This document shows positions 1-51,559 of a stretch of 51,559 bases of DNA, one piece after another. The translations under genes and the position numbers were made by a program. The notes under the pieces are model-generated. The model searched no databases, had not been told where the DNA came from, and saw nothing but the letters and a program-made list of their open reading frames with translations. The stretch is from positions 1 through 51,559 of the forward strand of contig JAFGST010000010.1 of the NCBI GenBank assembly GCA_016934475.1, written 5' to 3'. Origin of the DNA: Candidatus Aminicenantota bacterium. Lineage in GTDB: Bacteria > Acidobacteriota > Aminicenantia > UBA2199. Within the stretch, counting starts at the first letter, position 1, and each line of letters starts with the position of its first letter.

Positions 1-1140
1 CTGGAGATCGAGAAGCTGGAGAACGAGTACATCGACCTGATCAAGCAGATCAATTACCTCAAGGAGCTCCTAGCCAGCGAGCGCATGATGCTGAGCGTGA
101 TCAAGGAGGAGCTGCGCAAGGTCAAGGAGCAGTTCGCCGACAAGCGCCGAACCGAGATCGTCGCCAAGCAGTTGTCCGAGTTCAAGATCGAGGACATGAT
201 CAAGGATGAGGATTTCGTCATCACCTACACGCGCAGCGGCTACATCAAGAGGACGACGCTCAGCTCCTACCGCAGCTTGAACCGCGGCACCATGGGCCGA
301 AGGGGGATCGGCCTGAAGGAGGAGGACGCCATCTCCCGGGTGTACGTCGCCTCCGCCCACTCCTATATCCTGGCCTTCACCGAGAAAGGACGCATGTTCT
401 GGATCAAGGTATACGACATCCCCGAGGGCGACAGCGCCGGCCGCGGCAAGCCCATCAACCGCCTGATCGGCATCGGGCCCGAGGAGCAGGTCTGCTCGGT
501 CATCAACGTGAAGGAGTTCCCCAAGGACAAGTTCGTGATGCTGTTCTCCCGGCAGGGGTATGTGAAGAAGACCTCGCTGGCGGAGTTCTCCCATCCGCGC
601 ATCAGCGGCATCATCGCCGCCGAGGTGCCGAAGGATGACCGCCTGCTGGAGGCGGTGATCACCTCGGGCAGCAACGAGGTCATCCTGGGCACCTGCCTGG
701 GCAAGGCGCTGAAGTTCAACGAGGGGAATGTCCGGCCCATGGGCCGCGGCGCCCGCGGCGTCACGGCCATCAAGCTGGGAAAGGGGGACGTCGTGGTCGG
801 GGCCGATGTCATCGACGAGAAAGACAAGTACATCCTGACGGTGACCGAGAACGGCATCGGGAAGAAATCGGACTTGTCTCTCTACCGCCTGCAGAATCGC
901 GGCGGCAAGGGCCTGATCAATATCAAGATCGGCGCGAAGTTGGGGAAAGTAGTCGGCCTGGTCACCTTGAACGACGAGGACGGCGAGATCATCCTCTGCT
1001 CGGAAAAGGGGATCCTCAACAAGCAGGACACCGTCGAGCTGCGGGCCAAGGGGCGCGCCACCCAGGGAGTGAAGCTGGTCAACCTGCGGCCCGGCGACCG
1101 CCTGGTGTCCATCGAGAAAGTGAAGCGCGAGGAAAAGTAG
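1..1140 (+). CDS. gyrA: DNA gyrase subunit A, C-terminal part (5' end outside window)
   Basis: This is the 3' part of a gyrase A subunit; the reading frame is already open at base 1, so the breakage-reunion domain lies outside the window. The first 60 or so residues are the end of the coiled-coil region (charged heptads such as KEELRKVKEQF). They are followed by the DNA-wrapping beta-pinwheel, recognisable from repeated blades (GYIKRTTLSSYR, GRMFWIKVYDIP, GYVKKTSLAEF, GKALKFNEGNVR, GIGKKSDLSLYR). The protein supercoils DNA with GyrB. The usual GyrA box of blade 1 is altered to NRGTMGRRG, while a good match, QNRGGKG, sits in a later blade at about bases 892-912. A ParC/topoisomerase IV assignment is less likely because all blades and a GyrA-box-like motif are present. 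The stop codon abuts that of the convergent tatD gene, with no room for a separate terminator. Confidence 0.93.
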   Translation: MEIEKLENEYIDLIKQINYLKELLASERMMLSVIKEELRKVKEQFADKRRTEIVAKQLSEFKIEDMIKDEDFVITYTRSGYIKRTTLSSYRSLNRGTMGRRGIGLKEEDAISRVYVASAHSYILAFTEKGRMFWIKVYDIPEGDSAGRGKPINRLIGIGPEEQVCSVINVKEFPKDKFVMLFSRQGYVKKTSLAEFSHPRISGIIAAEVPKDDRLLEAVITSGSNEVILGTCLGKALKFNEGNVRPMGRGARGVTAIKLGKGDVVVGADVIDEKDKYILTVTENGIGKKSDLSLYRLQNRGGKGLINIKIGAKLGKVVGLVTLNDEDGEIILCSEKGILNKQDTVELRAKGRATQGVKLVNLRPGDRLVSIEKVKREEK

Positions 1141-1917
1141 TCAGCGTTTCAGCCGCCGGTAGTTTTTCTCGATCTGCTCCAGGAGGAGCGTCACCTCGAC
1201 TTTCTTGATGGCGGCGATCTTTTCCACGATCCGGGTGACGGCCAACGGCGAGTTGGTCCGGCCGCGCTCGGGCTCGGGAGCCAGGTAGGGGGAGTCGGTT
1301 TCGCTGAAGAGCCGCTCCAGGGGCGTTCGCTCCACGACTTCCCGGAGCTCCTCGGCTTTCTTGAAGGTGATGATGCCGGAAAAGGAAAGGAAATACCCGC
1401 GGGCGAGGATCTCGTCGGCGGCTTCCCGGTCTCCGGTGTAACAGTGAAAGACGACCGGCTGGTCGAATCCCTCCTCGTCCAGAAGCCGCAGCACCTCCGC
1501 CTCGGCGCGACGGGAATGCACGACCAGGGGCAGGGCGCACTCGCGGGCCAGAGCGATCTGCCGGCGGAAGACGGCGGCCTGGTTCTCGCGGGTCGAATGG
1601 TCGTAGTGAAAGTCCAGACCCGCCTCGCCGACGGCCAGGGTCCGGCAGCGGTCGATGAAGTCAAGGATGCGCTTCTCCGTTTTCCTTGAATAGCGATCGG
1701 CTTGGTGGGGGTGGGCCCCGATCGTGGAATCGATGCGTTCGCAGCGGGCGAGCATCTCGGCGGTCAGCGCCGGCGACCGTTCGTCGTCCGGATCGGCGAC
1801 CGTCACCAAGGCGGCGAAGCCCGCCGCGAGGCATTGCTCGATGATGACCCAGCGGTTCGCATCATAGACGGCGTCGTCCAGGTGGCAATGAAAATCGATG
1901 GGACCGCGTTGCTCCAT
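1141..1917 (-). CDS. tatD: TatD family metal-dependent hydrolase (putative DNase)
   Basis: A 258-residue TatD-type amidohydrolase-fold protein; the family hydrolyses DNA 3' ends and related phosphoesters with two divalent metals. Visible motifs in order are FHCHLDD (first metal pair), GEAGLDFHYD, VVHSRRAE, VFHCYTG and SETDSPYLAP, which cover all the family metal ligands, and the length is normal. I start at the ATG at 1917 because a TTG eighteen bases further upstream lacks a ribosome site. No Shine-Dalgarno sequence precedes the ATG, but a TACAAT hexamer ends six bases upstream, so a leaderless message is possible. It converges on gyrA. The exact substrate in this organism is not known. Confidence 0.93.
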   Translation of the reverse strand: MEQRGPIDFHCHLDDAVYDANRWVIIEQCLAAGFAALVTVADPDDERSPALTAEMLARCERIDSTIGAHPHQADRYSRKTEKRILDFIDRCRTLAVGEAGLDFHYDHSTRENQAAVFRRQIALARECALPLVVHSRRAEAEVLRLLDEEGFDQPVVFHCYTGDREAADEILARGYFLSFSGIITFKKAEELREVVERTPLERLFSETDSPYLAPEPERGRTNSPLAVTRIVEKIAAIKKVEVTLLLEQIEKNYRRLKR

Positions 1918-1974
1918 GGCGACATTGTAGCGCAAAGAGCCGCGCCGGGACAGCCCTTCCGCACCGCCGCCAGG

Positions 1975-2003
1975 TTGACGGCCCCTGGGCGACGGCGTAT
2001 AAT
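1975..2003 (+). promoter_or_regulatory. Sigma-70-type promoter for the GAF/HD-GYP gene
   Basis: TTGACG at 1975-1980 and TATAAT at 1998-2003 are separated by exactly 17 bases. The predicted start of transcription is near 2010, ten bases before the ATG at 2020. The match is close to the vegetative consensus; this is a sequence prediction only. Confidence 0.75.
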
Positions 2004-2019
2004 GGCCGGCAGGACGAGC

Positions 2020-3237
2020 ATGATCGGCGGTTTACACAAAAACAAGGTAGCTGCGATCTTGAAGATCACCGAGGACCTCAACCAGATCAAGGACATCGAC
2101 TCCTTGCTCGACCGGGTCCTGCTGGAGGCGCGGCGCTTCTGCCGCGCCGATGCCGGGTCGATCTATTTACTGGAAAAGAACCGGAAACTGCGCATCAACT
2201 ACGTGCAGAACGACACCCTGATCCAGAAGGAGAGCGGTAAGAAATACCTGTACCAGAACCACGAGCTGGACATCAACGACAAATCCATGGCCGGCTATGC
2301 GGCCATGACCAAGAAATCACTGGTTATCGACGACGCCTACGGCCTGGACGAGCGGGTCCCTTATCGCTTCAACCGCTCCTTTGACGAGACGGCGGCGTAC
2401 CGCACCCGCTCGGTCCTGACGCTGCCGCTGATCGCCAGCCACAACCGCCTGATCGGGGTCATGCAGATCATCAATTCCCTGGACGCGAGGGGGCGGGCGG
2501 TCCCCTTCCGCGGCGAGGACGAACTGGTGGTGGCCTATTTCGCCAACCATGCCGCCGGCAGCATCGAGAAAGCGAAAATGACCCGCGAGATCATCCTGCG
2601 CATGATCGGCATCGCCGAACTGCGCGATCCGGAGGAGACCGGAGCCCACGTCAACCGGGTCGGTTCCTACTCGATCGAGATCTATTCCAAATGGGCGATG
2701 AACCACAAGGTGGACGATGCCGAAATTCGCCGGGTGCGGGACGTGCTGCGCATCGCCGCCATGCTGCACGACGTCGGCAAGGTCGCCATTTCCGACATCT
2801 TGCTGAAGAAGCACGGTCCGTTGGATGACGGCGAGTACGAGCAGATGCAGCGCCACGTTCTGTTCGGAGCGCGCCTTTTCAAGAATTCCACGTCGGACTG
2901 GGACGACATGGCGGCCGAGATCGCGCTCAACCACCATGAACGCTGGGACGGCAGCGGCTATCCCGGGAAGGTCGCGGACGTGTTTGACGACCGTTGGTGC
3001 CCCGGTCCGGGGAAACGGGGCGAGGAGATCCCCTTGTTCGCCAGGATCGTCGCCCTGTCCGACGTCTATGATGCGCTGACCTCGATGCGCGCCTACAAGG
3101 AGAGCTGGCCCGAGGAGAAGGTCCTGCAATACATCCGGGAGCAGAAAGGAAGGCAGTTCGACCCGGAGCTGGTCGACGTGTTCTTTTCGATTTACGACGT
3201 GATTCGCGCCATCCGCGGGAAGTATGCCGACCAGTAG
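2020..3237 (+). CDS. GAF domain plus HD-GYP phosphohydrolase signalling protein
   Basis: A 405-residue cytoplasmic protein without membrane segments. Residues 1-190 or so form a GAF-type sensory domain (MGEL-free start MIGGLHKNKV, then LLDRVLLEARRFCRADAGSI, typical of GAF domains before HD-GYP). The C-terminal half is an HD-GYP domain: metal pair H250-D251 in LHDVGKVA, HHER at 305-308 and GYP at 313-315 in WDGSGYPG, then a late region with ALSDVYDALTS. HD-GYP proteins typically degrade cyclic di-GMP (some act on cGAMP) to the mono- or linear dinucleotide. The ATG at 2020 is chosen because it follows AGGACGAG and a strong promoter; the longer open frame upstream overlaps the tatD start region. 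It lies just ahead of the receiver/ATP-grasp gene, so the two may be co-transcribed. No GGDEF enzyme is in view. Confidence 0.9.
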   Translation: MIGGLHKNKVAAILKITEDLNQIKDIDSLLDRVLLEARRFCRADAGSIYLLEKNRKLRINYVQNDTLIQKESGKKYLYQNHELDINDKSMAGYAAMTKKSLVIDDAYGLDERVPYRFNRSFDETAAYRTRSVLTLPLIASHNRLIGVMQIINSLDARGRAVPFRGEDELVVAYFANHAAGSIEKAKMTREIILRMIGIAELRDPEETGAHVNRVGSYSIEIYSKWAMNHKVDDAEIRRVRDVLRIAAMLHDVGKVAISDILLKKHGPLDDGEYEQMQRHVLFGARLFKNSTSDWDDMAAEIALNHHERWDGSGYPGKVADVFDDRWCPGPGKRGEEIPLFARIVALSDVYDALTSMRAYKESWPEEKVLQYIREQKGRQFDPELVDVFFSIYDVIRAIRGKYADQ

Positions 3238-3303
3238 GACCCTGGCCCAAGGCCTGGACCGGGAAGAGGCCTGCGGCGCCGGCCGTGCCGACCGGAGACC
3301 GAC

Positions 3304-6300
3304 GTGAGCGATCCCGGAGGCGGGAGCCAAGAGCTCGGTGGCGAGATTTTTTTCTCCTGCGATCCTTCGGGAACCGCGATCGACCGCCTGATGCCCTTCA
3401 GGGTGAAACGCTTCCTGCTGGTGGCCAGCCTCTACGACTGTTTCATGCTGGAGGAAGACGGCCGCCTGCAGGACCTGCTGCTGCAGACCTACCAGAAATG
3501 GCACCTGGGCTACGTACCGCAGTTCGTCCGGGTCAGCGGCGGCGATAACGCCCTGCGGCGGATCGCCGAAGAGAAATTCGACCTGATCATCGCGCTCATG
3601 CGCCTGGGCGACATGGATCCGTTCACCTTCGGCCGGAAGGCGAAGGAGATCGATCCGCACCTGCCTGTCGTCGGGCTGGCCTACAACACCCCGGAATTGC
3701 AGCGCCTTCTCGAACTGGATGACGGTAGCGCCGTCGACCGGGTCTTCGTGTGGCAGGGGGACAGCCGGGTGCTGCTGGGGATAATCCAGTTCGTCGAGGA
3801 TCGCCGGAATGCCGACAACGACACCGAGGCCATCGGGGTGCAAAGCATCCTGCTGGTCGAGGACTCCATCGGCTTCTACTCCTCCTATCTGCCCCTGGTC
3901 TTTTCCGTCCTGCGCGAGCTGACCGAAAGCCTGCTCAAGGAGGACCTGACCTTCTCGCAGAAGCTTTTGCGTCAGAGCGCCCGCCCCCGCCTGCATCTGG
4001 CCACGACCTTCGAGGAGGCGGTCGCCGTCTTCGACCGCTTCAAGGACCATCTCCTGGGAATCATCAGCGATATCCGTTTTCCCCGGCAAGGAGTCCTGGA
4101 TCCAGAGGCCGGGAGGCGGTTTTTGCAGAAAGTCCGCTCCGAAAAGCCGCAGCTGCCCATCCTGGTGCAATCCAGCGACGACGGGGCGGAAGCGATGGCG
4201 CAAGAATCCGGAAGCCGATTTCTCTCCAAGTTATCGCCGACCCTGCTGGCCGACCTGAAGCGCATCCTGCGCTCGTTCTTCGGTTTCGGCGACCTGCTGC
4301 CGGATCCGGGAGCCGGCCAGGCCGGGTGGCGCTTCGCCAATATGGACCAGTTGTACTCCAACCTGTCCGAGCTGCCCGCGGATTCACTGAACCGGATGCT
4401 GGCCAGCGGGGAACTCGACCGCTGGCTGCGGGCCAGGACCGAGTTCTCGCTGGCCAACGCGATCAAGGATCTGCTTGTTAAGGAGGGCCTGCCCCTCGCC
4501 TCCCCGCAAGAAGCGATCAAGGAGTTGATCGCCGCTTCCCGGACCGCCAGCCGCCGCGGTTCCATTGTCCCCTACTCGCGCCATTTCCACGAGGAGTACT
4601 CGAGGTTCAGCATCATCGGCGGCGGTTCGATCGGCGGCAAGGCCCGCGGCCTGGCCTTCATGGACCGCATCCTGGCGAAATACTTCGATTCCGGGAAATT
4701 CCCAGGGACAAGCGTTTCCATTCCCCGCACCCTGGTGCTGGGCACCGACGTGTTCGATGACTTCATGAAAGAGAACGATCTGCTTCCCCAAGCCGTGGAG
4801 GATCACTCCGACGGCCACATGGCCAGCCTGTTCATCAAGGCGAACCTGCCGGGAAAGGTCGTGGGCGATCTTCGCGATTTCATCACCCATGTCACCGTGC
4901 CCCTGGCGGTCCGCTCCTCCAGCCTGTTGGAAGATTCCCTCTACCAGCCGTTCGCCGGGATTTATGCCACCAAAATGCTGCCGAACGACCAGAGCAAGAA
5001 CGACATCCGCTTCCTCAACCTGGTCAATGCCATCAAGTTCGTTTATGCCTCGACGTTTTTCCGCCAGGCCAAGGCCTACATCGCCAGCACGCCTCACCGC
5101 GTGGAGGACGAGAAAATGGCCGTCGTCATCCAGCCGGTCGTGGGGCATCTGCACCCGGACAGCTTTTATCCCGATTTTTCCGGGGTGGCCCGCTCCTACA
5201 ATTATTATCCCGTCGGTCAGGCCCGTCCCGAGGACGGGGTGGTCAATGTCGCCCTGGGCCTGGGCAAGACCATCGTCGACGGGGGCGTTTCCCTGCGCTT
5301 CACCCCGGCCTACGCCGGGGTGTTGCCGCAATTCACCTCGATCAAGGAGATGTTTCGCTTTTCCCAGCGCGATTTCTATGCCGTCGCCATGCGCCGCGCC
5401 GATTCGGTCGCCTTCCTTGACGAAGACCAGTACCTGGTCAAGCAGGGGCTGGACAAGGCGCAAAAGGACGGGGTCCTGACGTTCCTAGCCTCGACCTATT
5501 CGCCGGAGAACGACGCCGTGTACGACGGCATCAGCTTTGAGGGGCCGCGAATCATCAATTTCGCCCATATCCTGAAGAATAAGGTCTTCCCCCTGGATGC
5601 GATCACCATGCACCTGCTGCGGCTGAGCAGCGAGGCGATGAATTGCGCGGTGGAAATGGAGTTTGCCGTTACCATCGATCCGCAGAACGCGCTCCCCGCC
5701 CATTTCGCCGTTCTTCAGGTCCGCCCCCTGGTCATCCAGGACGAGCTGGTGGAGGTGGATCTGGATGAAGGGCAGATGGAGTTCGCCTTCTGCTTCAGCG
5801 ATCGCGTGCTGGGCAACGGCACCAACCGGGAGATCCGCGACATCGTGTTCGTCAAGCCGTCGTCGTTCGACGCCGTCCGCAGCCCGCAGATCGCCGGCGA
5901 AGTCGACGCGCTCAACGGCCGCCTGCGCGCGGGAAAGGCGCCCTACCTTCTCATCGGACCGGGCCGCTGGGGCAGCAGCGATCCCTGGCTGGGCATCCCG
6001 GTCAAGTGGAGCCAGATCAGCGGAGTGAAGGTCGTGGTCGAGGCGTGCCTGCCCAACATGAATGTGGATCCCTCCCAGGGATCGCACTTTTTCCAGAACA
6101 TGACCTCGCTACGCATCGGCTATTTCACGGTCGCCTTGGACCGCGAGCACGGATTCATCGATTGGCCGTGGCTGGAGGCCCTGCCCGCGGCGGAAGAAAC
6201 CGAGTTCCTGAAGCGTGTCCGCCTGCCGGAGCCTGTCACGGTGGTAATCGACGGCCGCAAAAGCAGGGGGATCATCCTGAGGCCGGGAGCTCCGGTTGGG

Positions 6301-6312
6301 GGAAATGGCTGA
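3304..6312 (+). CDS. Tandem receiver-like domains plus PEP/pyruvate-binding (PPDK-N type) ATP-grasp protein
   Basis: A 1002-residue protein of unknown function. Residues about 37-165 resemble a receiver domain but lack the acidic pair and the phospho-aspartate (FDLIIALMRLGD). Residues about 180-325 form a receiver with key residues intact: E186/D187 in LLVEDS, D256 in IISDIRFP and K309 in FLSKLSP. From about residue 430 comes the ATP-grasp fold of pyruvate phosphate dikinase and PEP synthase (GGGSIGGKARGLAFMD, then PLAVRSSSLLED and the closing LQVRPL). The C-terminus carries GPGRWGSSDPWLGIPV from residue 885 and a GSHFFQNMTSL motif. There is no phosphohistidine swivel domain and no PEP-binding TIM barrel, so it is not a PEP synthase. 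The start is GTG after GGAG. It overlaps the following phosphoesterase by eight bases and has a paralogue on the opposite strand at 7212-10394. Phosphorylation-controlled ATP-dependent phosphotransfer or ligation is inference. Confidence 0.8.
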   Translation: MSDPGGGSQELGGEIFFSCDPSGTAIDRLMPFRVKRFLLVASLYDCFMLEEDGRLQDLLLQTYQKWHLGYVPQFVRVSGGDNALRRIAEEKFDLIIALMRLGDMDPFTFGRKAKEIDPHLPVVGLAYNTPELQRLLELDDGSAVDRVFVWQGDSRVLLGIIQFVEDRRNADNDTEAIGVQSILLVEDSIGFYSSYLPLVFSVLRELTESLLKEDLTFSQKLLRQSARPRLHLATTFEEAVAVFDRFKDHLLGIISDIRFPRQGVLDPEAGRRFLQKVRSEKPQLPILVQSSDDGAEAMAQESGSRFLSKLSPTLLADLKRILRSFFGFGDLLPDPGAGQAGWRFANMDQLYSNLSELPADSLNRMLASGELDRWLRARTEFSLANAIKDLLVKEGLPLASPQEAIKELIAASRTASRRGSIVPYSRHFHEEYSRFSIIGGGSIGGKARGLAFMDRILAKYFDSGKFPGTSVSIPRTLVLGTDVFDDFMKENDLLPQAVEDHSDGHMASLFIKANLPGKVVGDLRDFITHVTVPLAVRSSSLLEDSLYQPFAGIYATKMLPNDQSKNDIRFLNLVNAIKFVYASTFFRQAKAYIASTPHRVEDEKMAVVIQPVVGHLHPDSFYPDFSGVARSYNYYPVGQARPEDGVVNVALGLGKTIVDGGVSLRFTPAYAGVLPQFTSIKEMFRFSQRDFYAVAMRRADSVAFLDEDQYLVKQGLDKAQKDGVLTFLASTYSPENDAVYDGISFEGPRIINFAHILKNKVFPLDAITMHLLRLSSEAMNCAVEMEFAVTIDPQNALPAHFAVLQVRPLVIQDELVEVDLDEGQMEFAFCFSDRVLGNGTNREIRDIVFVKPSSFDAVRSPQIAGEVDALNGRLRAGKAPYLLIGPGRWGSSDPWLGIPVKWSQISGVKVVVEACLPNMNVDPSQGSHFFQNMTSLRIGYFTVALDREHGFIDWPWLEALPAAEETEFLKRVRLPEPVTVVIDGRKSRGIILRPGAPVGGNG

Positions 6313-7201
6313 GCTGCCGGGAGGCGACATCCCTCCCGCCGAAGGACCGTTCCTATTCGCCAGTGACCTGCACGGGCGCGAGGAGCGCTACCTGAAGCTG
6401 TTCTCACTCGTCCAGGCCAGGCGGCCCAAGGCTGTTTTCCTGGGCGGCGACCTTCTGCCCTCAGGCACGCTGCTGTTCGGCAACAGCCCGGTCTGCGGAG
6501 ATTTCCTGGAAGATTTCTTGCTGCCGGGGCTGAGTCGTCTGCGCGAGAGCCTGCACGACGACTATCCGCGGCTGTTTCTGATCCTGGGCAACGACGATCC
6601 GCGCCAGGCCGAGGAAAGCTTCCTGCGCCGGGAAGCGCAGGGGCTGTGGAGCTATGTTCACGGGCGCAAGTCCCCATTGGGGCGATACGCCGTCTACGGC
6701 TACGCCTGCGTACCGCCCACGCCGTTTATGCTGAAGGACTGGGAGCGCTACGACGTTTCGCGCTTTGTCGATCCGGGTGCCGTCCCCCCCGAGGAGGGGC
6801 GATACAGTGTCGTCGTTCCCGAGGAGGAACGGGGCTTTCCCACCATCCAGGACGACTTGGTGCGGCTCGCGGGCGCTGATCCCATGGAGCGGGCCATTTT
6901 CCTGTTCCATTCCCCCCCGTACCGTACGGCGCTCGACCGGGCGGCCCTGGACGGCCGCCAGGTGGATGGCGCCCCCCTCGACGTGCACGTGGGCAGCATC
7001 GCAATCAAGCGATTCATCGAGGAGCGCCAGCCCCGGGTCACCCTGCACGGCCATGTCCACGAGTCGGCGCGCCTGACCGGCTCCTGGCAAGAAACGATCG
7101 GCCGGACCCATTGCTTCTCCGCGGCCCACTCCGGCCCCGAGCTGGCCGTGGTCTCGTTCGACCCGGCGAATCCTGGGGAGGCAGCCCGGTGCTTGCTATG
7201 A
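6305..7201 (+). CDS. Calcineurin-like metallophosphoesterase
   Basis: A 298-residue cytoplasmic enzyme of the calcineurin-like phosphoesterase superfamily. The full set of two-metal motifs is present: FASDLHG (D-x-H), LGGDLLPSG, LGNDDPRQ (G-N-D), FHSPPYRT and LHGHVHES (G-H-x-H). The substrate class (nucleotide, phosphoprotein or phosphodiester) cannot be told from these. The ATG at 6305 follows GGGGGA and lies inside the end of the ATP-grasp gene (eight-base overlap), so the two proteins are translationally coupled and probably act together, perhaps with the esterase removing what the ATP-grasp protein adds. A TTG nine bases upstream is an alternative start. The gene converges on the second ATP-grasp gene. 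Confidence 0.88.
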   Translation: MAELPGGDIPPAEGPFLFASDLHGREERYLKLFSLVQARRPKAVFLGGDLLPSGTLLFGNSPVCGDFLEDFLLPGLSRLRESLHDDYPRLFLILGNDDPRQAEESFLRREAQGLWSYVHGRKSPLGRYAVYGYACVPPTPFMLKDWERYDVSRFVDPGAVPPEEGRYSVVVPEEERGFPTIQDDLVRLAGADPMERAIFLFHSPPYRTALDRAALDGRQVDGAPLDVHVGSIAIKRFIEERQPRVTLHGHVHESARLTGSWQETIGRTHCFSAAHSGPELAVVSFDPANPGEAARCLL

Positions 7202-7211
7202 CCGCGGCAAC

Positions 7212-10200
7212 TTATTGGCTTTTAAGGGCCAGGGGGCGGGCGGCGTTGGTCGCGGCGTCGATCTTGACGGCGAAGCTGGTCTTCTTGGCGATATCCTCGT
7301 CGGTCAGCAGGTGATAGTCGAGCAGCCCCCCGGATTTGTAGCCGGTGCGCGAGTAGTTGATCTCGGCCAGGCACAGGCTCCAGCCCTCGAGCCAGAGAAC
7401 AAGTTCCTGCTTCTGCCGCTCGCTCCCTTGGAAGTGGATCAGGAGGTCGATGTCGCTGCCAGGACCGGCCGTGGCGTTCTTCGTCGAGCCGAAGACGTAC
7501 ATGGCCTTGACGCCGAAGCGACCCGGATCAAGCTGGCCGGCGATTCGCTCGGCCATGCGCAGCCGCCAGCCCCAATGGTCGTCGCTGGCCGTCTCGGAGA
7601 CCTCGACCCGTTCCCGCTCGGCACTCGCCTGCGAGTCGGGCGTGGCCAAAAAGCCCAGAGCCTCGCCTAGGTCGGCGTTCATCAGCACCCGCAGCACCCT
7701 GCCGCTGGCGGCGCGCGGAACCTCGATGACGCGGATGGTGTCGGCGAGGGCCGCCGACTCGGGCAGGATGTCGGGGAAGTAGTTTTGGGCATCCAGCAGG
7801 AAACGCTCGTTGAAGATGATACCCGGGTCGTCGGGGTAGAGGGGCAGGTAGCGGATCGATGATTCGACCAGGTCCTGGAAAAAATGGGTGCCGAACGACA
7901 GCTCCGGGACGTAGTTGCCCTTCTTGCGGGCGATCTCGATGAGGGCGGCGGTGTTGTTGAAATCCGAGTAGGTTACGGGCACGCCGAGCTTGATGTCCCC
8001 GCGGCTGCCCCAGCGCCCCGGCCCCATGAGGATGAACCGGCGCTTGGGCAGGAGCTTGTTGAGCTTGCCGACGGCCTGGCCGACCTCGATCATCTGCTCA
8101 CTGCGCTCGAGCAGGGAATAGTTCTCCGGGTCCACGTAGACAATGTGGGTGATGTCGGGAAGCTTGCCGTTCGAGATGTAGCGGTTGGCGGTGAAAATGA
8201 TCCGGTCCTCGGCGATGTCCTTGGGGATGAGGCTGGCCACGTTGCCCGCGGTCGAGCTTTGCGGCCGGCACTGGAGAAGGTAGAGCTGGCGGCCGTCGTG
8301 GGCGAACTCGATGTCCACCGGGGTGCTCATCTTCTCCTGGAGCGTCTTCAGCATGCACTGCAGCTGCTTGACGAAGGGGGTGCGCGAGATCCAGCCCTCG
8401 AAGGTGACGAACAGATTCGCCTTGCTGAAGTCGAGGCCGAGGGCCGAGGGGGAATAGATGTGGTCGTCCTCGTAGACGGAGACGATATTCTCGATGCCGG
8501 GATATTGGGAGCCGCACTCTGTCAGCAGGGCGGTGATCTCCATGGACTCGAACGAGCAGGTCTTCAGGTTGATGACGTCGATGCGCCGCGGCGAGTAGCG
8601 CATTGTCTCGTCGGCGGTGACGTTGACGCGCAGGTTGGGGATGCCCGGCGAGATCAGGATCGGGTAATCGTCGCTGACGCGGTCCACGGCGCGGGTGCCC
8701 AGGCCGGGGACGAGGCGGGCCAGCCCGTCCTCGCGCTTGATGCGCGGCGACCAGCGGAACTCGTTGTTGCTGAAGGCGACGCCGGCGAAGGCGGGGAGAT
8801 AGTAGTCGCCCACTTTTTGCCCGACCACTTCCTGGATCATGATGCCCATCTCCTCATGGAAGTCCAGCAGCCCGCGCTCGGCGCGGTATTCGATGGGGTC
8901 GGGGCCGAAGATGGAGGCGTAGACCTCGGCGATGGCGTCGGTCAGCGCATCCAGCCGCTCCTGTTTCGTTCCCTGGTTGGCCAGGAACAGACTCTTGTAT
9001 TTGCCGGAAAAGGCCATGCCCATGCGGTCTTCCAGTAGGCTCGAGCTGCGCACGATCAGCGGCTTGTTGCCCAGATCGTCGAGGGCCATAGACAGCCCCT
9101 TGATGATCTCGATGGGGAAATGGGCGTTTTTCAGCAGCTGGACGACATTATGGTACTCGAGGCGGATCTGGTCGATTTCCTTGTATTTCTGTTCGTTCAC
9201 TTCCTCGAGGTTGTTGTAGCTCAGGAAGTTCAGGATGGCGTCGGTGGTGATGTACCAGGTCTTGGGGAACTTGAGCTCGCACAGGACCTCGGAGTGGTCG
9301 CCCGGCTTGGTCAGGATTTTCTGCGCCAGGAACAGCCCGGCGCTCTTTCCTCCCAGGCGGCCGTAGCCGTTGGCGGGATAAATGATGCGCTGCACGAGGT
9401 CGTAAAAATGGCGCACCTCGATGTGGTTCTTGGCGATGTTGATGAAATCGAGCTGGTCGGAGAAGAAGCGGCGGATGAGCGAGACGCGAAGCCCCTTCTC
9501 CATGGGGGGCGAGAGCTCATACGTGCCGCCGGAGATGTAGTGGTAATGGGTGATGGCGTTGATGACGTCGACCAGGGGCATGTCGATGTTGTTGATCGCC
9601 CGGCTCAGGAAGCTGGCCTTGTCCTCCTGGATCCACTTCTGGATGCGACCCAGAATATCCGAGTCGCTCAGGTAGCGCGCCGCGATGCGGAACGTCTTGT
9701 CGCTGAGCTCCAGGAGCTCCAGCTGCGATTTCTTCTGGCTGGGGCGGTTCATGTCGTCGCTCATCTCGGTCTGGGCGGCGCCCTGGTCCTTGCTCAAAGA
9801 CTTCAAAAGTTCCTTGGCCTCCATAACGCCGTTCCAGAAGAGGTGGTAGACCATCTTGCGACCCAGGTGGATGTAGAGATTCTGGTCGGTGCGGCGCAGC
9901 AGGTCGATGACGACCATCCATTCCTTCTTGATCTTGTCGCTGAGGTCCTTCTGCGCCGTCTCCCATTCGCGCGAGACCTGCTCCAGCTTGAAATGCAGGA
10001 CGGTGCGGCCGATGCGCTCGGCGATGGTCTGCAGCAGTTTTTGCTCGTCCTTGAGGAAATAGCTGTTTTCCGTCTGTGGGACGTCACGGGTGTAGGAAAC
10101 CTCGATGAAGCCGATGACCTTCTCCTCCTCCTTGATGTCGACGCGCTGCACGCGCGTCGACGGTGTAAATCCCGGGCTCTGGTAGGTGTGGTCCTCGTGG

Positions 10201-10394
10201 ACGATCCGCACCTGGCAGATGTTGGGGAATTGGTAGCCGCCGGGGATGACCTGGAGCAGCTGGGTGAAGATCTCGGACAAAGGCAGGTTGGTCCTGGTGA
10301 GAAGCTCCTCGACCTGGTACAGGCAGTTCAGTTCCTTGGCCCGCTCGCGCATGTCGTGGAGCAGCTTGTCGATCGGGTTTTGCGAATTGTTCAT
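7212..10394 (-). CDS. GAF-like plus PEP/pyruvate-binding ATP-grasp protein fused to a C-terminal nucleotidyltransferase
   Basis: A 1060-residue multidomain protein. Residues 15-145 or so are a GAF-like sensory domain opening with KELNCLYQVEELL, very like the N-terminus of the sensor kinase at 22999-25107. Residues about 340-725 are a PPDK-N/PEP-synthase-type ATP-grasp (YGRLGGKSAGLFLAQ, LIVRSSSLLEDRMG, ending LLQCRPQ). A GPGRWGSRGDIKLGVPV module begins at residue 791 and is followed by GTHFFQDL, as in the paralogue at 3304-6312. The last 100 residues form a pol-beta-type nucleotidyltransferase: G969-S970 in YVFGSTKNA and D981/D983 in GSDIDLLI, so the metal-binding aspartates are intact. There is no phosphohistidine or TIM-barrel domain. 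The ATG follows GGGGGAGG. It lies downstream of gdhA on the same strand, separated by a hairpin. The function is unknown. Confidence 0.8.
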   Translation of the reverse strand: MNNSQNPIDKLLHDMRERAKELNCLYQVEELLTRTNLPLSEIFTQLLQVIPGGYQFPNICQVRIVHEDHTYQSPGFTPSTRVQRVDIKEEEKVIGFIEVSYTRDVPQTENSYFLKDEQKLLQTIAERIGRTVLHFKLEQVSREWETAQKDLSDKIKKEWMVVIDLLRRTDQNLYIHLGRKMVYHLFWNGVMEAKELLKSLSKDQGAAQTEMSDDMNRPSQKKSQLELLELSDKTFRIAARYLSDSDILGRIQKWIQEDKASFLSRAINNIDMPLVDVINAITHYHYISGGTYELSPPMEKGLRVSLIRRFFSDQLDFINIAKNHIEVRHFYDLVQRIIYPANGYGRLGGKSAGLFLAQKILTKPGDHSEVLCELKFPKTWYITTDAILNFLSYNNLEEVNEQKYKEIDQIRLEYHNVVQLLKNAHFPIEIIKGLSMALDDLGNKPLIVRSSSLLEDRMGMAFSGKYKSLFLANQGTKQERLDALTDAIAEVYASIFGPDPIEYRAERGLLDFHEEMGIMIQEVVGQKVGDYYLPAFAGVAFSNNEFRWSPRIKREDGLARLVPGLGTRAVDRVSDDYPILISPGIPNLRVNVTADETMRYSPRRIDVINLKTCSFESMEITALLTECGSQYPGIENIVSVYEDDHIYSPSALGLDFSKANLFVTFEGWISRTPFVKQLQCMLKTLQEKMSTPVDIEFAHDGRQLYLLQCRPQSSTAGNVASLIPKDIAEDRIIFTANRYISNGKLPDITHIVYVDPENYSLLERSEQMIEVGQAVGKLNKLLPKRRFILMGPGRWGSRGDIKLGVPVTYSDFNNTAALIEIARKKGNYVPELSFGTHFFQDLVESSIRYLPLYPDDPGIIFNERFLLDAQNYFPDILPESAALADTIRVIEVPRAASGRVLRVLMNADLGEALGFLATPDSQASAERERVEVSETASDDHWGWRLRMAERIAGQLDPGRFGVKAMYVFGSTKNATAGPGSDIDLLIHFQGSERQKQELVLWLEGWSLCLAEINYSRTGYKSGGLLDYHLLTDEDIAKKTSFAVKIDAATNAARPLALKSQ

Positions 10395-10420
10395 CGGTGC
10401 CTCCCCCGGGGACAGGAAAG

Positions 10421-10443
10421 GGGGGGCGCCGGCGGCGCCCCCC
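10421..10443 (-). terminator. Hairpin terminator after gdhA
   Basis: A perfect ten-base inverted repeat (GGGGGGCGCC / GGCGCCCCCC, three-base loop) lies 12 bases after the gdhA stop codon on the minus strand and is followed by CTTTCC. The stem is very stable but the T tract is short, so it may attenuate rather than fully end transcription into the ATP-grasp gene. Confidence 0.6.
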
Positions 10444-10455
10444 GGGATGTTCGGG

Positions 10456-11742
10456 TTACACCCAGCCCCTCAGCCTGCAGGCTTCGGCGACGCGGGCGAC
10501 GGCGATCATGTAAGCGGCGTCGCGCATGAAGGCCTTTTTCTGCTTGGCCAGCCCGTACACGGCGTGGAAAGCCGCGGTCATGACGTTGTCGAGCTTGCTC
10601 AGGACCTCTTCCTTGGTCCAGAAGTAGTTCATGTTGCACTGGACCTGCTCGAAATAGCTGCAGGTGACTCCGCCGGCATTGGCCAAAAAGTCGGGGATGA
10701 CGAAGATATTCTTTTTCTTGAACACTTCGTCGGCCTCGGGAGTGGTCGGGCCGTTGGCGCCCTCGGCGACCACCTTCATCTTGGCGGAGATCTTCTGCAC
10801 CGTCTCGGCGTTGATCTGGTTTTCCAGCGCCGCCGGCACCAGGATGTCGACATCCTGTCCGATCCAGGCCTCGGCGTCGGCCACTTCGTAGCCCAGGCCT
10901 TTGGCCTTGGCCTTGTCGATGCCGCCGAACTTGTCGGTGATGCCCAGCAGCTCGTCGAGGTCGATGCCGCTCTTCTTGATGAAGGTGTAGGACTTGTTGT
11001 CTTTCTGGTCCCAGCAGGAGACGCATACGGCCTTGCCGCCGTACTCCTGGTATAGGCGGACGGCATACTGCGAGACGTTGCCGAAGCCCTGGAAAGCGGC
11101 GCTCGTGTTCTTGATCTCGATGCCCAGCTCGCTCAGGGCCTCGCGCAGGGTGTAGATGACGCCGAAGCCCGTGGCCTCGGTGCGCCCCAGCGAGCCCCCC
11201 ATGCCGACCGGCTTGCCGGTGATGAAGCCGGGATACTTGGCACCGGTGAGCTTCTCGTACTCGTCCATCATCCAGATCATGTGCTGGGCGTTGGTCATGA
11301 CGTCGGGGGCCGGGACGTCCTGCAGCGGGCCGACGTTGCGCACCACCTGGCGCACCCAGCCGCGGCAGATCTGCTCCTGTTCGCGCATGGAGAGATTGTG
11401 CGGGTCGCAGATTACGCCGCCCTTGCCGCCGCCCAGCGGGATGTCGACGACGGCGCATTTCCAGGTCATCCAGGTGGCCAGGGCCTTCACCGTGTCGATG
11501 GTCTCCTGGGGGTGGAAGCGGATGCCGCCCTTGCAAGGGCCGCGCGAATCGTTGTGTTGCACCCGGAATCCCTGGAACACCTTCACGGTGCCGTCGTCCA
11601 TCTTGACCGGAATGGAGAAATGGTACTCGCGCAGCGGGTTGCGCAGCAGATCGCGCGTCCCCGGATCCAGGCCCAGTTGCTCGGCGACGCCGTCGAATTG
11701 CTGCTGCGCCATCTTGAACGCGTTGAACGATTTATCAGCCAT
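10456..11742 (-). CDS. gdhA: Glutamate dehydrogenase
   Basis: A 428-residue hexameric-type glutamate dehydrogenase interconverting glutamate and 2-oxoglutarate plus ammonia with NAD(P)(H). Visible are the substrate-binding stretch GPCKGGIRFHP, the catalytic-lysine motif PLGGGKGGVI, DVPAPDVMT, and the cofactor-domain region GFGNVSQYAV (the Rossmann glycine loop reads FQGFGNVS). The length matches the roughly 420-450-residue bacterial and archaeal enzymes. The ATG at 11742 is preceded by AAGGAGG at ideal spacing; a longer frame upstream has no such signal. In a fermentative cell it would link amino-acid nitrogen to the reductant pools that the Nfn and Stn complexes handle. Cofactor preference cannot be assigned with confidence from the sequence alone. 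Confidence 0.95.
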   Translation of the reverse strand: MADKSFNAFKMAQQQFDGVAEQLGLDPGTRDLLRNPLREYHFSIPVKMDDGTVKVFQGFRVQHNDSRGPCKGGIRFHPQETIDTVKALATWMTWKCAVVDIPLGGGKGGVICDPHNLSMREQEQICRGWVRQVVRNVGPLQDVPAPDVMTNAQHMIWMMDEYEKLTGAKYPGFITGKPVGMGGSLGRTEATGFGVIYTLREALSELGIEIKNTSAAFQGFGNVSQYAVRLYQEYGGKAVCVSCWDQKDNKSYTFIKKSGIDLDELLGITDKFGGIDKAKAKGLGYEVADAEAWIGQDVDILVPAALENQINAETVQKISAKMKVVAEGANGPTTPEADEVFKKKNIFVIPDFLANAGGVTCSYFEQVQCNMNYFWTKEEVLSKLDNVMTAAFHAVYGLAKQKKAFMRDAAYMIAVARVAEACRLRGWV

Positions 11743-11777
11743 GGGGTTTACCTCCTTGTGCATTCGTGAGTACGGCC

Positions 11778-11807
11778 ATTTTACCACGCCGTCGGTCCTT
11801 TTGTAAA
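11778..11807 (-). promoter_or_regulatory. Promoter of gdhA
   Basis: On the minus strand TTTACA (11802-11807) and TAAAAT (11778-11783) are 18 bases apart, about 35 bases ahead of the gdhA ATG and its AAGGAGG site. The surrounding AT-rich patch stands out against the GC-rich background. Confidence 0.6.
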
Positions 11808-11858
11808 TAGTTTACTCTATAACAATAGTGGCAGCCGGGCATTTTCCTTTCCAGCGCC

Positions 11859-14429
<2,571 letters not shown>

Positions 14430-14449
14430 GGGGCCTCCCTGCAAGATTC

Positions 14450-14488
14450 ATTATAATACAGGTCGCCTCCGGCGGGAAAACCGGAGGC
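14450..14488 (-). promoter_or_regulatory. clpB promoter region with inverted repeat
   Basis: A minus-strand TATAAT (14450-14455) lies about 20 bases before the clpB ATG. The matching -35 position holds only TTCCCG, and it is covered by an eight-base inverted repeat, GCCTCCGG (14465-14472) and CCGGAGGC (14481-14488). The repeat could be an operator for stress control of clpB or simply a transcript hairpin. Confidence 0.4.
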
Positions 14489-14497
14489 CCTGGTCTT

Positions 14498-14526
14498 TTG
14501 ACAATTTTGTCCGGACGGCATATCAT
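14498..14526 (+). promoter_or_regulatory. Sigma-70-type promoter of the chalcone-isomerase-like gene
   Basis: A perfect TTGACA (14498-14503) is followed after 17 bases by TATCAT (14521-14526). The ATG is at 14550 behind AAGGAGG, giving a leader of about 17 bases. Confidence 0.75.
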
Positions 14527-14549
14527 GGATGGCATCAAGGAGGAGAACA

Positions 14550-15110
14550 ATGGCGCGACACGGTTTGCTTTCGCTGGTTCTTGTTGTTCTTTTCGCCGTC
14601 CCCGTCGTGGCCGGCACCCTGGCCGGAATCACCCTGCCTGACAGCCTGGAGGTGGACGGCCAGAAACTGGTCCTCAACGGCATGGCCTTGCGCAAGAAGA
14701 TCATATTCAAGGTCTATGTGGCGGGCCTCTATCTGCCGGTCAAGGAAAGCGACGGAGTCAAGGTTCTCGCCGCCGACACCCACCGCTGCACGGTGATGCA
14801 TTTCGTGCGCAGCGTCAAGGCCAATCAGGTGAACGAGGCCTGGTATGAGGGCCTGGAGGCCAACACTCCCGGCTATTCGGCGCAGCTGAAGCAGCAGTTC
14901 GATCAGATGGCCGCCCAGATGGAAGACCTGAAGAACGGCGACAAGCTCGTCTTCACCTACAAGCCCGGAGTCGGGACCGAGATCAAGGTTAAGGGCAAGG
15001 TGAAGGGAATCCTGGGGGACAAGGCCTTCGCCGACGCCTTGTTCGCCTGCTGGATCGGCGAAAAGCCGGGGCCGGGAGAGAAGTTCAAGAAGGGCCTCCT
15101 GGGATTGTAA
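14550..15110 (+). CDS. Periplasmic chalcone-isomerase-like protein
   Basis: A 186-residue exported protein. The first 22 residues form a signal peptide (MARHGLLSLVLVVLFAVPVVAG, cleavage near the final AG). The rest matches the bacterial chalcone-isomerase-like family: LPDSLEVDGQKLVLNGMALR at the start of the mature chain, FKVYVAGLYLP, then KGLLGL at the end. Bacterial members have the chalcone isomerase fold and are thought to bind fatty acids or other small hydrophobic ligands; flavonoid isomerase activity is not expected. The start is fixed by AAGGAGG ten bases upstream. The next gene begins 25 bases downstream and may be co-transcribed. Family assignment is good, biochemical role unknown. 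Confidence 0.8.
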   Translation: MARHGLLSLVLVVLFAVPVVAGTLAGITLPDSLEVDGQKLVLNGMALRKKIIFKVYVAGLYLPVKESDGVKVLAADTHRCTVMHFVRSVKANQVNEAWYEGLEANTPGYSAQLKQQFDQMAAQMEDLKNGDKLVFTYKPGVGTEIKVKGKVKGILGDKAFADALFACWIGEKPGPGEKFKKGLLGL

Positions 15111-15135
15111 GCCGCTCCCTTTTCCGCCAGATCCC

Positions 15136-16065
15136 GTGAAATTCGACGCGGCTGAAGGGGGCAAACTTTACCGGCCGAGGGAACCGCGGCCGATCCCCTG
15201 GTCGTGGGGAGTTCCGTTCCTGCTGCTTCTCGCCCTGCTCTTCGTCCACGGCATGAATACAATCTTGCAGTGGACGGTGATTCGCCAGGACCTCAGCGAG
15301 CGGCCGGCCTACCGCACTCCGGACTACACCTTCCTCGGTTTCGCCCCCTTCCAGCCACAGAAGATCGCCGATGCCCAGCGCCTGCCCAACGCCTCGCCCG
15401 CGGGAAGGATCTTCGCCTTCTTCGACTGGCTCCATCCGGCGGTCTTCCTGATATGGAACAACGGCCGGGAGGAGGATTTCTTCGACCTGGGCCCGGTGGT
15501 GGTCTCCGTGCCCCCGGGATTCAGCCGCGTGGCCTTTTTCCCGGGATCGGTCTTCTCGCTGCGTAGCGGGTCGCGGACCGTGTTCAGGCATTTCGGGGGC
15601 GCCATTGTCGGCAGGGCCTGGCACGGTGTTCTGGCCGGGGGAACGTCCCCGCCGGCAAGAGGCCCATCGCGAACGCTCGGTTCTTTCGTGGTCAAGCATT
15701 GGGAGCGGTCGACCAGCCTCCACCTCCCCTACCTGCTCTATTTTCTTTTGCCCCTGGCGTTGATCGCCGCCGCCCTGGCCAGCTGGGGAGCGGCTGCGGC
15801 CGCCGCTTTCCTTTACTATGTCGAGATGTTTTTTCTCTTTGATTATGGAAAGCTTTTCGTCACCGTCCCTTTCGGCTGGCTGTTCAGGATCCTGGGCTTG
15901 GAGCTGTCCGAGTTCTGGATCAAGGCCGCGGCCATATTCCTGGTGACCTTGTTTTTGCTCGGCGCCGTTTTCGGTTTATGGCATTGGAAGAGGCGCGAGG
16001 CATCGCCCTGGATGAAAAGGTTCGTCCTGTTCCTCCTCTTGCTCCCGGCGGCCCTGTTCTTGTAG
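15136..16065 (+). CDS. Unknown membrane protein (309 residues)
   Basis: I do not recognise this protein. It has one hydrophobic helix near residues 24-45 (GVPFLLLLALLFVHGM), a soluble, probably extracytoplasmic stretch to about residue 190, and then at least four helices at about 193-225, 227-245, 255-280 and 290-309, including YLLYFLLPLALIAAAL and AAIFLVTLFLLGAVF. No catalytic motif is visible. The GTG start has no clear ribosome site, so the first residues are uncertain. It follows the chalcone-isomerase-like gene by 25 bases and converges on manC. The long soluble segment between the first and later helices suggests a ligand-binding or membrane-anchoring role. Confidence 0.6.
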   Translation: MKFDAAEGGKLYRPREPRPIPWSWGVPFLLLLALLFVHGMNTILQWTVIRQDLSERPAYRTPDYTFLGFAPFQPQKIADAQRLPNASPAGRIFAFFDWLHPAVFLIWNNGREEDFFDLGPVVVSVPPGFSRVAFFPGSVFSLRSGSRTVFRHFGGAIVGRAWHGVLAGGTSPPARGPSRTLGSFVVKHWERSTSLHLPYLLYFLLPLALIAAALASWGAAAAAAFLYYVEMFFLFDYGKLFVTVPFGWLFRILGLELSEFWIKAAAIFLVTLFLLGAVFGLWHWKRREASPWMKRFVLFLLLLPAALFL

Positions 16066-16078
16066 TCGCCGTCGCCGG

Positions 16079-17131
16079 TCAGCGCCTGTTTTTTTCCAGG
16101 AGGACGATCGCCCGCTTGACCTGCTGCAGCCGATCGAAGGGCGCGATCAGGATGCCGCTGGCGGTGTGGATCACCGCCACCCCCTCCATCCCGATGAGAG
16201 CCAGCGGCTTTTTTTCATTGGAGAAGACCAGGGAGTTCCGCGTGTCGATGGTGATGGTATTCCCGCGGCGGACGTTGCCTCCGGAATCCTTGTCGTTCAT
16301 TTCGTAGACCGCGGACCAGGAGCCCACGTCGTTCCAGTGAAATCGCGCCTTGAACATGACGGCTTCGCGGATTTTTTCCATCAGGGCGTAATCGATCGAC
16401 TCCGGGGTGATCGACCTGTAGATCCTGGCGAATTCCCCCGGGCGGCCGTATGCCCTCTCGAGTCTGGCGTACTGCCTGCCGTAATACGGGGCATAGGCAT
16501 TCAGGAATCCCCGAAAAAAAGCCATTTTGTAGACGAACATGCCCGAATTCCAGTAGAAATTGCCTTTTTTCAGGAAGGCGGCGGCGGTCTTGCCATCGGG
16601 TTTTTCCCTGAACTGCCTGACCGGGAAGAACGGTCCCCTGTTCTTGCCCTCCGTGAAATGGATGTAGCCGTACCCCGTGTGGGGCTCGGTCGGCTTGATG
16701 CCGGCCGTGATCAGGCAACGGTTCTCGGCATGGCGAAGGGCGGCCTGCAGTTGCCGGGCGAAGGTATTCTCCTCGGCGATGTGGTGGTCGGCCGGCACCA
16801 CCAGGAGATGGGCTCCGGGATCGATCCTCGACAGGACGATGTTGGCCTGGATCAATGCCGGGGCCGTATTGCGCGGGGCCGGCTCGGCGATGAAGTTGCG
16901 GCGGGAAAATCTCGGGATGCACTCGCAAACGGCCGGCAAGTACTTCTTGTCGGCGCTGATAAAGATATTCCGGGCCGGGACGAATCGGCGCAGGCGGCGG
17001 TAGGTCTGGGTGATCAGCGGCCGTTTTCCGATGACGGGAAGGAACTGCTTGGGCTTGGCGGCGGTGCTCCAGGGCCAGAAGCGCGTCCCCTGCCCGCCGG
17101 CCATGATCAAGGCGAAATGGTTGCTGCTCAT
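16079..17131 (-). CDS. manC: Mannose-1-phosphate guanylyltransferase
   Basis: A 350-residue sugar-nucleotide pyrophosphorylase forming GDP-mannose from GTP and mannose 1-phosphate. The nucleotide-binding signature MAGGQGTRFWPWS with PKQFLPV lies at the N-terminus, followed by LVVPADHHI, NFYWNSGMFVYK and FHWNDVGSW, all characteristic of mannose-1-phosphate guanylyltransferases. It is the short form without a fused phosphomannose isomerase domain. The ATG has no Shine-Dalgarno sequence; TTGTCT and TACCTT, 17 bases apart, end six bases before the ATG, hinting at a leaderless message. It is downstream of suhB on the same strand, and a GT4 glycosyltransferase lies a few kilobases away, consistent with surface polysaccharide or glycolipid synthesis. 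Confidence 0.93.
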   Translation of the reverse strand: MSSNHFALIMAGGQGTRFWPWSTAAKPKQFLPVIGKRPLITQTYRRLRRFVPARNIFISADKKYLPAVCECIPRFSRRNFIAEPAPRNTAPALIQANIVLSRIDPGAHLLVVPADHHIAEENTFARQLQAALRHAENRCLITAGIKPTEPHTGYGYIHFTEGKNRGPFFPVRQFREKPDGKTAAAFLKKGNFYWNSGMFVYKMAFFRGFLNAYAPYYGRQYARLERAYGRPGEFARIYRSITPESIDYALMEKIREAVMFKARFHWNDVGSWSAVYEMNDKDSGGNVRRGNTITIDTRNSLVFSNEKKPLALIGMEGVAVIHTASGILIAPFDRLQQVKRAIVLLEKNRR

Positions 17132-17244
17132 GGTGGCAAGGTATCACATGTCGCTGGCAAAGACAATTTGCCGGTGCCAGCGTCAACCGGCCCCGCTGGT
17201 CTCGCCGTAAACCGTCCACCGCGACGAGTAGAAAGGGACCGTGG

Positions 17245-18030
17245 CTATTTGAAATGCCTGCCAATCTCCTTCAGAACGGCCGGATAGAGCGCCTTGTTGG
17301 CGGCCAAGACCGTGCTGGGGTGCACGCCGAGCTCGTTTCCCAGAAAATCGCTGCTTGCGCCCCCGGCCTCGGCGACCAGCAGTTTCCCGGCCATGAAGTC
17401 CCAGGGCAGCAGGTGGGCTTCCCAGAAGAAATCGTAGCGGCCGCAGGCCGTGTAGGCCATGTCCAGCGCCGCCGCTCCGCAGCGGCGCATGTCCTTGCAT
17501 TTGCCCAGCAGGCAACGGAAGGTTCGCGTATACGCCGGCCGCTGTTCAGGGGCCTTGAAGGGAAATCCGGTGGCGCCCAGGGCCGAGGCCAGCGCGGTAG
17601 TCCGGCTGACGGTGATCGGCCGGCCGTTCAGGAAGGCGCCGCAGCCCCGGTCCGCATGAAAGATGTCGCCTGCCAGGGGATCGTAGATCAGGCCGAAGAT
17701 GACCTTCTCGTTTTTCAACAGGGCCAGCGAAACCGCGAAATGGGGGATGCCATGGATGAAGTTGGTCGTGCCGTCGAGGGGGTCGATAACCCAGAGGCTC
17801 TCGCCGCTTTTCCGTGAATAACCGCTCTCCTCGGCCAGTATGCGGTGGCTCGGGAATGCGCCGGAGATGACCTCGACGATGGCGGCTTCGGCCTCGCGGT
17901 CGACACGGGTGACAAAGTCATTCTTTCCCTTGACCTCGATGTCGGAGTCGGTGAGCATGCGAAAGCCCCGCAGGATCGCTGCCCCGGCCCGTTGCACGGC
18001 CCGCAGGGCGACCGAATGATATGGGGACAC
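17245..18030 (-). CDS. suhB: Inositol monophosphatase family protein
   Basis: A 261-residue Mg-dependent, lithium-sensitive-type phosphatase of the IMPase/SuhB family. Diagnostic motifs are ILAEESG (first metal glutamates), WVIDPLDGTTNFIHG (metal-binding DPLDGT) and LPWDFMAGKLLVAEAGG (second WD motif). Family members dephosphorylate inositol 1-phosphate and related sugar phosphates; some, as in E. coli, also work in rRNA transcription antitermination. The start is GTG at 18030 with AAGGAGAAAAG in front. A membrane-protein gene lies 27 bases upstream on the same strand and manC lies 113 bases downstream, so the three may form one unit. The exact substrate cannot be read. Confidence 0.93.
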   Translation of the reverse strand: MSPYHSVALRAVQRAGAAILRGFRMLTDSDIEVKGKNDFVTRVDREAEAAIVEVISGAFPSHRILAEESGYSRKSGESLWVIDPLDGTTNFIHGIPHFAVSLALLKNEKVIFGLIYDPLAGDIFHADRGCGAFLNGRPITVSRTTALASALGATGFPFKAPEQRPAYTRTFRCLLGKCKDMRRCGAAALDMAYTACGRYDFFWEAHLLPWDFMAGKLLVAEAGGASSDFLGNELGVHPSTVLAANKALYPAVLKEIGRHFK

Positions 18031-18057
18031 CTTTTCTCCTTTGCCGAACGCCGGCGG

Positions 18058-18639
18058 CTATTTTTTTTGCCGGAAAGCCGTGAGGTTGATCCAGGCGCAG
18101 AGGACCGAGAAAAGGAAGATCGCGATGATGACGGCGACGTCGGCGGAGCGGGCGCTGGAAAAAGCCATCCCCACGCGCGGAACGACCCGCAGCAGGGCCA
18201 GGAGGTGAAAGACGGCCAGCAGGGCGAACAGGATGGAGGCGCCCAAGGCGATGATTCTCCGGCCGGAGCAGATCATCAACCCGGCGGCCAGCAGCAGGAC
18301 CGGGAGCAGGCCGATCAGCAGGGTCTCCAGGCTCCAGTGGAATCCGCGAAAGGTTTTTGTGTTGCCCCAGAGGAACAACAGGGGCCAGCCGGCCAGGAGC
18401 ACCAGGGACAAGAGGTGGCAGAGGTGTCTGGGGAATGATCTCCGGTCTGCCCGAGGCGCAATCCAGAGGAAAAAGAATCCGGCCAGAGCCGCGCCCATGG
18501 TGATAAGGCAGTACTGAATGCGCTCCGGCACCAAGTACGTTCCCAGCACGGGAACGGACTTGAGCACGGCATAGGACCAGAGGACCAATGCGGACAGGAT
18601 GAACATCGTGCCGGCGGCCAGATATTTTTTCTTGCTCAT
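18058..18639 (-). CDS. Unknown polytopic membrane protein (193 residues)
   Basis: I do not recognise this protein. It is almost entirely hydrophobic, with about five transmembrane helices: residues 7-25, 44-62, 74-91, 105-120, 128-148 and a last one near 166-186 (the count is approximate). No polar motif suggests transport or catalysis. The ATG at 18639 is chosen because AAGGATGGAG stands in front of it and the helix prediction begins there. It ends 27 bases before suhB, on the same strand, so co-transcription is likely. Confidence 0.65.
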   Translation of the reverse strand: MSKKKYLAAGTMFILSALVLWSYAVLKSVPVLGTYLVPERIQYCLITMGAALAGFFFLWIAPRADRRSFPRHLCHLLSLVLLAGWPLLFLWGNTKTFRGFHWSLETLLIGLLPVLLLAAGLMICSGRRIIALGASILFALLAVFHLLALLRVVPRVGMAFSSARSADVAVIIAIFLFSVLCAWINLTAFRQKK

Positions 18640-18748
18640 GATCGCTCCATCCTTATGAGGTTGCCCACGGTTTCCCCCAATGGTAAGCGGCGGCATTCCC
18701 AATGTCAAGGGCGGCGGGACAGGCGGCGGGATGGGTGCCGCCGCTGGC

Positions 18749-19276
18749 CTACGTCCGGCCGGCTTCTGTAGACGGTTCGGAGGGCGGCAGTCGCTGCAGC
18801 TCGATGTAGGAAACGGAGAACATCATGGTGTCGCGATCGCCGAATTTCGAATCATGGGTATGCAGATCCCCCTGAAGGTGATCGTCCTTGACGTCGAGCA
18901 GAATGACCAGTGAGTTGCGCCGGATGTCCTCCGCCTTCACCAGCGGGCCGTTCAGCCTGGCCTCGACGGCATACTCGGGATTGCCCAGCCACACCAGCAG
19001 CCAGGAATTCGGGGCGATCACCGCGTTTTCCAGCTCGGCGTCCCCGATCCTGCCGCGAACGGTCCGGTCGGGCCTGATCTCCAGTTCCACCGCGATCTGT
19101 TTTTGTTTGCACCAGCTGACAATGATTTTCCCCTCTCCCCGCCATTTTCCCAGAAGGGCCTGCGGCGGGGAGGAAGAGGAGGCGGAGCGGCCTCCCAGCG
19201 CCCATAATGGGGCCGCGGCCACGATGGGGAGCAGAAGCAGCCATGCGCGTCTTTTCGACCATTTTTGCCCGTTCAT
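18749..19276 (-). CDS. Exported protein of unknown function (175 residues)
   Basis: The N-terminus has a basic stretch and a hydrophobic segment (KRRAWLLLLPIVAAAPLWAL), probably a signal peptide or membrane anchor. The mature part looks like a small beta-rich domain (LLGKWRGEGKIIVSW, then alternating hydrophobic and polar strands), of the kind seen in lipocalin-like or lipid-accommodating proteins, but I see no family signature. Translation is coupled to the preceding membrane-protein gene by an ATGA overlap, and AGGAGGAAG precedes the ATG. It is the last gene of the xre-headed operon. Confidence 0.65.
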   Translation of the reverse strand: MNGQKWSKRRAWLLLLPIVAAAPLWALGGRSASSSSPPQALLGKWRGEGKIIVSWCKQKQIAVELEIRPDRTVRGRIGDAELENAVIAPNSWLLVWLGNPEYAVEARLNGPLVKAEDIRRNSLVILLDVKDDHLQGDLHTHDSKFGDRDTMMFSVSYIELQRLPPSEPSTEAGRT

Positions 19277-20013
19277 ATCTTCCTCCTCGGGTCCGGACAT
19301 GGATCCGGATCTCCTGCGTCCGGTTCGCGGAAATCGGCGAATTCATCCTTCGTCTTCCCCCTGGGGGACAGCAGGAAGGCGATCCCGGTCGCGAACGGCG
19401 GCAGGGGCAGAAGCAGGATCATTAGGACCTGCATGGCGGGATTGCCGGCGGGCAGGCGCGTGCAGAACTGGACGAACAGCGCCGCTCCCGCAAGGATCAG
19501 GAGCGGGCCGCCGAGCAGCGGGAGGCCCCAGGCAACGGCGGTGAGGATCAGCAGGGAGATGCCGATGCCATGCTCCCAGAGGGCTCCCCTCTGCAGGCCG
19601 TGGCTCAGCAAGCTGAACAGCAGCCAGAATCCGCCGCAGGCCGCCCCCAGGATCAAACCCAGCCTGCGGACCTCCCCCTTCTTCCCGAGCAGGAAGATGG
19701 CCCTCAGGATAAGGGGAAGAAAGAGAAGCAAGTACCAGTCGCTCTCGGGATTCCTGCCGAGAACGAGCAGCTTGTGCAGAAAAAGAGCCAGGATGACGGC
19801 GTAGAGAACATGGAAGGAGAAGGATCCCGATTGGATCTCGATCCAGCATGAACGCTCGTCGCCAGCAGTCCCAAGCCTCATCATCCGCAGCAAGGGATCG
19901 ACCAGGGCCAGGACAAAAAGCAGCAGGAGCGCCTCCACCTTCCAGGCTATGGCCAGCAGCAGGATCGAGGCACTCAGGGCCCCGTACAGCAGGAACCGCG
20001 CTTTTTTAGACAT
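19273..20013 (-). CDS. Unknown polytopic membrane protein (246 residues)
   Basis: The sequence is dominated by hydrophobic helices (for example LLLLFVLALVDPLL, HVLYAVILALFLHKLLVL, YLLLFLPLILRAIFLL, WLLFSLLSHG, ILTAVAWGLPLLGGPLLIL, LMILLLPLPPFATGIAFLL), so about seven membrane passes. The C-terminal tail is acidic. The ATG at 20013 overlaps the end of the small helix-turn-helix gene by eight bases and has GGAGGAGGGG upstream. Pairing of a tiny Xre-type regulator with a membrane protein in one operon is common; the membrane protein is then usually involved in envelope stress or small-molecule handling, but nothing here says which. Confidence 0.65.
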   Translation of the reverse strand: MSKKARFLLYGALSASILLLAIAWKVEALLLLFVLALVDPLLRMMRLGTAGDERSCWIEIQSGSFSFHVLYAVILALFLHKLLVLGRNPESDWYLLLFLPLILRAIFLLGKKGEVRRLGLILGAACGGFWLLFSLLSHGLQRGALWEHGIGISLLILTAVAWGLPLLGGPLLILAGAALFVQFCTRLPAGNPAMQVLMILLLPLPPFATGIAFLLSPRGKTKDEFADFREPDAGDPDPCPDPRRKI

Positions 20014-20215
20014 TTTGCCCCTCCTCCAGGATGAAGATCGATTCGACGCTGGCATGAAAGACCCTCGCCAGGCGAATGGCCAGCCATACGGAGGGGCTGT
20101 AATTCCCCTTTTCGATGGCCGCGATGGTCTGACGGGAGACGCCCACTTTTTCGGCCAGGAGCGACTGGCTCATCTCGCCGCATATGAAACGGTGAAAGCG
20201 CACCTTATTAGTCAT
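20006..20215 (-). CDS. Small Xre-family helix-turn-helix regulator
   Basis: A 69-residue DNA-binding protein consisting of one Cro/CI-type helix-turn-helix (residues about 15-55: QSLLAEKVGVSRQTIAAIEK) and a short tail, with the hallmark LARVFHASVESIF ending of the YozG/short-Xre family. The ATG at 20215 follows TTGGAG at good spacing; the frame is open further upstream but runs into the AT-rich promoter region. It is the first gene of a three-gene operon with overlapping reading frames, and probably represses its own promoter. The start lies 35 bases from an 11-base palindrome, TACAT-T-ATGTA (20250-20260). Confidence 0.85.
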   Translation of the reverse strand: MTNKVRFHRFICGEMSQSLLAEKVGVSRQTIAAIEKGNYSPSVWLAIRLARVFHASVESIFILEEGQNV

Positions 20216-20440
20216 TCTCGGCTCCAAGCAAATAGTGTTATCTATATAATACATTATGTAAATTAATATTACCAAATTGTCAATTAAAATATTCACTTTT
20301 TCTAAAGATTTTTCCTGAATTGGGAAAATTTGGCCTGAATTTGGGGAAAGCCGAGCTGCTGCCCAATCGGGATGCGGGCCGGCGAAAGGTTAGGGCTAGC
20401 CTCGGGTTGCAAGCCCGGAAGGTTGTACTATAATAGCTCC
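20216..20440. promoter_or_regulatory. AT-rich divergent control region between the xre operon and the GT4 gene
   Basis: This 225-base gap is strikingly AT-rich in its left half. For the leftward operon the best promoter is TTGACA (rc at 20278-20283) with TACATA (rc at 20255-20260), 17 bases apart; the -10 is overlapped by the palindrome TACAT-T-ATGTA (20250-20260), a plausible operator for the Xre protein. The right half (20340-20400) is GC-rich and shows no gene. Confidence 0.45.
20407..20434 (+). promoter_or_regulatory. Promoter of the GT4 glycosyltransferase, possibly leaderless
   Basis: TTGCAA (20407-20412) and TATAAT (20429-20434) are 16 bases apart. The -10 box ends six bases before the ATG at 20441, where transcription would be expected to begin. 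Confidence 0.6.
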
Positions 20441-21628
20441 ATGAAAAGGAAGATCGCCGTCGTGGTGCAGCGCTATGGCTTGGAGATCAACGGCGGCGCC
20501 GAATACCACGCGCGCTTGATCGCGGAGATGCTGAATCGGCACTTCAGCGTCGAGGTCTTCACCACCTCGGCCTTCGATTACGTCACCTGGGCCCACCATT
20601 ACCCCGCGGTCAGGGAGGAGCTAAACGGCATCCCGGTCCATCGTTTCCGGGTACAGCGGTCCCGCGATCCCGAGGCCTTCGGGCGCATCCAGCAGCGTAT
20701 CCTTAAGGAGGAGCACATCCTGGACGACGAGCTGCGCTGGCTGGAGGAGGAAGGCCCTCTGGTTCCCGGCCTGCTGCGGGAGCTCCAACGGCGGGAAGCG
20801 GAGTTCGCTTATTTTGTTTTTTTCTCCTACCGCTACTACCACTCCTATCACGGGATTGAAACGTTCCGCCGCAAGGTCATCCTGGTCCCCACGGCCGAAC
20901 ACGACCAGGTGGTCCATCTCAGCCTCTTCCGGGACAGCTTCAACCTGCCGGCGGCGATCGTCTACAATTCGCCGGAAGAGAGGGAATTGATCCAGAAGGT
21001 TTCCGGCAACGCCGGAGTTCCCGGGGAGGTGATCGGTGTCGGCTCCGAGGTGCCCGATCGCTTTGATCCCCGGACAACCTGCGCCCGGCTGGGCATCGAG
21101 GGCAGTTACGCCATCTATATCGGCCGCCTGGACGAGAACAAGGGGGTTCCCGAGCTTTTCCGCTTCTATCTGCGGCTGAAGTCCGAAGAAAGGATCGGGC
21201 TGAAGCTGGTGTTGGTCGGCAAGGCCTATGTCCCGGTCCCGGAGGATCCCGATATCATCCACGTGGGTTTCCAGGAGAACAAGGAGAAATTCGACCTGCT
21301 CATGGGAGCGGACTTCCTGCTCATGCCGTCGCAGTTCGAGTCGCTCTCCATGGTCGCCATCGAGGCGTGGGCCGTCGGCAAGCCGGTGCTGGCCAATGGC
21401 CGCACCGACGTGCTGCGCGGCCAGTGCCGGCGCAGCCATGCCGGTCTCTGGTACTTGGATTACGACGAGTTCCGCGAGGCCTTCCTGGTCTTGGAGCGCA
21501 ATCCCCCGCTGCGTTCGGGACTGGGGCGGAACGGGATGGAATTCTATCGCCGGAATTATTCCTGGCAGGTCATCGAGGGCAAGTACCTGGATTTCATCAC
21601 GCGCCTCGATGGGACGGCGCGGCCTTGA
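20441..21628 (+). CDS. GT4-family glycosyltransferase
   Basis: A 395-residue retaining glycosyltransferase with GT-B fold. The N-terminal acceptor domain starts MKRKIAVVVQRYGLEINGGA and includes the usual glycine-rich loop; the C-terminal donor domain shows YIGRLDENKG, LVLVGKAYV, and the E-x7-E-like region FESLSMVAIEAWAVGKPVLA. Such enzymes add a sugar from a nucleotide donor to a polysaccharide, lipid or protein. GDP-mannose, made by the nearby ManC, is a possible donor but this is inference. The ATG at 20441 has no Shine-Dalgarno sequence and is immediately preceded by a strong -10 box. It converges on the sigma-54 activator gene, with only six bases between stops. Confidence 0.88.
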   Translation: MKRKIAVVVQRYGLEINGGAEYHARLIAEMLNRHFSVEVFTTSAFDYVTWAHHYPAVREELNGIPVHRFRVQRSRDPEAFGRIQQRILKEEHILDDELRWLEEEGPLVPGLLRELQRREAEFAYFVFFSYRYYHSYHGIETFRRKVILVPTAEHDQVVHLSLFRDSFNLPAAIVYNSPEERELIQKVSGNAGVPGEVIGVGSEVPDRFDPRTTCARLGIEGSYAIYIGRLDENKGVPELFRFYLRLKSEERIGLKLVLVGKAYVPVPEDPDIIHVGFQENKEKFDLLMGADFLLMPSQFESLSMVAIEAWAVGKPVLANGRTDVLRGQCRRSHAGLWYLDYDEFREAFLVLERNPPLRSGLGRNGMEFYRRNYSWQVIEGKYLDFITRLDGTARP

Positions 21629-21634
21629 TGAAGG

Positions 21635-23002
21635 TCAAGGCAGCAGCTGGTACTTTTTGATCTTGGACAGCAGGTTGACCCGCGATATCCCAAGAATCTT
21701 CGCCGCCTGGCTCTTGTTCCCCTTGGTGTGGCCAAGGATCCGCCGGATGTGCTCTTTCTCGATCTCGCTCAGTGATTTCAGGGCCTGGCCGCTGTCGGAC
21801 GTCTCCTGGATGCGGGAGTTCTCCAGGAAGTAGTGCGGGAGCGATTTCTTGTGCAGCTCGCTCCCGCTTTCGATGATGACGGCGCTGTTGATGATGTTCA
21901 TCAGCTCGCGGACATTTCCGGGGAAATCGTATTGTTTCAGCAGGCGCATGGCGCCCTCGGAGAGCTTCTGGATGGCTTTCTCGTTCTGCTCGTTGTACCT
22001 TTCCAGGAAGTACTGGCACAGCAGCGGGATGTCGCCCTTGCGCTCGCGCAGCGGCGGAAGGTAGACGGAGCTCATGTTCAAGCGATAAAAGAGGTCCTTG
22101 CGGAAATTCCCCTTCTTCATCTCGCTGAGAAGGTCCTTGTTGGTGGCGGCGATGATGCGCACGTCCACTTTCTGGTTCTTGGTCGATCCCAGCCGGAAAA
22201 ATTCCCCCTCCTGGAGAACCCGCAGCAGCTTCACCTGGATGGGAAGGGCCAGTTCGCCGATCTCGTCGAGGAACAATGTGCCCTTGTCGGCTTCTTCCAG
22301 GAAGCCTTTCTTGGCCGCGCTGGCACCGGTGAAGGCGCCCTTGTCGTGGCCGAAGAACTCGGAGGCGAACAGCTCGTTGGCGAAAGTTCCGGCGTTGACG
22401 GCGACGAAATGCTCGTCGCGGCGCCGGCTGATGCGGTGGATGGCCTTGGCGATCAACTCCTTGCCCGTTCCGCTTTCTCCCCAGATCAGGATGCTGTTGT
22501 CGGGCTGGGCCATCTTCTCGACCATCTGGAACAGCTTGATCATATCGTCGTCCTGGGTGATGATCTCCTGGAAGGCCTCCTTGAATTTCAGCTGGTCCAG
22601 GGATACGGCGGCTTCGGAGGCGGTCGCCCCCCGGGCGCCGCGGGTTTCCAGCACCGAGGTGATGATCTTCAGGAGCTGGTCGTTGTCGACGGGCTTGGTC
22701 AGGTAGTCGAAGGCGCCGAGCTTCATCGCCGAGACGGCCAGTTCCACGTCCTCCACGCCGGTGAGCACGATGGTCTCGATGTCGATGTTCCTGTCCTTGA
22801 TGAACTTCAGGATGTCCAGGCCGGTCACTTCGGGCATGTCCATGTCCAGCAGCAGGAGGTCGTAGCTGTTCTTGCGCAATTCCTGGAGGGCCTTGCTGCT
22901 GTTGGCCAGCACGGTGACTTCGTAGGCCCCGGTCTGCAGCAGCATGATGTTCAGGTAGTTCAGTACCGCCTGGTCGTCGTCGATGGCCAAGATCTTCTTC
23001 AT
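21635..23002 (-). CDS. NtrC-family sigma-54-dependent response regulator
   Basis: A 455-residue activator. Residues 1-120 are a receiver domain with D9/D10 acidic residues and phospho-acceptor D53 (LLLLDMDMPEV), T80 in VLTG and the conserved lysine in TKPV. Next comes the AAA+ domain: Walker A GESGTGKE, the sigma-54-contacting GAFTGA loop, and Walker B TLFLDEIGEL. The C-terminal Fis-type helix-turn-helix is GNKSQAAKILGISRVNLLSK. All elements for ATP-driven activation of sigma-54 RNA polymerase are present. Its ATG overlaps the sensor kinase stop codon (ATGA), so it is the cognate partner. It is the last gene of a run headed by a gene with a sigma-54-type promoter, so it may activate its own operon. 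Confidence 0.96.
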   Translation of the reverse strand: MKKILAIDDDQAVLNYLNIMLLQTGAYEVTVLANSSKALQELRKNSYDLLLLDMDMPEVTGLDILKFIKDRNIDIETIVLTGVEDVELAVSAMKLGAFDYLTKPVDNDQLLKIITSVLETRGARGATASEAAVSLDQLKFKEAFQEIITQDDDMIKLFQMVEKMAQPDNSILIWGESGTGKELIAKAIHRISRRRDEHFVAVNAGTFANELFASEFFGHDKGAFTGASAAKKGFLEEADKGTLFLDEIGELALPIQVKLLRVLQEGEFFRLGSTKNQKVDVRIIAATNKDLLSEMKKGNFRKDLFYRLNMSSVYLPPLRERKGDIPLLCQYFLERYNEQNEKAIQKLSEGAMRLLKQYDFPGNVRELMNIINSAVIIESGSELHKKSLPHYFLENSRIQETSDSGQALKSLSEIEKEHIRRILGHTKGNKSQAAKILGISRVNLLSKIKKYQLLP

Positions 23003-25107
23003 GGCGTTGCCCTCGGCGCGAGCGGAATGTGGATCGAGAACGTCGTGCCCGCCCCAACCTTGCTGTCCACCGCGATCCGTCCCTTGTGGTCCTTGATGAT
23101 CCCGTAGGCGATCGACAGTCCCAGCCCGGTGCCGCCCTGGTTCCTCTTGGTGGTGAAGAAAGGATCGAAGATCTGCTTGAGCGTCTTTTCGTCGATGCCG
23201 CTGCCGTTATCACGGATCTGAAGCAGGTTTTCGTTTTCCTTTTCCAGGTACTCGGTGCGGACGGCGATCGAGCCCATCTTTTTCTCGATGGCCTGCGAGG
23301 CGTTGATCAGGATGTTGACCAGAACCTGCTCCAGGCGCTGGAAGTTGCCCTTGATTCTCGGGAGGCGCTCGTCCAGCTCCAGCGTGACTTTGGCCTTGCG
23401 CCCGATCTGGTTGGAGACCAGGCGCAGGCAGCTATGGATGATCTCGTTGAGGTCCACCTCGTCGTTCAGCACGCCGTCGTCCCGCTTGGCGAACTTGCGC
23501 AGGCCGTCGACGATGGCCTTGATGCGGTTGGCTCCCTGGGCCATGTCTTCCAGCAGGATCAAAATGTTGCTGCGGAAAACGTCGTAGTTCAGGCGGGCGA
23601 TCTGCAGGTTCCCCTTCTTGCTGGAGTGTTCGTCAAGAATGGGCAGGATGTCCTTCATCGCCTCCTGGATGATCGACACGTTGCCGCGGATGAAGGTGTT
23701 GGGATTGTTGATCTCGTGGGCGATGCCCGAGACCAGCTGGCCCAGCGAGGCCAGCTTGTCGGTCTGCATCAGCTGCAGCTCCATGTTTTTCTGCTTGGTG
23801 ATCAGGCGCGAGAATTCCAGCACGCCATCCACCTCTCCCCGCTCGTCGAAGATCGGGTAGGCCTGCAGCAGGTAGTAATCGTCGGCGATCTTTTCCTCCA
23901 GGGTGATGGATTTTCTCTGCTGGAAGGCCATGGCTCCCGGGCAGGGCTGGCAGGGCTGGGAGCGGCCGAAGATCTTGGCGTAGCATTTGCCGTCGTGATT
24001 GCCCTCCTTGCGATTGGCCATCTTGACGTTGAAGTCGCGATCGATCATGACCACCTGGTCGGTGATGGCGTCGAAGAGCGTCTGCAGCTTGTTCCAGCTC
24101 TCCTTCAGCTTCTCGGTGAGCGAAACGAGTTCCTCGTTTTTGTGGATCAGCAGGTCCTTTTGCATTTCCAGGTCGGCCGTCCTGGCCTGGACGATCTTTT
24201 CCAGGTTTTCGTTTTGCTTGATCAGCTCCTGCTCCAGTTCCTTGCGCAGGCGGATGTCCTTGTAGACCTCCTCGATGCAGCGCCGGCCGTCGAAGTCGAC
24301 GAGAATGAACGAGCCGATGACCGGGCATTGCTTGCCCCGGGAATCGATCAGGCTCATCTCCATTCCCTCCAGGAATCCCTTTTCCTTCAGCTTTTTGAAA
24401 ATAAAGGGGCGGATGAGCGGGATGTTGGCGTACAGCTTGTCCTTGACGAAGTTCAGGTGGACCGATCCGTCCTCGGGGTAGTGCAGCATGCGATAGAAGG
24501 CGCGGTTGGCCTTGAGGATGTCGCCGTTCAGCTCGGAGATGACGATGCCGTCGGGCGCGTTCTCGAAAAGGTCCTCGAAGCGCTTCGTCGACTTTTCCAG
24601 CTCCCGGGTCTTGTCCTTGACCATTTCCTTCAACTTGCCGACGTACTTTTGCAGCTCCAGTTGCAGTTCGTGCTTCTCGACCGCCTTGGAGATCATGCGG
24701 CCGATCTCCCCGATGAGCTTCTTTTCCTCCTCGAGGAACTCGCCTTTCTCCCGGTACGCGACCTGGGCGTATCCCCTGGGAAGCCCGTTGACCACGATGT
24801 CGGCCCGGATGGCGCTGACGATGTCGGCGCAGTGGTTCTTGCCGCCGGGATAGCGGGTTCGATCCAGCATAATGCAGCCGCGCGCCTTCTCCGGATACTG
24901 GAATCCCTTTACCAGGTGCGAAGCGGACTGCTCCAGGACCTGTTTGAGCCCCTTGCCCGCCTCGATCTGGGAACTGATGATATAGAGGCACTCCAGTTCC
25001 TTGATCCGCTCCTTGAGGTCGTGCTCGAGCTTGCGGGCGCACTCGATGCATTCCTTCCGCTGGGGCTGCTTCTGCACCCTGGCCGTCGTCTTGCTGCCTT
25101 TTGCCAC
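22999..25107 (-). CDS. Soluble sensor histidine kinase with GAF-like and two PAS domains
   Basis: A 702-residue kinase without membrane segments. Residues about 20-165 form a GAF-like input domain (KELECLYIISSQIEAGKGLK), followed by a coiled coil, a PAS domain (about 190-300), a second coiled coil, and another PAS-like domain (about 340-445) that contains a CQPCPGAM-type cysteine pair. The dimerisation box has phospho-acceptor H464 in GIAHEINNPNTFI; then come N-box, DNGSGIDEKTL and the G box GTGLGLSIAYG. It phosphorylates the NtrC-family regulator encoded by the overlapping next gene. The GTG start is five bases after a TGCTATAAT extended -10 hexamer, and the gene begins eight bases after the end of the Stn-like large subunit. 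The cytosolic location and cysteines suggest sensing of redox or metabolic state, which is inference. Confidence 0.93.
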   Translation of the reverse strand: MAKGSKTTARVQKQPQRKECIECARKLEHDLKERIKELECLYIISSQIEAGKGLKQVLEQSASHLVKGFQYPEKARGCIMLDRTRYPGGKNHCADIVSAIRADIVVNGLPRGYAQVAYREKGEFLEEEKKLIGEIGRMISKAVEKHELQLELQKYVGKLKEMVKDKTRELEKSTKRFEDLFENAPDGIVISELNGDILKANRAFYRMLHYPEDGSVHLNFVKDKLYANIPLIRPFIFKKLKEKGFLEGMEMSLIDSRGKQCPVIGSFILVDFDGRRCIEEVYKDIRLRKELEQELIKQNENLEKIVQARTADLEMQKDLLIHKNEELVSLTEKLKESWNKLQTLFDAITDQVVMIDRDFNVKMANRKEGNHDGKCYAKIFGRSQPCQPCPGAMAFQQRKSITLEEKIADDYYLLQAYPIFDERGEVDGVLEFSRLITKQKNMELQLMQTDKLASLGQLVSGIAHEINNPNTFIRGNVSIIQEAMKDILPILDEHSSKKGNLQIARLNYDVFRSNILILLEDMAQGANRIKAIVDGLRKFAKRDDGVLNDEVDLNEIIHSCLRLVSNQIGRKAKVTLELDERLPRIKGNFQRLEQVLVNILINASQAIEKKMGSIAVRTEYLEKENENLLQIRDNGSGIDEKTLKQIFDPFFTTKRNQGGTGLGLSIAYGIIKDHKGRIAVDSKVGAGTTFSIHIPLAPRATP

Positions 25108-25110
25108 GGG

Positions 25111-25122
25111 GATATTATAGCA
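25111..25122 (-). promoter_or_regulatory. Extended -10 promoter element before the sensor kinase
   Basis: On the minus strand TGCTATAAT (rc of 25114-25122) forms an extended -10 motif, ending five or six bases before the GTG start; no good -35 box is present. It overlaps the last codon of the upstream large-subunit gene, and could give the two-component genes an internal, leaderless transcript. Confidence 0.45.
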
Positions 25123-28100
25123 CCAATTTGCTTTTGATTTTTGTTCTCAGGTAGTTTTCGCTGGAGAGTAGCGGCTGTTTCTCGCGGCTGTGGATGGCCA
25201 GGTCGATGGCCAGGGGGAGAAAGTGGGCCTTGCCTCCCGCAGTGGCGAACGTTTCCCTGAAGAGCCGACCTCCCCAAAAACCGCCGTCGGCGACCTCTCG
25301 GTAATAGGGATTGGCCTCGGTGATCTCCCGGAAGACTGCGGCGGCATCGATGTCCTGAAGGGGCTGGCCGGTAAGCTGGGCCAGCCTGCCGATGACTTCC
25401 AGGTTGGTCATGCCGCTGCGCGCCGGCAGGAGCGCGGCGCAGCGCTGGACGCGCCGGTCGCAGGCGGTGTAGGTGCCGTCGCTTTCCAGTGGGGTCGACA
25501 TGGGCAGGATGACATCGGCCTCGGCGGCGCTGGCCGTCAGAAAAAAGTCGGCCACGAGCTTGAATTCCACCGCGGACAGCAGGCTCCCGGCTCCACTGGC
25601 GGCCAGGGGATCCTCGCCGAAGACCAAAAGCGCCTTCACCTCGCCCTTCTTCAACCTGGCGGCCAGGTCGACCGGCGTAAATATCCTCTCCAGGGGGGCC
25701 TTCCACATGGCGCTCAAGTGGGCAATCCCGTCCTGGCCGGGGCGGACGAAACCGGGCAGCCAGCGGGGATCACATCCCATGTCGAGGAGTCCCTGGGCAT
25801 TGGCGTAGTCGCGGATGAGCAGCAGGCCGTTTCCGGGCTTGCCGGATTTTCCCAGCAGCAGCATCAGGTTCCCCAGGGCCTTCAGCTCGTCGCGCGATCG
25901 TTCCAGGTATTCGTCCATGCCGTAGACAATCACCAGGTTGGGCGACCCGGCCAGCAGCTCGACGACGCGCTCGAATTTCTCCTTTTCCATGGCCGTTTTG
26001 GCCAGGGCTTGCTTGGGGCCCAGCTTGACGATCGAGGCCTGGAATTGCGCGAAGTCTTCGCAGCGGCGCTCGATGAACTCCCGGTCGATGACCCCCTTCT
26101 TGATCAGGGCGCCGGCGATGCCCGCCAACAGGGAGGTGTTGCTGCCCCGCTTGGGATCGAGCCACAGGTCGGCGATTTTGCTGAGAGTGTTTTCCGATGA
26201 GCTGATGGAGACCAGGCGGGCCCCCCTCTTGATCGCCTCCTTGATCTTCAGTTCGGCCACCAGGTTGTTCTCGGTCAGCTCGGCGTTCACGACCAGGATG
26301 ACATCGGCCTTGGCCAGATCGTCCATCGTCGTTGTGGAGGTCGTGAACCCGAGCATATCGTCGAGGGCGTCGAGTTCGTGTCCGTCAAACATGTTGCTGA
26401 AGCTGCCGATCATATTGGTTTGCCAGCCGGAGCGCACCCATTTCTGTAGCAGGTACAGCTCCTCGTTGGCCATGCGCGGGGAGGCGAATACGGCCACGGA
26501 CTCGGTCCCATGCGCCTGAATGACGGCCTGGATCCTGGCGGCGGCGAGGGTGAGCGCCTCGTCCCAGGACGCTTCCCGAAGTCCGTTCCCCTTCTTGACC
26601 CGGGGCGCGAGCAGGCGTCCTTTGTCCAGCATGTAGCGGTAGCCGAAGCGTCCTTTGTGGCAAAGGTAGCCCTTGTTGTGCGAGTCGCCGTTGACCGCCG
26701 CGACGGCAAAGGTGTCCCGATCGAAGATCTTGTACTGCAGCACGCAGCCGACGGAGCAGAAGTGACAAATCGAATCGGCTCTCCGGGCGGCCCAGGGTCC
26801 GGGTTTGGCGAACGGCAGGCTCTCGGCGATGGCGCCGGTGGGACAGGCGGCGATGCAATTGCCGCAGGAGATGCAGTTGGTTTCCAGAAGCTTTTTCTCC
26901 ATGGAGGGACGCACCACCGATTTGAAGCCGCGGTAGACGAAGCCCAGCGCCGAGACTTGGAGGACCTCCGAACAAGTGCGGACGCAACGGCCGCAGGCGA
27001 TGCATTTGTTCGGATCCAGCGTGATGAAGGGATGGCCCTTGTCGACCTTGTATTTTCTCACTTCACCGACGAATTTGGTGATGTCCACGCCAAAATCCAC
27101 GGCGTGCTTGCGCAGAGCGCAGTCGAAATACGCCGAGCAGCCGCATTCCAGGCAGCGGCCGGCCTCGTTTTGCGCCTGCTGCGGGGTGAAGCCCCTTTCT
27201 ACCTCCTCGAAGGTCTTGCCTCTGGATGCGGCCGGCAGTTCCGGCATTTTTTCCTTCGCGATCTTCGCGAAGTCGGCGAAATCGCTGTCGGGGATATCGC
27301 CGAAGGCCTCCTTGCGGCTGATGAATTCAGCCGTGCGGGCCTCGGCCTTGCCGTTGCGGACGTATTGATCGATGGACTCGGCGGCGCGCCTGCCCTGGGC
27401 GATGGCGTCAATGGCCACGGCCGGCCCGGTGGCCATGTCGCCGCCGACGAACACCCCTGGGATCGACGTTGCGAAAGTGCCTTCGTCGTAGACGGGGGTA
27501 TTATGACGGGTCGACTGCAGCCGCGGGTCCTTTTGCAGGCCGCACAGGTCGACGTCCTGGCCGATGGCCGAGATGACGAAGTCACAGGGCAGGCGGTACT
27601 CGGAATTCGCCAGCGGCACGGGGCTGCGCCGGCCGCTGGCATCGGGCTCTCCCAGCTCCATGCGGATGCAGGTCAGTGCCTGCAGCCGGCCGTTCTCCTG
27701 CAGCAGCTCGGTCGGTGCCGAAAGCTGGACCAGTTCGACGCCCTCCTCGAGGGCGGCCTCGATCTCCATGGAATGAGCCGGCATCTCCTTGCGCGTGCGG
27801 CGGTAGAGCAGCGTCACCTTGTCGGCTCCGAGCCTGAGGGCGGTGCGGGCGGCATCGATGGCCGTGTTGCCTCCACCGACCACGACGACCGTGCCGTAGA
27901 TCTCGGGCTTCTTTTCCCCCTGGAGCTGCCAGAGGAAATCGATGCCGCCCAGGACCCCGGTGATCTGGTCTTCGCCCGCCAGACGCATGCCCTTTGCCTT
28001 CTGGGCCCCGAAGGCAAGGAAAATGGAGTCATAGCCCTGCTTTTTGAGATCGTCGAGAGTGAAGTCCCGTCCCAGGGCGCTGCTGGTCTTCAGCGTTACT

Positions 28101-28867
28101 CCCAGGCCAGTGATCCAGCCGATCTCCTTGTCCAGCAGCTCTTTGGGCAGGCGGTACTCGGGGATGCCGTAGCGTAGCATGCCCCCGAGTGCCGGCGCTT
28201 TCTCGAAGAGGGTGACGGCGTATCCCTTGAGAATCAGGTAATAGGCGCAGGTCAGGCCGGCCGGCCCGCCGCCGACCACCGCCACCTTTTTACCGTTGGC
28301 CGGAGGCAGCGCCGGCGTCCAGGGATCTTCGATGTCGATGTCGGTGGCGTAGCGCTTCAGGTAGTCGATGCCCACGCGCTCGTCGACGCGGTTGCGGCGG
28401 CAGGCCACCTCGCATTCACGCACGCAGACGCGGCCGCAGACCAGGGGCAGGGGATTGGTCCTTTTGATCAGGCGAACCGCCTCGCGCTCCTTGCCCATGG
28501 CGATGAGGGCGATGTACCCCTGGACGTCGACGCCGGCCGGGCAAGTCTGCTGGCATGGAGCCAGGCAATCGGCGTAGTGGTTGGAGAGGAGCAGCTCCAG
28601 GGCGGTTTTCCGGGCCGCGCGGATGCGCGGATTGTCGGTGTGGACAACCATCTTGTCGGCGACCGGACTGGAGCACGACGGGATCAGCTTGGCGATCCCC
28701 TCGACCTCCACCACGCAGAGATAGCAGGAACCGTAGGGCGGGAGCTTCGGATCGTGGCACAGGGTCGGGATCTCGGCAAGGCGGTTCTCCTGGATGACCT
28801 CCAGGATGGTCTGCCCGGGCCGGGCAGTCACTTGCTTTCCATCGATATTGAGCGTGATCTTTTCCAT
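25115..28867 (-). CDS. Large subunit of an Stn-type bifurcating transhydrogenase: ferredoxin, NfnB-like and NuoG/FDH-like domains in one chain
   Basis: A 1250-residue iron-sulfur flavoprotein. Residues 1-80 are a complex-I-type [2Fe-2S] domain (C37, C48, C51, C65). Residues 95-165 resemble the NfnB/GltD cluster region (C101, C105, C109 in CLAPCQQTCPAG, then CGRVCVRECEVAC). Residues about 185-520 carry an FAD loop (VAVVGGGPAGLTC) and an NADPH loop (VVVVGGGNTAIDAA). Next come CLECGC, two ferredoxin clusters (CIACGRCVRTC, CISCGNCIAACP) and a domain like NuoG or formate dehydrogenase, with C701, C704 and C708 in CHFCSVGC and a fourth ligand in GYLCHKG. The last domain has no Cys or Sec where a molybdenum ligand belongs and lacks the C-terminal cofactor-binding domain, so formate dehydrogenase activity is unlikely. 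Together with the NuoE- and NuoF-like partners it matches the domain order of Sporomusa-type Nfn (Stn). ATG at 28867 has AGAGGAAAG in front. Confidence 0.85.
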   Translation of the reverse strand: MEKITLNIDGKQVTARPGQTILEVIQENRLAEIPTLCHDPKLPPYGSCYLCVVEVEGIAKLIPSCSSPVADKMVVHTDNPRIRAARKTALELLLSNHYADCLAPCQQTCPAGVDVQGYIALIAMGKEREAVRLIKRTNPLPLVCGRVCVRECEVACRRNRVDERVGIDYLKRYATDIDIEDPWTPALPPANGKKVAVVGGGPAGLTCAYYLILKGYAVTLFEKAPALGGMLRYGIPEYRLPKELLDKEIGWITGLGVTLKTSSALGRDFTLDDLKKQGYDSIFLAFGAQKAKGMRLAGEDQITGVLGGIDFLWQLQGEKKPEIYGTVVVVGGGNTAIDAARTALRLGADKVTLLYRRTRKEMPAHSMEIEAALEEGVELVQLSAPTELLQENGRLQALTCIRMELGEPDASGRRSPVPLANSEYRLPCDFVISAIGQDVDLCGLQKDPRLQSTRHNTPVYDEGTFATSIPGVFVGGDMATGPAVAIDAIAQGRRAAESIDQYVRNGKAEARTAEFISRKEAFGDIPDSDFADFAKIAKEKMPELPAASRGKTFEEVERGFTPQQAQNEAGRCLECGCSAYFDCALRKHAVDFGVDITKFVGEVRKYKVDKGHPFITLDPNKCIACGRCVRTCSEVLQVSALGFVYRGFKSVVRPSMEKKLLETNCISCGNCIAACPTGAIAESLPFAKPGPWAARRADSICHFCSVGCVLQYKIFDRDTFAVAAVNGDSHNKGYLCHKGRFGYRYMLDKGRLLAPRVKKGNGLREASWDEALTLAAARIQAVIQAHGTESVAVFASPRMANEELYLLQKWVRSGWQTNMIGSFSNMFDGHELDALDDMLGFTTSTTTMDDLAKADVILVVNAELTENNLVAELKIKEAIKRGARLVSISSSENTLSKIADLWLDPKRGSNTSLLAGIAGALIKKGVIDREFIERRCEDFAQFQASIVKLGPKQALAKTAMEKEKFERVVELLAGSPNLVIVYGMDEYLERSRDELKALGNLMLLLGKSGKPGNGLLLIRDYANAQGLLDMGCDPRWLPGFVRPGQDGIAHLSAMWKAPLERIFTPVDLAARLKKGEVKALLVFGEDPLAASGAGSLLSAVEFKLVADFFLTASAAEADVILPMSTPLESDGTYTACDRRVQRCAALLPARSGMTNLEVIGRLAQLTGQPLQDIDAAAVFREITEANPYYREVADGGFWGGRLFRETFATAGGKAHFLPLAIDLAIHSREKQPLLSSENYLRTKIKSKLVL

Positions 28868-28880
28868 GGAGCTTTCCTCT

Positions 28881-30647
28881 TCAGTCCTTGACGATGGCGT
28901 TGAAATTGCAGGTCTCGAAACACTTACCGCATTTGATGCATGCGGCCGGGTCAATACGGTGCGGCTGTTTCTTCCCTCCCTGGATCGCCCCGACCGGGCA
29001 GACCCTGGCGCACAGGGTGCATCCCGTGCATTTGTCCTCCAGGATGAAGAAGGTCAGCAGCGGGCCGCAGCTGTGGGCCGGGCATTTCTTCTGGCGGATG
29101 TGGATCTCGTATTCGTCGCGAAAGTACTTCAGCGTGGTCAAGACCGGATTGGGCGCGGTCTGCCCCAGGCCGCAGATGGTGTTGCTGCGGATCTTCTCGG
29201 CCAGGTCCTCCAGAAGCTCGATGTCGCCCTCCCGGCCGCGGCCGTCGGTGATGCGCTCCAGGATCTCCAGCATGCGCTTCGTGCCGATGCGGCAAAAGGT
29301 GCATTTGCCGCAGCTCTCGTCCTGGGTGAAGCGCAGGAAGAACTTGGCCATCTCCACCATGCAGGTCGTCTCGTCCATGACCACCATGCCGCCTGAGCCC
29401 ATGATGGCCCCGGTCTTGTTGATCTGCTGGTAGTCAATCTGCAGATCGCCCATGCTTGCCGGGATGCAGCCGCCTGAGGGACCGCCCATCTGCACGGCCT
29501 TGAACTTCTTGCCGTCGCGGATGCCGCCGCCGATGTCGTAAATAATCTCCTTGATCGTGATCCCCATGGGCACTTCCACCAAGCCTCCGCGGGCGATCTT
29601 GCCGGCCAGGGCGAACACCTTGGTGCCCTTGCTGTTCTCGGTGCCCAGGGCGGCGAAGGCCGGGGCCCCGTTGGCGATGATCCAGGGAACGTTGGCATAG
29701 GTCTCGACGTTGTTGATGTTGGTCGGCTTGCCCCACAGGCCGCGCTGGGCGGGGAAAGGCGGGCGAAAGCGCGGCATGCCGCGCTGGCCCTCGATGGAGG
29801 CGATCAGGGCGGTCTCCTCGCCGCAGACAAAGGCTCCGGCTCCCTCCTTGATGTGGATCTTCAGGTTCATCGTGGAGCCGAAGATGCTCTTTCCCAGGAA
29901 TCCCCTCTTGCCGGCTTCTCGGATCGAGTGCCGCAGGCGGCGGACGGCCATGGGGTATTCGGCGCGGACGTAGATATAGGCCTCATCGGCCCCGCAGGCA
30001 TAGGCGCTGATCATCATTCCTTCCAGCACCGAGTGCGGATCGCCCTCCAGGGTGCTGCGGTCCATGAAGGCCCCCGGGTCGCCTTCGTCGGCGTTGCAGA
30101 TGATGTATTTCTTGTCGCCGGCCGCCTGGCGGCAGAAGCGCCATTTCAGGCCGGTCAGAAAGCCGGCGCCGCCGCGGCCGCGCAGGCCCGATTGCAGGAT
30201 GATCTCGGTGACCTCTTCGGGAGTGTATAGCTCCAGGGCCTTGCGGATGGATCCGTAGCCGCCACGGGCGATGTACTCGTCGATGGAGTCGGGATCGATG
30301 ACGCCGCAATTGCGCAGGACGATCCGTTTCTGCTTGGCGAAGAACGTATCCTCCTTCTCCTTGTCCAGGCCGCGGACGATCCATTCGGCGACGGGCTTGT
30401 CCTGCAGCACCTGCTCGTCCAGGATCCGCTTCACTTTGTCGGGCGTGACGTTCCCGTACATGGTTTCGCGCCCGTCCTCATCGATGACCTCGAGCAGGAC
30501 TTCCTGATAGCAGTTTCCCTTGCAGCCGGTCTCCATCAGCCGCACCGGGATCTTCTCCTTGGCGATCTCGCTCTTCAGGGCGGCCAGCACCTTCTCCCCG
30601 CCCGCCGAGACGCCGCAGGTGCCTAGGCCGATTTTTATGGTTTTCAT
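28881..30647 (-). CDS. NuoF/HndC-like NADH-binding subunit
   Basis: A 588-residue flavoprotein. The N-terminal 90 residues are a thioredoxin-like [2Fe-2S] domain (GTCGVSAGG, GCKGNCYQE). The central part is the NADH/FMN domain of complex I: RGGAGFLTGLKWRF, EGDPGAFMDRS and EYPMAVRRLRHS. A [4Fe-4S] motif SCGKCTFCRIG with a distal cysteine in TICGLGQ follows, and the C-terminus has two ferredoxin clusters (CTGCTLCARVCP, CIKCGKCFETC). This layout is that of HndC, HydB and StnB, in which NADH enters an electron-bifurcating complex. ATG follows AAGGAG. It sits between the NuoE-like and large subunit genes with gaps of 21 and 13 bases. Which subunit bifurcates cannot be stated from sequence alone. 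Confidence 0.92.
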   Translation of the reverse strand: MKTIKIGLGTCGVSAGGEKVLAALKSEIAKEKIPVRLMETGCKGNCYQEVLLEVIDEDGRETMYGNVTPDKVKRILDEQVLQDKPVAEWIVRGLDKEKEDTFFAKQKRIVLRNCGVIDPDSIDEYIARGGYGSIRKALELYTPEEVTEIILQSGLRGRGGAGFLTGLKWRFCRQAAGDKKYIICNADEGDPGAFMDRSTLEGDPHSVLEGMMISAYACGADEAYIYVRAEYPMAVRRLRHSIREAGKRGFLGKSIFGSTMNLKIHIKEGAGAFVCGEETALIASIEGQRGMPRFRPPFPAQRGLWGKPTNINNVETYANVPWIIANGAPAFAALGTENSKGTKVFALAGKIARGGLVEVPMGITIKEIIYDIGGGIRDGKKFKAVQMGGPSGGCIPASMGDLQIDYQQINKTGAIMGSGGMVVMDETTCMVEMAKFFLRFTQDESCGKCTFCRIGTKRMLEILERITDGRGREGDIELLEDLAEKIRSNTICGLGQTAPNPVLTTLKYFRDEYEIHIRQKKCPAHSCGPLLTFFILEDKCTGCTLCARVCPVGAIQGGKKQPHRIDPAACIKCGKCFETCNFNAIVKD

Positions 30648-30668
30648 TGCGATTCTCCTTGCACGGAT

Positions 30669-31187
30669 TCAGTCGGTCTGGGCGTGCTCGGCTTTCGTCT
30701 TGTATTCCTTCAATAGTTGCTGGACTTTCTTGGGCGTCAGGCGCCCGTAGGTTTCGTCATTGATGGTGATGACCGGGGATAGGGAGCAGCAGCCGAGGCA
30801 AGCCACCTTCTGCAGGGTGAACAGCCCGTCCTCGGTTGTGTCGCCCCCGCTGATCTGCAGCTCGTCCTCGATGACGCCGGCGATCCGTTCCGAGCCGTTG
30901 ACGTGGCAGGCGGTGCCGTCGCAGACCTTGATCAGGTATTTTCCCAGCGGCTTGAGGCGGAACTGGGAGTAGAACGTGATCACGCCGTAGATGTCGGCCG
31001 CCGGCAGGCCGACGATCTCGCTGATCTGATCGATGGCCGATTCGGGGATGAATCCGTAGGTGTCCTGGGCGGCTTGCAGCAGGGGGATCAGGGCGCCCCT
31101 TTCCCCCTCGTAGCTCCACAATTCGACCTTGAAACCGGCAAGGCCGTTCCGTTTCCTTGGGGCATTCAGCTCTTCATTGGCTTTCAT
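30669..31187 (-). CDS. NuoE/HndA-like [2Fe-2S] subunit
   Basis: A 172-residue thioredoxin-fold subunit. After a helical N-terminal region it shows the [2Fe-2S] ligands C89 and C94 (KVCDGTACHVNG) and C130 and C134 (VACLGCCSLSP), the arrangement C-x4-C-x35-C-x3-C of NuoE, HndA, HydC and StnA. It transfers electrons to or from the NuoF-like subunit. The ATG at 31187 has only a G-rich weak ribosome site. It is 24 bases downstream of the receiver protein gene and 21 bases upstream of the NuoF-like gene on the same strand. Confidence 0.93.
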   Translation of the reverse strand: MKANEELNAPRKRNGLAGFKVELWSYEGERGALIPLLQAAQDTYGFIPESAIDQISEIVGLPAADIYGVITFYSQFRLKPLGKYLIKVCDGTACHVNGSERIAGVIEDELQISGGDTTEDGLFTLQKVACLGCCSLSPVITINDETYGRLTPKKVQQLLKEYKTKAEHAQTD

Positions 31188-31211
31188 GCCCCCATTATCT
31201 TACATTTTGCC

Positions 31212-32222
31212 TTACATTTCAAACAGCTTGATGATCGGGGTCTCCTTGATGCGCAGCACGCCGTCGAGGGGCTTGATCTTGGACTGGATGACGCGATCGA
31301 TCTCGGCGAAGCTGGCTCCCTGCATCAGCAGAACCATATCGTACTTGCCATGAAGGCAGTCGCTGGAGACGACGTGGTCGTTCATGTACAGGGTGGGATA
31401 GATGGTTTCCAGCTTGTCTTTGTCGATCTCCAGGAAGACGTAGGAGGAGGCGCTTTTCCAGAAATTGGCGTTGTTGACAGCCTCCGGGTTCCCCTTTTCC
31501 CGACCCAGGGCCTTGTCGACGGTGCCGATGATGTTGCCGACGCTCTCGGGGAGGTGCGGCGACTCGACCGGCAGGAAGACGACTTCCCGCACGCCGGGGA
31601 GCTTGTGGATCTTGTTCTCCACCAAGGCCTGGATGTCGGACAGGGTTTCCGCCTGCAGCAGCAAGCCCAGGTCATGATCGCCCTTGAGGGCATCGCAGTA
31701 CAGCACGTTGTCCATGAAATACAATTCTTGATAGATATCGGTCAGGTTGGCTTCAGAAGCAAAATTCAGCAGGGCGTAGGCGCTGACCGCCTTCTTCTCG
31801 CCGGGGATCTCCTGCTCCATCTCCTGGGGTGCGTCAGCCGGGGTTTTCAGGGGGAGGTCGTTCAGGATGTTGGCCAGCTCTTCGGCGGTGAAAGGCTTCT
31901 CCAGATAGGCGTCGGCTTTCTGCGAGCGGGCGTCGGCTTCGGTCGCGTCGCTTCCGTAGCCGGTGATGACCACCACGGGCAACTCGGGATAGTTGAATTT
32001 GATCACCTTGAGCAACTTGAGACCGTCGATGTCGGGTAGGCGCACGTCGACCACCACATAATTGAGATCTTTTTGCTTTTGCTTGAACGCTTCCAGTGTT
32101 TTCAGGCCGCACATTCCGCTTTCGCAGGACTCGGTCTCAAACCCCTTTTGCAGCAAGCCCAGGGCCAGGCTCCGCTGCAGCGAAGATTCGTCGTCGATCA
32201 ACAGGATCTTTTTTTCTTTCAT
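31212..32222 (-). CDS. Receiver domain protein with two Lrp/AsnC-type ligand domains
   Basis: A 336-residue soluble protein. Residues 1-122 are a response-regulator receiver with all key residues: D10/D11, phospho-acceptor D59 in VVVDVRLPD, T87 and K109. After a linker there is an internal tandem duplication, residues about 147-219 and 260-332, each resembling the effector-binding (RAM, dimeric alpha-beta) domain of Lrp/AsnC regulators; compare LGLLLQAETLSDIQALV with MVLLMQGASFAEIDRVI. There is no helix-turn-helix, so it is unlikely to bind DNA directly. The ATG at 32222 follows AAGGAGC. It is the first gene of the Stn-like operon, behind a sigma-54-type promoter. It could sense an amino acid or reductant level and pass this to the complex or the sensor kinase; this is inference. 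Confidence 0.85.
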   Translation of the reverse strand: MKEKKILLIDDESSLQRSLALGLLQKGFETESCESGMCGLKTLEAFKQKQKDLNYVVVDVRLPDIDGLKLLKVIKFNYPELPVVVITGYGSDATEADARSQKADAYLEKPFTAEELANILNDLPLKTPADAPQEMEQEIPGEKKAVSAYALLNFASEANLTDIYQELYFMDNVLYCDALKGDHDLGLLLQAETLSDIQALVENKIHKLPGVREVVFLPVESPHLPESVGNIIGTVDKALGREKGNPEAVNNANFWKSASSYVFLEIDKDKLETIYPTLYMNDHVVSSDCLHGKYDMVLLMQGASFAEIDRVIQSKIKPLDGVLRIKETPIIKLFEM

Positions 32223-32278
32223 CTTTATGCTCCTTAGTTCTTTAATTTCAGGGGCTTTCGCTTCCCTGTAAAACAATA

Positions 32279-32294
32279 AGCAAGAGGGATGCCA
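32279..32294 (-). promoter_or_regulatory. Sigma-54 (-24/-12) promoter of the receiver/Stn-like operon
   Basis: On the minus strand the sequence TGGCATCCCTCTTGCT matches the sigma-54 consensus TGGCAC-N5-TTGCW with correct spacing: GG and GC are ten bases apart. Transcription would begin near 32268, leaving a leader of about 46 bases before the ATG at 32222. An NtrC-family activator and its kinase are encoded in the same operon. Confidence 0.7.
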
Positions 32295-32366
32295 AATCGG
32301 AAAAGCCAATATTTACTGTGGTTCTTGCTTGTTCAACGCTTTCCCCATGGGAGCGTTTTGCTTCGA

Positions 32367-32490
32367 TATTTTACAGTTTTTAGGCAAAAGTGCCATCCAG
32401 TCAGGGCTTTTTGACTTGTTAAATTATTTTACACTTTACGAATGGCCAGAATCCCTTATCCAGTAAGACTTTTACGCTGCTAAAATATTT
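32367..32490. repeat. Imperfect direct repeat in the divergent control region, candidate activator sites
   Basis: Two imperfect copies of about 60 bases start TATTTTACA (32367 and 32425) and both contain ATCCAGT (32395-32401, 32458-32464) and a following AG-CTTTT segment. Within them lie short inverted repeats GGCA-AAAG-TGCC (32383-32394) and CTTA-TCCAG-TAAG (32455-32467). They lie roughly 75 to 200 bases upstream of the sigma-54 promoter on the minus strand, the usual distance for enhancer-binding sites. They are also just upstream of nfnA, so they may serve either direction. The rest of the gap (32223-32633) holds no gene. Confidence 0.4.
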
Positions 32491-32633
32491 GCTGTATATT
32501 TTTTTGCTTGATTCTATTAGAATTGCATTTCAAAGGAGGGCGTTCTGGGCGGTTCATCTCCTTTTTCTCATGCAGATCGGCTTGAAATCGGGCGAGTTCT
32601 TTGCTACTTTAGGAGTCCGTGGAGGAAACGCCC

Positions 32634-33461
32634 ATGAACAAGGTCGTAGCCAAGGAATTCCTTTCGGACAACGTGGCCAGATTGGTCATCGAGGTCCCAC
32701 TCATCGCGAAGAAGCAGAAGCCGGGCCAGTTCGTCATTGTGCGCACCGACGATCGGGGGGAGCGTATTCCTCTGACGATCGCTGACGCCGACAAGGAGAA
32801 CGGGACCATCACCCTCATCGTCCAGAGGGTCGGTACCTCCTCGCACAAGATCTGCGATCTGAACGCCGGGGACGCGCTGCTGGATGTCTCCGGTCCCCTG
32901 GGTCGCCCCACGCATGTCGAGAAAGTGGGAACCGTGCTGGCCTGTGGCGGCGGCGTGGGCATTGCCCCTCTCTATCCAATCGCCAGGGCGTTCAAGGAGG
33001 CCGGCAACAGGCTCGTCACGGTGCTGGGTGCCCGCAGCCGAGATCTGCTGATCCTGGAAAAGGAGATGGCCGTGTTCGCCGATGAGCTGGTCGTCATGAC
33101 CGATGACGGCTCCTATGGCAAGAAGGGGCTGATTACGGCCGGCATCGAGGAAGTGCTGGTGCGCGAGCCCGTCCACCTGGTGGTGACCATCGGGCCGGCG
33201 GTGATGATGAAATTCGTCGCCCTGCTCACCAAGAAGCACAACGTCCCGACCATCGCCAGCCTGAACACAATCATGGTGGACGGGACCGGGATGTGCGGCG
33301 CCTGCCGGGTCACGGTCGGAGGAAGGACCCGCTTCGTCTGCGTCGACGGTCCCGAGTTTGATGCCCACGAGATAGACTACGACGAGATGATCAAGAGGCT
33401 GAACACCTATCAAAGGGAAGAACGCCTTTCCTATGACGCATTCCGGAAAACATCGCCCTGA
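32634..33461 (+). CDS. nfnA: NADH-dependent ferredoxin:NADP oxidoreductase alpha subunit (NfnA)
   Basis: A 275-residue subunit of the electron-bifurcating transhydrogenase Nfn, resembling the PyrK/sulfide dehydrogenase family. The FAD-binding domain at the start is followed by the NAD-binding region with LACGGGVGIAPLY, and the C-terminus has a [2Fe-2S] cluster (MCGACRVTVGG, then FVCVDG). It takes NADH and forms the bifurcating or small flavin site with NfnB. The ATG at 32634 is preceded by GGAGGAAAC; an upstream GTG is less likely. nfnB starts 12 bases downstream. The gene is divergent from the Stn-like operon over a 411-base region. Confidence 0.92.
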   Translation: MNKVVAKEFLSDNVARLVIEVPLIAKKQKPGQFVIVRTDDRGERIPLTIADADKENGTITLIVQRVGTSSHKICDLNAGDALLDVSGPLGRPTHVEKVGTVLACGGGVGIAPLYPIARAFKEAGNRLVTVLGARSRDLLILEKEMAVFADELVVMTDDGSYGKKGLITAGIEEVLVREPVHLVVTIGPAVMMKFVALLTKKHNVPTIASLNTIMVDGTGMCGACRVTVGGRTRFVCVDGPEFDAHEIDYDEMIKRLNTYQREERLSYDAFRKTSP

Positions 33462-33473
33462 AGGAGATCCATC

Positions 33474-34961
33474 ATGCCGGTTGATCTGCAGGAATTGAGC
33501 GCCGACAGGAACCAGGAGTGGAGAAACGAGCTGCGAAGCAAGTTGAGCGCCAAGGAGCGGAGCGCCTTGCCCCGCGTCCGCATGCCCGAGCTGGATCCCG
33601 GGCAGAGAAAAAAGGGCTTCGAGGAGGTCAACACCGGATTGAGCGCCGAGATGGCCGTCCAGGAGGCACGACGATGCCTGGACTGCGCCTCGCCCACGTG
33701 CATTTCCGGTTGCCCGGTGAACATCAATATCCCGGGATTCATCAAACTGATCGAAAAGGGGGATTTCCCGGCGGCGGCCAGGAAATTGAAGGAGACCAAC
33801 GCCCTGCCGGCCGTTTGCGGCCGGGTTTGTCCCCAGGAGATCCAGTGCGAGGCCAATTGCGTCTACCAGAGGATGAAAAAGCCGCCGGTGGCCATCGGCT
33901 ACCTGGAGAGGTTCGCCTCGGACTGCGAACGCCTTTCGGGAAACATCGCCATCCCGGCGATCGCCAGAGCGATCCCGCTGCAGGTCGCCGCCATCGGCTC
34001 CGGGCCGGCCAGCTTGACCTTCGCCGGCCTGATGGCCAAGCTGGGCTACCGCGTGACCGTCTTCGAGGCCCTGCATGAGCTGGCCGGGGTGCTGAGCTAC
34101 GGCATCCCGGAATTCCGCCTGCCCAAGAGCATCGTACGCTCGGAGATCGCCTATCTGGAGGCTATCGGCGTGGTCTTCGAAAGGAACGTGGTCGTCGGCA
34201 AGACCTTGACATTCGATGACATGAAAGGACAGGGATTCCGGGGATTCTTTATCGGCAGCGGCGCCGGTCTGCCGAAGTTCATGCACATCCCCGGCGAGAA
34301 TTCCATCGGCATCTACTCCTCCAACGAATACCTCACCCGCGTCAACCTGATGAAGGCCTACCAATTCCCCCGCTTCGACACGCCGATCGTCAGCGGCAGG
34401 CAGGTGGCGGTCATCGGCGGGGGCAACACGGCCATGGATTCGGTGCGCACGGCCGTCCGCCTGGGCGCCGAGAGGGCGATGATCGTTTATCGCCGCTCCG
34501 AGCAGGAAATGCCGGCCCGCATCGAGGAGGTGCACCATGCCAAGGAGGAAGGGGTCGAGTTCCTGACCCTGACCAATCCCGTCGCCTACCTCGCCGACGA
34601 GAACGGGCGGGTGAAGCAGATGCGGGTGCAGAAGATGGAGCTGGGAGCCCCCGACGATTCGGGGAGACGGCGGCCTGTGGTCATCGCCGGGTCCGAGTAC
34701 GCAATCGACGTGGACACGGTGGTCGTCGGCGTCGGCACCGATCCCAATCCCCTCATCCCGCAAACGGTCGGCGGTCTCGAGGTCACCAAGTGGGGGACCA
34801 TCGTGGTCAACGAAGAGACCATGCAGACCGCCGTGCCGGAGATATTCGCCGGCGGTGACATCGTCCGCGGCGGCGCGACCGTCATCCTGGCCATGGGCGA
34901 CGGGAAAAAGGCGGCCGAGTCCATGCACGCCTACCTGCAGCGTGGAACGAGCGCGACATGA
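33474..34961 (+). CDS. nfnB: NADH-dependent ferredoxin:NADP oxidoreductase beta subunit (NfnB)
   Basis: A 495-residue GltD-like flavoprotein. The N-terminus carries two [4Fe-4S] clusters with the pattern CLDCASPTCISGCPV and VCGRVCPQEIQCEANC. FAD and NADPH loops follow: AAIGSGPASLTFAGL and VAVIGGGNTAMDSVRT, with YRRSEQEMPAR, the NADPH-contact motif. With NfnA it oxidises NADPH and reduces both NAD and ferredoxin (or the reverse) by flavin-based bifurcation. AAGGAG precedes the ATG. A stand-alone glutamate synthase small subunit is the main alternative, but no large glutamate synthase gene is present and nfnA is immediately upstream. Confidence 0.93.
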   Translation: MPVDLQELSADRNQEWRNELRSKLSAKERSALPRVRMPELDPGQRKKGFEEVNTGLSAEMAVQEARRCLDCASPTCISGCPVNINIPGFIKLIEKGDFPAAARKLKETNALPAVCGRVCPQEIQCEANCVYQRMKKPPVAIGYLERFASDCERLSGNIAIPAIARAIPLQVAAIGSGPASLTFAGLMAKLGYRVTVFEALHELAGVLSYGIPEFRLPKSIVRSEIAYLEAIGVVFERNVVVGKTLTFDDMKGQGFRGFFIGSGAGLPKFMHIPGENSIGIYSSNEYLTRVNLMKAYQFPRFDTPIVSGRQVAVIGGGNTAMDSVRTAVRLGAERAMIVYRRSEQEMPARIEEVHHAKEEGVEFLTLTNPVAYLADENGRVKQMRVQKMELGAPDDSGRRRPVVIAGSEYAIDVDTVVVGVGTDPNPLIPQTVGGLEVTKWGTIVVNEETMQTAVPEIFAGGDIVRGGATVILAMGDGKKAAESMHAYLQRGTSAT

Positions 34962-34982
34962 CGCCGGGGAAGCGGCCCGGGC

Positions 34983-35753
34983 TCAGTCCCGCGCCTTCCC
35001 ACCCGTTTGCGCCGGTCCGTAATCGACGCGCACCAGGGTCAATCCCTTGGCCGGCGCCGTCTGCCCCGCCCGGCGACGGTCCTTGGAGGCGAAGATAACC
35101 GGGATGTCGTCTGCGGCGATCTTCCCCCGGCCGACGTCAATCAGCGTGCCGATCATGTTGCGCACCATGTAGCGCAGGAAGCTCTTGCCGCGAACGGTGA
35201 AAGTGATCTCCTCGTTCCGGAACCGCATCCTGAACTCGTCGATCTCGCGAACCTTCTTTTTCGCGGGTTCATCGGAGGAGAAGGAGGTGAAGTCCTTCGT
35301 GCCGATGAAATGGCGCGCGGCCCGGCGCATGGCCTTGAGGTCGAGGGGATAGGGAAGGTGCAGGGCGAAGCGCTGGCTGAACGGCGACTGCACCTGGCCC
35401 GTGAATACGCGGTAGACATAGGTCTTGGCGACGGCCCCGAAACGGGCGTTGAACGCCTTGTCCGCCAGTTCGCACTCCATGATGCGGATGTCCCTGGGCA
35501 GGAGCGAGTTCATCGCCCGGCGCAGCGATTCGGGCTCGATGGCGATCGGCAGATGGAAATTGGCGGTCAGGCCGCTGGAATGCACTCCGGCGTCGGTCCG
35601 AGAGCTCCCGGTGACCAGGACCTGCTTCTTGGCGATGATTTTCAGCACCCGGACCAGTTCGCCCTGGATGGTCCGGTACTCGGGTGCCTGGCACTGCCAG
35701 CCGAAGTATTCGCTGCCGTCGAAATGCACGACCACGCGGTAGTTGCTGCTCAT
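34983..35753 (-). CDS. truA: tRNA pseudouridine(38-40) synthase TruA
   Basis: A 256-residue enzyme that isomerises uridines 38 to 40 in the anticodon arm. Catalytic aspartate D54 lies in SSRTDAGVHSSG, and FHLP, ARHFIGTKDF and the C-terminal RNA-binding segment FLRYMVRNMIGTL match the family. The length is normal. It is the third gene of a minus-strand group (rpmB, LOG-like, truA), 16 bases after the LOG-like stop, and converges on nfnB. No clear Shine-Dalgarno sequence precedes it; translational coupling is likely. Confidence 0.95.
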   Translation of the reverse strand: MSSNYRVVVHFDGSEYFGWQCQAPEYRTIQGELVRVLKIIAKKQVLVTGSSRTDAGVHSSGLTANFHLPIAIEPESLRRAMNSLLPRDIRIMECELADKAFNARFGAVAKTYVYRVFTGQVQSPFSQRFALHLPYPLDLKAMRRAARHFIGTKDFTSFSSDEPAKKKVREIDEFRMRFRNEEITFTVRGKSFLRYMVRNMIGTLIDVGRGKIAADDIPVIFASKDRRRAGQTAPAKGLTLVRVDYGPAQTGGKARD

Positions 35754-35769
35754 GGCGACCCTGGGCGGC

Positions 35770-36258
35770 CTATTTCCCCTGGCAAAAGAAGTCGCCGATC
35801 AGGCGCATGGCCTCCTGGGGCGTCTTCACGGCGATGACCCCGGGAATGTCCCAGGTCTGGATGCCGAAGACCTTTTTGCCGAAGACTTGGGCATAGGCGA
35901 TCTCGGAAAGGGTCCCGTAGGAGCCGTCGACCGCCACCAGGACGTCGGCATTCAGCACCACCAGCGCGTTGCGCAGGTACCCCAACCCGGTGGGGACGGC
36001 GATGTCGGTGAAGGAATTGGCTTCCTGGGCCGCTTTTCCCGGCAGGATGCCGATGACCCACCCTCCAGCGGCCTTGGCCCCCCTGGCCGAGGCCTCCATC
36101 ACCCCTTTCAGTCCGCCATTGACCAGGATATAGCCGTTTTCGGCGACCAGACGCCCCATATCCTCAGCGGTCCGCAGATGCTCGGGAGAGGGGGCGCTGC
36201 CGCCGATGAGGCCAACCCGCTTTTTTGCCGACAATCCGCCTTCAGGTCGGAGTTTCAA
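35770..36258 (-). CDS. LOG-family (TIGR00725-type) protein
   Basis: A 162-residue Rossmann-like protein of the family often annotated as possible lysine decarboxylase. Motifs include KRVGLIGGSAPSPE at the start, GGLKGVMEASARGAKA and GSYGTLSEIAYA, the counterpart of the PGGxGTxxE signature of LOG cytokinin-activating phosphoribohydrolases. It may hydrolyse nucleoside 5'-monophosphates to the base and ribose 5-phosphate; activity of this subgroup is poorly known. I start at the TTG at 36258, with GAGAGGGG upstream; a further TTG eight codons in is an alternative. It lies between rpmB and truA on the same strand. Confidence 0.8.
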   Translation of the reverse strand: MKLRPEGGLSAKKRVGLIGGSAPSPEHLRTAEDMGRLVAENGYILVNGGLKGVMEASARGAKAAGGWVIGILPGKAAQEANSFTDIAVPTGLGYLRNALVVLNADVLVAVDGSYGTLSEIAYAQVFGKKVFGIQTWDIPGVIAVKTPQEAMRLIGDFFCQGK

Positions 36259-36272
36259 GCGGGGATCCCCTC

Positions 36273-36464
36273 TCAGACGGCTTTCTTGATCCTGCCGGAA
36301 CGGATGCAGGCGGTGCAGACCCTAAGGGATTTGGTCTTGCCGTCGACCACCACCTTGACCTTCTGCAAATTGGGCTCCCAGCGGCGGTTGGTGATCTTGT
36401 GGGAGTGGCTGACATTGTGGCCGTAAGTGGGTTTTTTCCCGCATATATCGCAGATTTTGGCCAT
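36273..36464 (-). CDS. rpmB: Ribosomal protein L28, zinc type
   Basis: A 63-residue large-subunit ribosomal protein. The start MAKICDICGKKPTYG and the segment ITNRRWEPNLQKVKV are typical of L28. Four cysteines (C5, C8, C50, C53) form the zinc-ribbon of the C+ form. The ATG at 36464 follows AAGGAGGAG. It is the first gene of a unit with the LOG-like gene and truA. A divergent C10 peptidase gene shares the promoter region. Confidence 0.96.
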   Translation of the reverse strand: MAKICDICGKKPTYGHNVSHSHKITNRRWEPNLQKVKVVVDGKTKSLRVCTACIRSGRIKKAV

Positions 36465-36495
36465 GGGTGACTCCTCCTTTTTCTCTGAAGTCCTT

Positions 36496-36524
36496 ATTTT
36501 ACACTTTTCCGGCGCGGAATGCAA
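36496..36524 (-). promoter_or_regulatory. rpmB promoter
   Basis: On the minus strand TTGCAT (rc of 36519-36524) and TAAAAT (rc of 36496-36501) are 17 bases apart, about 30 bases ahead of the rpmB ATG. Confidence 0.65.
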
Positions 36525-36527
36525 TCA

Positions 36528-36556
36528 TTGAAAACCGCCCCTTTCCGTGCTACGAT
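36528..36556 (+). promoter_or_regulatory. Promoter of the C10 peptidase gene
   Basis: TTGAAA (36528-36533) and TACGAT (36551-36556) are 17 bases apart; the ATG at 36575 follows GGGAGGCGAGG. The -35 box is only four bases from the rpmB -35 box on the other strand, so the two promoters face away from each other and nearly touch. Confidence 0.65.
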
Positions 36557-36574
36557 CGGGAGGCGAGGTCGATA

Positions 36575-38026
36575 ATGAAAAAACTCCTTGTGACGGCCGT
36601 TCTGTTCCTGTGGTTCGGCATGATCTTCGCCGCTCACGTTCCGTTCGCCGACGCCAAACAGGTCGCCCAGAATTGGGTGCAAATCCTGGCAGACGAATTC
36701 AGGGACCGGGTCACGCTGGCCGGCGGTGAATCGCTGCGGCGCCAGGGAGTTGTCGTCGGCCATGTCTTCCACCTGGCGCCTTCCGGCTTCGTGCTGGTCG
36801 CCGCCGAGGATTATCTCCCGCCGGTCAAGCTGTACTCGCTGAAGAACGAATTCGGCCGCGAGGGGCGGACGTTCGAGGAACAGATCATCGGGAACCTGCA
36901 GGCCCTGATCGCCAAGGTGAATGCCGGGACCCTGGACCCCGAAAAGTATTTTCTGGGAGTCAACCGGGACAATTTCGCCTGGCTGAAGAAGGAGCGGCCG
37001 TTGCCGCGGGCGCTGATGAGCGTGACCCCGGTTCAGGACGCCGCCCCCCTGCTGCGCACGGCCTGGAACCAGGGGGACCCCTACAACGCCCTATGCCCGG
37101 AGATCAACGGCCGCAAGCCTCCGTGCGGCTGCGTGGCCACGGCCTTCGCTCAGATATTCCACTATTTCCAGTACCCGGCGACGGGGCGGGGATCGCACAG
37201 CTACCAGTGGCGCGGGACATCCCTCACCACCCGCTTCGACCATCCATACCCCTGGGATCAGATGCTGCTCGACTACAACGAGACGCCCGGCAGCACGGAA
37301 CAGCGGAACGCCGTCGCCCGGCTGATGTTCGATCTCGGCGTGGCCTTCGAAATGGACTACAACCTGCGCGGCAGCGGCGCCTACCCCACCGACGCCCTGA
37401 CGGTCCTGCCGCTGTATTTCAAGTATTCCGATCGCATCAAGGCTATCGAGCGCAGCGGGGTCTCCAGCGATGAGCAGTGGTTCGCCATCGCCCGCCAGCA
37501 GCTGGACAACGGCCTGCCGCTGGCCTTCGCCATCTACAGCGAGGATGTCGGCCATGAGGTGGTCATCGACGGCTACCGTGTCTCCGGGGGCGCGACGAGC
37601 TTCCATATCAACATGGGCTGGGGGGGGGCGTACGACGCGTATTATTCCCTGAACAACATCATGGATTTCGATGTCAATGAATGGCAGATCTTCGTATATG
37701 ACATCTATCCGCCCGACTTCCTGGCCGTGCCGCCCCCGCAGAACACCGGCGGCGAGGCTTTTCTGAACGAAAGCCTGTTCTTTTCCCAGTATTTCTGCCG
37801 CATCCGTTGGGAAGCCGGTCCCGGCGGCGACGCCGAGCTGGGCAAATATGTGATTCTCCAGAGGGACGGCCAGGGGAACGTCTCCACGCTGGGGGAGGTC
37901 GAGCCCCGGGTCAAGGAATTCACCTTCCGCTGTGCCGATTATTCGGCCTGCAGCTACGCGGTGGTGGCGGTCGACCGCAGCGGCCGCCAATCGGTGGTGA
38001 AATATTTCCCGCTGCTCCTGCGCTAG
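36575..38026 (+). CDS. Secreted C10-family (streptopain-type) cysteine peptidase
   Basis: A 483-residue exported protease. A signal peptide (MKKLLVTAVLFLWFGMIFAA, cleavage near ADA) leads into a propeptide of about 130 residues. The papain-fold domain has the C10 nucleophile C186 in PPCGCVATAFAQIFHYF and the histidine H327 in VGHEVVIDGY, followed by FHINMGWGGAYDAYYSL, which corresponds to the conserved WGWGG region. The C-terminal 90 residues look like a beta-sandwich extension. C10 peptidases are made as inactive zymogens and degrade extracellular proteins, consistent with a peptide-fermenting lifestyle. The TAG stop overlaps the pgpA stop on the other strand in the palindrome CTAG. Confidence 0.9.
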   Translation: MKKLLVTAVLFLWFGMIFAAHVPFADAKQVAQNWVQILADEFRDRVTLAGGESLRRQGVVVGHVFHLAPSGFVLVAAEDYLPPVKLYSLKNEFGREGRTFEEQIIGNLQALIAKVNAGTLDPEKYFLGVNRDNFAWLKKERPLPRALMSVTPVQDAAPLLRTAWNQGDPYNALCPEINGRKPPCGCVATAFAQIFHYFQYPATGRGSHSYQWRGTSLTTRFDHPYPWDQMLLDYNETPGSTEQRNAVARLMFDLGVAFEMDYNLRGSGAYPTDALTVLPLYFKYSDRIKAIERSGVSSDEQWFAIARQQLDNGLPLAFAIYSEDVGHEVVIDGYRVSGGATSFHINMGWGGAYDAYYSLNNIMDFDVNEWQIFVYDIYPPDFLAVPPPQNTGGEAFLNESLFFSQYFCRIRWEAGPGGDAELGKYVILQRDGQGNVSTLGEVEPRVKEFTFRCADYSACSYAVVAVDRSGRQSVVKYFPLLLR

Positions 38027-38493
38027 ATAGGGATCGGGCCGAGAAAAATCCGGTGGAATGCCAGCAATACCCCCAGCGTGTACAGCCCGGCCAGGATGTC
38101 GTCGGTCATGATGCCGAAGCCGCGGGGCAGCGATTCGCTCAGGAGGATGGGGAAGGGCTTGACGATGTCGAAGGCGCGGAAGATAAACACGGCGGCGATG
38201 TAGAGCAGCGCCTGGCGCGGCAGCAGCCACAGGGCGATCATCTGCCCGGCCACTTCGTCGATGACGCAGGGCTGGGGATCCTTGTCCTTGAAATGGTGCT
38301 CGCTGGCCGTCGCGGCCGGAACGCCGAGAGCGGATACGATGCCCACGGCCAGGATGTATGTTAGGATCGGAGCGGAGGACAAGGGGGTGACATAGACGAT
38401 CAGGGCGGTCAGGAACGAAGCCCAGGTTCCCGGGGCGACGGGCAGGAACCCGGTGCCGAAAAATGTGGCGATCACGACCCATGGTTTTTTCAT
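38023..38493 (-). CDS. pgpA: Phosphatidylglycerophosphatase A
   Basis: A 156-residue inner-membrane phosphatase that converts phosphatidylglycerol phosphate to phosphatidylglycerol. Family motifs TGFLPVAPGTWASF, VIDEVAGQMIAL and FRAFDIVKPFPI are all present, with four hydrophobic helices. I start at the ATG at 38493, which overlaps the rimO stop codon (ATGA) and has GGAGAG upstream; the frame is open further back inside rimO but without signals. It is translated with rimO. The stop overlaps that of the convergent peptidase gene. Confidence 0.94.
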   Translation of the reverse strand: MKKPWVVIATFFGTGFLPVAPGTWASFLTALIVYVTPLSSAPILTYILAVGIVSALGVPAATASEHHFKDKDPQPCVIDEVAGQMIALWLLPRQALLYIAAVFIFRAFDIVKPFPILLSESLPRGFGIMTDDILAGLYTLGVLLAFHRIFLGPIPI

Positions 38494-39815
38494 GCTTTCT
38501 CTCCGTGCAGCATCTCGTCCTGGAAACCCGTGATGCGGACGGCCGGCATGGGCAGGCCCTCGGAGCATGCGACCCCGATCCGGCAATGGCCGTCGACCTC
38601 GGGAGCCTGGGCCCAGATGCGGCCGATGGTGCTGCCGCCGCTCCAGGGAGCCAGCGGCAGAAAATCGACCGTTTTTCCGATTAGGCTGCGGTTGAACCGG
38701 CGCGTGTTCCGCGCGGCCATGTCCAGCAGCCGCTTCTTCCTTTCCTCGATGACGCGCGGCCTCCTACGTCCCTTCAAGGCGAAGGCCGCCGTGTTTTCCT
38801 CGGGCGAGAAGGCGAATACGCCGATCCGCTCCAAGGCCGATTCGGCGCAGAAATCGAGCAATGCGGCGAAATCATCCTCGCGCTCTCCCGGAAAGCCGAC
38901 GATGAAGGTGCTGCGCAGGACGGCGGCGGGGAAGCGGCCGCGGATCTCGCGCACCAGCCGCAGATTCTGGCGAACGCTGCCGCCGCGTTTCATTCTTTTT
39001 AGCACCGCCGGCGCCACGTGCTGGAAGGGAAGGTCGAAGTAGGGCAGCACCGTGGGCTGTTCGAAGCCGGCCAGGATGTCGGGGGTGATCTCCTCGGGCA
39101 TCAGGTAGAGGACGCGCAGCCAGCGGAAGCCGAGCCCGGACAGCTCCGCCAGCAGGGCAGGCAGCCGCGAGCGGTCCCCGCGATCCCTGCCGAAATGGCT
39201 GGAATTCTGCGAGATGAGGTTCAGCTCCTCCACCCCCCTTTTCTTCAGCCCCTCGGCTTCCTTGACAATGGAGGGGATGGTCCGCGAGCGGAACGCTCCG
39301 CGGATGAGCGGGATGGCGCAGAAACTGCAGCCCATGTCGCAGCCCTCGGAGATCTTGATGAAGCTGGAGTTTACGGTGGTGAAGACGGGACGGCGGTGAC
39401 GTTCCGAGTAGAGGAACGGCCGCCGGTCGGGATACTCCCGCCGCTGCCCGGAGGCGATGGCGTCGGCGAGATCCTCGGTGTCGTTGACCCCCCAGAGGAT
39501 GTCGGCCTGAGCGAAGGTGCTTCTCAGCTCTCGATGGTATCGTTGGACCAGGCAGCCGAAAACAGCCAGTTTCCCGATCTCCCCCTTCTCTTTTTTTTCC
39601 AGCGCGGCCAAGATCTCCTCAATGCTCTCCTCCTTGGCGTCGCGGATGAAGCCGCAGGTGTTCACAGCAAGCCAATCCGGGTTCTCGTACTCGCTGACGA
39701 TCTCCATCCCCCTTTCCTGAAGCATCCCGGCCAGCACCTCGCTGTCCACCGTGTTCTTGAAGCAGCCCAGGCTCACGAAGGCGATGCGGCTGGCGGATTG
39801 GCTGCTCTTTTTCAC
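38490..39815 (-). CDS. rimO: Ribosomal protein S12 methylthiotransferase RimO
   Basis: A 441-residue radical SAM enzyme that adds a methylthio group to Asp88-equivalent of ribosomal protein S12. The N-terminal cluster cysteines are C18, C54 and C88, the radical SAM motif C159-x3-C163-x2-C166 is CDMGCSFC, and RGAFRSRTIPSI with LISQNSSHFGRD match RimO rather than the tRNA enzyme MiaB. A C-terminal TRAM-like region ends the chain. The start is GTG because a stop codon lies just upstream in frame; AAGGAATG is distant. It is first in an operon with pgpA. Confidence 0.92.
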   Translation of the reverse strand: MKKSSQSASRIAFVSLGCFKNTVDSEVLAGMLQERGMEIVSEYENPDWLAVNTCGFIRDAKEESIEEILAALEKKEKGEIGKLAVFGCLVQRYHRELRSTFAQADILWGVNDTEDLADAIASGQRREYPDRRPFLYSERHRRPVFTTVNSSFIKISEGCDMGCSFCAIPLIRGAFRSRTIPSIVKEAEGLKKRGVEELNLISQNSSHFGRDRGDRSRLPALLAELSGLGFRWLRVLYLMPEEITPDILAGFEQPTVLPYFDLPFQHVAPAVLKRMKRGGSVRQNLRLVREIRGRFPAAVLRSTFIVGFPGEREDDFAALLDFCAESALERIGVFAFSPEENTAAFALKGRRRPRVIEERKKRLLDMAARNTRRFNRSLIGKTVDFLPLAPWSGGSTIGRIWAQAPEVDGHCRIGVACSEGLPMPAVRITGFQDEMLHGEKA

Positions 39816-39844
39816 GGGACAAATTCATTCCTTGGAAAAAAGCC

Positions 39845-39873
39845 ATTGTAACAGAAGAGCTCCCCTCCGGCAA
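39845..39873 (-). promoter_or_regulatory. rimO promoter
   Basis: On the minus strand TTGCCG (rc of 39868-39873) and TACAAT (rc of 39845-39850) are 17 bases apart, ending 30 bases before the rimO start. A GC-rich imperfect hairpin (39887-39909) separates this promoter from the preceding repeat-protein gene but has no T run. Confidence 0.6.
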
Positions 39874-39933
39874 CCCGGTGTGCCCCCCGGCCGGGCGTCA
39901 GCCCGCCGGGAGGCCCCGGGGCAATATGTTCCC

Positions 39934-41520
39934 TCAACCCTCCCGTTCGCCGGTCAAGGGATTCACCTTGGCCGCACCGGATCCATTGGCCGGCCTGCTC
40001 GGCGGGGAAAGAAGCGGAGGCGGACTGCTGGTGCCGGGCTTCAGGTCGACATATTCGGTTTGGACTTCGGTCGTAGCCCCAGCGCAGTGGAAATGCAGCA
40101 TGAGGTAGGTCGGATTGTAGGTCGAATCACTGAACGTATGGAGGCTGGTGCCGTTGATCAAGAATGAATAATTGCTTCCCGATTTGACGACCTTGAGAAT
40201 GTTCCATTTGTCGAGGCCGGCCTTGATGGCGGCGGACGAACCTGATGTGATGTAGACATAACTGCCGCTATCGGTAACGAAATTGTAGGGCCCGACGCGC
40301 CAGATCCCCCATTGTCCGTTGGTCCTATAGATAAACCAATAACCGTAGGCGCTGGTCTTGCTCGTGTTGGTGCTGAGAACTATAGCGTTGGAGTAGCTGC
40401 TGCCACCCTGGAGCCGGTTCATTTCCGCGCTGGCCGTGTAATCGCCGCTGAAGGAATGGAGATACACGCTGGGCGATCCTCCGGACGGGGAGCCTTTGTA
40501 ACGGTATTTCGCCGCGAAGATATCCCAGTCGCTCGAGTAGTAGGGTGACCAGCAAGATGAGATGGGAATGCGAAAATCCTCGCGGATTCCGACGGTCAGG
40601 GTTGGGCTGACGGTGACGGTCTGGCCGATGTTGATCGAGACCGCCTGGTGGTATTCCCTGTAGCCGCAGCTGCCGCGCACATATACGTGCAAGTCGCTCT
40701 GGGCCGTGCTGAAAAAGAACGAATAAGGAGTCGTGTGGCCAGTGTCGACATAGTCGAGGTAAATGCGGGCGCCGGCCGGGGTCGAGTTGACCACCAAGTT
40801 GGCCCCCTTCAAGGCCGCCGATAATGAATGATTGTCGTTCATGGTGATGGTGCCGGAATCGGCCGCGCTTGCCCCGTCGATCTCGACCTCCAAGCCGGAA
40901 TAGCCGCCCTCGGGGGCGTAGCTGTAAGAGACGTTGGTTCCCCTGGCGTAGGTGTAGGTGCCGCTGTTGGGCGTGCCTGTGATATGTGCCCCCTTGCTGA
41001 CCGTCAGCACGAAGGTCTTGGTGGAGTTGGCCACCAGGGTGTGGTCGCCGTTCATTGTCACCGTGCCGCTGGCGGCGACGGGAGCGCCGTCCAGGGTAAC
41101 CGAAAGGTCGCTGTAGCCGCTCTGCAGGGAATAGCTGTAGTTGACGACCGTTCCTTTCTCGTGGGTCGTCGATCCGGAAGTCGGAGTCCCGGTGACGCCT
41201 TCGCCCACCGTGGTCGTCAGAGTGTAATTTTTCTTTTTCAGGACCAGGAAATACAGCGCCGCCGCCCCGGCGGCCACGACGACCAGGCCCACGATCAGCC
41301 AGGGGAATTTCTTCCCTTTCCTGACCGCGGGCGCCGATTCCTCCTGCTCGATGAACCCGGTATCCTCGCTCGACTCGTGTGAGGCGGCCGCGCTTTTCTC
41401 GGATCCCGGAGCGGCGGTGGGCGCCGCCGGCATCTGGTTGGCCCAGAAGCATACCATGGCTAAAAAGGCGATGGCCACGACCATGGACAGCGGTTTGCGA
41501 AAAATGCTTGTGGTTTTCAT
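39934..41520 (-). CDS. Membrane-anchored protein with two bacterial repeats and a PEGA domain
   Basis: A 528-residue surface or periplasmic protein of unknown function. An N-terminal hydrophobic segment (residues 11-29) acts as signal or anchor, followed by a low-complexity acidic stretch and a second helix at 73-94. Two related repeats follow (about residues 98-168 and 171-238), each with GTPxSGxxTxxxGTxVxYSY, GYSxLxVxxDG and SGTxTMNxxHxL. A PEGA domain (NLVVNSTPAGARIYLDYVDT) starts at residue 241. Residues 310-510 may be a jelly-roll, ligand-binding domain. The tail is proline- and serine-rich. The ATG at 41520 follows AAGGAGGAGGGA. PEGA and such repeats usually serve carbohydrate binding or surface attachment. 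Confidence 0.8.
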   Translation of the reverse strand: MKTTSIFRKPLSMVVAIAFLAMVCFWANQMPAAPTAAPGSEKSAAASHESSEDTGFIEQEESAPAVRKGKKFPWLIVGLVVVAAGAAALYFLVLKKKNYTLTTTVGEGVTGTPTSGSTTHEKGTVVNYSYSLQSGYSDLSVTLDGAPVAASGTVTMNGDHTLVANSTKTFVLTVSKGAHITGTPNSGTYTYARGTNVSYSYAPEGGYSGLEVEIDGASAADSGTITMNDNHSLSAALKGANLVVNSTPAGARIYLDYVDTGHTTPYSFFFSTAQSDLHVYVRGSCGYREYHQAVSINIGQTVTVSPTLTVGIREDFRIPISSCWSPYYSSDWDIFAAKYRYKGSPSGGSPSVYLHSFSGDYTASAEMNRLQGGSSYSNAIVLSTNTSKTSAYGYWFIYRTNGQWGIWRVGPYNFVTDSGSYVYITSGSSAAIKAGLDKWNILKVVKSGSNYSFLINGTSLHTFSDSTYNPTYLMLHFHCAGATTEVQTEYVDLKPGTSSPPPLLSPPSRPANGSGAAKVNPLTGEREG

Positions 41521-41561
41521 TCCCTCCTCCTTTTTGAGAGATCGAAAATTCCTATCAGACA

Positions 41562-41567
41562 ATTATA
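41562..41567 (-). promoter_or_regulatory. Possible -10 box for the repeat-protein gene
   Basis: A minus-strand TATAAT lies 42 bases ahead of the ATG in an AT-rich stretch that includes a T-rich tract (41590-41625). No good -35 box is seen, so the assignment is weak. Confidence 0.35.
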
Positions 41568-41637
41568 TTGGATTTGTGATTTTATCTCATCTTTTTTTTA
41601 AATATTTTTTTCTCTCGTGGAGTGAACTAAGGTTCAA

Positions 41638-41666
41638 TTGACGGGTTTTCAATACTGTGATATATG
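41638..41666 (+). promoter_or_regulatory. Promoter of the dehydrogenase-lyase operon
   Basis: TTGACG (41638-41643) and TATATG (41661-41666) are 17 bases apart; the operon begins at 41700 with AAAGGAGG in front. Confidence 0.55.
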
Positions 41667-41699
41667 AATGGCGGATTATTGTCTAGAAAGGAGGCATAT

Positions 41700-42845
41700 A
41701 TGAGTCTTTCGGGGGAAAAAGCGCCGCAAAAGAGGTATCGCATCGCCTGGCTGCCCGGCGACGGCATCGGGATCGAGGTGCTGGCCGCGGCCAGGGTCGT
41801 CCTTGACAAACTGCATTTCACCGCCGAGTACGTCCACGGCGACATCGGCTGGGAGTTCTGGTGCAAGGAGGGCGACGCCTTCCCGCAGCGCACCATCGAC
41901 CTGCTCAAGAGCGTCGACGCGGCCATGTTCGGCGCCATCACCTCCAAGCCGGTCAAGGCGGCCGAGGCCGAGCTTGTGCCCGAGTTGAAGGGCCGGGGCC
42001 TCGTCTACCGCTCGCCGATCGTGCGCATGCGCCAGCTCTTCGACCTGTACAATTGCCTGCGCCCCTGCAAGGCCTATCCCGGCAATCCGCTGAACTTCAA
42101 GGAGAACATCGACCTGGTGGTCTTCCGCGAGAATACCGAGGACCTTTACTCCGGGGTGGAGTTCAACCAGGTGCCGCCCGAGCTGGCCGAGGTCCTGGCC
42201 AGGCTTTCCAAGCCCTTCGCGGCGTTCAAGGATCTTCCCGGCGACCAGTACGCCATCTCGACCAAGATCAATACCCGCAAGGGATCGGAGCGCATCATCC
42301 GCGAGGCCTTCGAGTTCGCCAAGAAGTTCGGCCGCAAGAAGGTCACCGTGGTGCACAAGGCCAACGTGGTGCGCGCCACCGACGGCCTGTTCCTGGAGAC
42401 CGCCAGGGAGGTGGCCCAGGGCTATCCCGAGATCCAGATGGACAACGCCAACATCGACGCCATGTGCATGTGGCTGCTGAAGAACCCCTTCAACTACGAT
42501 GTCCTGGTGGCCCCCAACCTCTACGGCGACATCATCTCCGACCTCTGCGCCCAGATGGTCGGCGGCCTGGGCTTCGGCTGCTCGGGCAACATCGGCGAGA
42601 AGCTGGCCGTCTTCGAGCCGACCCACGGCTCGGCGCCGAAATACTCCGGCCAGCAAAAGGTCAATCCCATCGCCACCATCCTGGCCGCCAAGATGATGCT
42701 CGACTGGCTCGGCGAGACCGAGATGGGCGCGCGGCTGGAGACCGCAACCGCCGCGGTGATCAAGGAAGGCAAGGTGCGCACCTACGACATGGGGGGGGCC
42801 AACAAGACGCTGGAGATGGCCGAGGCGATCGCCGCGAAGCTGTAA
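41700..42845 (+). CDS. Isocitrate/isopropylmalate/homoisocitrate dehydrogenase family enzyme
   Basis: A 381-residue beta-decarboxylating dehydrogenase, oxidising a 2-hydroxy acid with a carboxylate at C3 and releasing CO2. Visible motifs are LPGDGIGIE, the substrate loop RSPIVRMRQLFDLYNCLRP, FRENTEDLYSG, catalytic lysine VVHKANVVR, metal aspartates in DNANID and NLYGDIISDL, and the cofactor region HGSAPKYSGQQKVNP. The last retains the lysine, tyrosine and valine that favour NADP in E. coli isocitrate dehydrogenase. The substrate loop has Ile where E. coli isocitrate dehydrogenase has Asn115, so isocitrate may not be the substrate. Context: first gene of an operon with an HMG-CoA-lyase-type enzyme, CoA-transferase and a two-subunit hydro-lyase. 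Substrate unproven. Confidence 0.85.
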   Translation: MSLSGEKAPQKRYRIAWLPGDGIGIEVLAAARVVLDKLHFTAEYVHGDIGWEFWCKEGDAFPQRTIDLLKSVDAAMFGAITSKPVKAAEAELVPELKGRGLVYRSPIVRMRQLFDLYNCLRPCKAYPGNPLNFKENIDLVVFRENTEDLYSGVEFNQVPPELAEVLARLSKPFAAFKDLPGDQYAISTKINTRKGSERIIREAFEFAKKFGRKKVTVVHKANVVRATDGLFLETAREVAQGYPEIQMDNANIDAMCMWLLKNPFNYDVLVAPNLYGDIISDLCAQMVGGLGFGCSGNIGEKLAVFEPTHGSAPKYSGQQKVNPIATILAAKMMLDWLGETEMGARLETATAAVIKEGKVRTYDMGGANKTLEMAEAIAAKL

Positions 42846-42898
42846 ATCCCCGGCATCTTGCATGAACGCCGGGCAAGGGCGCAAAGGGAGGTCATTCA

Positions 42899-43819
42899 AT
42901 GAATGAGATCCGTATTCATGAAGTCGGCCTACGGGACGGGCTGCAGATCGAGAAGCAATCCGTGCCCCTGGAAAAGAAGGTCGAATGGGTGGAAGCCCTG
43001 CTGGCCGCCGGCGTCGGCATGATCCAGCTGGGTTCGTTCGTCAACCCGGAGAGGGTGCCGCAGATGGCCGACAGCGACAAGCTCTTCGCCCATTTCGGCC
43101 AGGCGGGACGAAAGCCGGTTACGGCCGTCCTGTCGGGGCTGGTGCTGAATGAAAAAGGGCTTGAGCGCGGCATGGCCTGCGGGGTCGACATGTTCTGCAT
43201 GGGGGTGTCGGCCAGCGAAACCCACAGCCGCAAGAACACGGGCAAGGGCACCGATGAGGCCATCGGTCAGATCGTCGCCATGGCCCAGGCGGCCCTGAAA
43301 TCCGGCAAGCGCGTCCAGGCCTCCATTCAGTCGGCGTTCGGCTGCGGCTTCGAGGGGCCCATGGCTCCCGAGAGGGTCTTGGCCATCGTCGACAGGTACC
43401 TGGAGGCGGGCATAGGCAATATCAGCCTGGCCGACACGGCGGGTCATGCCCACCCCCCCCAGGTGGAAGGCCTGTACGGGGAAATCCGCAAGCGCGACGG
43501 CAAGGCCGAGCTGGCCTGCCACTTCCACAACACCTACGGCCTGGGGCTGGCGAACTGCTATGCGGCCATGAGAGCCGGGGTGACGTATTTCGAGGCGGCG
43601 CTGGGCGGACTGGGCGGCTGCCCCTTCACCAAGGTGGCGGCGGGCAACGTCTGCAGCGAGGACCTGGTCCATTCCCTGCAGCGCCAGGGGCTGGCCATGG
43701 AGATCGACCTGGACAGGCTCACCGAGACCGCCCGCGATCTCGGCCGCTTCTTCGGCCGCGAGCTCCCCGGATTCATCCTCAAGGCAGGCTCCATCGTCCG
43801 TTTCAGGAAAACGCCATAA
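42899..43819 (+). CDS. Hydroxymethylglutaryl-CoA lyase family protein
   Basis: A 306-residue TIM-barrel enzyme of the DRE-TIM family, lyase branch. RDGLQ near residue 12-17 provides the catalytic arginine and aspartate, CHFHNTYGLGLAN holds the metal histidines, SFVNPERVPQM is typical of HMG-CoA lyase, and C241 lies in GGLGGCPFTK. Members cleave 3-hydroxy-3-methylglutaryl-CoA to acetoacetate and acetyl-CoA, or act on related 3-hydroxy-3-methyl acyl-CoAs such as citramalyl-CoA. The ATG follows GGGAGG. The CoA-transferase gene starts 12 bases downstream and would supply or accept the CoA group. A homocitrate or isopropylmalate synthase assignment is unlikely given the lyase motifs. Confidence 0.88.
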   Translation: MNEIRIHEVGLRDGLQIEKQSVPLEKKVEWVEALLAAGVGMIQLGSFVNPERVPQMADSDKLFAHFGQAGRKPVTAVLSGLVLNEKGLERGMACGVDMFCMGVSASETHSRKNTGKGTDEAIGQIVAMAQAALKSGKRVQASIQSAFGCGFEGPMAPERVLAIVDRYLEAGIGNISLADTAGHAHPPQVEGLYGEIRKRDGKAELACHFHNTYGLGLANCYAAMRAGVTYFEAALGGLGGCPFTKVAAGNVCSEDLVHSLQRQGLAMEIDLDRLTETARDLGRFFGRELPGFILKAGSIVRFRKTP

Positions 43820-43831
43820 AGGAGTAACACC

Positions 43832-45025
43832 ATGAAATTACTGGAAAAGGTCAGGATCGTTGACCTGACCAATGTCCTTTCGGGACCGTTCTGCACCATG
43901 CACCTGGCCCTGCTGGGAGCCGAGGTGATCAAGGTGGAGAATCCCGAGGGGGGCGACCTCGCCCGCAAGCTGGGCAATGTCCCCGGCCTGAACAAGCAGC
44001 TGATGGGCACCAGCTTCCTGGCGCAGAACGCCAACAAGAAATCGCTCACCCTGAACCTGAAGCTCGACGAGGGCAAGGAGATCTTCCGCAAGCTGGTCGA
44101 GAGCGCCGACGTGCTGGTGGAGAATTTCCGCCCCGGCGTCATGGACCGCCTCGGCTTTTCCTATTCGAAGTTGTCGGAGATCAATCCGCGCTTGGTCTAC
44201 TGCGCCATCTCCGGCTTCGGCCAGACGGGGCCCGATGCCTTCAAGCCGGCCTACGACCAGATCATCCAGGGCCTGAGCGGGGTCATGGCCATCAACGGCG
44301 ATGAGCGCCTGAACCCGCTGCGCTGCGGATTCCCGGTCTGCGACACGGTCGGCGGCTTGAACGCGGCCTTCGCCATCATGGCCGCGCTTTATTACCGGGA
44401 GAAGAGCGGTCGCGGCCAGTTCATCGACATCGCTATGCTCGACTCGATCATGCCGCTGATGGGCTGGGTGGCGGCCAACCTGCTCATCGGCGGCCAGCAG
44501 CCGCTGCTTCTGGGCAACGACAACTTCACCGCCGCCCCATCGGGGGCCTTCGCCACCCAGGATGGCTACGTCAACATCGCCGCCAACCAGCAGAAGCAGT
44601 GGGAAGACCTGGCCGACGCCCTAGGCGTTCCGGAGCTGAAGAACGATCCCCGCTTCCAGGAGCGCGACACGCGGAAAGGCAACCGCAAGCTGCTGACTCC
44701 CCTGCTGGAGGCCAGGCTGAAGGAGAACACGACCGCCTACTGGGTCGACCTGCTCAACGACCGGGGCATCCCCTCCGGCGACATCGTCGGCCTGGAGGCG
44801 GCACTGACCTCGGAGCAGGCCCGGCACCGGCAGGTCATCGAGGAGGTCAAGGAGGAGGGGATCGGAACCATCAAGATCTTCAACCTGACCGCCAAGTTCT
44901 CGGAAACCCCGGCCGGGATCGATGCCCCGCCGCCGCGCCTGTCGGCCCATACCGCGGAGATCCTCGAGGGGCTGGGCTACAGGAAAGAGGACGTCAAGGC
45001 GTTCAAGGAAAAAGGCGCGATCTGA
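43832..45025 (+). CDS. Class III CoA-transferase (CaiB/BaiF family)
   Basis: A 397-residue enzyme of the formyl-CoA transferase/CaiB family. The N-terminal Rossmann region is RIVDLTNVLSGPFCTMHL with GAEVIKVENPEGGD, the catalytic aspartate is D171 in VCDTVGGLNAAF, and YREKSGRGQFIDIAML follows. These enzymes move CoA between carboxylic acids via a mixed anhydride on the aspartate. AAGGAG precedes the ATG. Lying between the lyase and the hydro-lyase genes it probably activates the hydroxy acid made by the latter. Confidence 0.92.
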   Translation: MKLLEKVRIVDLTNVLSGPFCTMHLALLGAEVIKVENPEGGDLARKLGNVPGLNKQLMGTSFLAQNANKKSLTLNLKLDEGKEIFRKLVESADVLVENFRPGVMDRLGFSYSKLSEINPRLVYCAISGFGQTGPDAFKPAYDQIIQGLSGVMAINGDERLNPLRCGFPVCDTVGGLNAAFAIMAALYYREKSGRGQFIDIAMLDSIMPLMGWVAANLLIGGQQPLLLGNDNFTAAPSGAFATQDGYVNIAANQQKQWEDLADALGVPELKNDPRFQERDTRKGNRKLLTPLLEARLKENTTAYWVDLLNDRGIPSGDIVGLEAALTSEQARHRQVIEEVKEEGIGTIKIFNLTAKFSETPAGIDAPPPRLSAHTAEILEGLGYRKEDVKAFKEKGAI

Positions 45026-45054
45026 GCGCCGCCACAACACAAGGAGGAACCACC

Positions 45055-46347
45055 ATGGGAATGACGATGGTTGAGAAGATCCTGGTCAGGGCGACCGGCC
45101 AGGCCGAGGTCAAGGCCGGCGATGTCTTGGAGCCGAAGGTCGATCTGGCCATGTCGCACGAAAACGGCGCCCTGGTCATCAACCAGTTCAACGACATCTA
45201 CAAGGGCACCGGGCTCGAGGCCAGGGTGTGGGATCCGAGCCGGATCGCCATCATCTTTGACCACCGGGTCCCGGCCGAAAGCTCGAAAACGGCGACCAAC
45301 CAGAAGAAGATCCGTGACTTCGTGGCCAAGCAGGGGATCAGCAAGTTTCACGACATCCGCGGCGACGGCGGCGGCATTTGCCACCAGATCCTCCCCGAGT
45401 ACGGCTATGTGCGGCCGGGCCACGTCGTGGTCGGGACCGATAGCCACACCACCAGCCACGGCGCCCTGGGCGCCTTCTCCTTCGGCATCGGCGCCACGGA
45501 AATGGCCGCCGTCTGGGCATTGGGGAAGATGCTGAACGTCGAGGTGCCTAAGACCATCAAGGTGATCTGCGAAGGCAAGTTCAAGCGCCATGTGGCGCCC
45601 AAGGACCTGATCCTGCATCTGGTGGGCAAGCTGACGGCCGAGGGGGCCAATTTCAAGGTCATCGAATTCCATGGCCCGGTCATCGAGAGCATGCCGACCT
45701 CGGGCCGTCTCGTGATCTGCAACATGACGGTCGAGGCCGGCGCCACCTCGGGCATCGTGCCGCCCGACGCCGAGACGGTGCGCTATTTGAAGGAGGAAGC
45801 CGGAGTCGAAGAGGTTCCCGAGCTGTTCGGCCCCGATCCCGATGCGGTTTATGAACAGGAGATCACTATCAACGTCTCCAAGCTGCAGCCGCAGATCGCT
45901 TGCCCGCACACGGTGGACAACGTCAAGCCCATCAAGCAGGTGCTGGGTGTCAAGATCAACCAGGTCGTCATCGGCTCCTGCACCAACGGCCGCCTCGACG
46001 ACCTGGCCATCGCCGCCAAGATCCTGAAAGGGAAGAAAGTAGCCAAGGGAACACGCATGCTGATCTTCCCCGCCTCGACGCGCATCTACCGGCAGGCCCT
46101 CAAGAAGGGATATCTCGCCACCTTCATGGAGGCCGGCGCCGTGGTGATGAACTCCGGCTGCGGCCCCTGCCTGGGCATCCACCAGGGGGCCCTGGCCGAT
46201 GGCGACGTCGCCCTGGCCACGACCAACCGCAACTTCAAGGGGCGCATGGGCAATCCCAACGCCGAGGTCTACCTGTGCTCGCCGGCCGTGGCCGCCGCTT
46301 CGGCCGTCACCGGCGTCATAACCGACCCGAGAAAAAAAGGAGAATAG
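45055..46347 (+). CDS. 3-Isopropylmalate dehydratase/homoaconitase family large subunit
   Basis: A 430-residue iron-sulfur hydro-lyase. The three [4Fe-4S] ligands are C309 (VIGSCTNGR), C369 and C372 (NSGCGPCLG), and GTDSHTTSHGALG plus GRMGNPNAEVYL are family hallmarks. It belongs to the LeuC/AksD/HacA branch, which with a small subunit isomerises 2-hydroxy to 3-hydroxy acids, or hydrates the unsaturated acids (for example citraconate or isopropylmaleate). The ATG at 45055 follows AAGGAGGAA, and the small subunit begins five bases after its stop. Confidence 0.92.
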   Translation: MGMTMVEKILVRATGQAEVKAGDVLEPKVDLAMSHENGALVINQFNDIYKGTGLEARVWDPSRIAIIFDHRVPAESSKTATNQKKIRDFVAKQGISKFHDIRGDGGGICHQILPEYGYVRPGHVVVGTDSHTTSHGALGAFSFGIGATEMAAVWALGKMLNVEVPKTIKVICEGKFKRHVAPKDLILHLVGKLTAEGANFKVIEFHGPVIESMPTSGRLVICNMTVEAGATSGIVPPDAETVRYLKEEAGVEEVPELFGPDPDAVYEQEITINVSKLQPQIACPHTVDNVKPIKQVLGVKINQVVIGSCTNGRLDDLAIAAKILKGKKVAKGTRMLIFPASTRIYRQALKKGYLATFMEAGAVVMNSGCGPCLGIHQGALADGDVALATTNRNFKGRMGNPNAEVYLCSPAVAAASAVTGVITDPRKKGE

Positions 46348-46351
46348 CAAA

Positions 46352-46852
46352 ATGGCCAAAGTCGTTTACAAAGTCGGAGACGATGTCTCCACCGACATCA
46401 TCTACCCGGGACGGTTCATGGCCACGGTGTTGCCGAGCGAAACGCCGCAGTATGCCTTTGCCGATTCCCCCGAATTCAACGCCAGGATCAAGAGCGGGGA
46501 ATTTCCGCCGCAGAGCATCATCGTGGCCGGAAAGAACTTCGGCTGCGGCTCATCGCGCGAACAGGCCGCCTCCTGCCTGAAGGGTCCCGATTTCGTGGTC
46601 GTTGCCCGCAATTTTTCGCGCATCTTCATGCAAAACGCCATCAATCTCGGCCTGAAAATGGTCATCTGCCCGACGATCGAGACCAATGAGGGGGACGAGC
46701 TGGAAATTACCGCCGACCAGGTGGTCAACAAGAACTCGGGCAAGATTTTTCCCGTGATCCCCATGCCCAAGGCGCGGCAGGCGATCATCGACGCCGGCGG
46801 CCTGATCCCTTTCGCCCGCCAGCTGGTTGTCGAGGCCCAGGGCAAGGGCTGA
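46352..46852 (+). CDS. 3-Isopropylmalate dehydratase/homoaconitase family small subunit
   Basis: A 166-residue swivelling-domain subunit (LeuD/AksE type). The active-site loop GCGSSREQA is intact, and the start MAKVVYKVGDDVSTDIIYPG is typical. The substrate-recognition loop near residues 21-31 (GRFMATVLPSE) differs from the YLRT or YLVY versions of known isopropylmalate or homoaconitate enzymes, so the substrate is open. A decayed copy of this gene occurs at 49498-49604. It is separated from the next gene by five bases. Confidence 0.92.
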   Translation: MAKVVYKVGDDVSTDIIYPGRFMATVLPSETPQYAFADSPEFNARIKSGEFPPQSIIVAGKNFGCGSSREQAASCLKGPDFVVVARNFSRIFMQNAINLGLKMVICPTIETNEGDELEITADQVVNKNSGKIFPVIPMPKARQAIIDAGGLIPFARQLVVEAQGKG

Positions 46853-46857
46853 GCCCG

Positions 46858-47676
46858 TTGGGCCTGAACTTCAGGGAGGCGCTGTCCGCCCTCTCCCGGG
46901 CGCTGCCTTTGGTCCTTTTCCGGGCCGGGATTTTCGTGGTCGGCGGCTTCGCTGCCGTCATTTTTTTCGGCATGCTGCTCCTCGTCCTCCGCCCAAACGG
47001 CGGCGCTGGCCCGCTTGTCGCCCTGCTCCTCGCCTTGCCAATCCTCCTCGGCGGCTGGGCCAGTGGCCGGCTGCTGCAACGATTCTTTCTATTCCGCCAC
47101 CGGGCGGCCATGCTATACCTTTTCTCGGAGCAGAGACCCGCGGCCCCGGGGCTAGCCGGCGCCCTGCAAGAAACGGAGCGCTCCATCCCCGACCATGGCG
47201 CCTGGTTGGCCTTGAACCATGCCATAGGCAGAGCCTTTGCGGGCTTTCCCGGCGATGGTTCGGCGGCGATTACCGTCCATCCGGTCACCGCTGAGGTCCT
47301 CGGCCAGGCCGTCCTGGCCCTGGCATTCTCCCGGGGCGGAACGGACTTCAAGCATTCTATCCGGGAGGGGCTGGCTCTTTTTTTCTGCAACGGGGATGAA
47401 ACAAGGTGCCTGGCGCGGCGCTGGCTGGGATTCTCGGTCGCCGGCCTCACGCTCCTTTTCCTCTGCCTCGCCTTGCCCAATTGGTTTTTATTCAGCAGCG
47501 TTGGTGCGCCGGTCTGGATCGGCATGGCCCTGGCCGCAACCATCGCCTGGCTCCTGCAGCAGGCCTTTGTTTTCCCATTTGTTCTGGCTGGCGTCAGTGG
47601 TGCGCTCCTGGCCGCCACCCGCGGGCATACTCCCGACCCGGACCTGGTCGAAAAGCTGGCCACAGTCCTGCCGTAG
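46858..47676 (+). CDS. Unknown polytopic membrane protein (272 residues)
   Basis: No family is recognised. Hydrophobic segments lie at about residues 14-44 (LPLVLFRAGIFVVGGFAAVIFF), 50-68, 193-215 (WLGFSVAGLTLLFLCLAL), and 220-250. The start is TTG five bases after the small hydro-lyase subunit stop; no strong ribosome site, so the operon provides coupling. It may form the last gene of the five-gene operon, but codon use and domain give no hint of linkage to its chemistry. Confidence 0.6.
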   Translation: MGLNFREALSALSRALPLVLFRAGIFVVGGFAAVIFFGMLLLVLRPNGGAGPLVALLLALPILLGGWASGRLLQRFFLFRHRAAMLYLFSEQRPAAPGLAGALQETERSIPDHGAWLALNHAIGRAFAGFPGDGSAAITVHPVTAEVLGQAVLALAFSRGGTDFKHSIREGLALFFCNGDETRCLARRWLGFSVAGLTLLFLCLALPNWFLFSSVGAPVWIGMALAATIAWLLQQAFVFPFVLAGVSGALLAATRGHTPDPDLVEKLATVLP

Positions 47677-47685
47677 CGGCCTATT

Positions 47686-47783
47686 TTAGTCGCTCACTTC
47701 GATGGTCTTTATTTCGCTCCTGCCGAAATACTGGGTGTGGTATATGCTCTGGGCGACCGTCGGCATCCAGGTGAAGCGGCCCA
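47686..47783 (-). pseudogene. Decayed copy of the alpha-2-macroglobulin C-terminus
   Basis: Read on the minus strand, this ends with a stop codon at 47686-47688 and encodes a near-copy of the last 31 or so residues of the intact gene that ends at 49634: GRFTWMPTVAQ here against GRFTWMPAVAQ, and HTQYFGR against HPQYFGR. The match stops at about 47783-47790, where an in-frame TAA follows upstream. It is a remnant, not a gene; the flanking sequence to 47837 shows nothing else. Confidence 0.8.
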
Positions 47784-47837
47784 ACCACAAGCTGACGGAC
47801 CTTTACTCCAACCCCTGACCAAATAAAATGGTCCAAC

Positions 47838-47866
47838 TTGAATTGGGGAATAAATCTTGTTAGACT
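47838..47866 (+). promoter_or_regulatory. Promoter of the glycosyltransferase-like gene
   Basis: TTGAAT (47838-47843) and TAGACT (47861-47866) are 17 bases apart, 28 bases before the ATG at 47895. A GGAG is 14 bases before the ATG, which is rather far. Confidence 0.45.
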
Positions 47867-47894
47867 TTGCCGAATTGGAGAATTCACCCTGATC

Positions 47895-49310
47895 ATGGAG
47901 AGAACAGACAAAACCAAATCCGCCATTAAAAATGACTGGAAAGTACTTCTCTTGCTGCTTGTTCTGGCATTGGGAATTTTTACCCCCTTTGTGGGGAAAG
48001 GTTTTGTCACAGATGATTTCGTCCATATCCGGCACGTTCAAAAAGGCGGCAATCCTTTAACTATCTCCCCCTTTGGGATCTACCGGCCGGTTGTCAGTCT
48101 GAGTTTTTACATCAACCACAAACTGTTCCAATTGAATGCCTTTCCTTATCGAATCACCAACCTGCTGTTGCATCTGTTGGTGATTGTGCTGTTGTTCATC
48201 TTTACCAAGACATTTACCGGGGACCGTTCGCTAACATTCCTAGCGGTTCTGGCATTCATCCTTACTCCAAAAGCACACACCATGGCAGTCAACTGGATAT
48301 CCGGCAGAACCGAATTATTAATGGGAATATTCAGTTTACTGGCCATCATCAGCTGGCTCCAGTATGAGTCCCAGCACAAAAAAAGATACTTTCTTTTGTG
48401 CATGACAGGCTATTTCCTGGCGGTGCTGAGCAAGGAGAATGCCGCTTTATTACCGGCACTTCTTTTTTTCATCTCATCCTCCTGGAAAATAAGTAAAAAG
48501 CGAATCATCGAAATTTCACTGATGTTTTCTGTTTTGGGGGCGGTGCTCCTGTTAAGATATTCTTTGGGAGCATTGATGCCGGTCTCCGGCGACGTTCATT
48601 ACAATCTGCTGATTCCAATAGGAACCATCCTGGAAAATATCATTAACTACTTTTTCCGAAGCATTCCGTCGGTGTTTTTATTGATCCTGGCGGTCTCCAT
48701 CCCCATGCTGATTGCCGGTAACCGAAAGAAGGTGAAAGGGATTCAAGCCCATGGTTCCCCCCTCTCCATCAGATCGGTATTGTTCTCCTGCATATGGTTC
48801 CTGATGTTTATCATTCCGGTCTCCCCCATCAGGATGAGAAGTGAATTATACGTCTATTTTGCCGGTTTTGGATTTTGTATTCTGGGGTCCCAAATCTTGA
48901 TCAAAAACCTGAAGGCCGATTTTTTTACCAAAAAGAGAATCAATGCTCCCCTGATTGGGGGATTGGTTGTGTATATCCTGCTAGCAGGGGCCTATATCAT
49001 CAATGGAAATATTCAATTCCTTCGCAAATCACATTTCTCAAATCAATTTTTACAAGAAATGATCCGTCAAGTGGAAATTACCCCAGATAACAATTTTCTC
49101 TATATAAAACCGGAAGACCGGAACACCGAAAAATGGGTACAATATGTATTCCAGGGGTATTTTGACATTATCGTGAAGGTGATTTACAATCGGGAGAACC
49201 TGTCCGGCCGGATGGCGTATGAGGAAGATTTTTCAGATCACAAAAACAAAACCACTTATAAGGTAAAGTATCTCGGCGGGAAACTGAAATTTATCCAAGA
49301 ACTCCCCTAA
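47895..49310 (+). CDS. Polytopic membrane protein, GT-C glycosyltransferase-like
   Basis: A 471-residue protein with about ten transmembrane helices (for example LLLLLVLALGIFTPF, LLLHLLVIVLLFIFTKTF, FSLLAIISWL, YFLLCMTGYFLAVLS, LLLILAVSIPMLIAG) and a soluble C-terminal tail. The first loop holds an acidic pair in GFVTDDFVHIRHV, similar to the DD/DE motif of GT-C lipid-linked sugar transferases, and PKAHTMAVNWISGRTELLMG resembles the TMTC/GT39-like family, so a sugar transfer from a polyprenol donor is likely. I start at the ATG at 47895. The gene is visibly AT-richer than its neighbours with different codon choice, and it sits between decayed copies of the two adjacent genes, suggesting horizontal acquisition. 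Confidence 0.75.
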   Translation: MERTDKTKSAIKNDWKVLLLLLVLALGIFTPFVGKGFVTDDFVHIRHVQKGGNPLTISPFGIYRPVVSLSFYINHKLFQLNAFPYRITNLLLHLLVIVLLFIFTKTFTGDRSLTFLAVLAFILTPKAHTMAVNWISGRTELLMGIFSLLAIISWLQYESQHKKRYFLLCMTGYFLAVLSKENAALLPALLFFISSSWKISKKRIIEISLMFSVLGAVLLLRYSLGALMPVSGDVHYNLLIPIGTILENIINYFFRSIPSVFLLILAVSIPMLIAGNRKKVKGIQAHGSPLSIRSVLFSCIWFLMFIIPVSPIRMRSELYVYFAGFGFCILGSQILIKNLKADFFTKKRINAPLIGGLVVYILLAGAYIINGNIQFLRKSHFSNQFLQEMIRQVEITPDNNFLYIKPEDRNTEKWVQYVFQGYFDIIVKVIYNRENLSGRMAYEEDFSDHKNKTTYKVKYLGGKLKFIQELP

Positions 49311-49353
49311 TCAACCACCCGTTGAATCTCACCTTGAAAACCCTGGGGATGAT

Positions 49354-49491
49354 TTATTTTTTAGGTGTCATCAATAAGTTTTTCCAGAACCAACTCCAGA
49401 CCCGGTCAATTGTTATCCCGCCGGCGGTTTTCATCCGCTCCCGCAAATCGACGTGGATCAGCGGCAATTGTATTCCGGAAAAAGGTCTTTG
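49354..49491 (-). other. Possible orphan C-terminal coding fragment
   Basis: The minus strand is open for 45 codons between a TGA and a TAA (stop at 49354-49356). The translation contains LPLIHVDLRERMKTAGG and RVWSWFWKNLL, which reads like the end of a real protein, but no proper start or family is recognised and chance cannot be excluded. It sits between the AT-rich gene and the decayed hydro-lyase copy. The bases 49311-49353 hold nothing. Confidence 0.3.
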
Positions 49492-49497
49492 TCATGG

Positions 49498-49604
49498 AGC
49501 GAATTTCCGCCGCAAACCATTATCGTCGCAGGCAAAAACTTCCCGATCATCGCCCTGCACAAAACCCGACAGGCCATCATCGCTACCGGCGGCTTTGCCG
49601 AGCA
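49498..49604 (+). pseudogene. Internally deleted copy of the hydro-lyase small subunit gene
   Basis: The frame reads SEFPPQTIIVAGKNF and then PIIALHKTRQAIIATGGF. The first part matches GEFPPQSIIVAGKNF (residues about 50-64) and the second PVIPMPKARQAIIDAGG near the end of the intact small subunit at 46352-46852. The middle of the protein, including the GCGSSREQ active-site loop, is missing. The joint lies where the intact gene has two similar stretches (KNF and KIF), suggesting a deletion between short repeats. Neither end has start or stop signals. The 29 bases after it lead directly into the intact alpha-2-macroglobulin gene. Confidence 0.85.
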
Positions 49605-49633
49605 ATCACTAAATTTCCGACCTTTTTTCTTCG

Positions 49634-51559
49634 CTATTCGACCACTTCGACGGCCATTATCTGGTTCCTGCCGAAATACTGGGGGTGGTACATGCCCTGG
49701 GCCACCGCCGGCATCCAGGTGAAGCGGCCCGAGTACATGGCTTTGATGAAGTAGACGAAGCGCATCGCCCCCCGCATGGAGTAGGTATAGAAGACCAGGC
49801 GGTCGGCGAAGTTCTCTTGGCGCACCCATGGCGTGCGATAGATGCCACTGTGCTTGGTGTTGAATTCCTTCAGCGAGCGCGTCGTGGCGATATCCTGGCG
49901 CAGCAGCTCGAAGCCGGCGGCCAGCGGCTCGTCGATCACGCCGTAGGGAACCTCCTTGTCCGAGATGACCAGAAGCTCAACCTGGTAGACCTGGCCGCGC
50001 TGGAAGGCCTCCGTTTTCTCCCCTTTCTCGTTGTATACCTGGCGCTGGATATCGATGCCGCGGCTTTTCTTCCCGGCCCGGCCCAGCTTCCAGGTCAGCT
50101 CGCTGGTGACATAGACCGGCTGGTCGGCGCTGACCGTGACCTCGAACGGCCCCGGCCTCTCCCCGAGCGGCTTGCGGACCCGCAGGACGTCGCGGGCATT
50201 GGCGAACTCCTTTGCCGCCTTTTCCCCCAGCAGGCCGATCTCGGCCCTGCGCGCCGTCGTTTTCTCCACCTGCCTGAGGAATTCATCCATGGCGCAGAGG
50301 ATCCAGAAGTTGGTCTGGGTCGTATTCCAGCAGTGCGGCTCGGCCTCGAGGAGCCAGTGGATGATGCGCTCGGCCAAGACGTGCTCTGTCTCCACCTCGA
50401 GGACGGCCTGCAGGAGCAGCGCCGTGGCGAAGCGCGAGGAGTAGAAGGGGAAATCGCGGTGGTATTTGAATTCACCGGCATCGAAATAGGCGAAGTCGGC
50501 CTCGACCTGCAGGCTGTTGTTGAACTCGCCCAGCATGGTCTTGACCAGGCCGGCCTCGATCCCCTGTTTGTGCATGGCGCGATAAAGGAAAACCTTCCCC
50601 GGCAGGGGCAGGCTGTCGCGCTCGGAAGCCAGCTTCCGCAGCTTTTTGTTGTCGGCATTCTTGTGCAGGCTCAGCACGAATTGGTAGAAGCTTTCGCAGG
50701 TCTTGTCCAGGCTGGCCCGCTGCAGGTAGCCGGACAGCTTCTGCACCAGCCGCGGATCGACCTTGTAGTCGTGCTCCCGGGCCAGATGCAGGCTCCACAG
50801 CACGTAGGCGGTCAGGTAATCGGACGAATACTGGCCGCCGCGATAATATGACAGCGCTCCTTCACCGTTCTGGAACTCGGGGATGATCTTCAGATAGCTT
50901 TCGATCGACTCGCGGATCTGGGCCTGATCGAGGCCCAGATCCAGCCGCTCGGCCAGCTGCGGGCTGAGGGCCAGGAAGGGCATCACCTTGGAGGCCCGTT
51001 GCTCGAGGCATTCATAAGGATAGAAAACGAGCTTCTTGGCGATGTTGACCGCCGGCCTGAGCAGGGAGGGGGTGGCCGTGACGGCGATGGCCTGCGCCTC
51101 CGCATCGCCTTGCGGTTCGATCGTCTTCTTCATGGCCTTGCCGCTGGCGAAGTCGAGCAGGGTCTCGCTGACCAGGCGATCGGTCACCGGCAGCTTTTTC
51201 TCCAGACCATCCTTGTCGACGGCGCTGAGCGCATAAAAGGTGATCGTGGCCTCGCCGATGCGACCGGCCAGGAAAGGGAAACGGAACAGGCCGTTGCTCC
51301 TGGGGTCGAGGGTACCATCGGCTTGCGCCGCGCCGCCGACGGCGATCCCCTCGGGCTTGATCCACAGGGAGAAGGGGAGCTTTTTCCCGGTGCGGTTGCT
51401 GAGCTGCACTCCGGCCCGGAACTCGTCGTCCTGGCGGGCGAACTCGGGCATGGCCTCGGAGATGAGCAGGTCCTTGCTGACCAGGAGCTTTTTTTCGGCG
51501 CTGCCGAAGCGATCCTCGCTGTACGCCACGGCCATGATGCGGTAGGTCGACAGCTGGTC
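49634..51559 (-). CDS. Alpha-2-macroglobulin family protein, C-terminal part (5' end outside window)
   Basis: At least 641 residues of a bacterial alpha-2-macroglobulin; the frame is still open at the last base, so the N-terminus lies beyond. The visible part begins in a macroglobulin domain (STYRIMAVAYSEDRFGSA), carries the thioester motif CLEQ (bases 50999-51010) in YPYECLEQRASK, then the alpha-helical thioester domain and ends with the receptor-binding-like domain (WMPAVAQGMYHPQYFGR). Such proteins trap attacking proteases in the periplasm; the intact Cys and Gln mean the covalent trap should form. The stop is at 49634-49636. A short decayed copy of the C-terminus occurs at 47686-47783. 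The usual partner gene for penicillin-binding protein 1C is not in view and could lie upstream. Confidence 0.92.
   Translation of the reverse strand, partial: DQLSTYRIMAVAYSEDRFGSAEKKLLVSKDLLISEAMPEFARQDDEFRAGVQLSNRTGKKLPFSLWIKPEGIAVGGAAQADGTLDPRSNGLFRFPFLAGRIGEATITFYALSAVDKDGLEKKLPVTDRLVSETLLDFASGKAMKKTIEPQGDAEAQAIAVTATPSLLRPAVNIAKKLVFYPYECLEQRASKVMPFLALSPQLAERLDLGLDQAQIRESIESYLKIIPEFQNGEGALSYYRGGQYSSDYLTAYVLWSLHLAREHDYKVDPRLVQKLSGYLQRASLDKTCESFYQFVLSLHKNADNKKLRKLASERDSLPLPGKVFLYRAMHKQGIEAGLVKTMLGEFNNSLQVEADFAYFDAGEFKYHRDFPFYSSRFATALLLQAVLEVETEHVLAERIIHWLLEAEPHCWNTTQTNFWILCAMDEFLRQVEKTTARRAEIGLLGEKAAKEFANARDVLRVRKPLGERPGPFEVTVSADQPVYVTSELTWKLGRAGKKSRGIDIQRQVYNEKGEKTEAFQRGQVYQVELLVISDKEVPYGVIDEPLAAGFELLRQDIATTRSLKEFNTKHSGIYRTPWVRQENFADRLVFYTYSMRGAMRFVYFIKAMYSGRFTWMPAVAQGMYHPQYFGRNQIMAVEVVE

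Follow-up and report, generated by a model that had tools for sequence, protein, structure and literature searches.

PPDK and PEP synthase (PpsA) join a PPDK_N ATP-grasp domain to a swivelling phosphohistidine domain (PF00391, motif GGxTSH) and a PEP/pyruvate TIM barrel. The rifampin phosphotransferase RPH (5hv1-5hv6, 5fbs) contains drug-binding and histidine domains, and HpeI (9goj) is a PPDK_N-type ATP-grasp protein of 330 residues; RPH, PPDK and HpeI all act on small molecules. The window, that is, the whole 51,559-nucleotide stretch analysed here from Candidatus Aminicenantota bacterium (GCA_016934475.1 JAFGST010000010.1:1-51559), encodes two PPDK_N proteins, P1 and P2 (Table 1), whose genes are the only ones with this domain found in the 2.57-Mb assembly (about 80% complete). 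Their ATP-grasp domains have Lys, Arg, Glu, Gln and Arg at positions equivalent to those of PPDK and PpsA, but a new C-terminal module stands where those enzymes have the swivelling domain and the TIM barrel. Sensor domains and this GPGRWG/HFF module also distinguish P1 and P2 from RPH, while HpeI is too short to accommodate the module. P1 and P2 are paralogues belonging to an undescribed PPDK-like family with a constant core, composed of PPDK_N and the new C-terminal module. We define it by GPGRWG and SxGxHFF motifs in the module behind PPDK_N together with a glutamate dehydrogenase (GDH) gene nearby, and the P1/P2 locus shows both. No study of this family was found in the open-access literature, where the domain was looked for in combination with GDH or response regulators.

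Table 1. Features of the P1/P2 locus, in window coordinates
Feature	Position	Strand	Description
GAF + HD-GYP protein	1702..3237	+	upstream of P1; TTG taken as start in the ORF call, real start probably later
P1	3304..6312	+	1002 aa, GTG start; class A: REC1 (degenerate)-REC2-helical linker-PPDK_N-C-module
P1 REC1	3409..3798	+	residues 36-165; lacks the phosphoacceptor Asp
P1 REC2	3841..4278	+	residues 180-325; canonical receiver, D256, S290, K309 conserved
P1 PPDK_N ATP-grasp	4627..5754	+	residues 442-817; K446, R537, E786, Q805, R807
P1 C-module	5755..6291	+	residues 818-996; N871, GRWG 887-890, D893, G897, E913, S924, G926, H928-F929-F930
P1 H928 codon	6085..6087	+	invariant His, helix N-terminus; candidate phosphoacceptor
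Calcineurin-like metallophosphoesterase	6296..7201	+	PF00149, E=4.2e-10; 17-nt overlap with P1
P2	7212..10394	-	1060 aa; class C: GAF-like-helical-PPDK_N-C-module-nucleotidyltransferase
P2 nucleotidyltransferase	7287..7583	-	about residues 938-1036; GS..DxD, D981, D983, D1026
P2 C-module	7644..8231	-	about residues 722-917; H837, equivalent of P1 H928
P2 PPDK_N ATP-grasp	8235..9359	-	residues 346-720; K350, R449, E696, Q708, R710
P2 GAF-like domain	9945..10289	-	about residues 36-150
GDH, ELFV family	10456..11787	-	directly upstream of P2, same strand, 61 nt away; translation probably begins near 11742, giving the 428 aa seen in relatives

The original prediction of two ORFs of these lengths with PPDK-N ATP-grasp folds holds, PF01326 matching P1 with E=7.9e-33 and P2 with E=2.5e-61. 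The AlphaFold model of P1 (mean pLDDT 89.8) has HpeI as its best Foldseek match (E=6.3e-10). Two receiver-like domains were proposed for this protein; Pfam Response_reg stays slightly under its cut-off there (28.4 versus 30.2 bits), and both are REC folds in the model, with PleD-type receivers matched by Foldseek. REC2 has the REC fold together with the Asp, Thr/Ser and Lys expected of a response regulator, conserved in 86 (D256), 83 (S290) and 86 (K309) of 86 sequences; REC1 lacks the Asp. P1 and its class thus resemble response regulators with enzymatic output by virtue of the canonical REC2, but differ from them in that REC1 is degenerate and the output is the PPDK_N-module core.

The closest solved folds to the P2 model (mean pLDDT 82.0) are those of RPH (E=2.2e-14; TMt 0.73 to the ATP domain in 5hv6), and Foldseek also aligns the model with the PPDK structures 1kbl and 1dik. 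The two additional domains predicted for P2 are borne out, the GAF fold by structure alone (NifA GAF, 8jrc) and the nucleotidyltransferase both by PF01909 (E=1.1e-7) and by Foldseek. This last domain contains the GS..DxD motif and third Asp of its superfamily (D981 and D983 each conserved in 20/21 sequences, D1026 in 20/20).

Five architectures are built on the one core. Besides class A (REC-REC-core, ~1000 aa) and class C (GAF-core-NTase, ~1070 aa), they comprise class B (core alone, ~580 aa), class D (~775 aa) and a long class, E (~1170-1280 aa), in which PAS, REC or DUF5752 domains occur in the members scanned. The REC, GAF and PAS sensor domains vary and the core is constant. Open frames of 1295-1538 aa from the phylum search do not establish GDH fusions: the two examined (G121 and G066) are class C frames running upstream over class B.

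The module common to P1 and P2, C-terminal to PPDK_N, spans about 180 residues. It contains GPGRWGS at G885 (P1) and G791 (P2) and GSHFFQ/GTHFFQ motifs in both proteins, as the original prediction had it. K446, R537, E786 and Q805 of the ATP-grasp domain are essentially invariant across 144 core sequences, and R807 is conserved in 93%; so too are the module residues N871, G887, R888, W889, G890, G897, E913, S924, G926, H928, F929 and F930, with D893 conserved in 99%. The ATP-binding residues, whose absence had been named as grounds for abandoning the prediction, are therefore present (Lys, Arg, Glu and Gln in essentially all 144 cores). Because the motif residues are invariant in cores from many phyla, the resemblance between the two modules is not due to chance. 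Conservation at this level in both ATP-grasp domain and module, including the polar set N871, R888, W889, D893, E913, S924 and H928, suggests that the module is probably catalytic.

A profile of the module alone (A2, later A6) was used as search query. It matched in 25/41 relatives and in 53 of the 119 genomes of a phylum-wide sample, and hit at least 562 stretches in a scan of species genomes. Most loci of the analysis are metagenome assemblies, with ORF-based gene calls made by script. The 80 loci kept from the scan are labelled as Ignavibacteria, Bacteroidota, Desulfobacterota, Calditrichota, Acidobacteria, Gemmatimonadales, KSB1 and others. Genomes carry several family paralogues, and in nearly all complete ORFs the ATP-grasp GGK motif precedes the module by about 366-398 residues. 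Scans of 116 modules gave no credible Pfam or NCBIfam match and no PDB sequence match was obtained; identity with a known family was therefore rejected, VAMP7 matches at E>0.06 being attributed to chance.

The proposed lack of phosphohistidine and TIM-barrel domains stands as far as sequence searches go. PF00391 matches neither P1, P2 nor any of the 116 modules, and the PEP-utilizers C-terminal TIM barrel has no match in P1 or P2, where no sequence of that size is left after the module. Comparison of the module with PF00391 by hhalign gave a probability under 1%; the full core reached a Prob of about 16%, two histidines coinciding for P2 and not for P1, so that identity of module and PF00391 was rejected as not significant. 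Both AlphaFold models give the module the order strand-strand-helix-strand-(GRWG loop)-strand-(SxGx loop)-helix at HFF-strand-..-strand pair, the final hairpin of P1 surrounding 'IDG', and place H928/H837 within the opening residues of a helix that follows a Gly-containing loop. The central phosphohistidine domain of PPDK has a similar order of strands and helices and a comparable placement of its His. The modelled module would thus resemble the swivelling domain of PPDK, although profile comparison does not establish homology. On these models, the module with its invariant His may replace the swivelling phosphohistidine domain, possibly as a very diverged version of it, which would qualify the original claim, and H928/H837 is the likely candidate for phosphocarrier.

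The link of the module family to GDH is strong. Of the 53 module-bearing genomes in the unbiased phylum sample, at least 40 have a GDH gene within 6 kb of the module, against about 0.4 expected from random placement (about 100-fold over chance), with the reservation that these genomes are related and the count does not represent independent events. Neighbour clustering likewise put GDH far ahead of every other adjacent family, with 61 adjacencies in 46/118 loci, mostly on the same strand; these counts are underestimates, since ORFs of cluster c20 (at least in L131 and L133) look antisense to GDH. The 57 neighbours that were aligned all score with GDH models, and the conserved Lys/Asp columns are intact in every one. 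GDH adjoins the family in contigs of Ignavibacteria, Bacteroidota, Calditrichota, Acidobacteria, Gemmatimonadales, KSB1 and Thermoleophilia, and in only 3/35 loci of Bacteroidales. In relatives where the sequence upstream of a class C gene is intact, that gene generally follows GDH. The GDHs form two clades, ~30% identical to each other: members of clade 1 (~449 aa) accompany class A (46 cases, with one of class D), and those of the ~430-aa clade go with classes B, C and D (21/22 linked).

Other neighbours recur as well: three Desulfobacterales loci encode a Glu_synthase-domain protein upstream of the class A gene (the domain was demonstrated in one of these proteins), and five loci have genes for 2-oxoacid:ferredoxin oxidoreductase subunits upstream of the family member. 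The recurrent neighbours share a theme, the 2-oxoacid/glutamate node. The linkage to GDH is also compatible with an allosteric partner or with a metabolic step. The original prediction omitted the GDH gene directly upstream of P2.

The best explanation, which we hold tentatively and rate just short of an even chance, is an ATP-dependent phosphotransferase, gated by signals, that acts through the module His on GDH or on the GDH reaction; the chemistry that follows is a proposal. ATP on PPDK_N would phosphorylate or pyrophosphorylate the His (H928 in P1, H837 in P2); the group would then move on to an acceptor, for which GDH is the likeliest choice, and alter the activity of that acceptor. Signals would enter through REC2 in class A, GAF in class C or PAS/REC in the long class, and the metallophosphoesterase could reverse the modification. 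In class C, a second mark might be attached or taken off by the nucleotidyltransferase, in the way that GlnE/GlnD act on glutamine synthetase/PII. The likeness is one of logic only, a nucleotidyltransferase beside an enzyme of glutamate metabolism: P2 differs from GlnE/GlnD in its PF01909-type domain, its architecture and its association with GDH instead of GS, and neither P1 nor P2 has a Pfam or NCBIfam match to the GlnE/GlnD family. A signal-controlled phosphotransferase on GDH fits because the ATP site is intact, the His invariant, the sensors varied and the GDH partner matched by subtype. The ATP-using signalling or modification system originally proposed agrees with the first and third of these, but its target, then given as unknown, is more specifically GDH as likely target or partner.

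Alternatively, the core may be a metabolic enzyme that phosphorylates or ligates 2-oxoglutarate, glutamate or ammonia, the operon forming a short pathway whose flux is set by REC/GAF. The small-molecule substrates of RPH, PPDK and HpeI, the closest solved PPDK_N structures, are in keeping with this, as are the GDH, Glu_synthase-domain and 2-oxoacid oxidoreductase genes nearby. However, the proteins lack a separate acceptor-substrate domain beyond the module, placement of the core in receiver, GAF and PAS proteins is more regulation-like, and distinct subfamilies pair with two distinct GDH clades, so that we consider an enzyme of this kind unlikely. The tight, subtype-matched GDH linkage, the sensor domains and the several paralogues per genome would also suit a non-covalent regulator, in which PPDK_N serves as a sensor of ATP (energy charge) and the module as a binding site for 2-oxoglutarate, glutamate or GDH, such binding activating or inhibiting GDH; a full ATP-grasp catalytic set and invariant R, W, E and H in the module exceed the needs of a sensor, which makes this quite improbable. 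That the proteins are plain variants of PEP synthase or PPDK in an incidental GDH neighbourhood is hardly credible: PEP synthases are among the best-matching curated models, but the scores fall far under every equivalog cut-off (56 versus 598 bits at best), the absence of PF00391 and the TIM barrel leaves no known pyruvate/PEP site, and GDH linkage far exceeds chance.

GDH is the enzyme at the junction of carbon and nitrogen metabolism, and the limited full-text literature consulted yielded no description of a covalent regulator dedicated to it and widespread in bacteria. If GDH is the acceptor of the proposed phosphotransferase, the family could represent a hitherto undescribed covalent GDH control system, present in many phyla, in which a dikinase-type ATP-grasp domain and a new phosphohistidine domain operate under two-component, GAF or PAS control as a GDH counterpart of GlnE/GlnD; we regard this broader reading as possible rather than probable. 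The module would also be a new C-terminal partner for the dikinase superfamily. The vague annotation 'PEP/pyruvate-binding protein' is replaced by a directly testable hypothesis.

As a shared modification-site residue in linked GDHs, F57, F91, H92 and others were considered, being common to both linked clades and missing in many unlinked clade-2 GDHs. They are not a modification-site signature, since unlinked clade-1 GDHs have them too.

Both the metallophosphoesterase overlapping P1 and the GAF/HD-GYP protein upstream were correctly recognised in the original prediction, but the neighbourhood conservation looked for in them is weak and the conserved neighbour is GDH. Relatives of the metallophosphoesterase lie next to family genes in 15 loci, mostly from one family plus a Calditrichaceae locus, and the HD-GYP neighbour occurs in the window's genus only (9 loci). 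Both were therefore rejected as core partners, the former as partly conserved and the latter as genus-limited. In this genus, P1 adjoins the HD-GYP gene and is near GDH only indirectly.

The locus L201 (contig C36 of genome G121) carries two glutamate dehydrogenase (GDH) genes, each with its own module subfamily beside it, in the convergent layout seen in the window. Gene order on this single contig is GDH, class A (REC-REC-core) facing class C (GAF-core-NTase), class B (core alone), GDH.

In the GDH alignment, Phe57, Phe91 and His92 (window GDH numbering) are common to the family-linked GDHs, whereas they are missing from most unlinked members of clade 2 (~430 aa); unlinked clade-1 GDHs (~449 aa) also carry all three residues.

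At three loci (L057, L065 and L074) class A has a 527-564 aa protein upstream and GDH on the opposite side, an arrangement that is a GOGAT-like/dikinase-like/GDH cluster; the Glu_synthase domain (PF01645) was shown for the L074 member. Alpha and beta subunits of 2-oxoacid:ferredoxin oxidoreductase lie directly upstream of class E (~1170-1280 aa) or class A genes in L036, L038, L049, L064 and L095, on contigs labelled Bacteroidales/Chlorobiota.

A diverged relative at locus L200 has VPGRLGT, GTHFF and, replacing LQxRP, LTELP; no PF02812 GDH was detected in the genome carrying it. This protein represents an outgroup subfamily, possibly with another partner.

Coordinates of the diverged relative and of a conserved neighbour of the window GDH gene
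Feature	Location	Strand	Remarks
Diverged relative, 571 aa	L200:1460-3172	+	VPGRLGT, GTHFF, LTELP
ClpB-type AAA chaperone	window 11859-14444	-	upstream of GDH; kept across the genus

Other neighbours also recur: two proteins, one ThyX-like (Thy1) and the other a small AAA_28 protein, beside class D (~775 aa) and one class A gene (L134, L136, L140, L141), and, adjoining class A, genes resembling those of LexA and DNA polymerase IV (IMS) (L137, L138, L143, L145).

What the first reader, a model, noticed from the sequence alone, without database searches (positions are those of the whole stretch)
46352..51559. Foreign AT-rich gene inserted between decayed duplicates of its two neighbours
Left to right: intact hydro-lyase small subunit, decayed alpha-2-macroglobulin tail (47686-47783), the AT-rich glycosyltransferase-like gene, decayed hydro-lyase small subunit (49498-49604), intact alpha-2-macroglobulin. 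The order matches a tandem duplication of the hydro-lyase to macroglobulin segment with the foreign gene at the joint, followed by decay of one copy of each. This is a readable scar of gene capture without a recognisable transposase or integrase.
Basis: seen in the sequence. Interest (0 to 1): 0.6.

Follow-up and report, generated by a model that had tools for sequence, protein, structure and literature searches.

The report
Recurrent gene-insertion hotspot with duplicated flanks
In a genus of uncultured Aminicenantes bacteria, the point where two genes meet end to end has repeatedly taken in unrelated genes, and nearly every time a copy of a neighbouring gene's end was left behind as a scar; the window shows one such event.

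Summary
A 103-nt copy of the alpha-2-macroglobulin (A2M) 3' end (83%) lies left of an AT-rich glycosyltransferase-like gene, and a broken leuD-like copy lies right of it.

Comparison with 15 congeneric genomes (Candidatus Aminicenantes) shows a hotspot, not a single accident. Three genomes are empty: in two, orf272 and A2M overlap tail to tail by 11 nt; in one they are 20 nt apart. Twelve carry different DNA there (glycosyltransferase, GH1 + transposase, cNMP-fumarase, beta-propeller, dCTP deaminase and others). Ten of the twelve have an A2M-tail remnant directly after orf272 or after an earlier insert. One genome carries two inserts separated by such a remnant. Remnants of the orf272 side beside the intact A2M occur in two to four genomes. 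A second locus (G015, 174-nt duplication, empty in sister G008) shows the same signature.

[quoted passage not shown] The gene overlap favours survival of insertions that duplicate it. The recombination route is inferred, and whether the cargo is foreign rests on composition.

The parts
46352..46852 (+). intact hydro-lyase small subunit (LeuD/DmdB family)
   Evidence: Pfam Aconitase_C; NCBIfam TIGR02087 above its cut-off; ortholog in 15 of 16 genomes of the genus including G000
   Evidence: ORF; tblastn 37-57% identity at the same place after leuD in all congeneric loci that reach it; no Pfam or NCBIfam match
47687..47789 (-). T': decayed copy of the A2M 3' end (left copy of the duplicated junction)
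   Evidence: 83% over 103 nt to 49635-49737; nhmmer E 2.7e-23
47895..49310 (+). AT-rich insert gene, 471-aa GT-C glycosyltransferase-like membrane protein (PMT_2)
   Evidence: Pfam PF13231 28.1 bits against cut-off 26.1; GC 0.432; no close relative in genome contigs; at most 33-34% identity in the genus
49501..49593 (+). D': internally deleted copy of leuD (right copy of the duplicated segment)
   Evidence: two adjoining pieces, 83% over 42 nt and 76% over 54 nt; profile hits
49611..49633 (.). possible remnant of the native orf272-A2M spacer beside the intact A2M
   Evidence: resembles the spacer of empty G006 when read by eye with one gap (sequences); ungapped test 11/20, p about 0.05
49634..51559 (-). 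intact 3' part of A2M; gene runs off the contig end; right border of the hotspot
   Evidence: Pfam bMG10, A2M, TED_complement; 75-79% identity to relatives

Best explanation
The place is an insertion hotspot between two convergent genes whose ends touch or overlap. Foreign DNA enters with duplication of the junction ('insertion with long target duplication'). The left copy keeps orf272 whole and leaves a truncated A2M tail (T'). The right copy keeps A2M whole and leaves a truncated orf272 or leuD-orf272 piece. The spare ends then decay. In the window the duplicated stretch ran from inside leuD through orf272 into at least 103 nt of A2M; the second orf272 copy was deleted and the glycosyltransferase gene sits between. 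Shown: anatomy, recurrence with different cargo, empty alleles, remnants on both sides, a serial insertion, a second locus with an empty sister. Inferred: the duplication arises by recombination through junction homology; either a circle carrying cargo plus a junction copy enters by a single crossover, or incoming DNA pairs by homology on one side and joins illegitimately on the other. Also inferred: selection keeps mainly insertions that duplicate the junction, because in the overlapping arrangement others would truncate a gene end.
For: Empty sites: G008 and G012 (genes overlap by 11 nt...TTACTCCCTGA...), G006 (20 nt). Different DNA at the same junction in 12 genomes. A2M-tail remnants by profile search in 8 genomes, E 2e-5 to 7e-41; no other place scored better than E 0.18 except one inverted copy in G001. 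A shorter remnant in G002 scores above 2000 of 2000 random windows, and G015 has the same sequence apart from one base. G011 reads cNMP-fumarase / T' / beta-propeller / intact A2M. Orf272-side remnant beside A2M in G005 (112 nt), G014 (15/20 nt, p about 1e-4), probably G003 (13/20, p 0.004). In G005 the two junction copies match over 230 nt (91%) against about 80% to the nearest empty relative. Second locus: G015:C10 67571-67744 and 68778-68951 (96%) flank a 1.03-kb insert; sister G008 is contiguous there.
Against: The route of recombination is not shown. G007 (3.2 kb, GC 0.28) and G010 (at least 8 kb, no A2M found) show no duplication, so it is not obligatory. D' is not closest to the window's own leuD (second piece 46/54 to G013 against 41/54 to own), so the duplicated DNA may be old or from another lineage. 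Some remnants share a cargo by descent (cNMP-fumarase in G002, G015, G013 and G011 diverges like leuC), so independent events number about 3 to 6, not 10. Two other convergent junctions with inserts show no tail duplication. The genomes are draft metagenome assemblies.
Confidence: 0.66

Rival explanations
1. One ancestral insertion at the base of the genus created T'. Later cargo was swapped by ordinary homologous recombination in the flanking genes, so most scars are one inherited scar.
For: The cNMP-fumarase insert is shared by four genomes at divergences like leuC. The G002-G015 identity is high from the end of orf272 through the insert into about 100 nt of A2M, then drops. Several T' are no closer to their own A2M tail than to others.
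Against: G011 has its remnant on the far side of cNMP-fumarase, a separate event. G005 copies resemble each other far more than any relative. G000 alone has a leuD copy. G008, nested among filled genomes, is cleanly empty.
Confidence: 0.2
2. A tandem duplication of leuD-orf272-A2M tail happened in the window's lineage, and the AT-rich gene was inserted independently at the new joint.
For: Final order and orientation in the window fit.
Against: It needs two coincident rare events in each of several lineages; no congeneric locus shows a junction duplication without cargo.
Confidence: 0.08
3. A site-specific integrative element uses the A2M 3' end as its attachment site and restores the gene end, as integrases do at tRNA genes.
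For: All remnants begin at the A2M stop codon and cover 54-163 nt.
Against: No integrase in the inserts examined; the only recombinase seen is an IS200-like Y1 transposase in G005. Duplications also cover orf272 or leuD (G005, G000), lengths vary and there is no shared cargo.
Confidence: 0.06

Closest known systems
Insertion with long target duplication (Nobusato et al. 2000 Gene, described in PMC1643837 and PMC3031569)
   Same: An accessory gene present in one genome and absent in the relative, flanked by long direct repeats (here 100-230 nt) made of host gene sequence present once in the empty relative; no transposase needed.
   Different: Described there for restriction-modification genes in Helicobacter pylori strains; here cargo is metabolic, glycosyltransferase or unknown, one overlapping convergent junction is hit repeatedly, and scars are old and half decayed.
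Hotspots of horizontal gene transfer without mobile elements (Oliveira et al. 2017, PMC5635113)
   Same: Different accessory genes between the same two conserved genes in related genomes, mostly no recognisable mobile element, signs of recombination in flanks.
   Different: Those are defined in species with many strains; here one junction is compared across species, and the junction carries target-duplication scars.
Transposed Arabidopsis genes with flanking direct repeats (PMC2869330)
   Same: Moved genes flanked by direct repeats of genic, non-transposon sequence matching the target site.
   Different: Plant; repeats mostly shorter; ectopic recombination from a known parental site.
Integrative elements at gene 3' ends
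   Same: Duplicate the 3' end of a host gene.
   Different: Need an integrase and a fixed core; not found here.

Membership tests
Insertion with long target duplication | Insert flanked by long direct repeats of target sequence | tested here: met
   Window, G005 230 nt, G015 second site 174 nt
Insertion with long target duplication | Related genome has the target once and no insert | tested here: met
   G008, G012, G006 at the A2M junction; G008 at the second site
Insertion with long target duplication | Linked to restriction-modification genes | tested here: not met
   Pfam on inserts finds PMT_2, GH1, Y1 transposase, cNMP-lyase, propeller and dCTP deaminase families; an association in the original description, not a structural requirement
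HGT hotspot (Oliveira et al. 2017) | High diversity of accessory genes between two conserved neighbours | tested here: met
   At least seven unrelated contents in 12 genomes
HGT hotspot (Oliveira et al. 2017) | Statistical excess of transferred genes over a whole-genome null | tested here: inconclusive
   Only a partial control: 19 convergent junctions compared, few with inserts
Site-specific integrative element | Integrase or recombinase in the insert | tested here: not met
   None in the inserts examined by family search; Y1 transposase only in G005
GT-C glycosyltransferase (PMT_2) | Match above the Pfam gathering score | tested here: met
   28.1 against 26.1 bits; no solved-structure relative, no NCBIfam match; activity untested

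The most novel reading that the evidence does not exclude
The orf272-A2M junction works as an integrase-free cassette site: once an insert is flanked by two junction copies, ordinary recombination between them could release a circle of cargo plus one junction copy, which can re-enter any cell of the genus at the same junction. That would explain changing cargo, serial scars, and a cleanly empty species nested among filled ones.
Probability: 0.2. Interest if true: 0.65.

Novelty: new variant of a known kind. Interest (0 to 1): 0.45.

Why it matters
Here one junction in one genus preserves a series of such joints at different stages of decay, with empty alleles for comparison. It extends insertion with long target duplication beyond restriction-modification genes and gives a simple reason, overlap of two gene ends, why such insertions would be the survivors.

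Tried and rejected
A donor for the glycosyltransferase was sought in genome contigs (nothing) and in 34 family genomes (43% over a piece, about 31% over the full length). Dating inserts by high identity between species was rejected as general proof of transfer, because cNMP-fumarase diverges like leuC; only the propeller (G004-G011, 92% against leuC 83% and leuD 78%) suggests recent transfer. Overlap as a strict requirement was rejected: the second G015 site is not a convergent overlap, and G006 has a spacer. Deciding between single crossover and one-sided import from copy divergence at the second G015 site was inconclusive, because G008 itself seems to carry a diverged tract there. Outgroup leuD loci lack the orf272-A2M arrangement, so the ancestral state could not be polarised. 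PADLOC found no known defence system in the G007 island.

Full report
OBSERVATION. The window (contig C150 of a 2.57-Mb draft genome) reads, left to right near its end: CoA-transferase, leuC-like large subunit, leuD (46352-46852), an intact 272-aa membrane-protein-like ORF (46858-47676, here orf272), a decayed copy of the A2M 3' end (47687-47789), an AT-rich PMT_2-type glycosyltransferase-like gene (47895-49310), a broken leuD copy (49501-49593), and A2M on the minus strand from 49634 to the contig end. Base composition confirms the contrast: the insert gene has GC 0.432 against a mean of 0.610 (SD 0.048) for 37 called ORFs.

RELATIVES. Fifteen genomes of the same genus were found. orf272 follows leuD in every locus that reaches it. 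In G008 and G012 orf272 and A2M overlap tail to tail by 11 nt: the A2M stop and the orf272 stop share the sequence TTACTCCCTGA; in G006 they are 20 nt apart. These are the empty sites. Twelve genomes hold other DNA there: cNMP-binding fumarase-like lyase (G002, G015, G013, G011), a roughly 413-431-aa protein without a Pfam match (G014, G001), beta-propeller (G004, G011), GH1 glucosidase plus IS200-like transposase (G005), a 3.2-kb GC-0.28 island with a dCTP deaminase (G007), a DUF4412-like protein (G003, weak match), at least 8 kb of other genes (G010), and the glycosyltransferase (window). G009 could not be judged.

SCARS. A profile of the last 300 nt of A2M finds remnants in eight genomes, each starting at the A2M stop codon, 58-163 nt long, E from 2e-5 to 7e-41, directly after orf272 or, in G011 and G004, directly before the propeller gene. 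One further inverted piece lies in G001. The best other match has E 0.18. G002 and G015 keep a shorter remnant, of which the G002 copy scored above all 2000 random windows. So ten of twelve filled sites have the scar. In G003, G005, G013 and G014 the remnant still supplies the orf272 stop codon. The mirror remnant, the end of orf272 beside the intact A2M, is 112 nt in G005, about 20 nt in G014 and probably G003; the window instead has the leuD piece and perhaps the old spacer. The duplication therefore spans the junction.

HOW MANY EVENTS. Inserts shared by several species can be inherited: cNMP-fumarase identity (89-92%) equals leuC identity for the same pairs. Separate events are needed at least for cNMP-fumarase, propeller (both in G011 with a remnant between), G005 (its two junction copies match each other at 91%, the nearest relative at about 80%) and the window (only one with leuD). 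I estimate three to six independent duplicating insertions plus two non-duplicating ones (G007, G010). G008, placed beside filled G015 and G002 with support 100 and 96, is cleanly empty, which suggests loss by recombination or replacement.

CONTROLS. Tail copies near their gene are rare: 13 hits from 604 genes, most explained by paralogs, repeats or very short matches; the strong remainder are this junction and a second site. At the second site, G015:C10 66953-68951, a DUF454 gene keeps its end, a 1.03-kb insert follows, then a second copy of its last 174 nt (96%); sister G008 has the region uninterrupted. A further 400 kb of G015 gave more direct repeats, for example 175 nt (85%) at 103079-103780 of contig C17 around a small ORF between convergent genes; these were not checked against empty relatives. 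Two other convergent junctions with inserts show no duplication.

INTERPRETATION. The pattern matches 'insertion with long target duplication', described by Nobusato et al. for restriction-modification genes in Helicobacter pylori (as cited in PMC1643837, PMC3031569), at a hotspot of the kind described in PMC5635113. The overlap of the two gene ends gives a selective reason: DNA entering an overlapping tail-to-tail junction can leave both proteins intact only if the overlap is duplicated. The recombination route (circle and single crossover, or one-sided homology with an illegitimate second joint) is not settled. The insert's origin is not known: closest relatives are 30-33% identical over most of the protein (43% over one 180-aa piece), in the same genus or family, and no solved structure or named subfamily matches.

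LIMITS. All genomes are draft metagenome assemblies; gene calls in the control contigs are simple longest-ORF calls; remnants are short, so their trees are not resolved; identity windows show mosaic flanks, which complicates dating.

Noticed in passing
L030 (G007:C4), 7194-9801: GC-0.28 island of about 3.2 kb at the same junction with a dCTP deaminase and two unknown ORFs; sister G006 is empty. The last 14 codons of A2M are AT-rich yet similar in protein sequence, as if the A2M end had been replaced with the island. No PADLOC match.
   Followed up: partly
L027 (G005:C255), 7864-8892: IS200-like (Y1) transposase gene flanked by short inverted repeats inside the insert; looks like a RAYT-type element beside a GH1 glucosidase.
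   Followed up: partly
G015:C10 66953-68951 (L086): Second insertion with a 174-nt target duplication, at the 3' end of a DUF454 gene; empty in sister G008.
   Followed up: yes
G015:C17 103079-103780, 267092-269869, 329026-330266, 386179-390114: Further direct repeats of about 90-400 nt around small ORFs or gene ends; possible additional cases, not compared with relatives.
   Followed up: no
L023 (G001:C8, reverse orientation), 5289-7067: Two A2M-tail remnants in opposite orientation around one insert gene, with an inverted copy of that gene's upstream region; suggests a later inversion or inverted duplication.
   Followed up: partly
window 51467-51559 and G000:C60 3-95: A2M runs off the contig end; contig C60 starts with an overlapping 31-aa stretch only 84% identical, so the two contigs may come from different strains or the overlap is an assembly fault.
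   Followed up: no
L028 (G010:C55): orf272 is present but the orthologous A2M was not found in this genome (only a distant paralog); contig GC is 0.51 against about 0.61 in several congeners.
   Followed up: no
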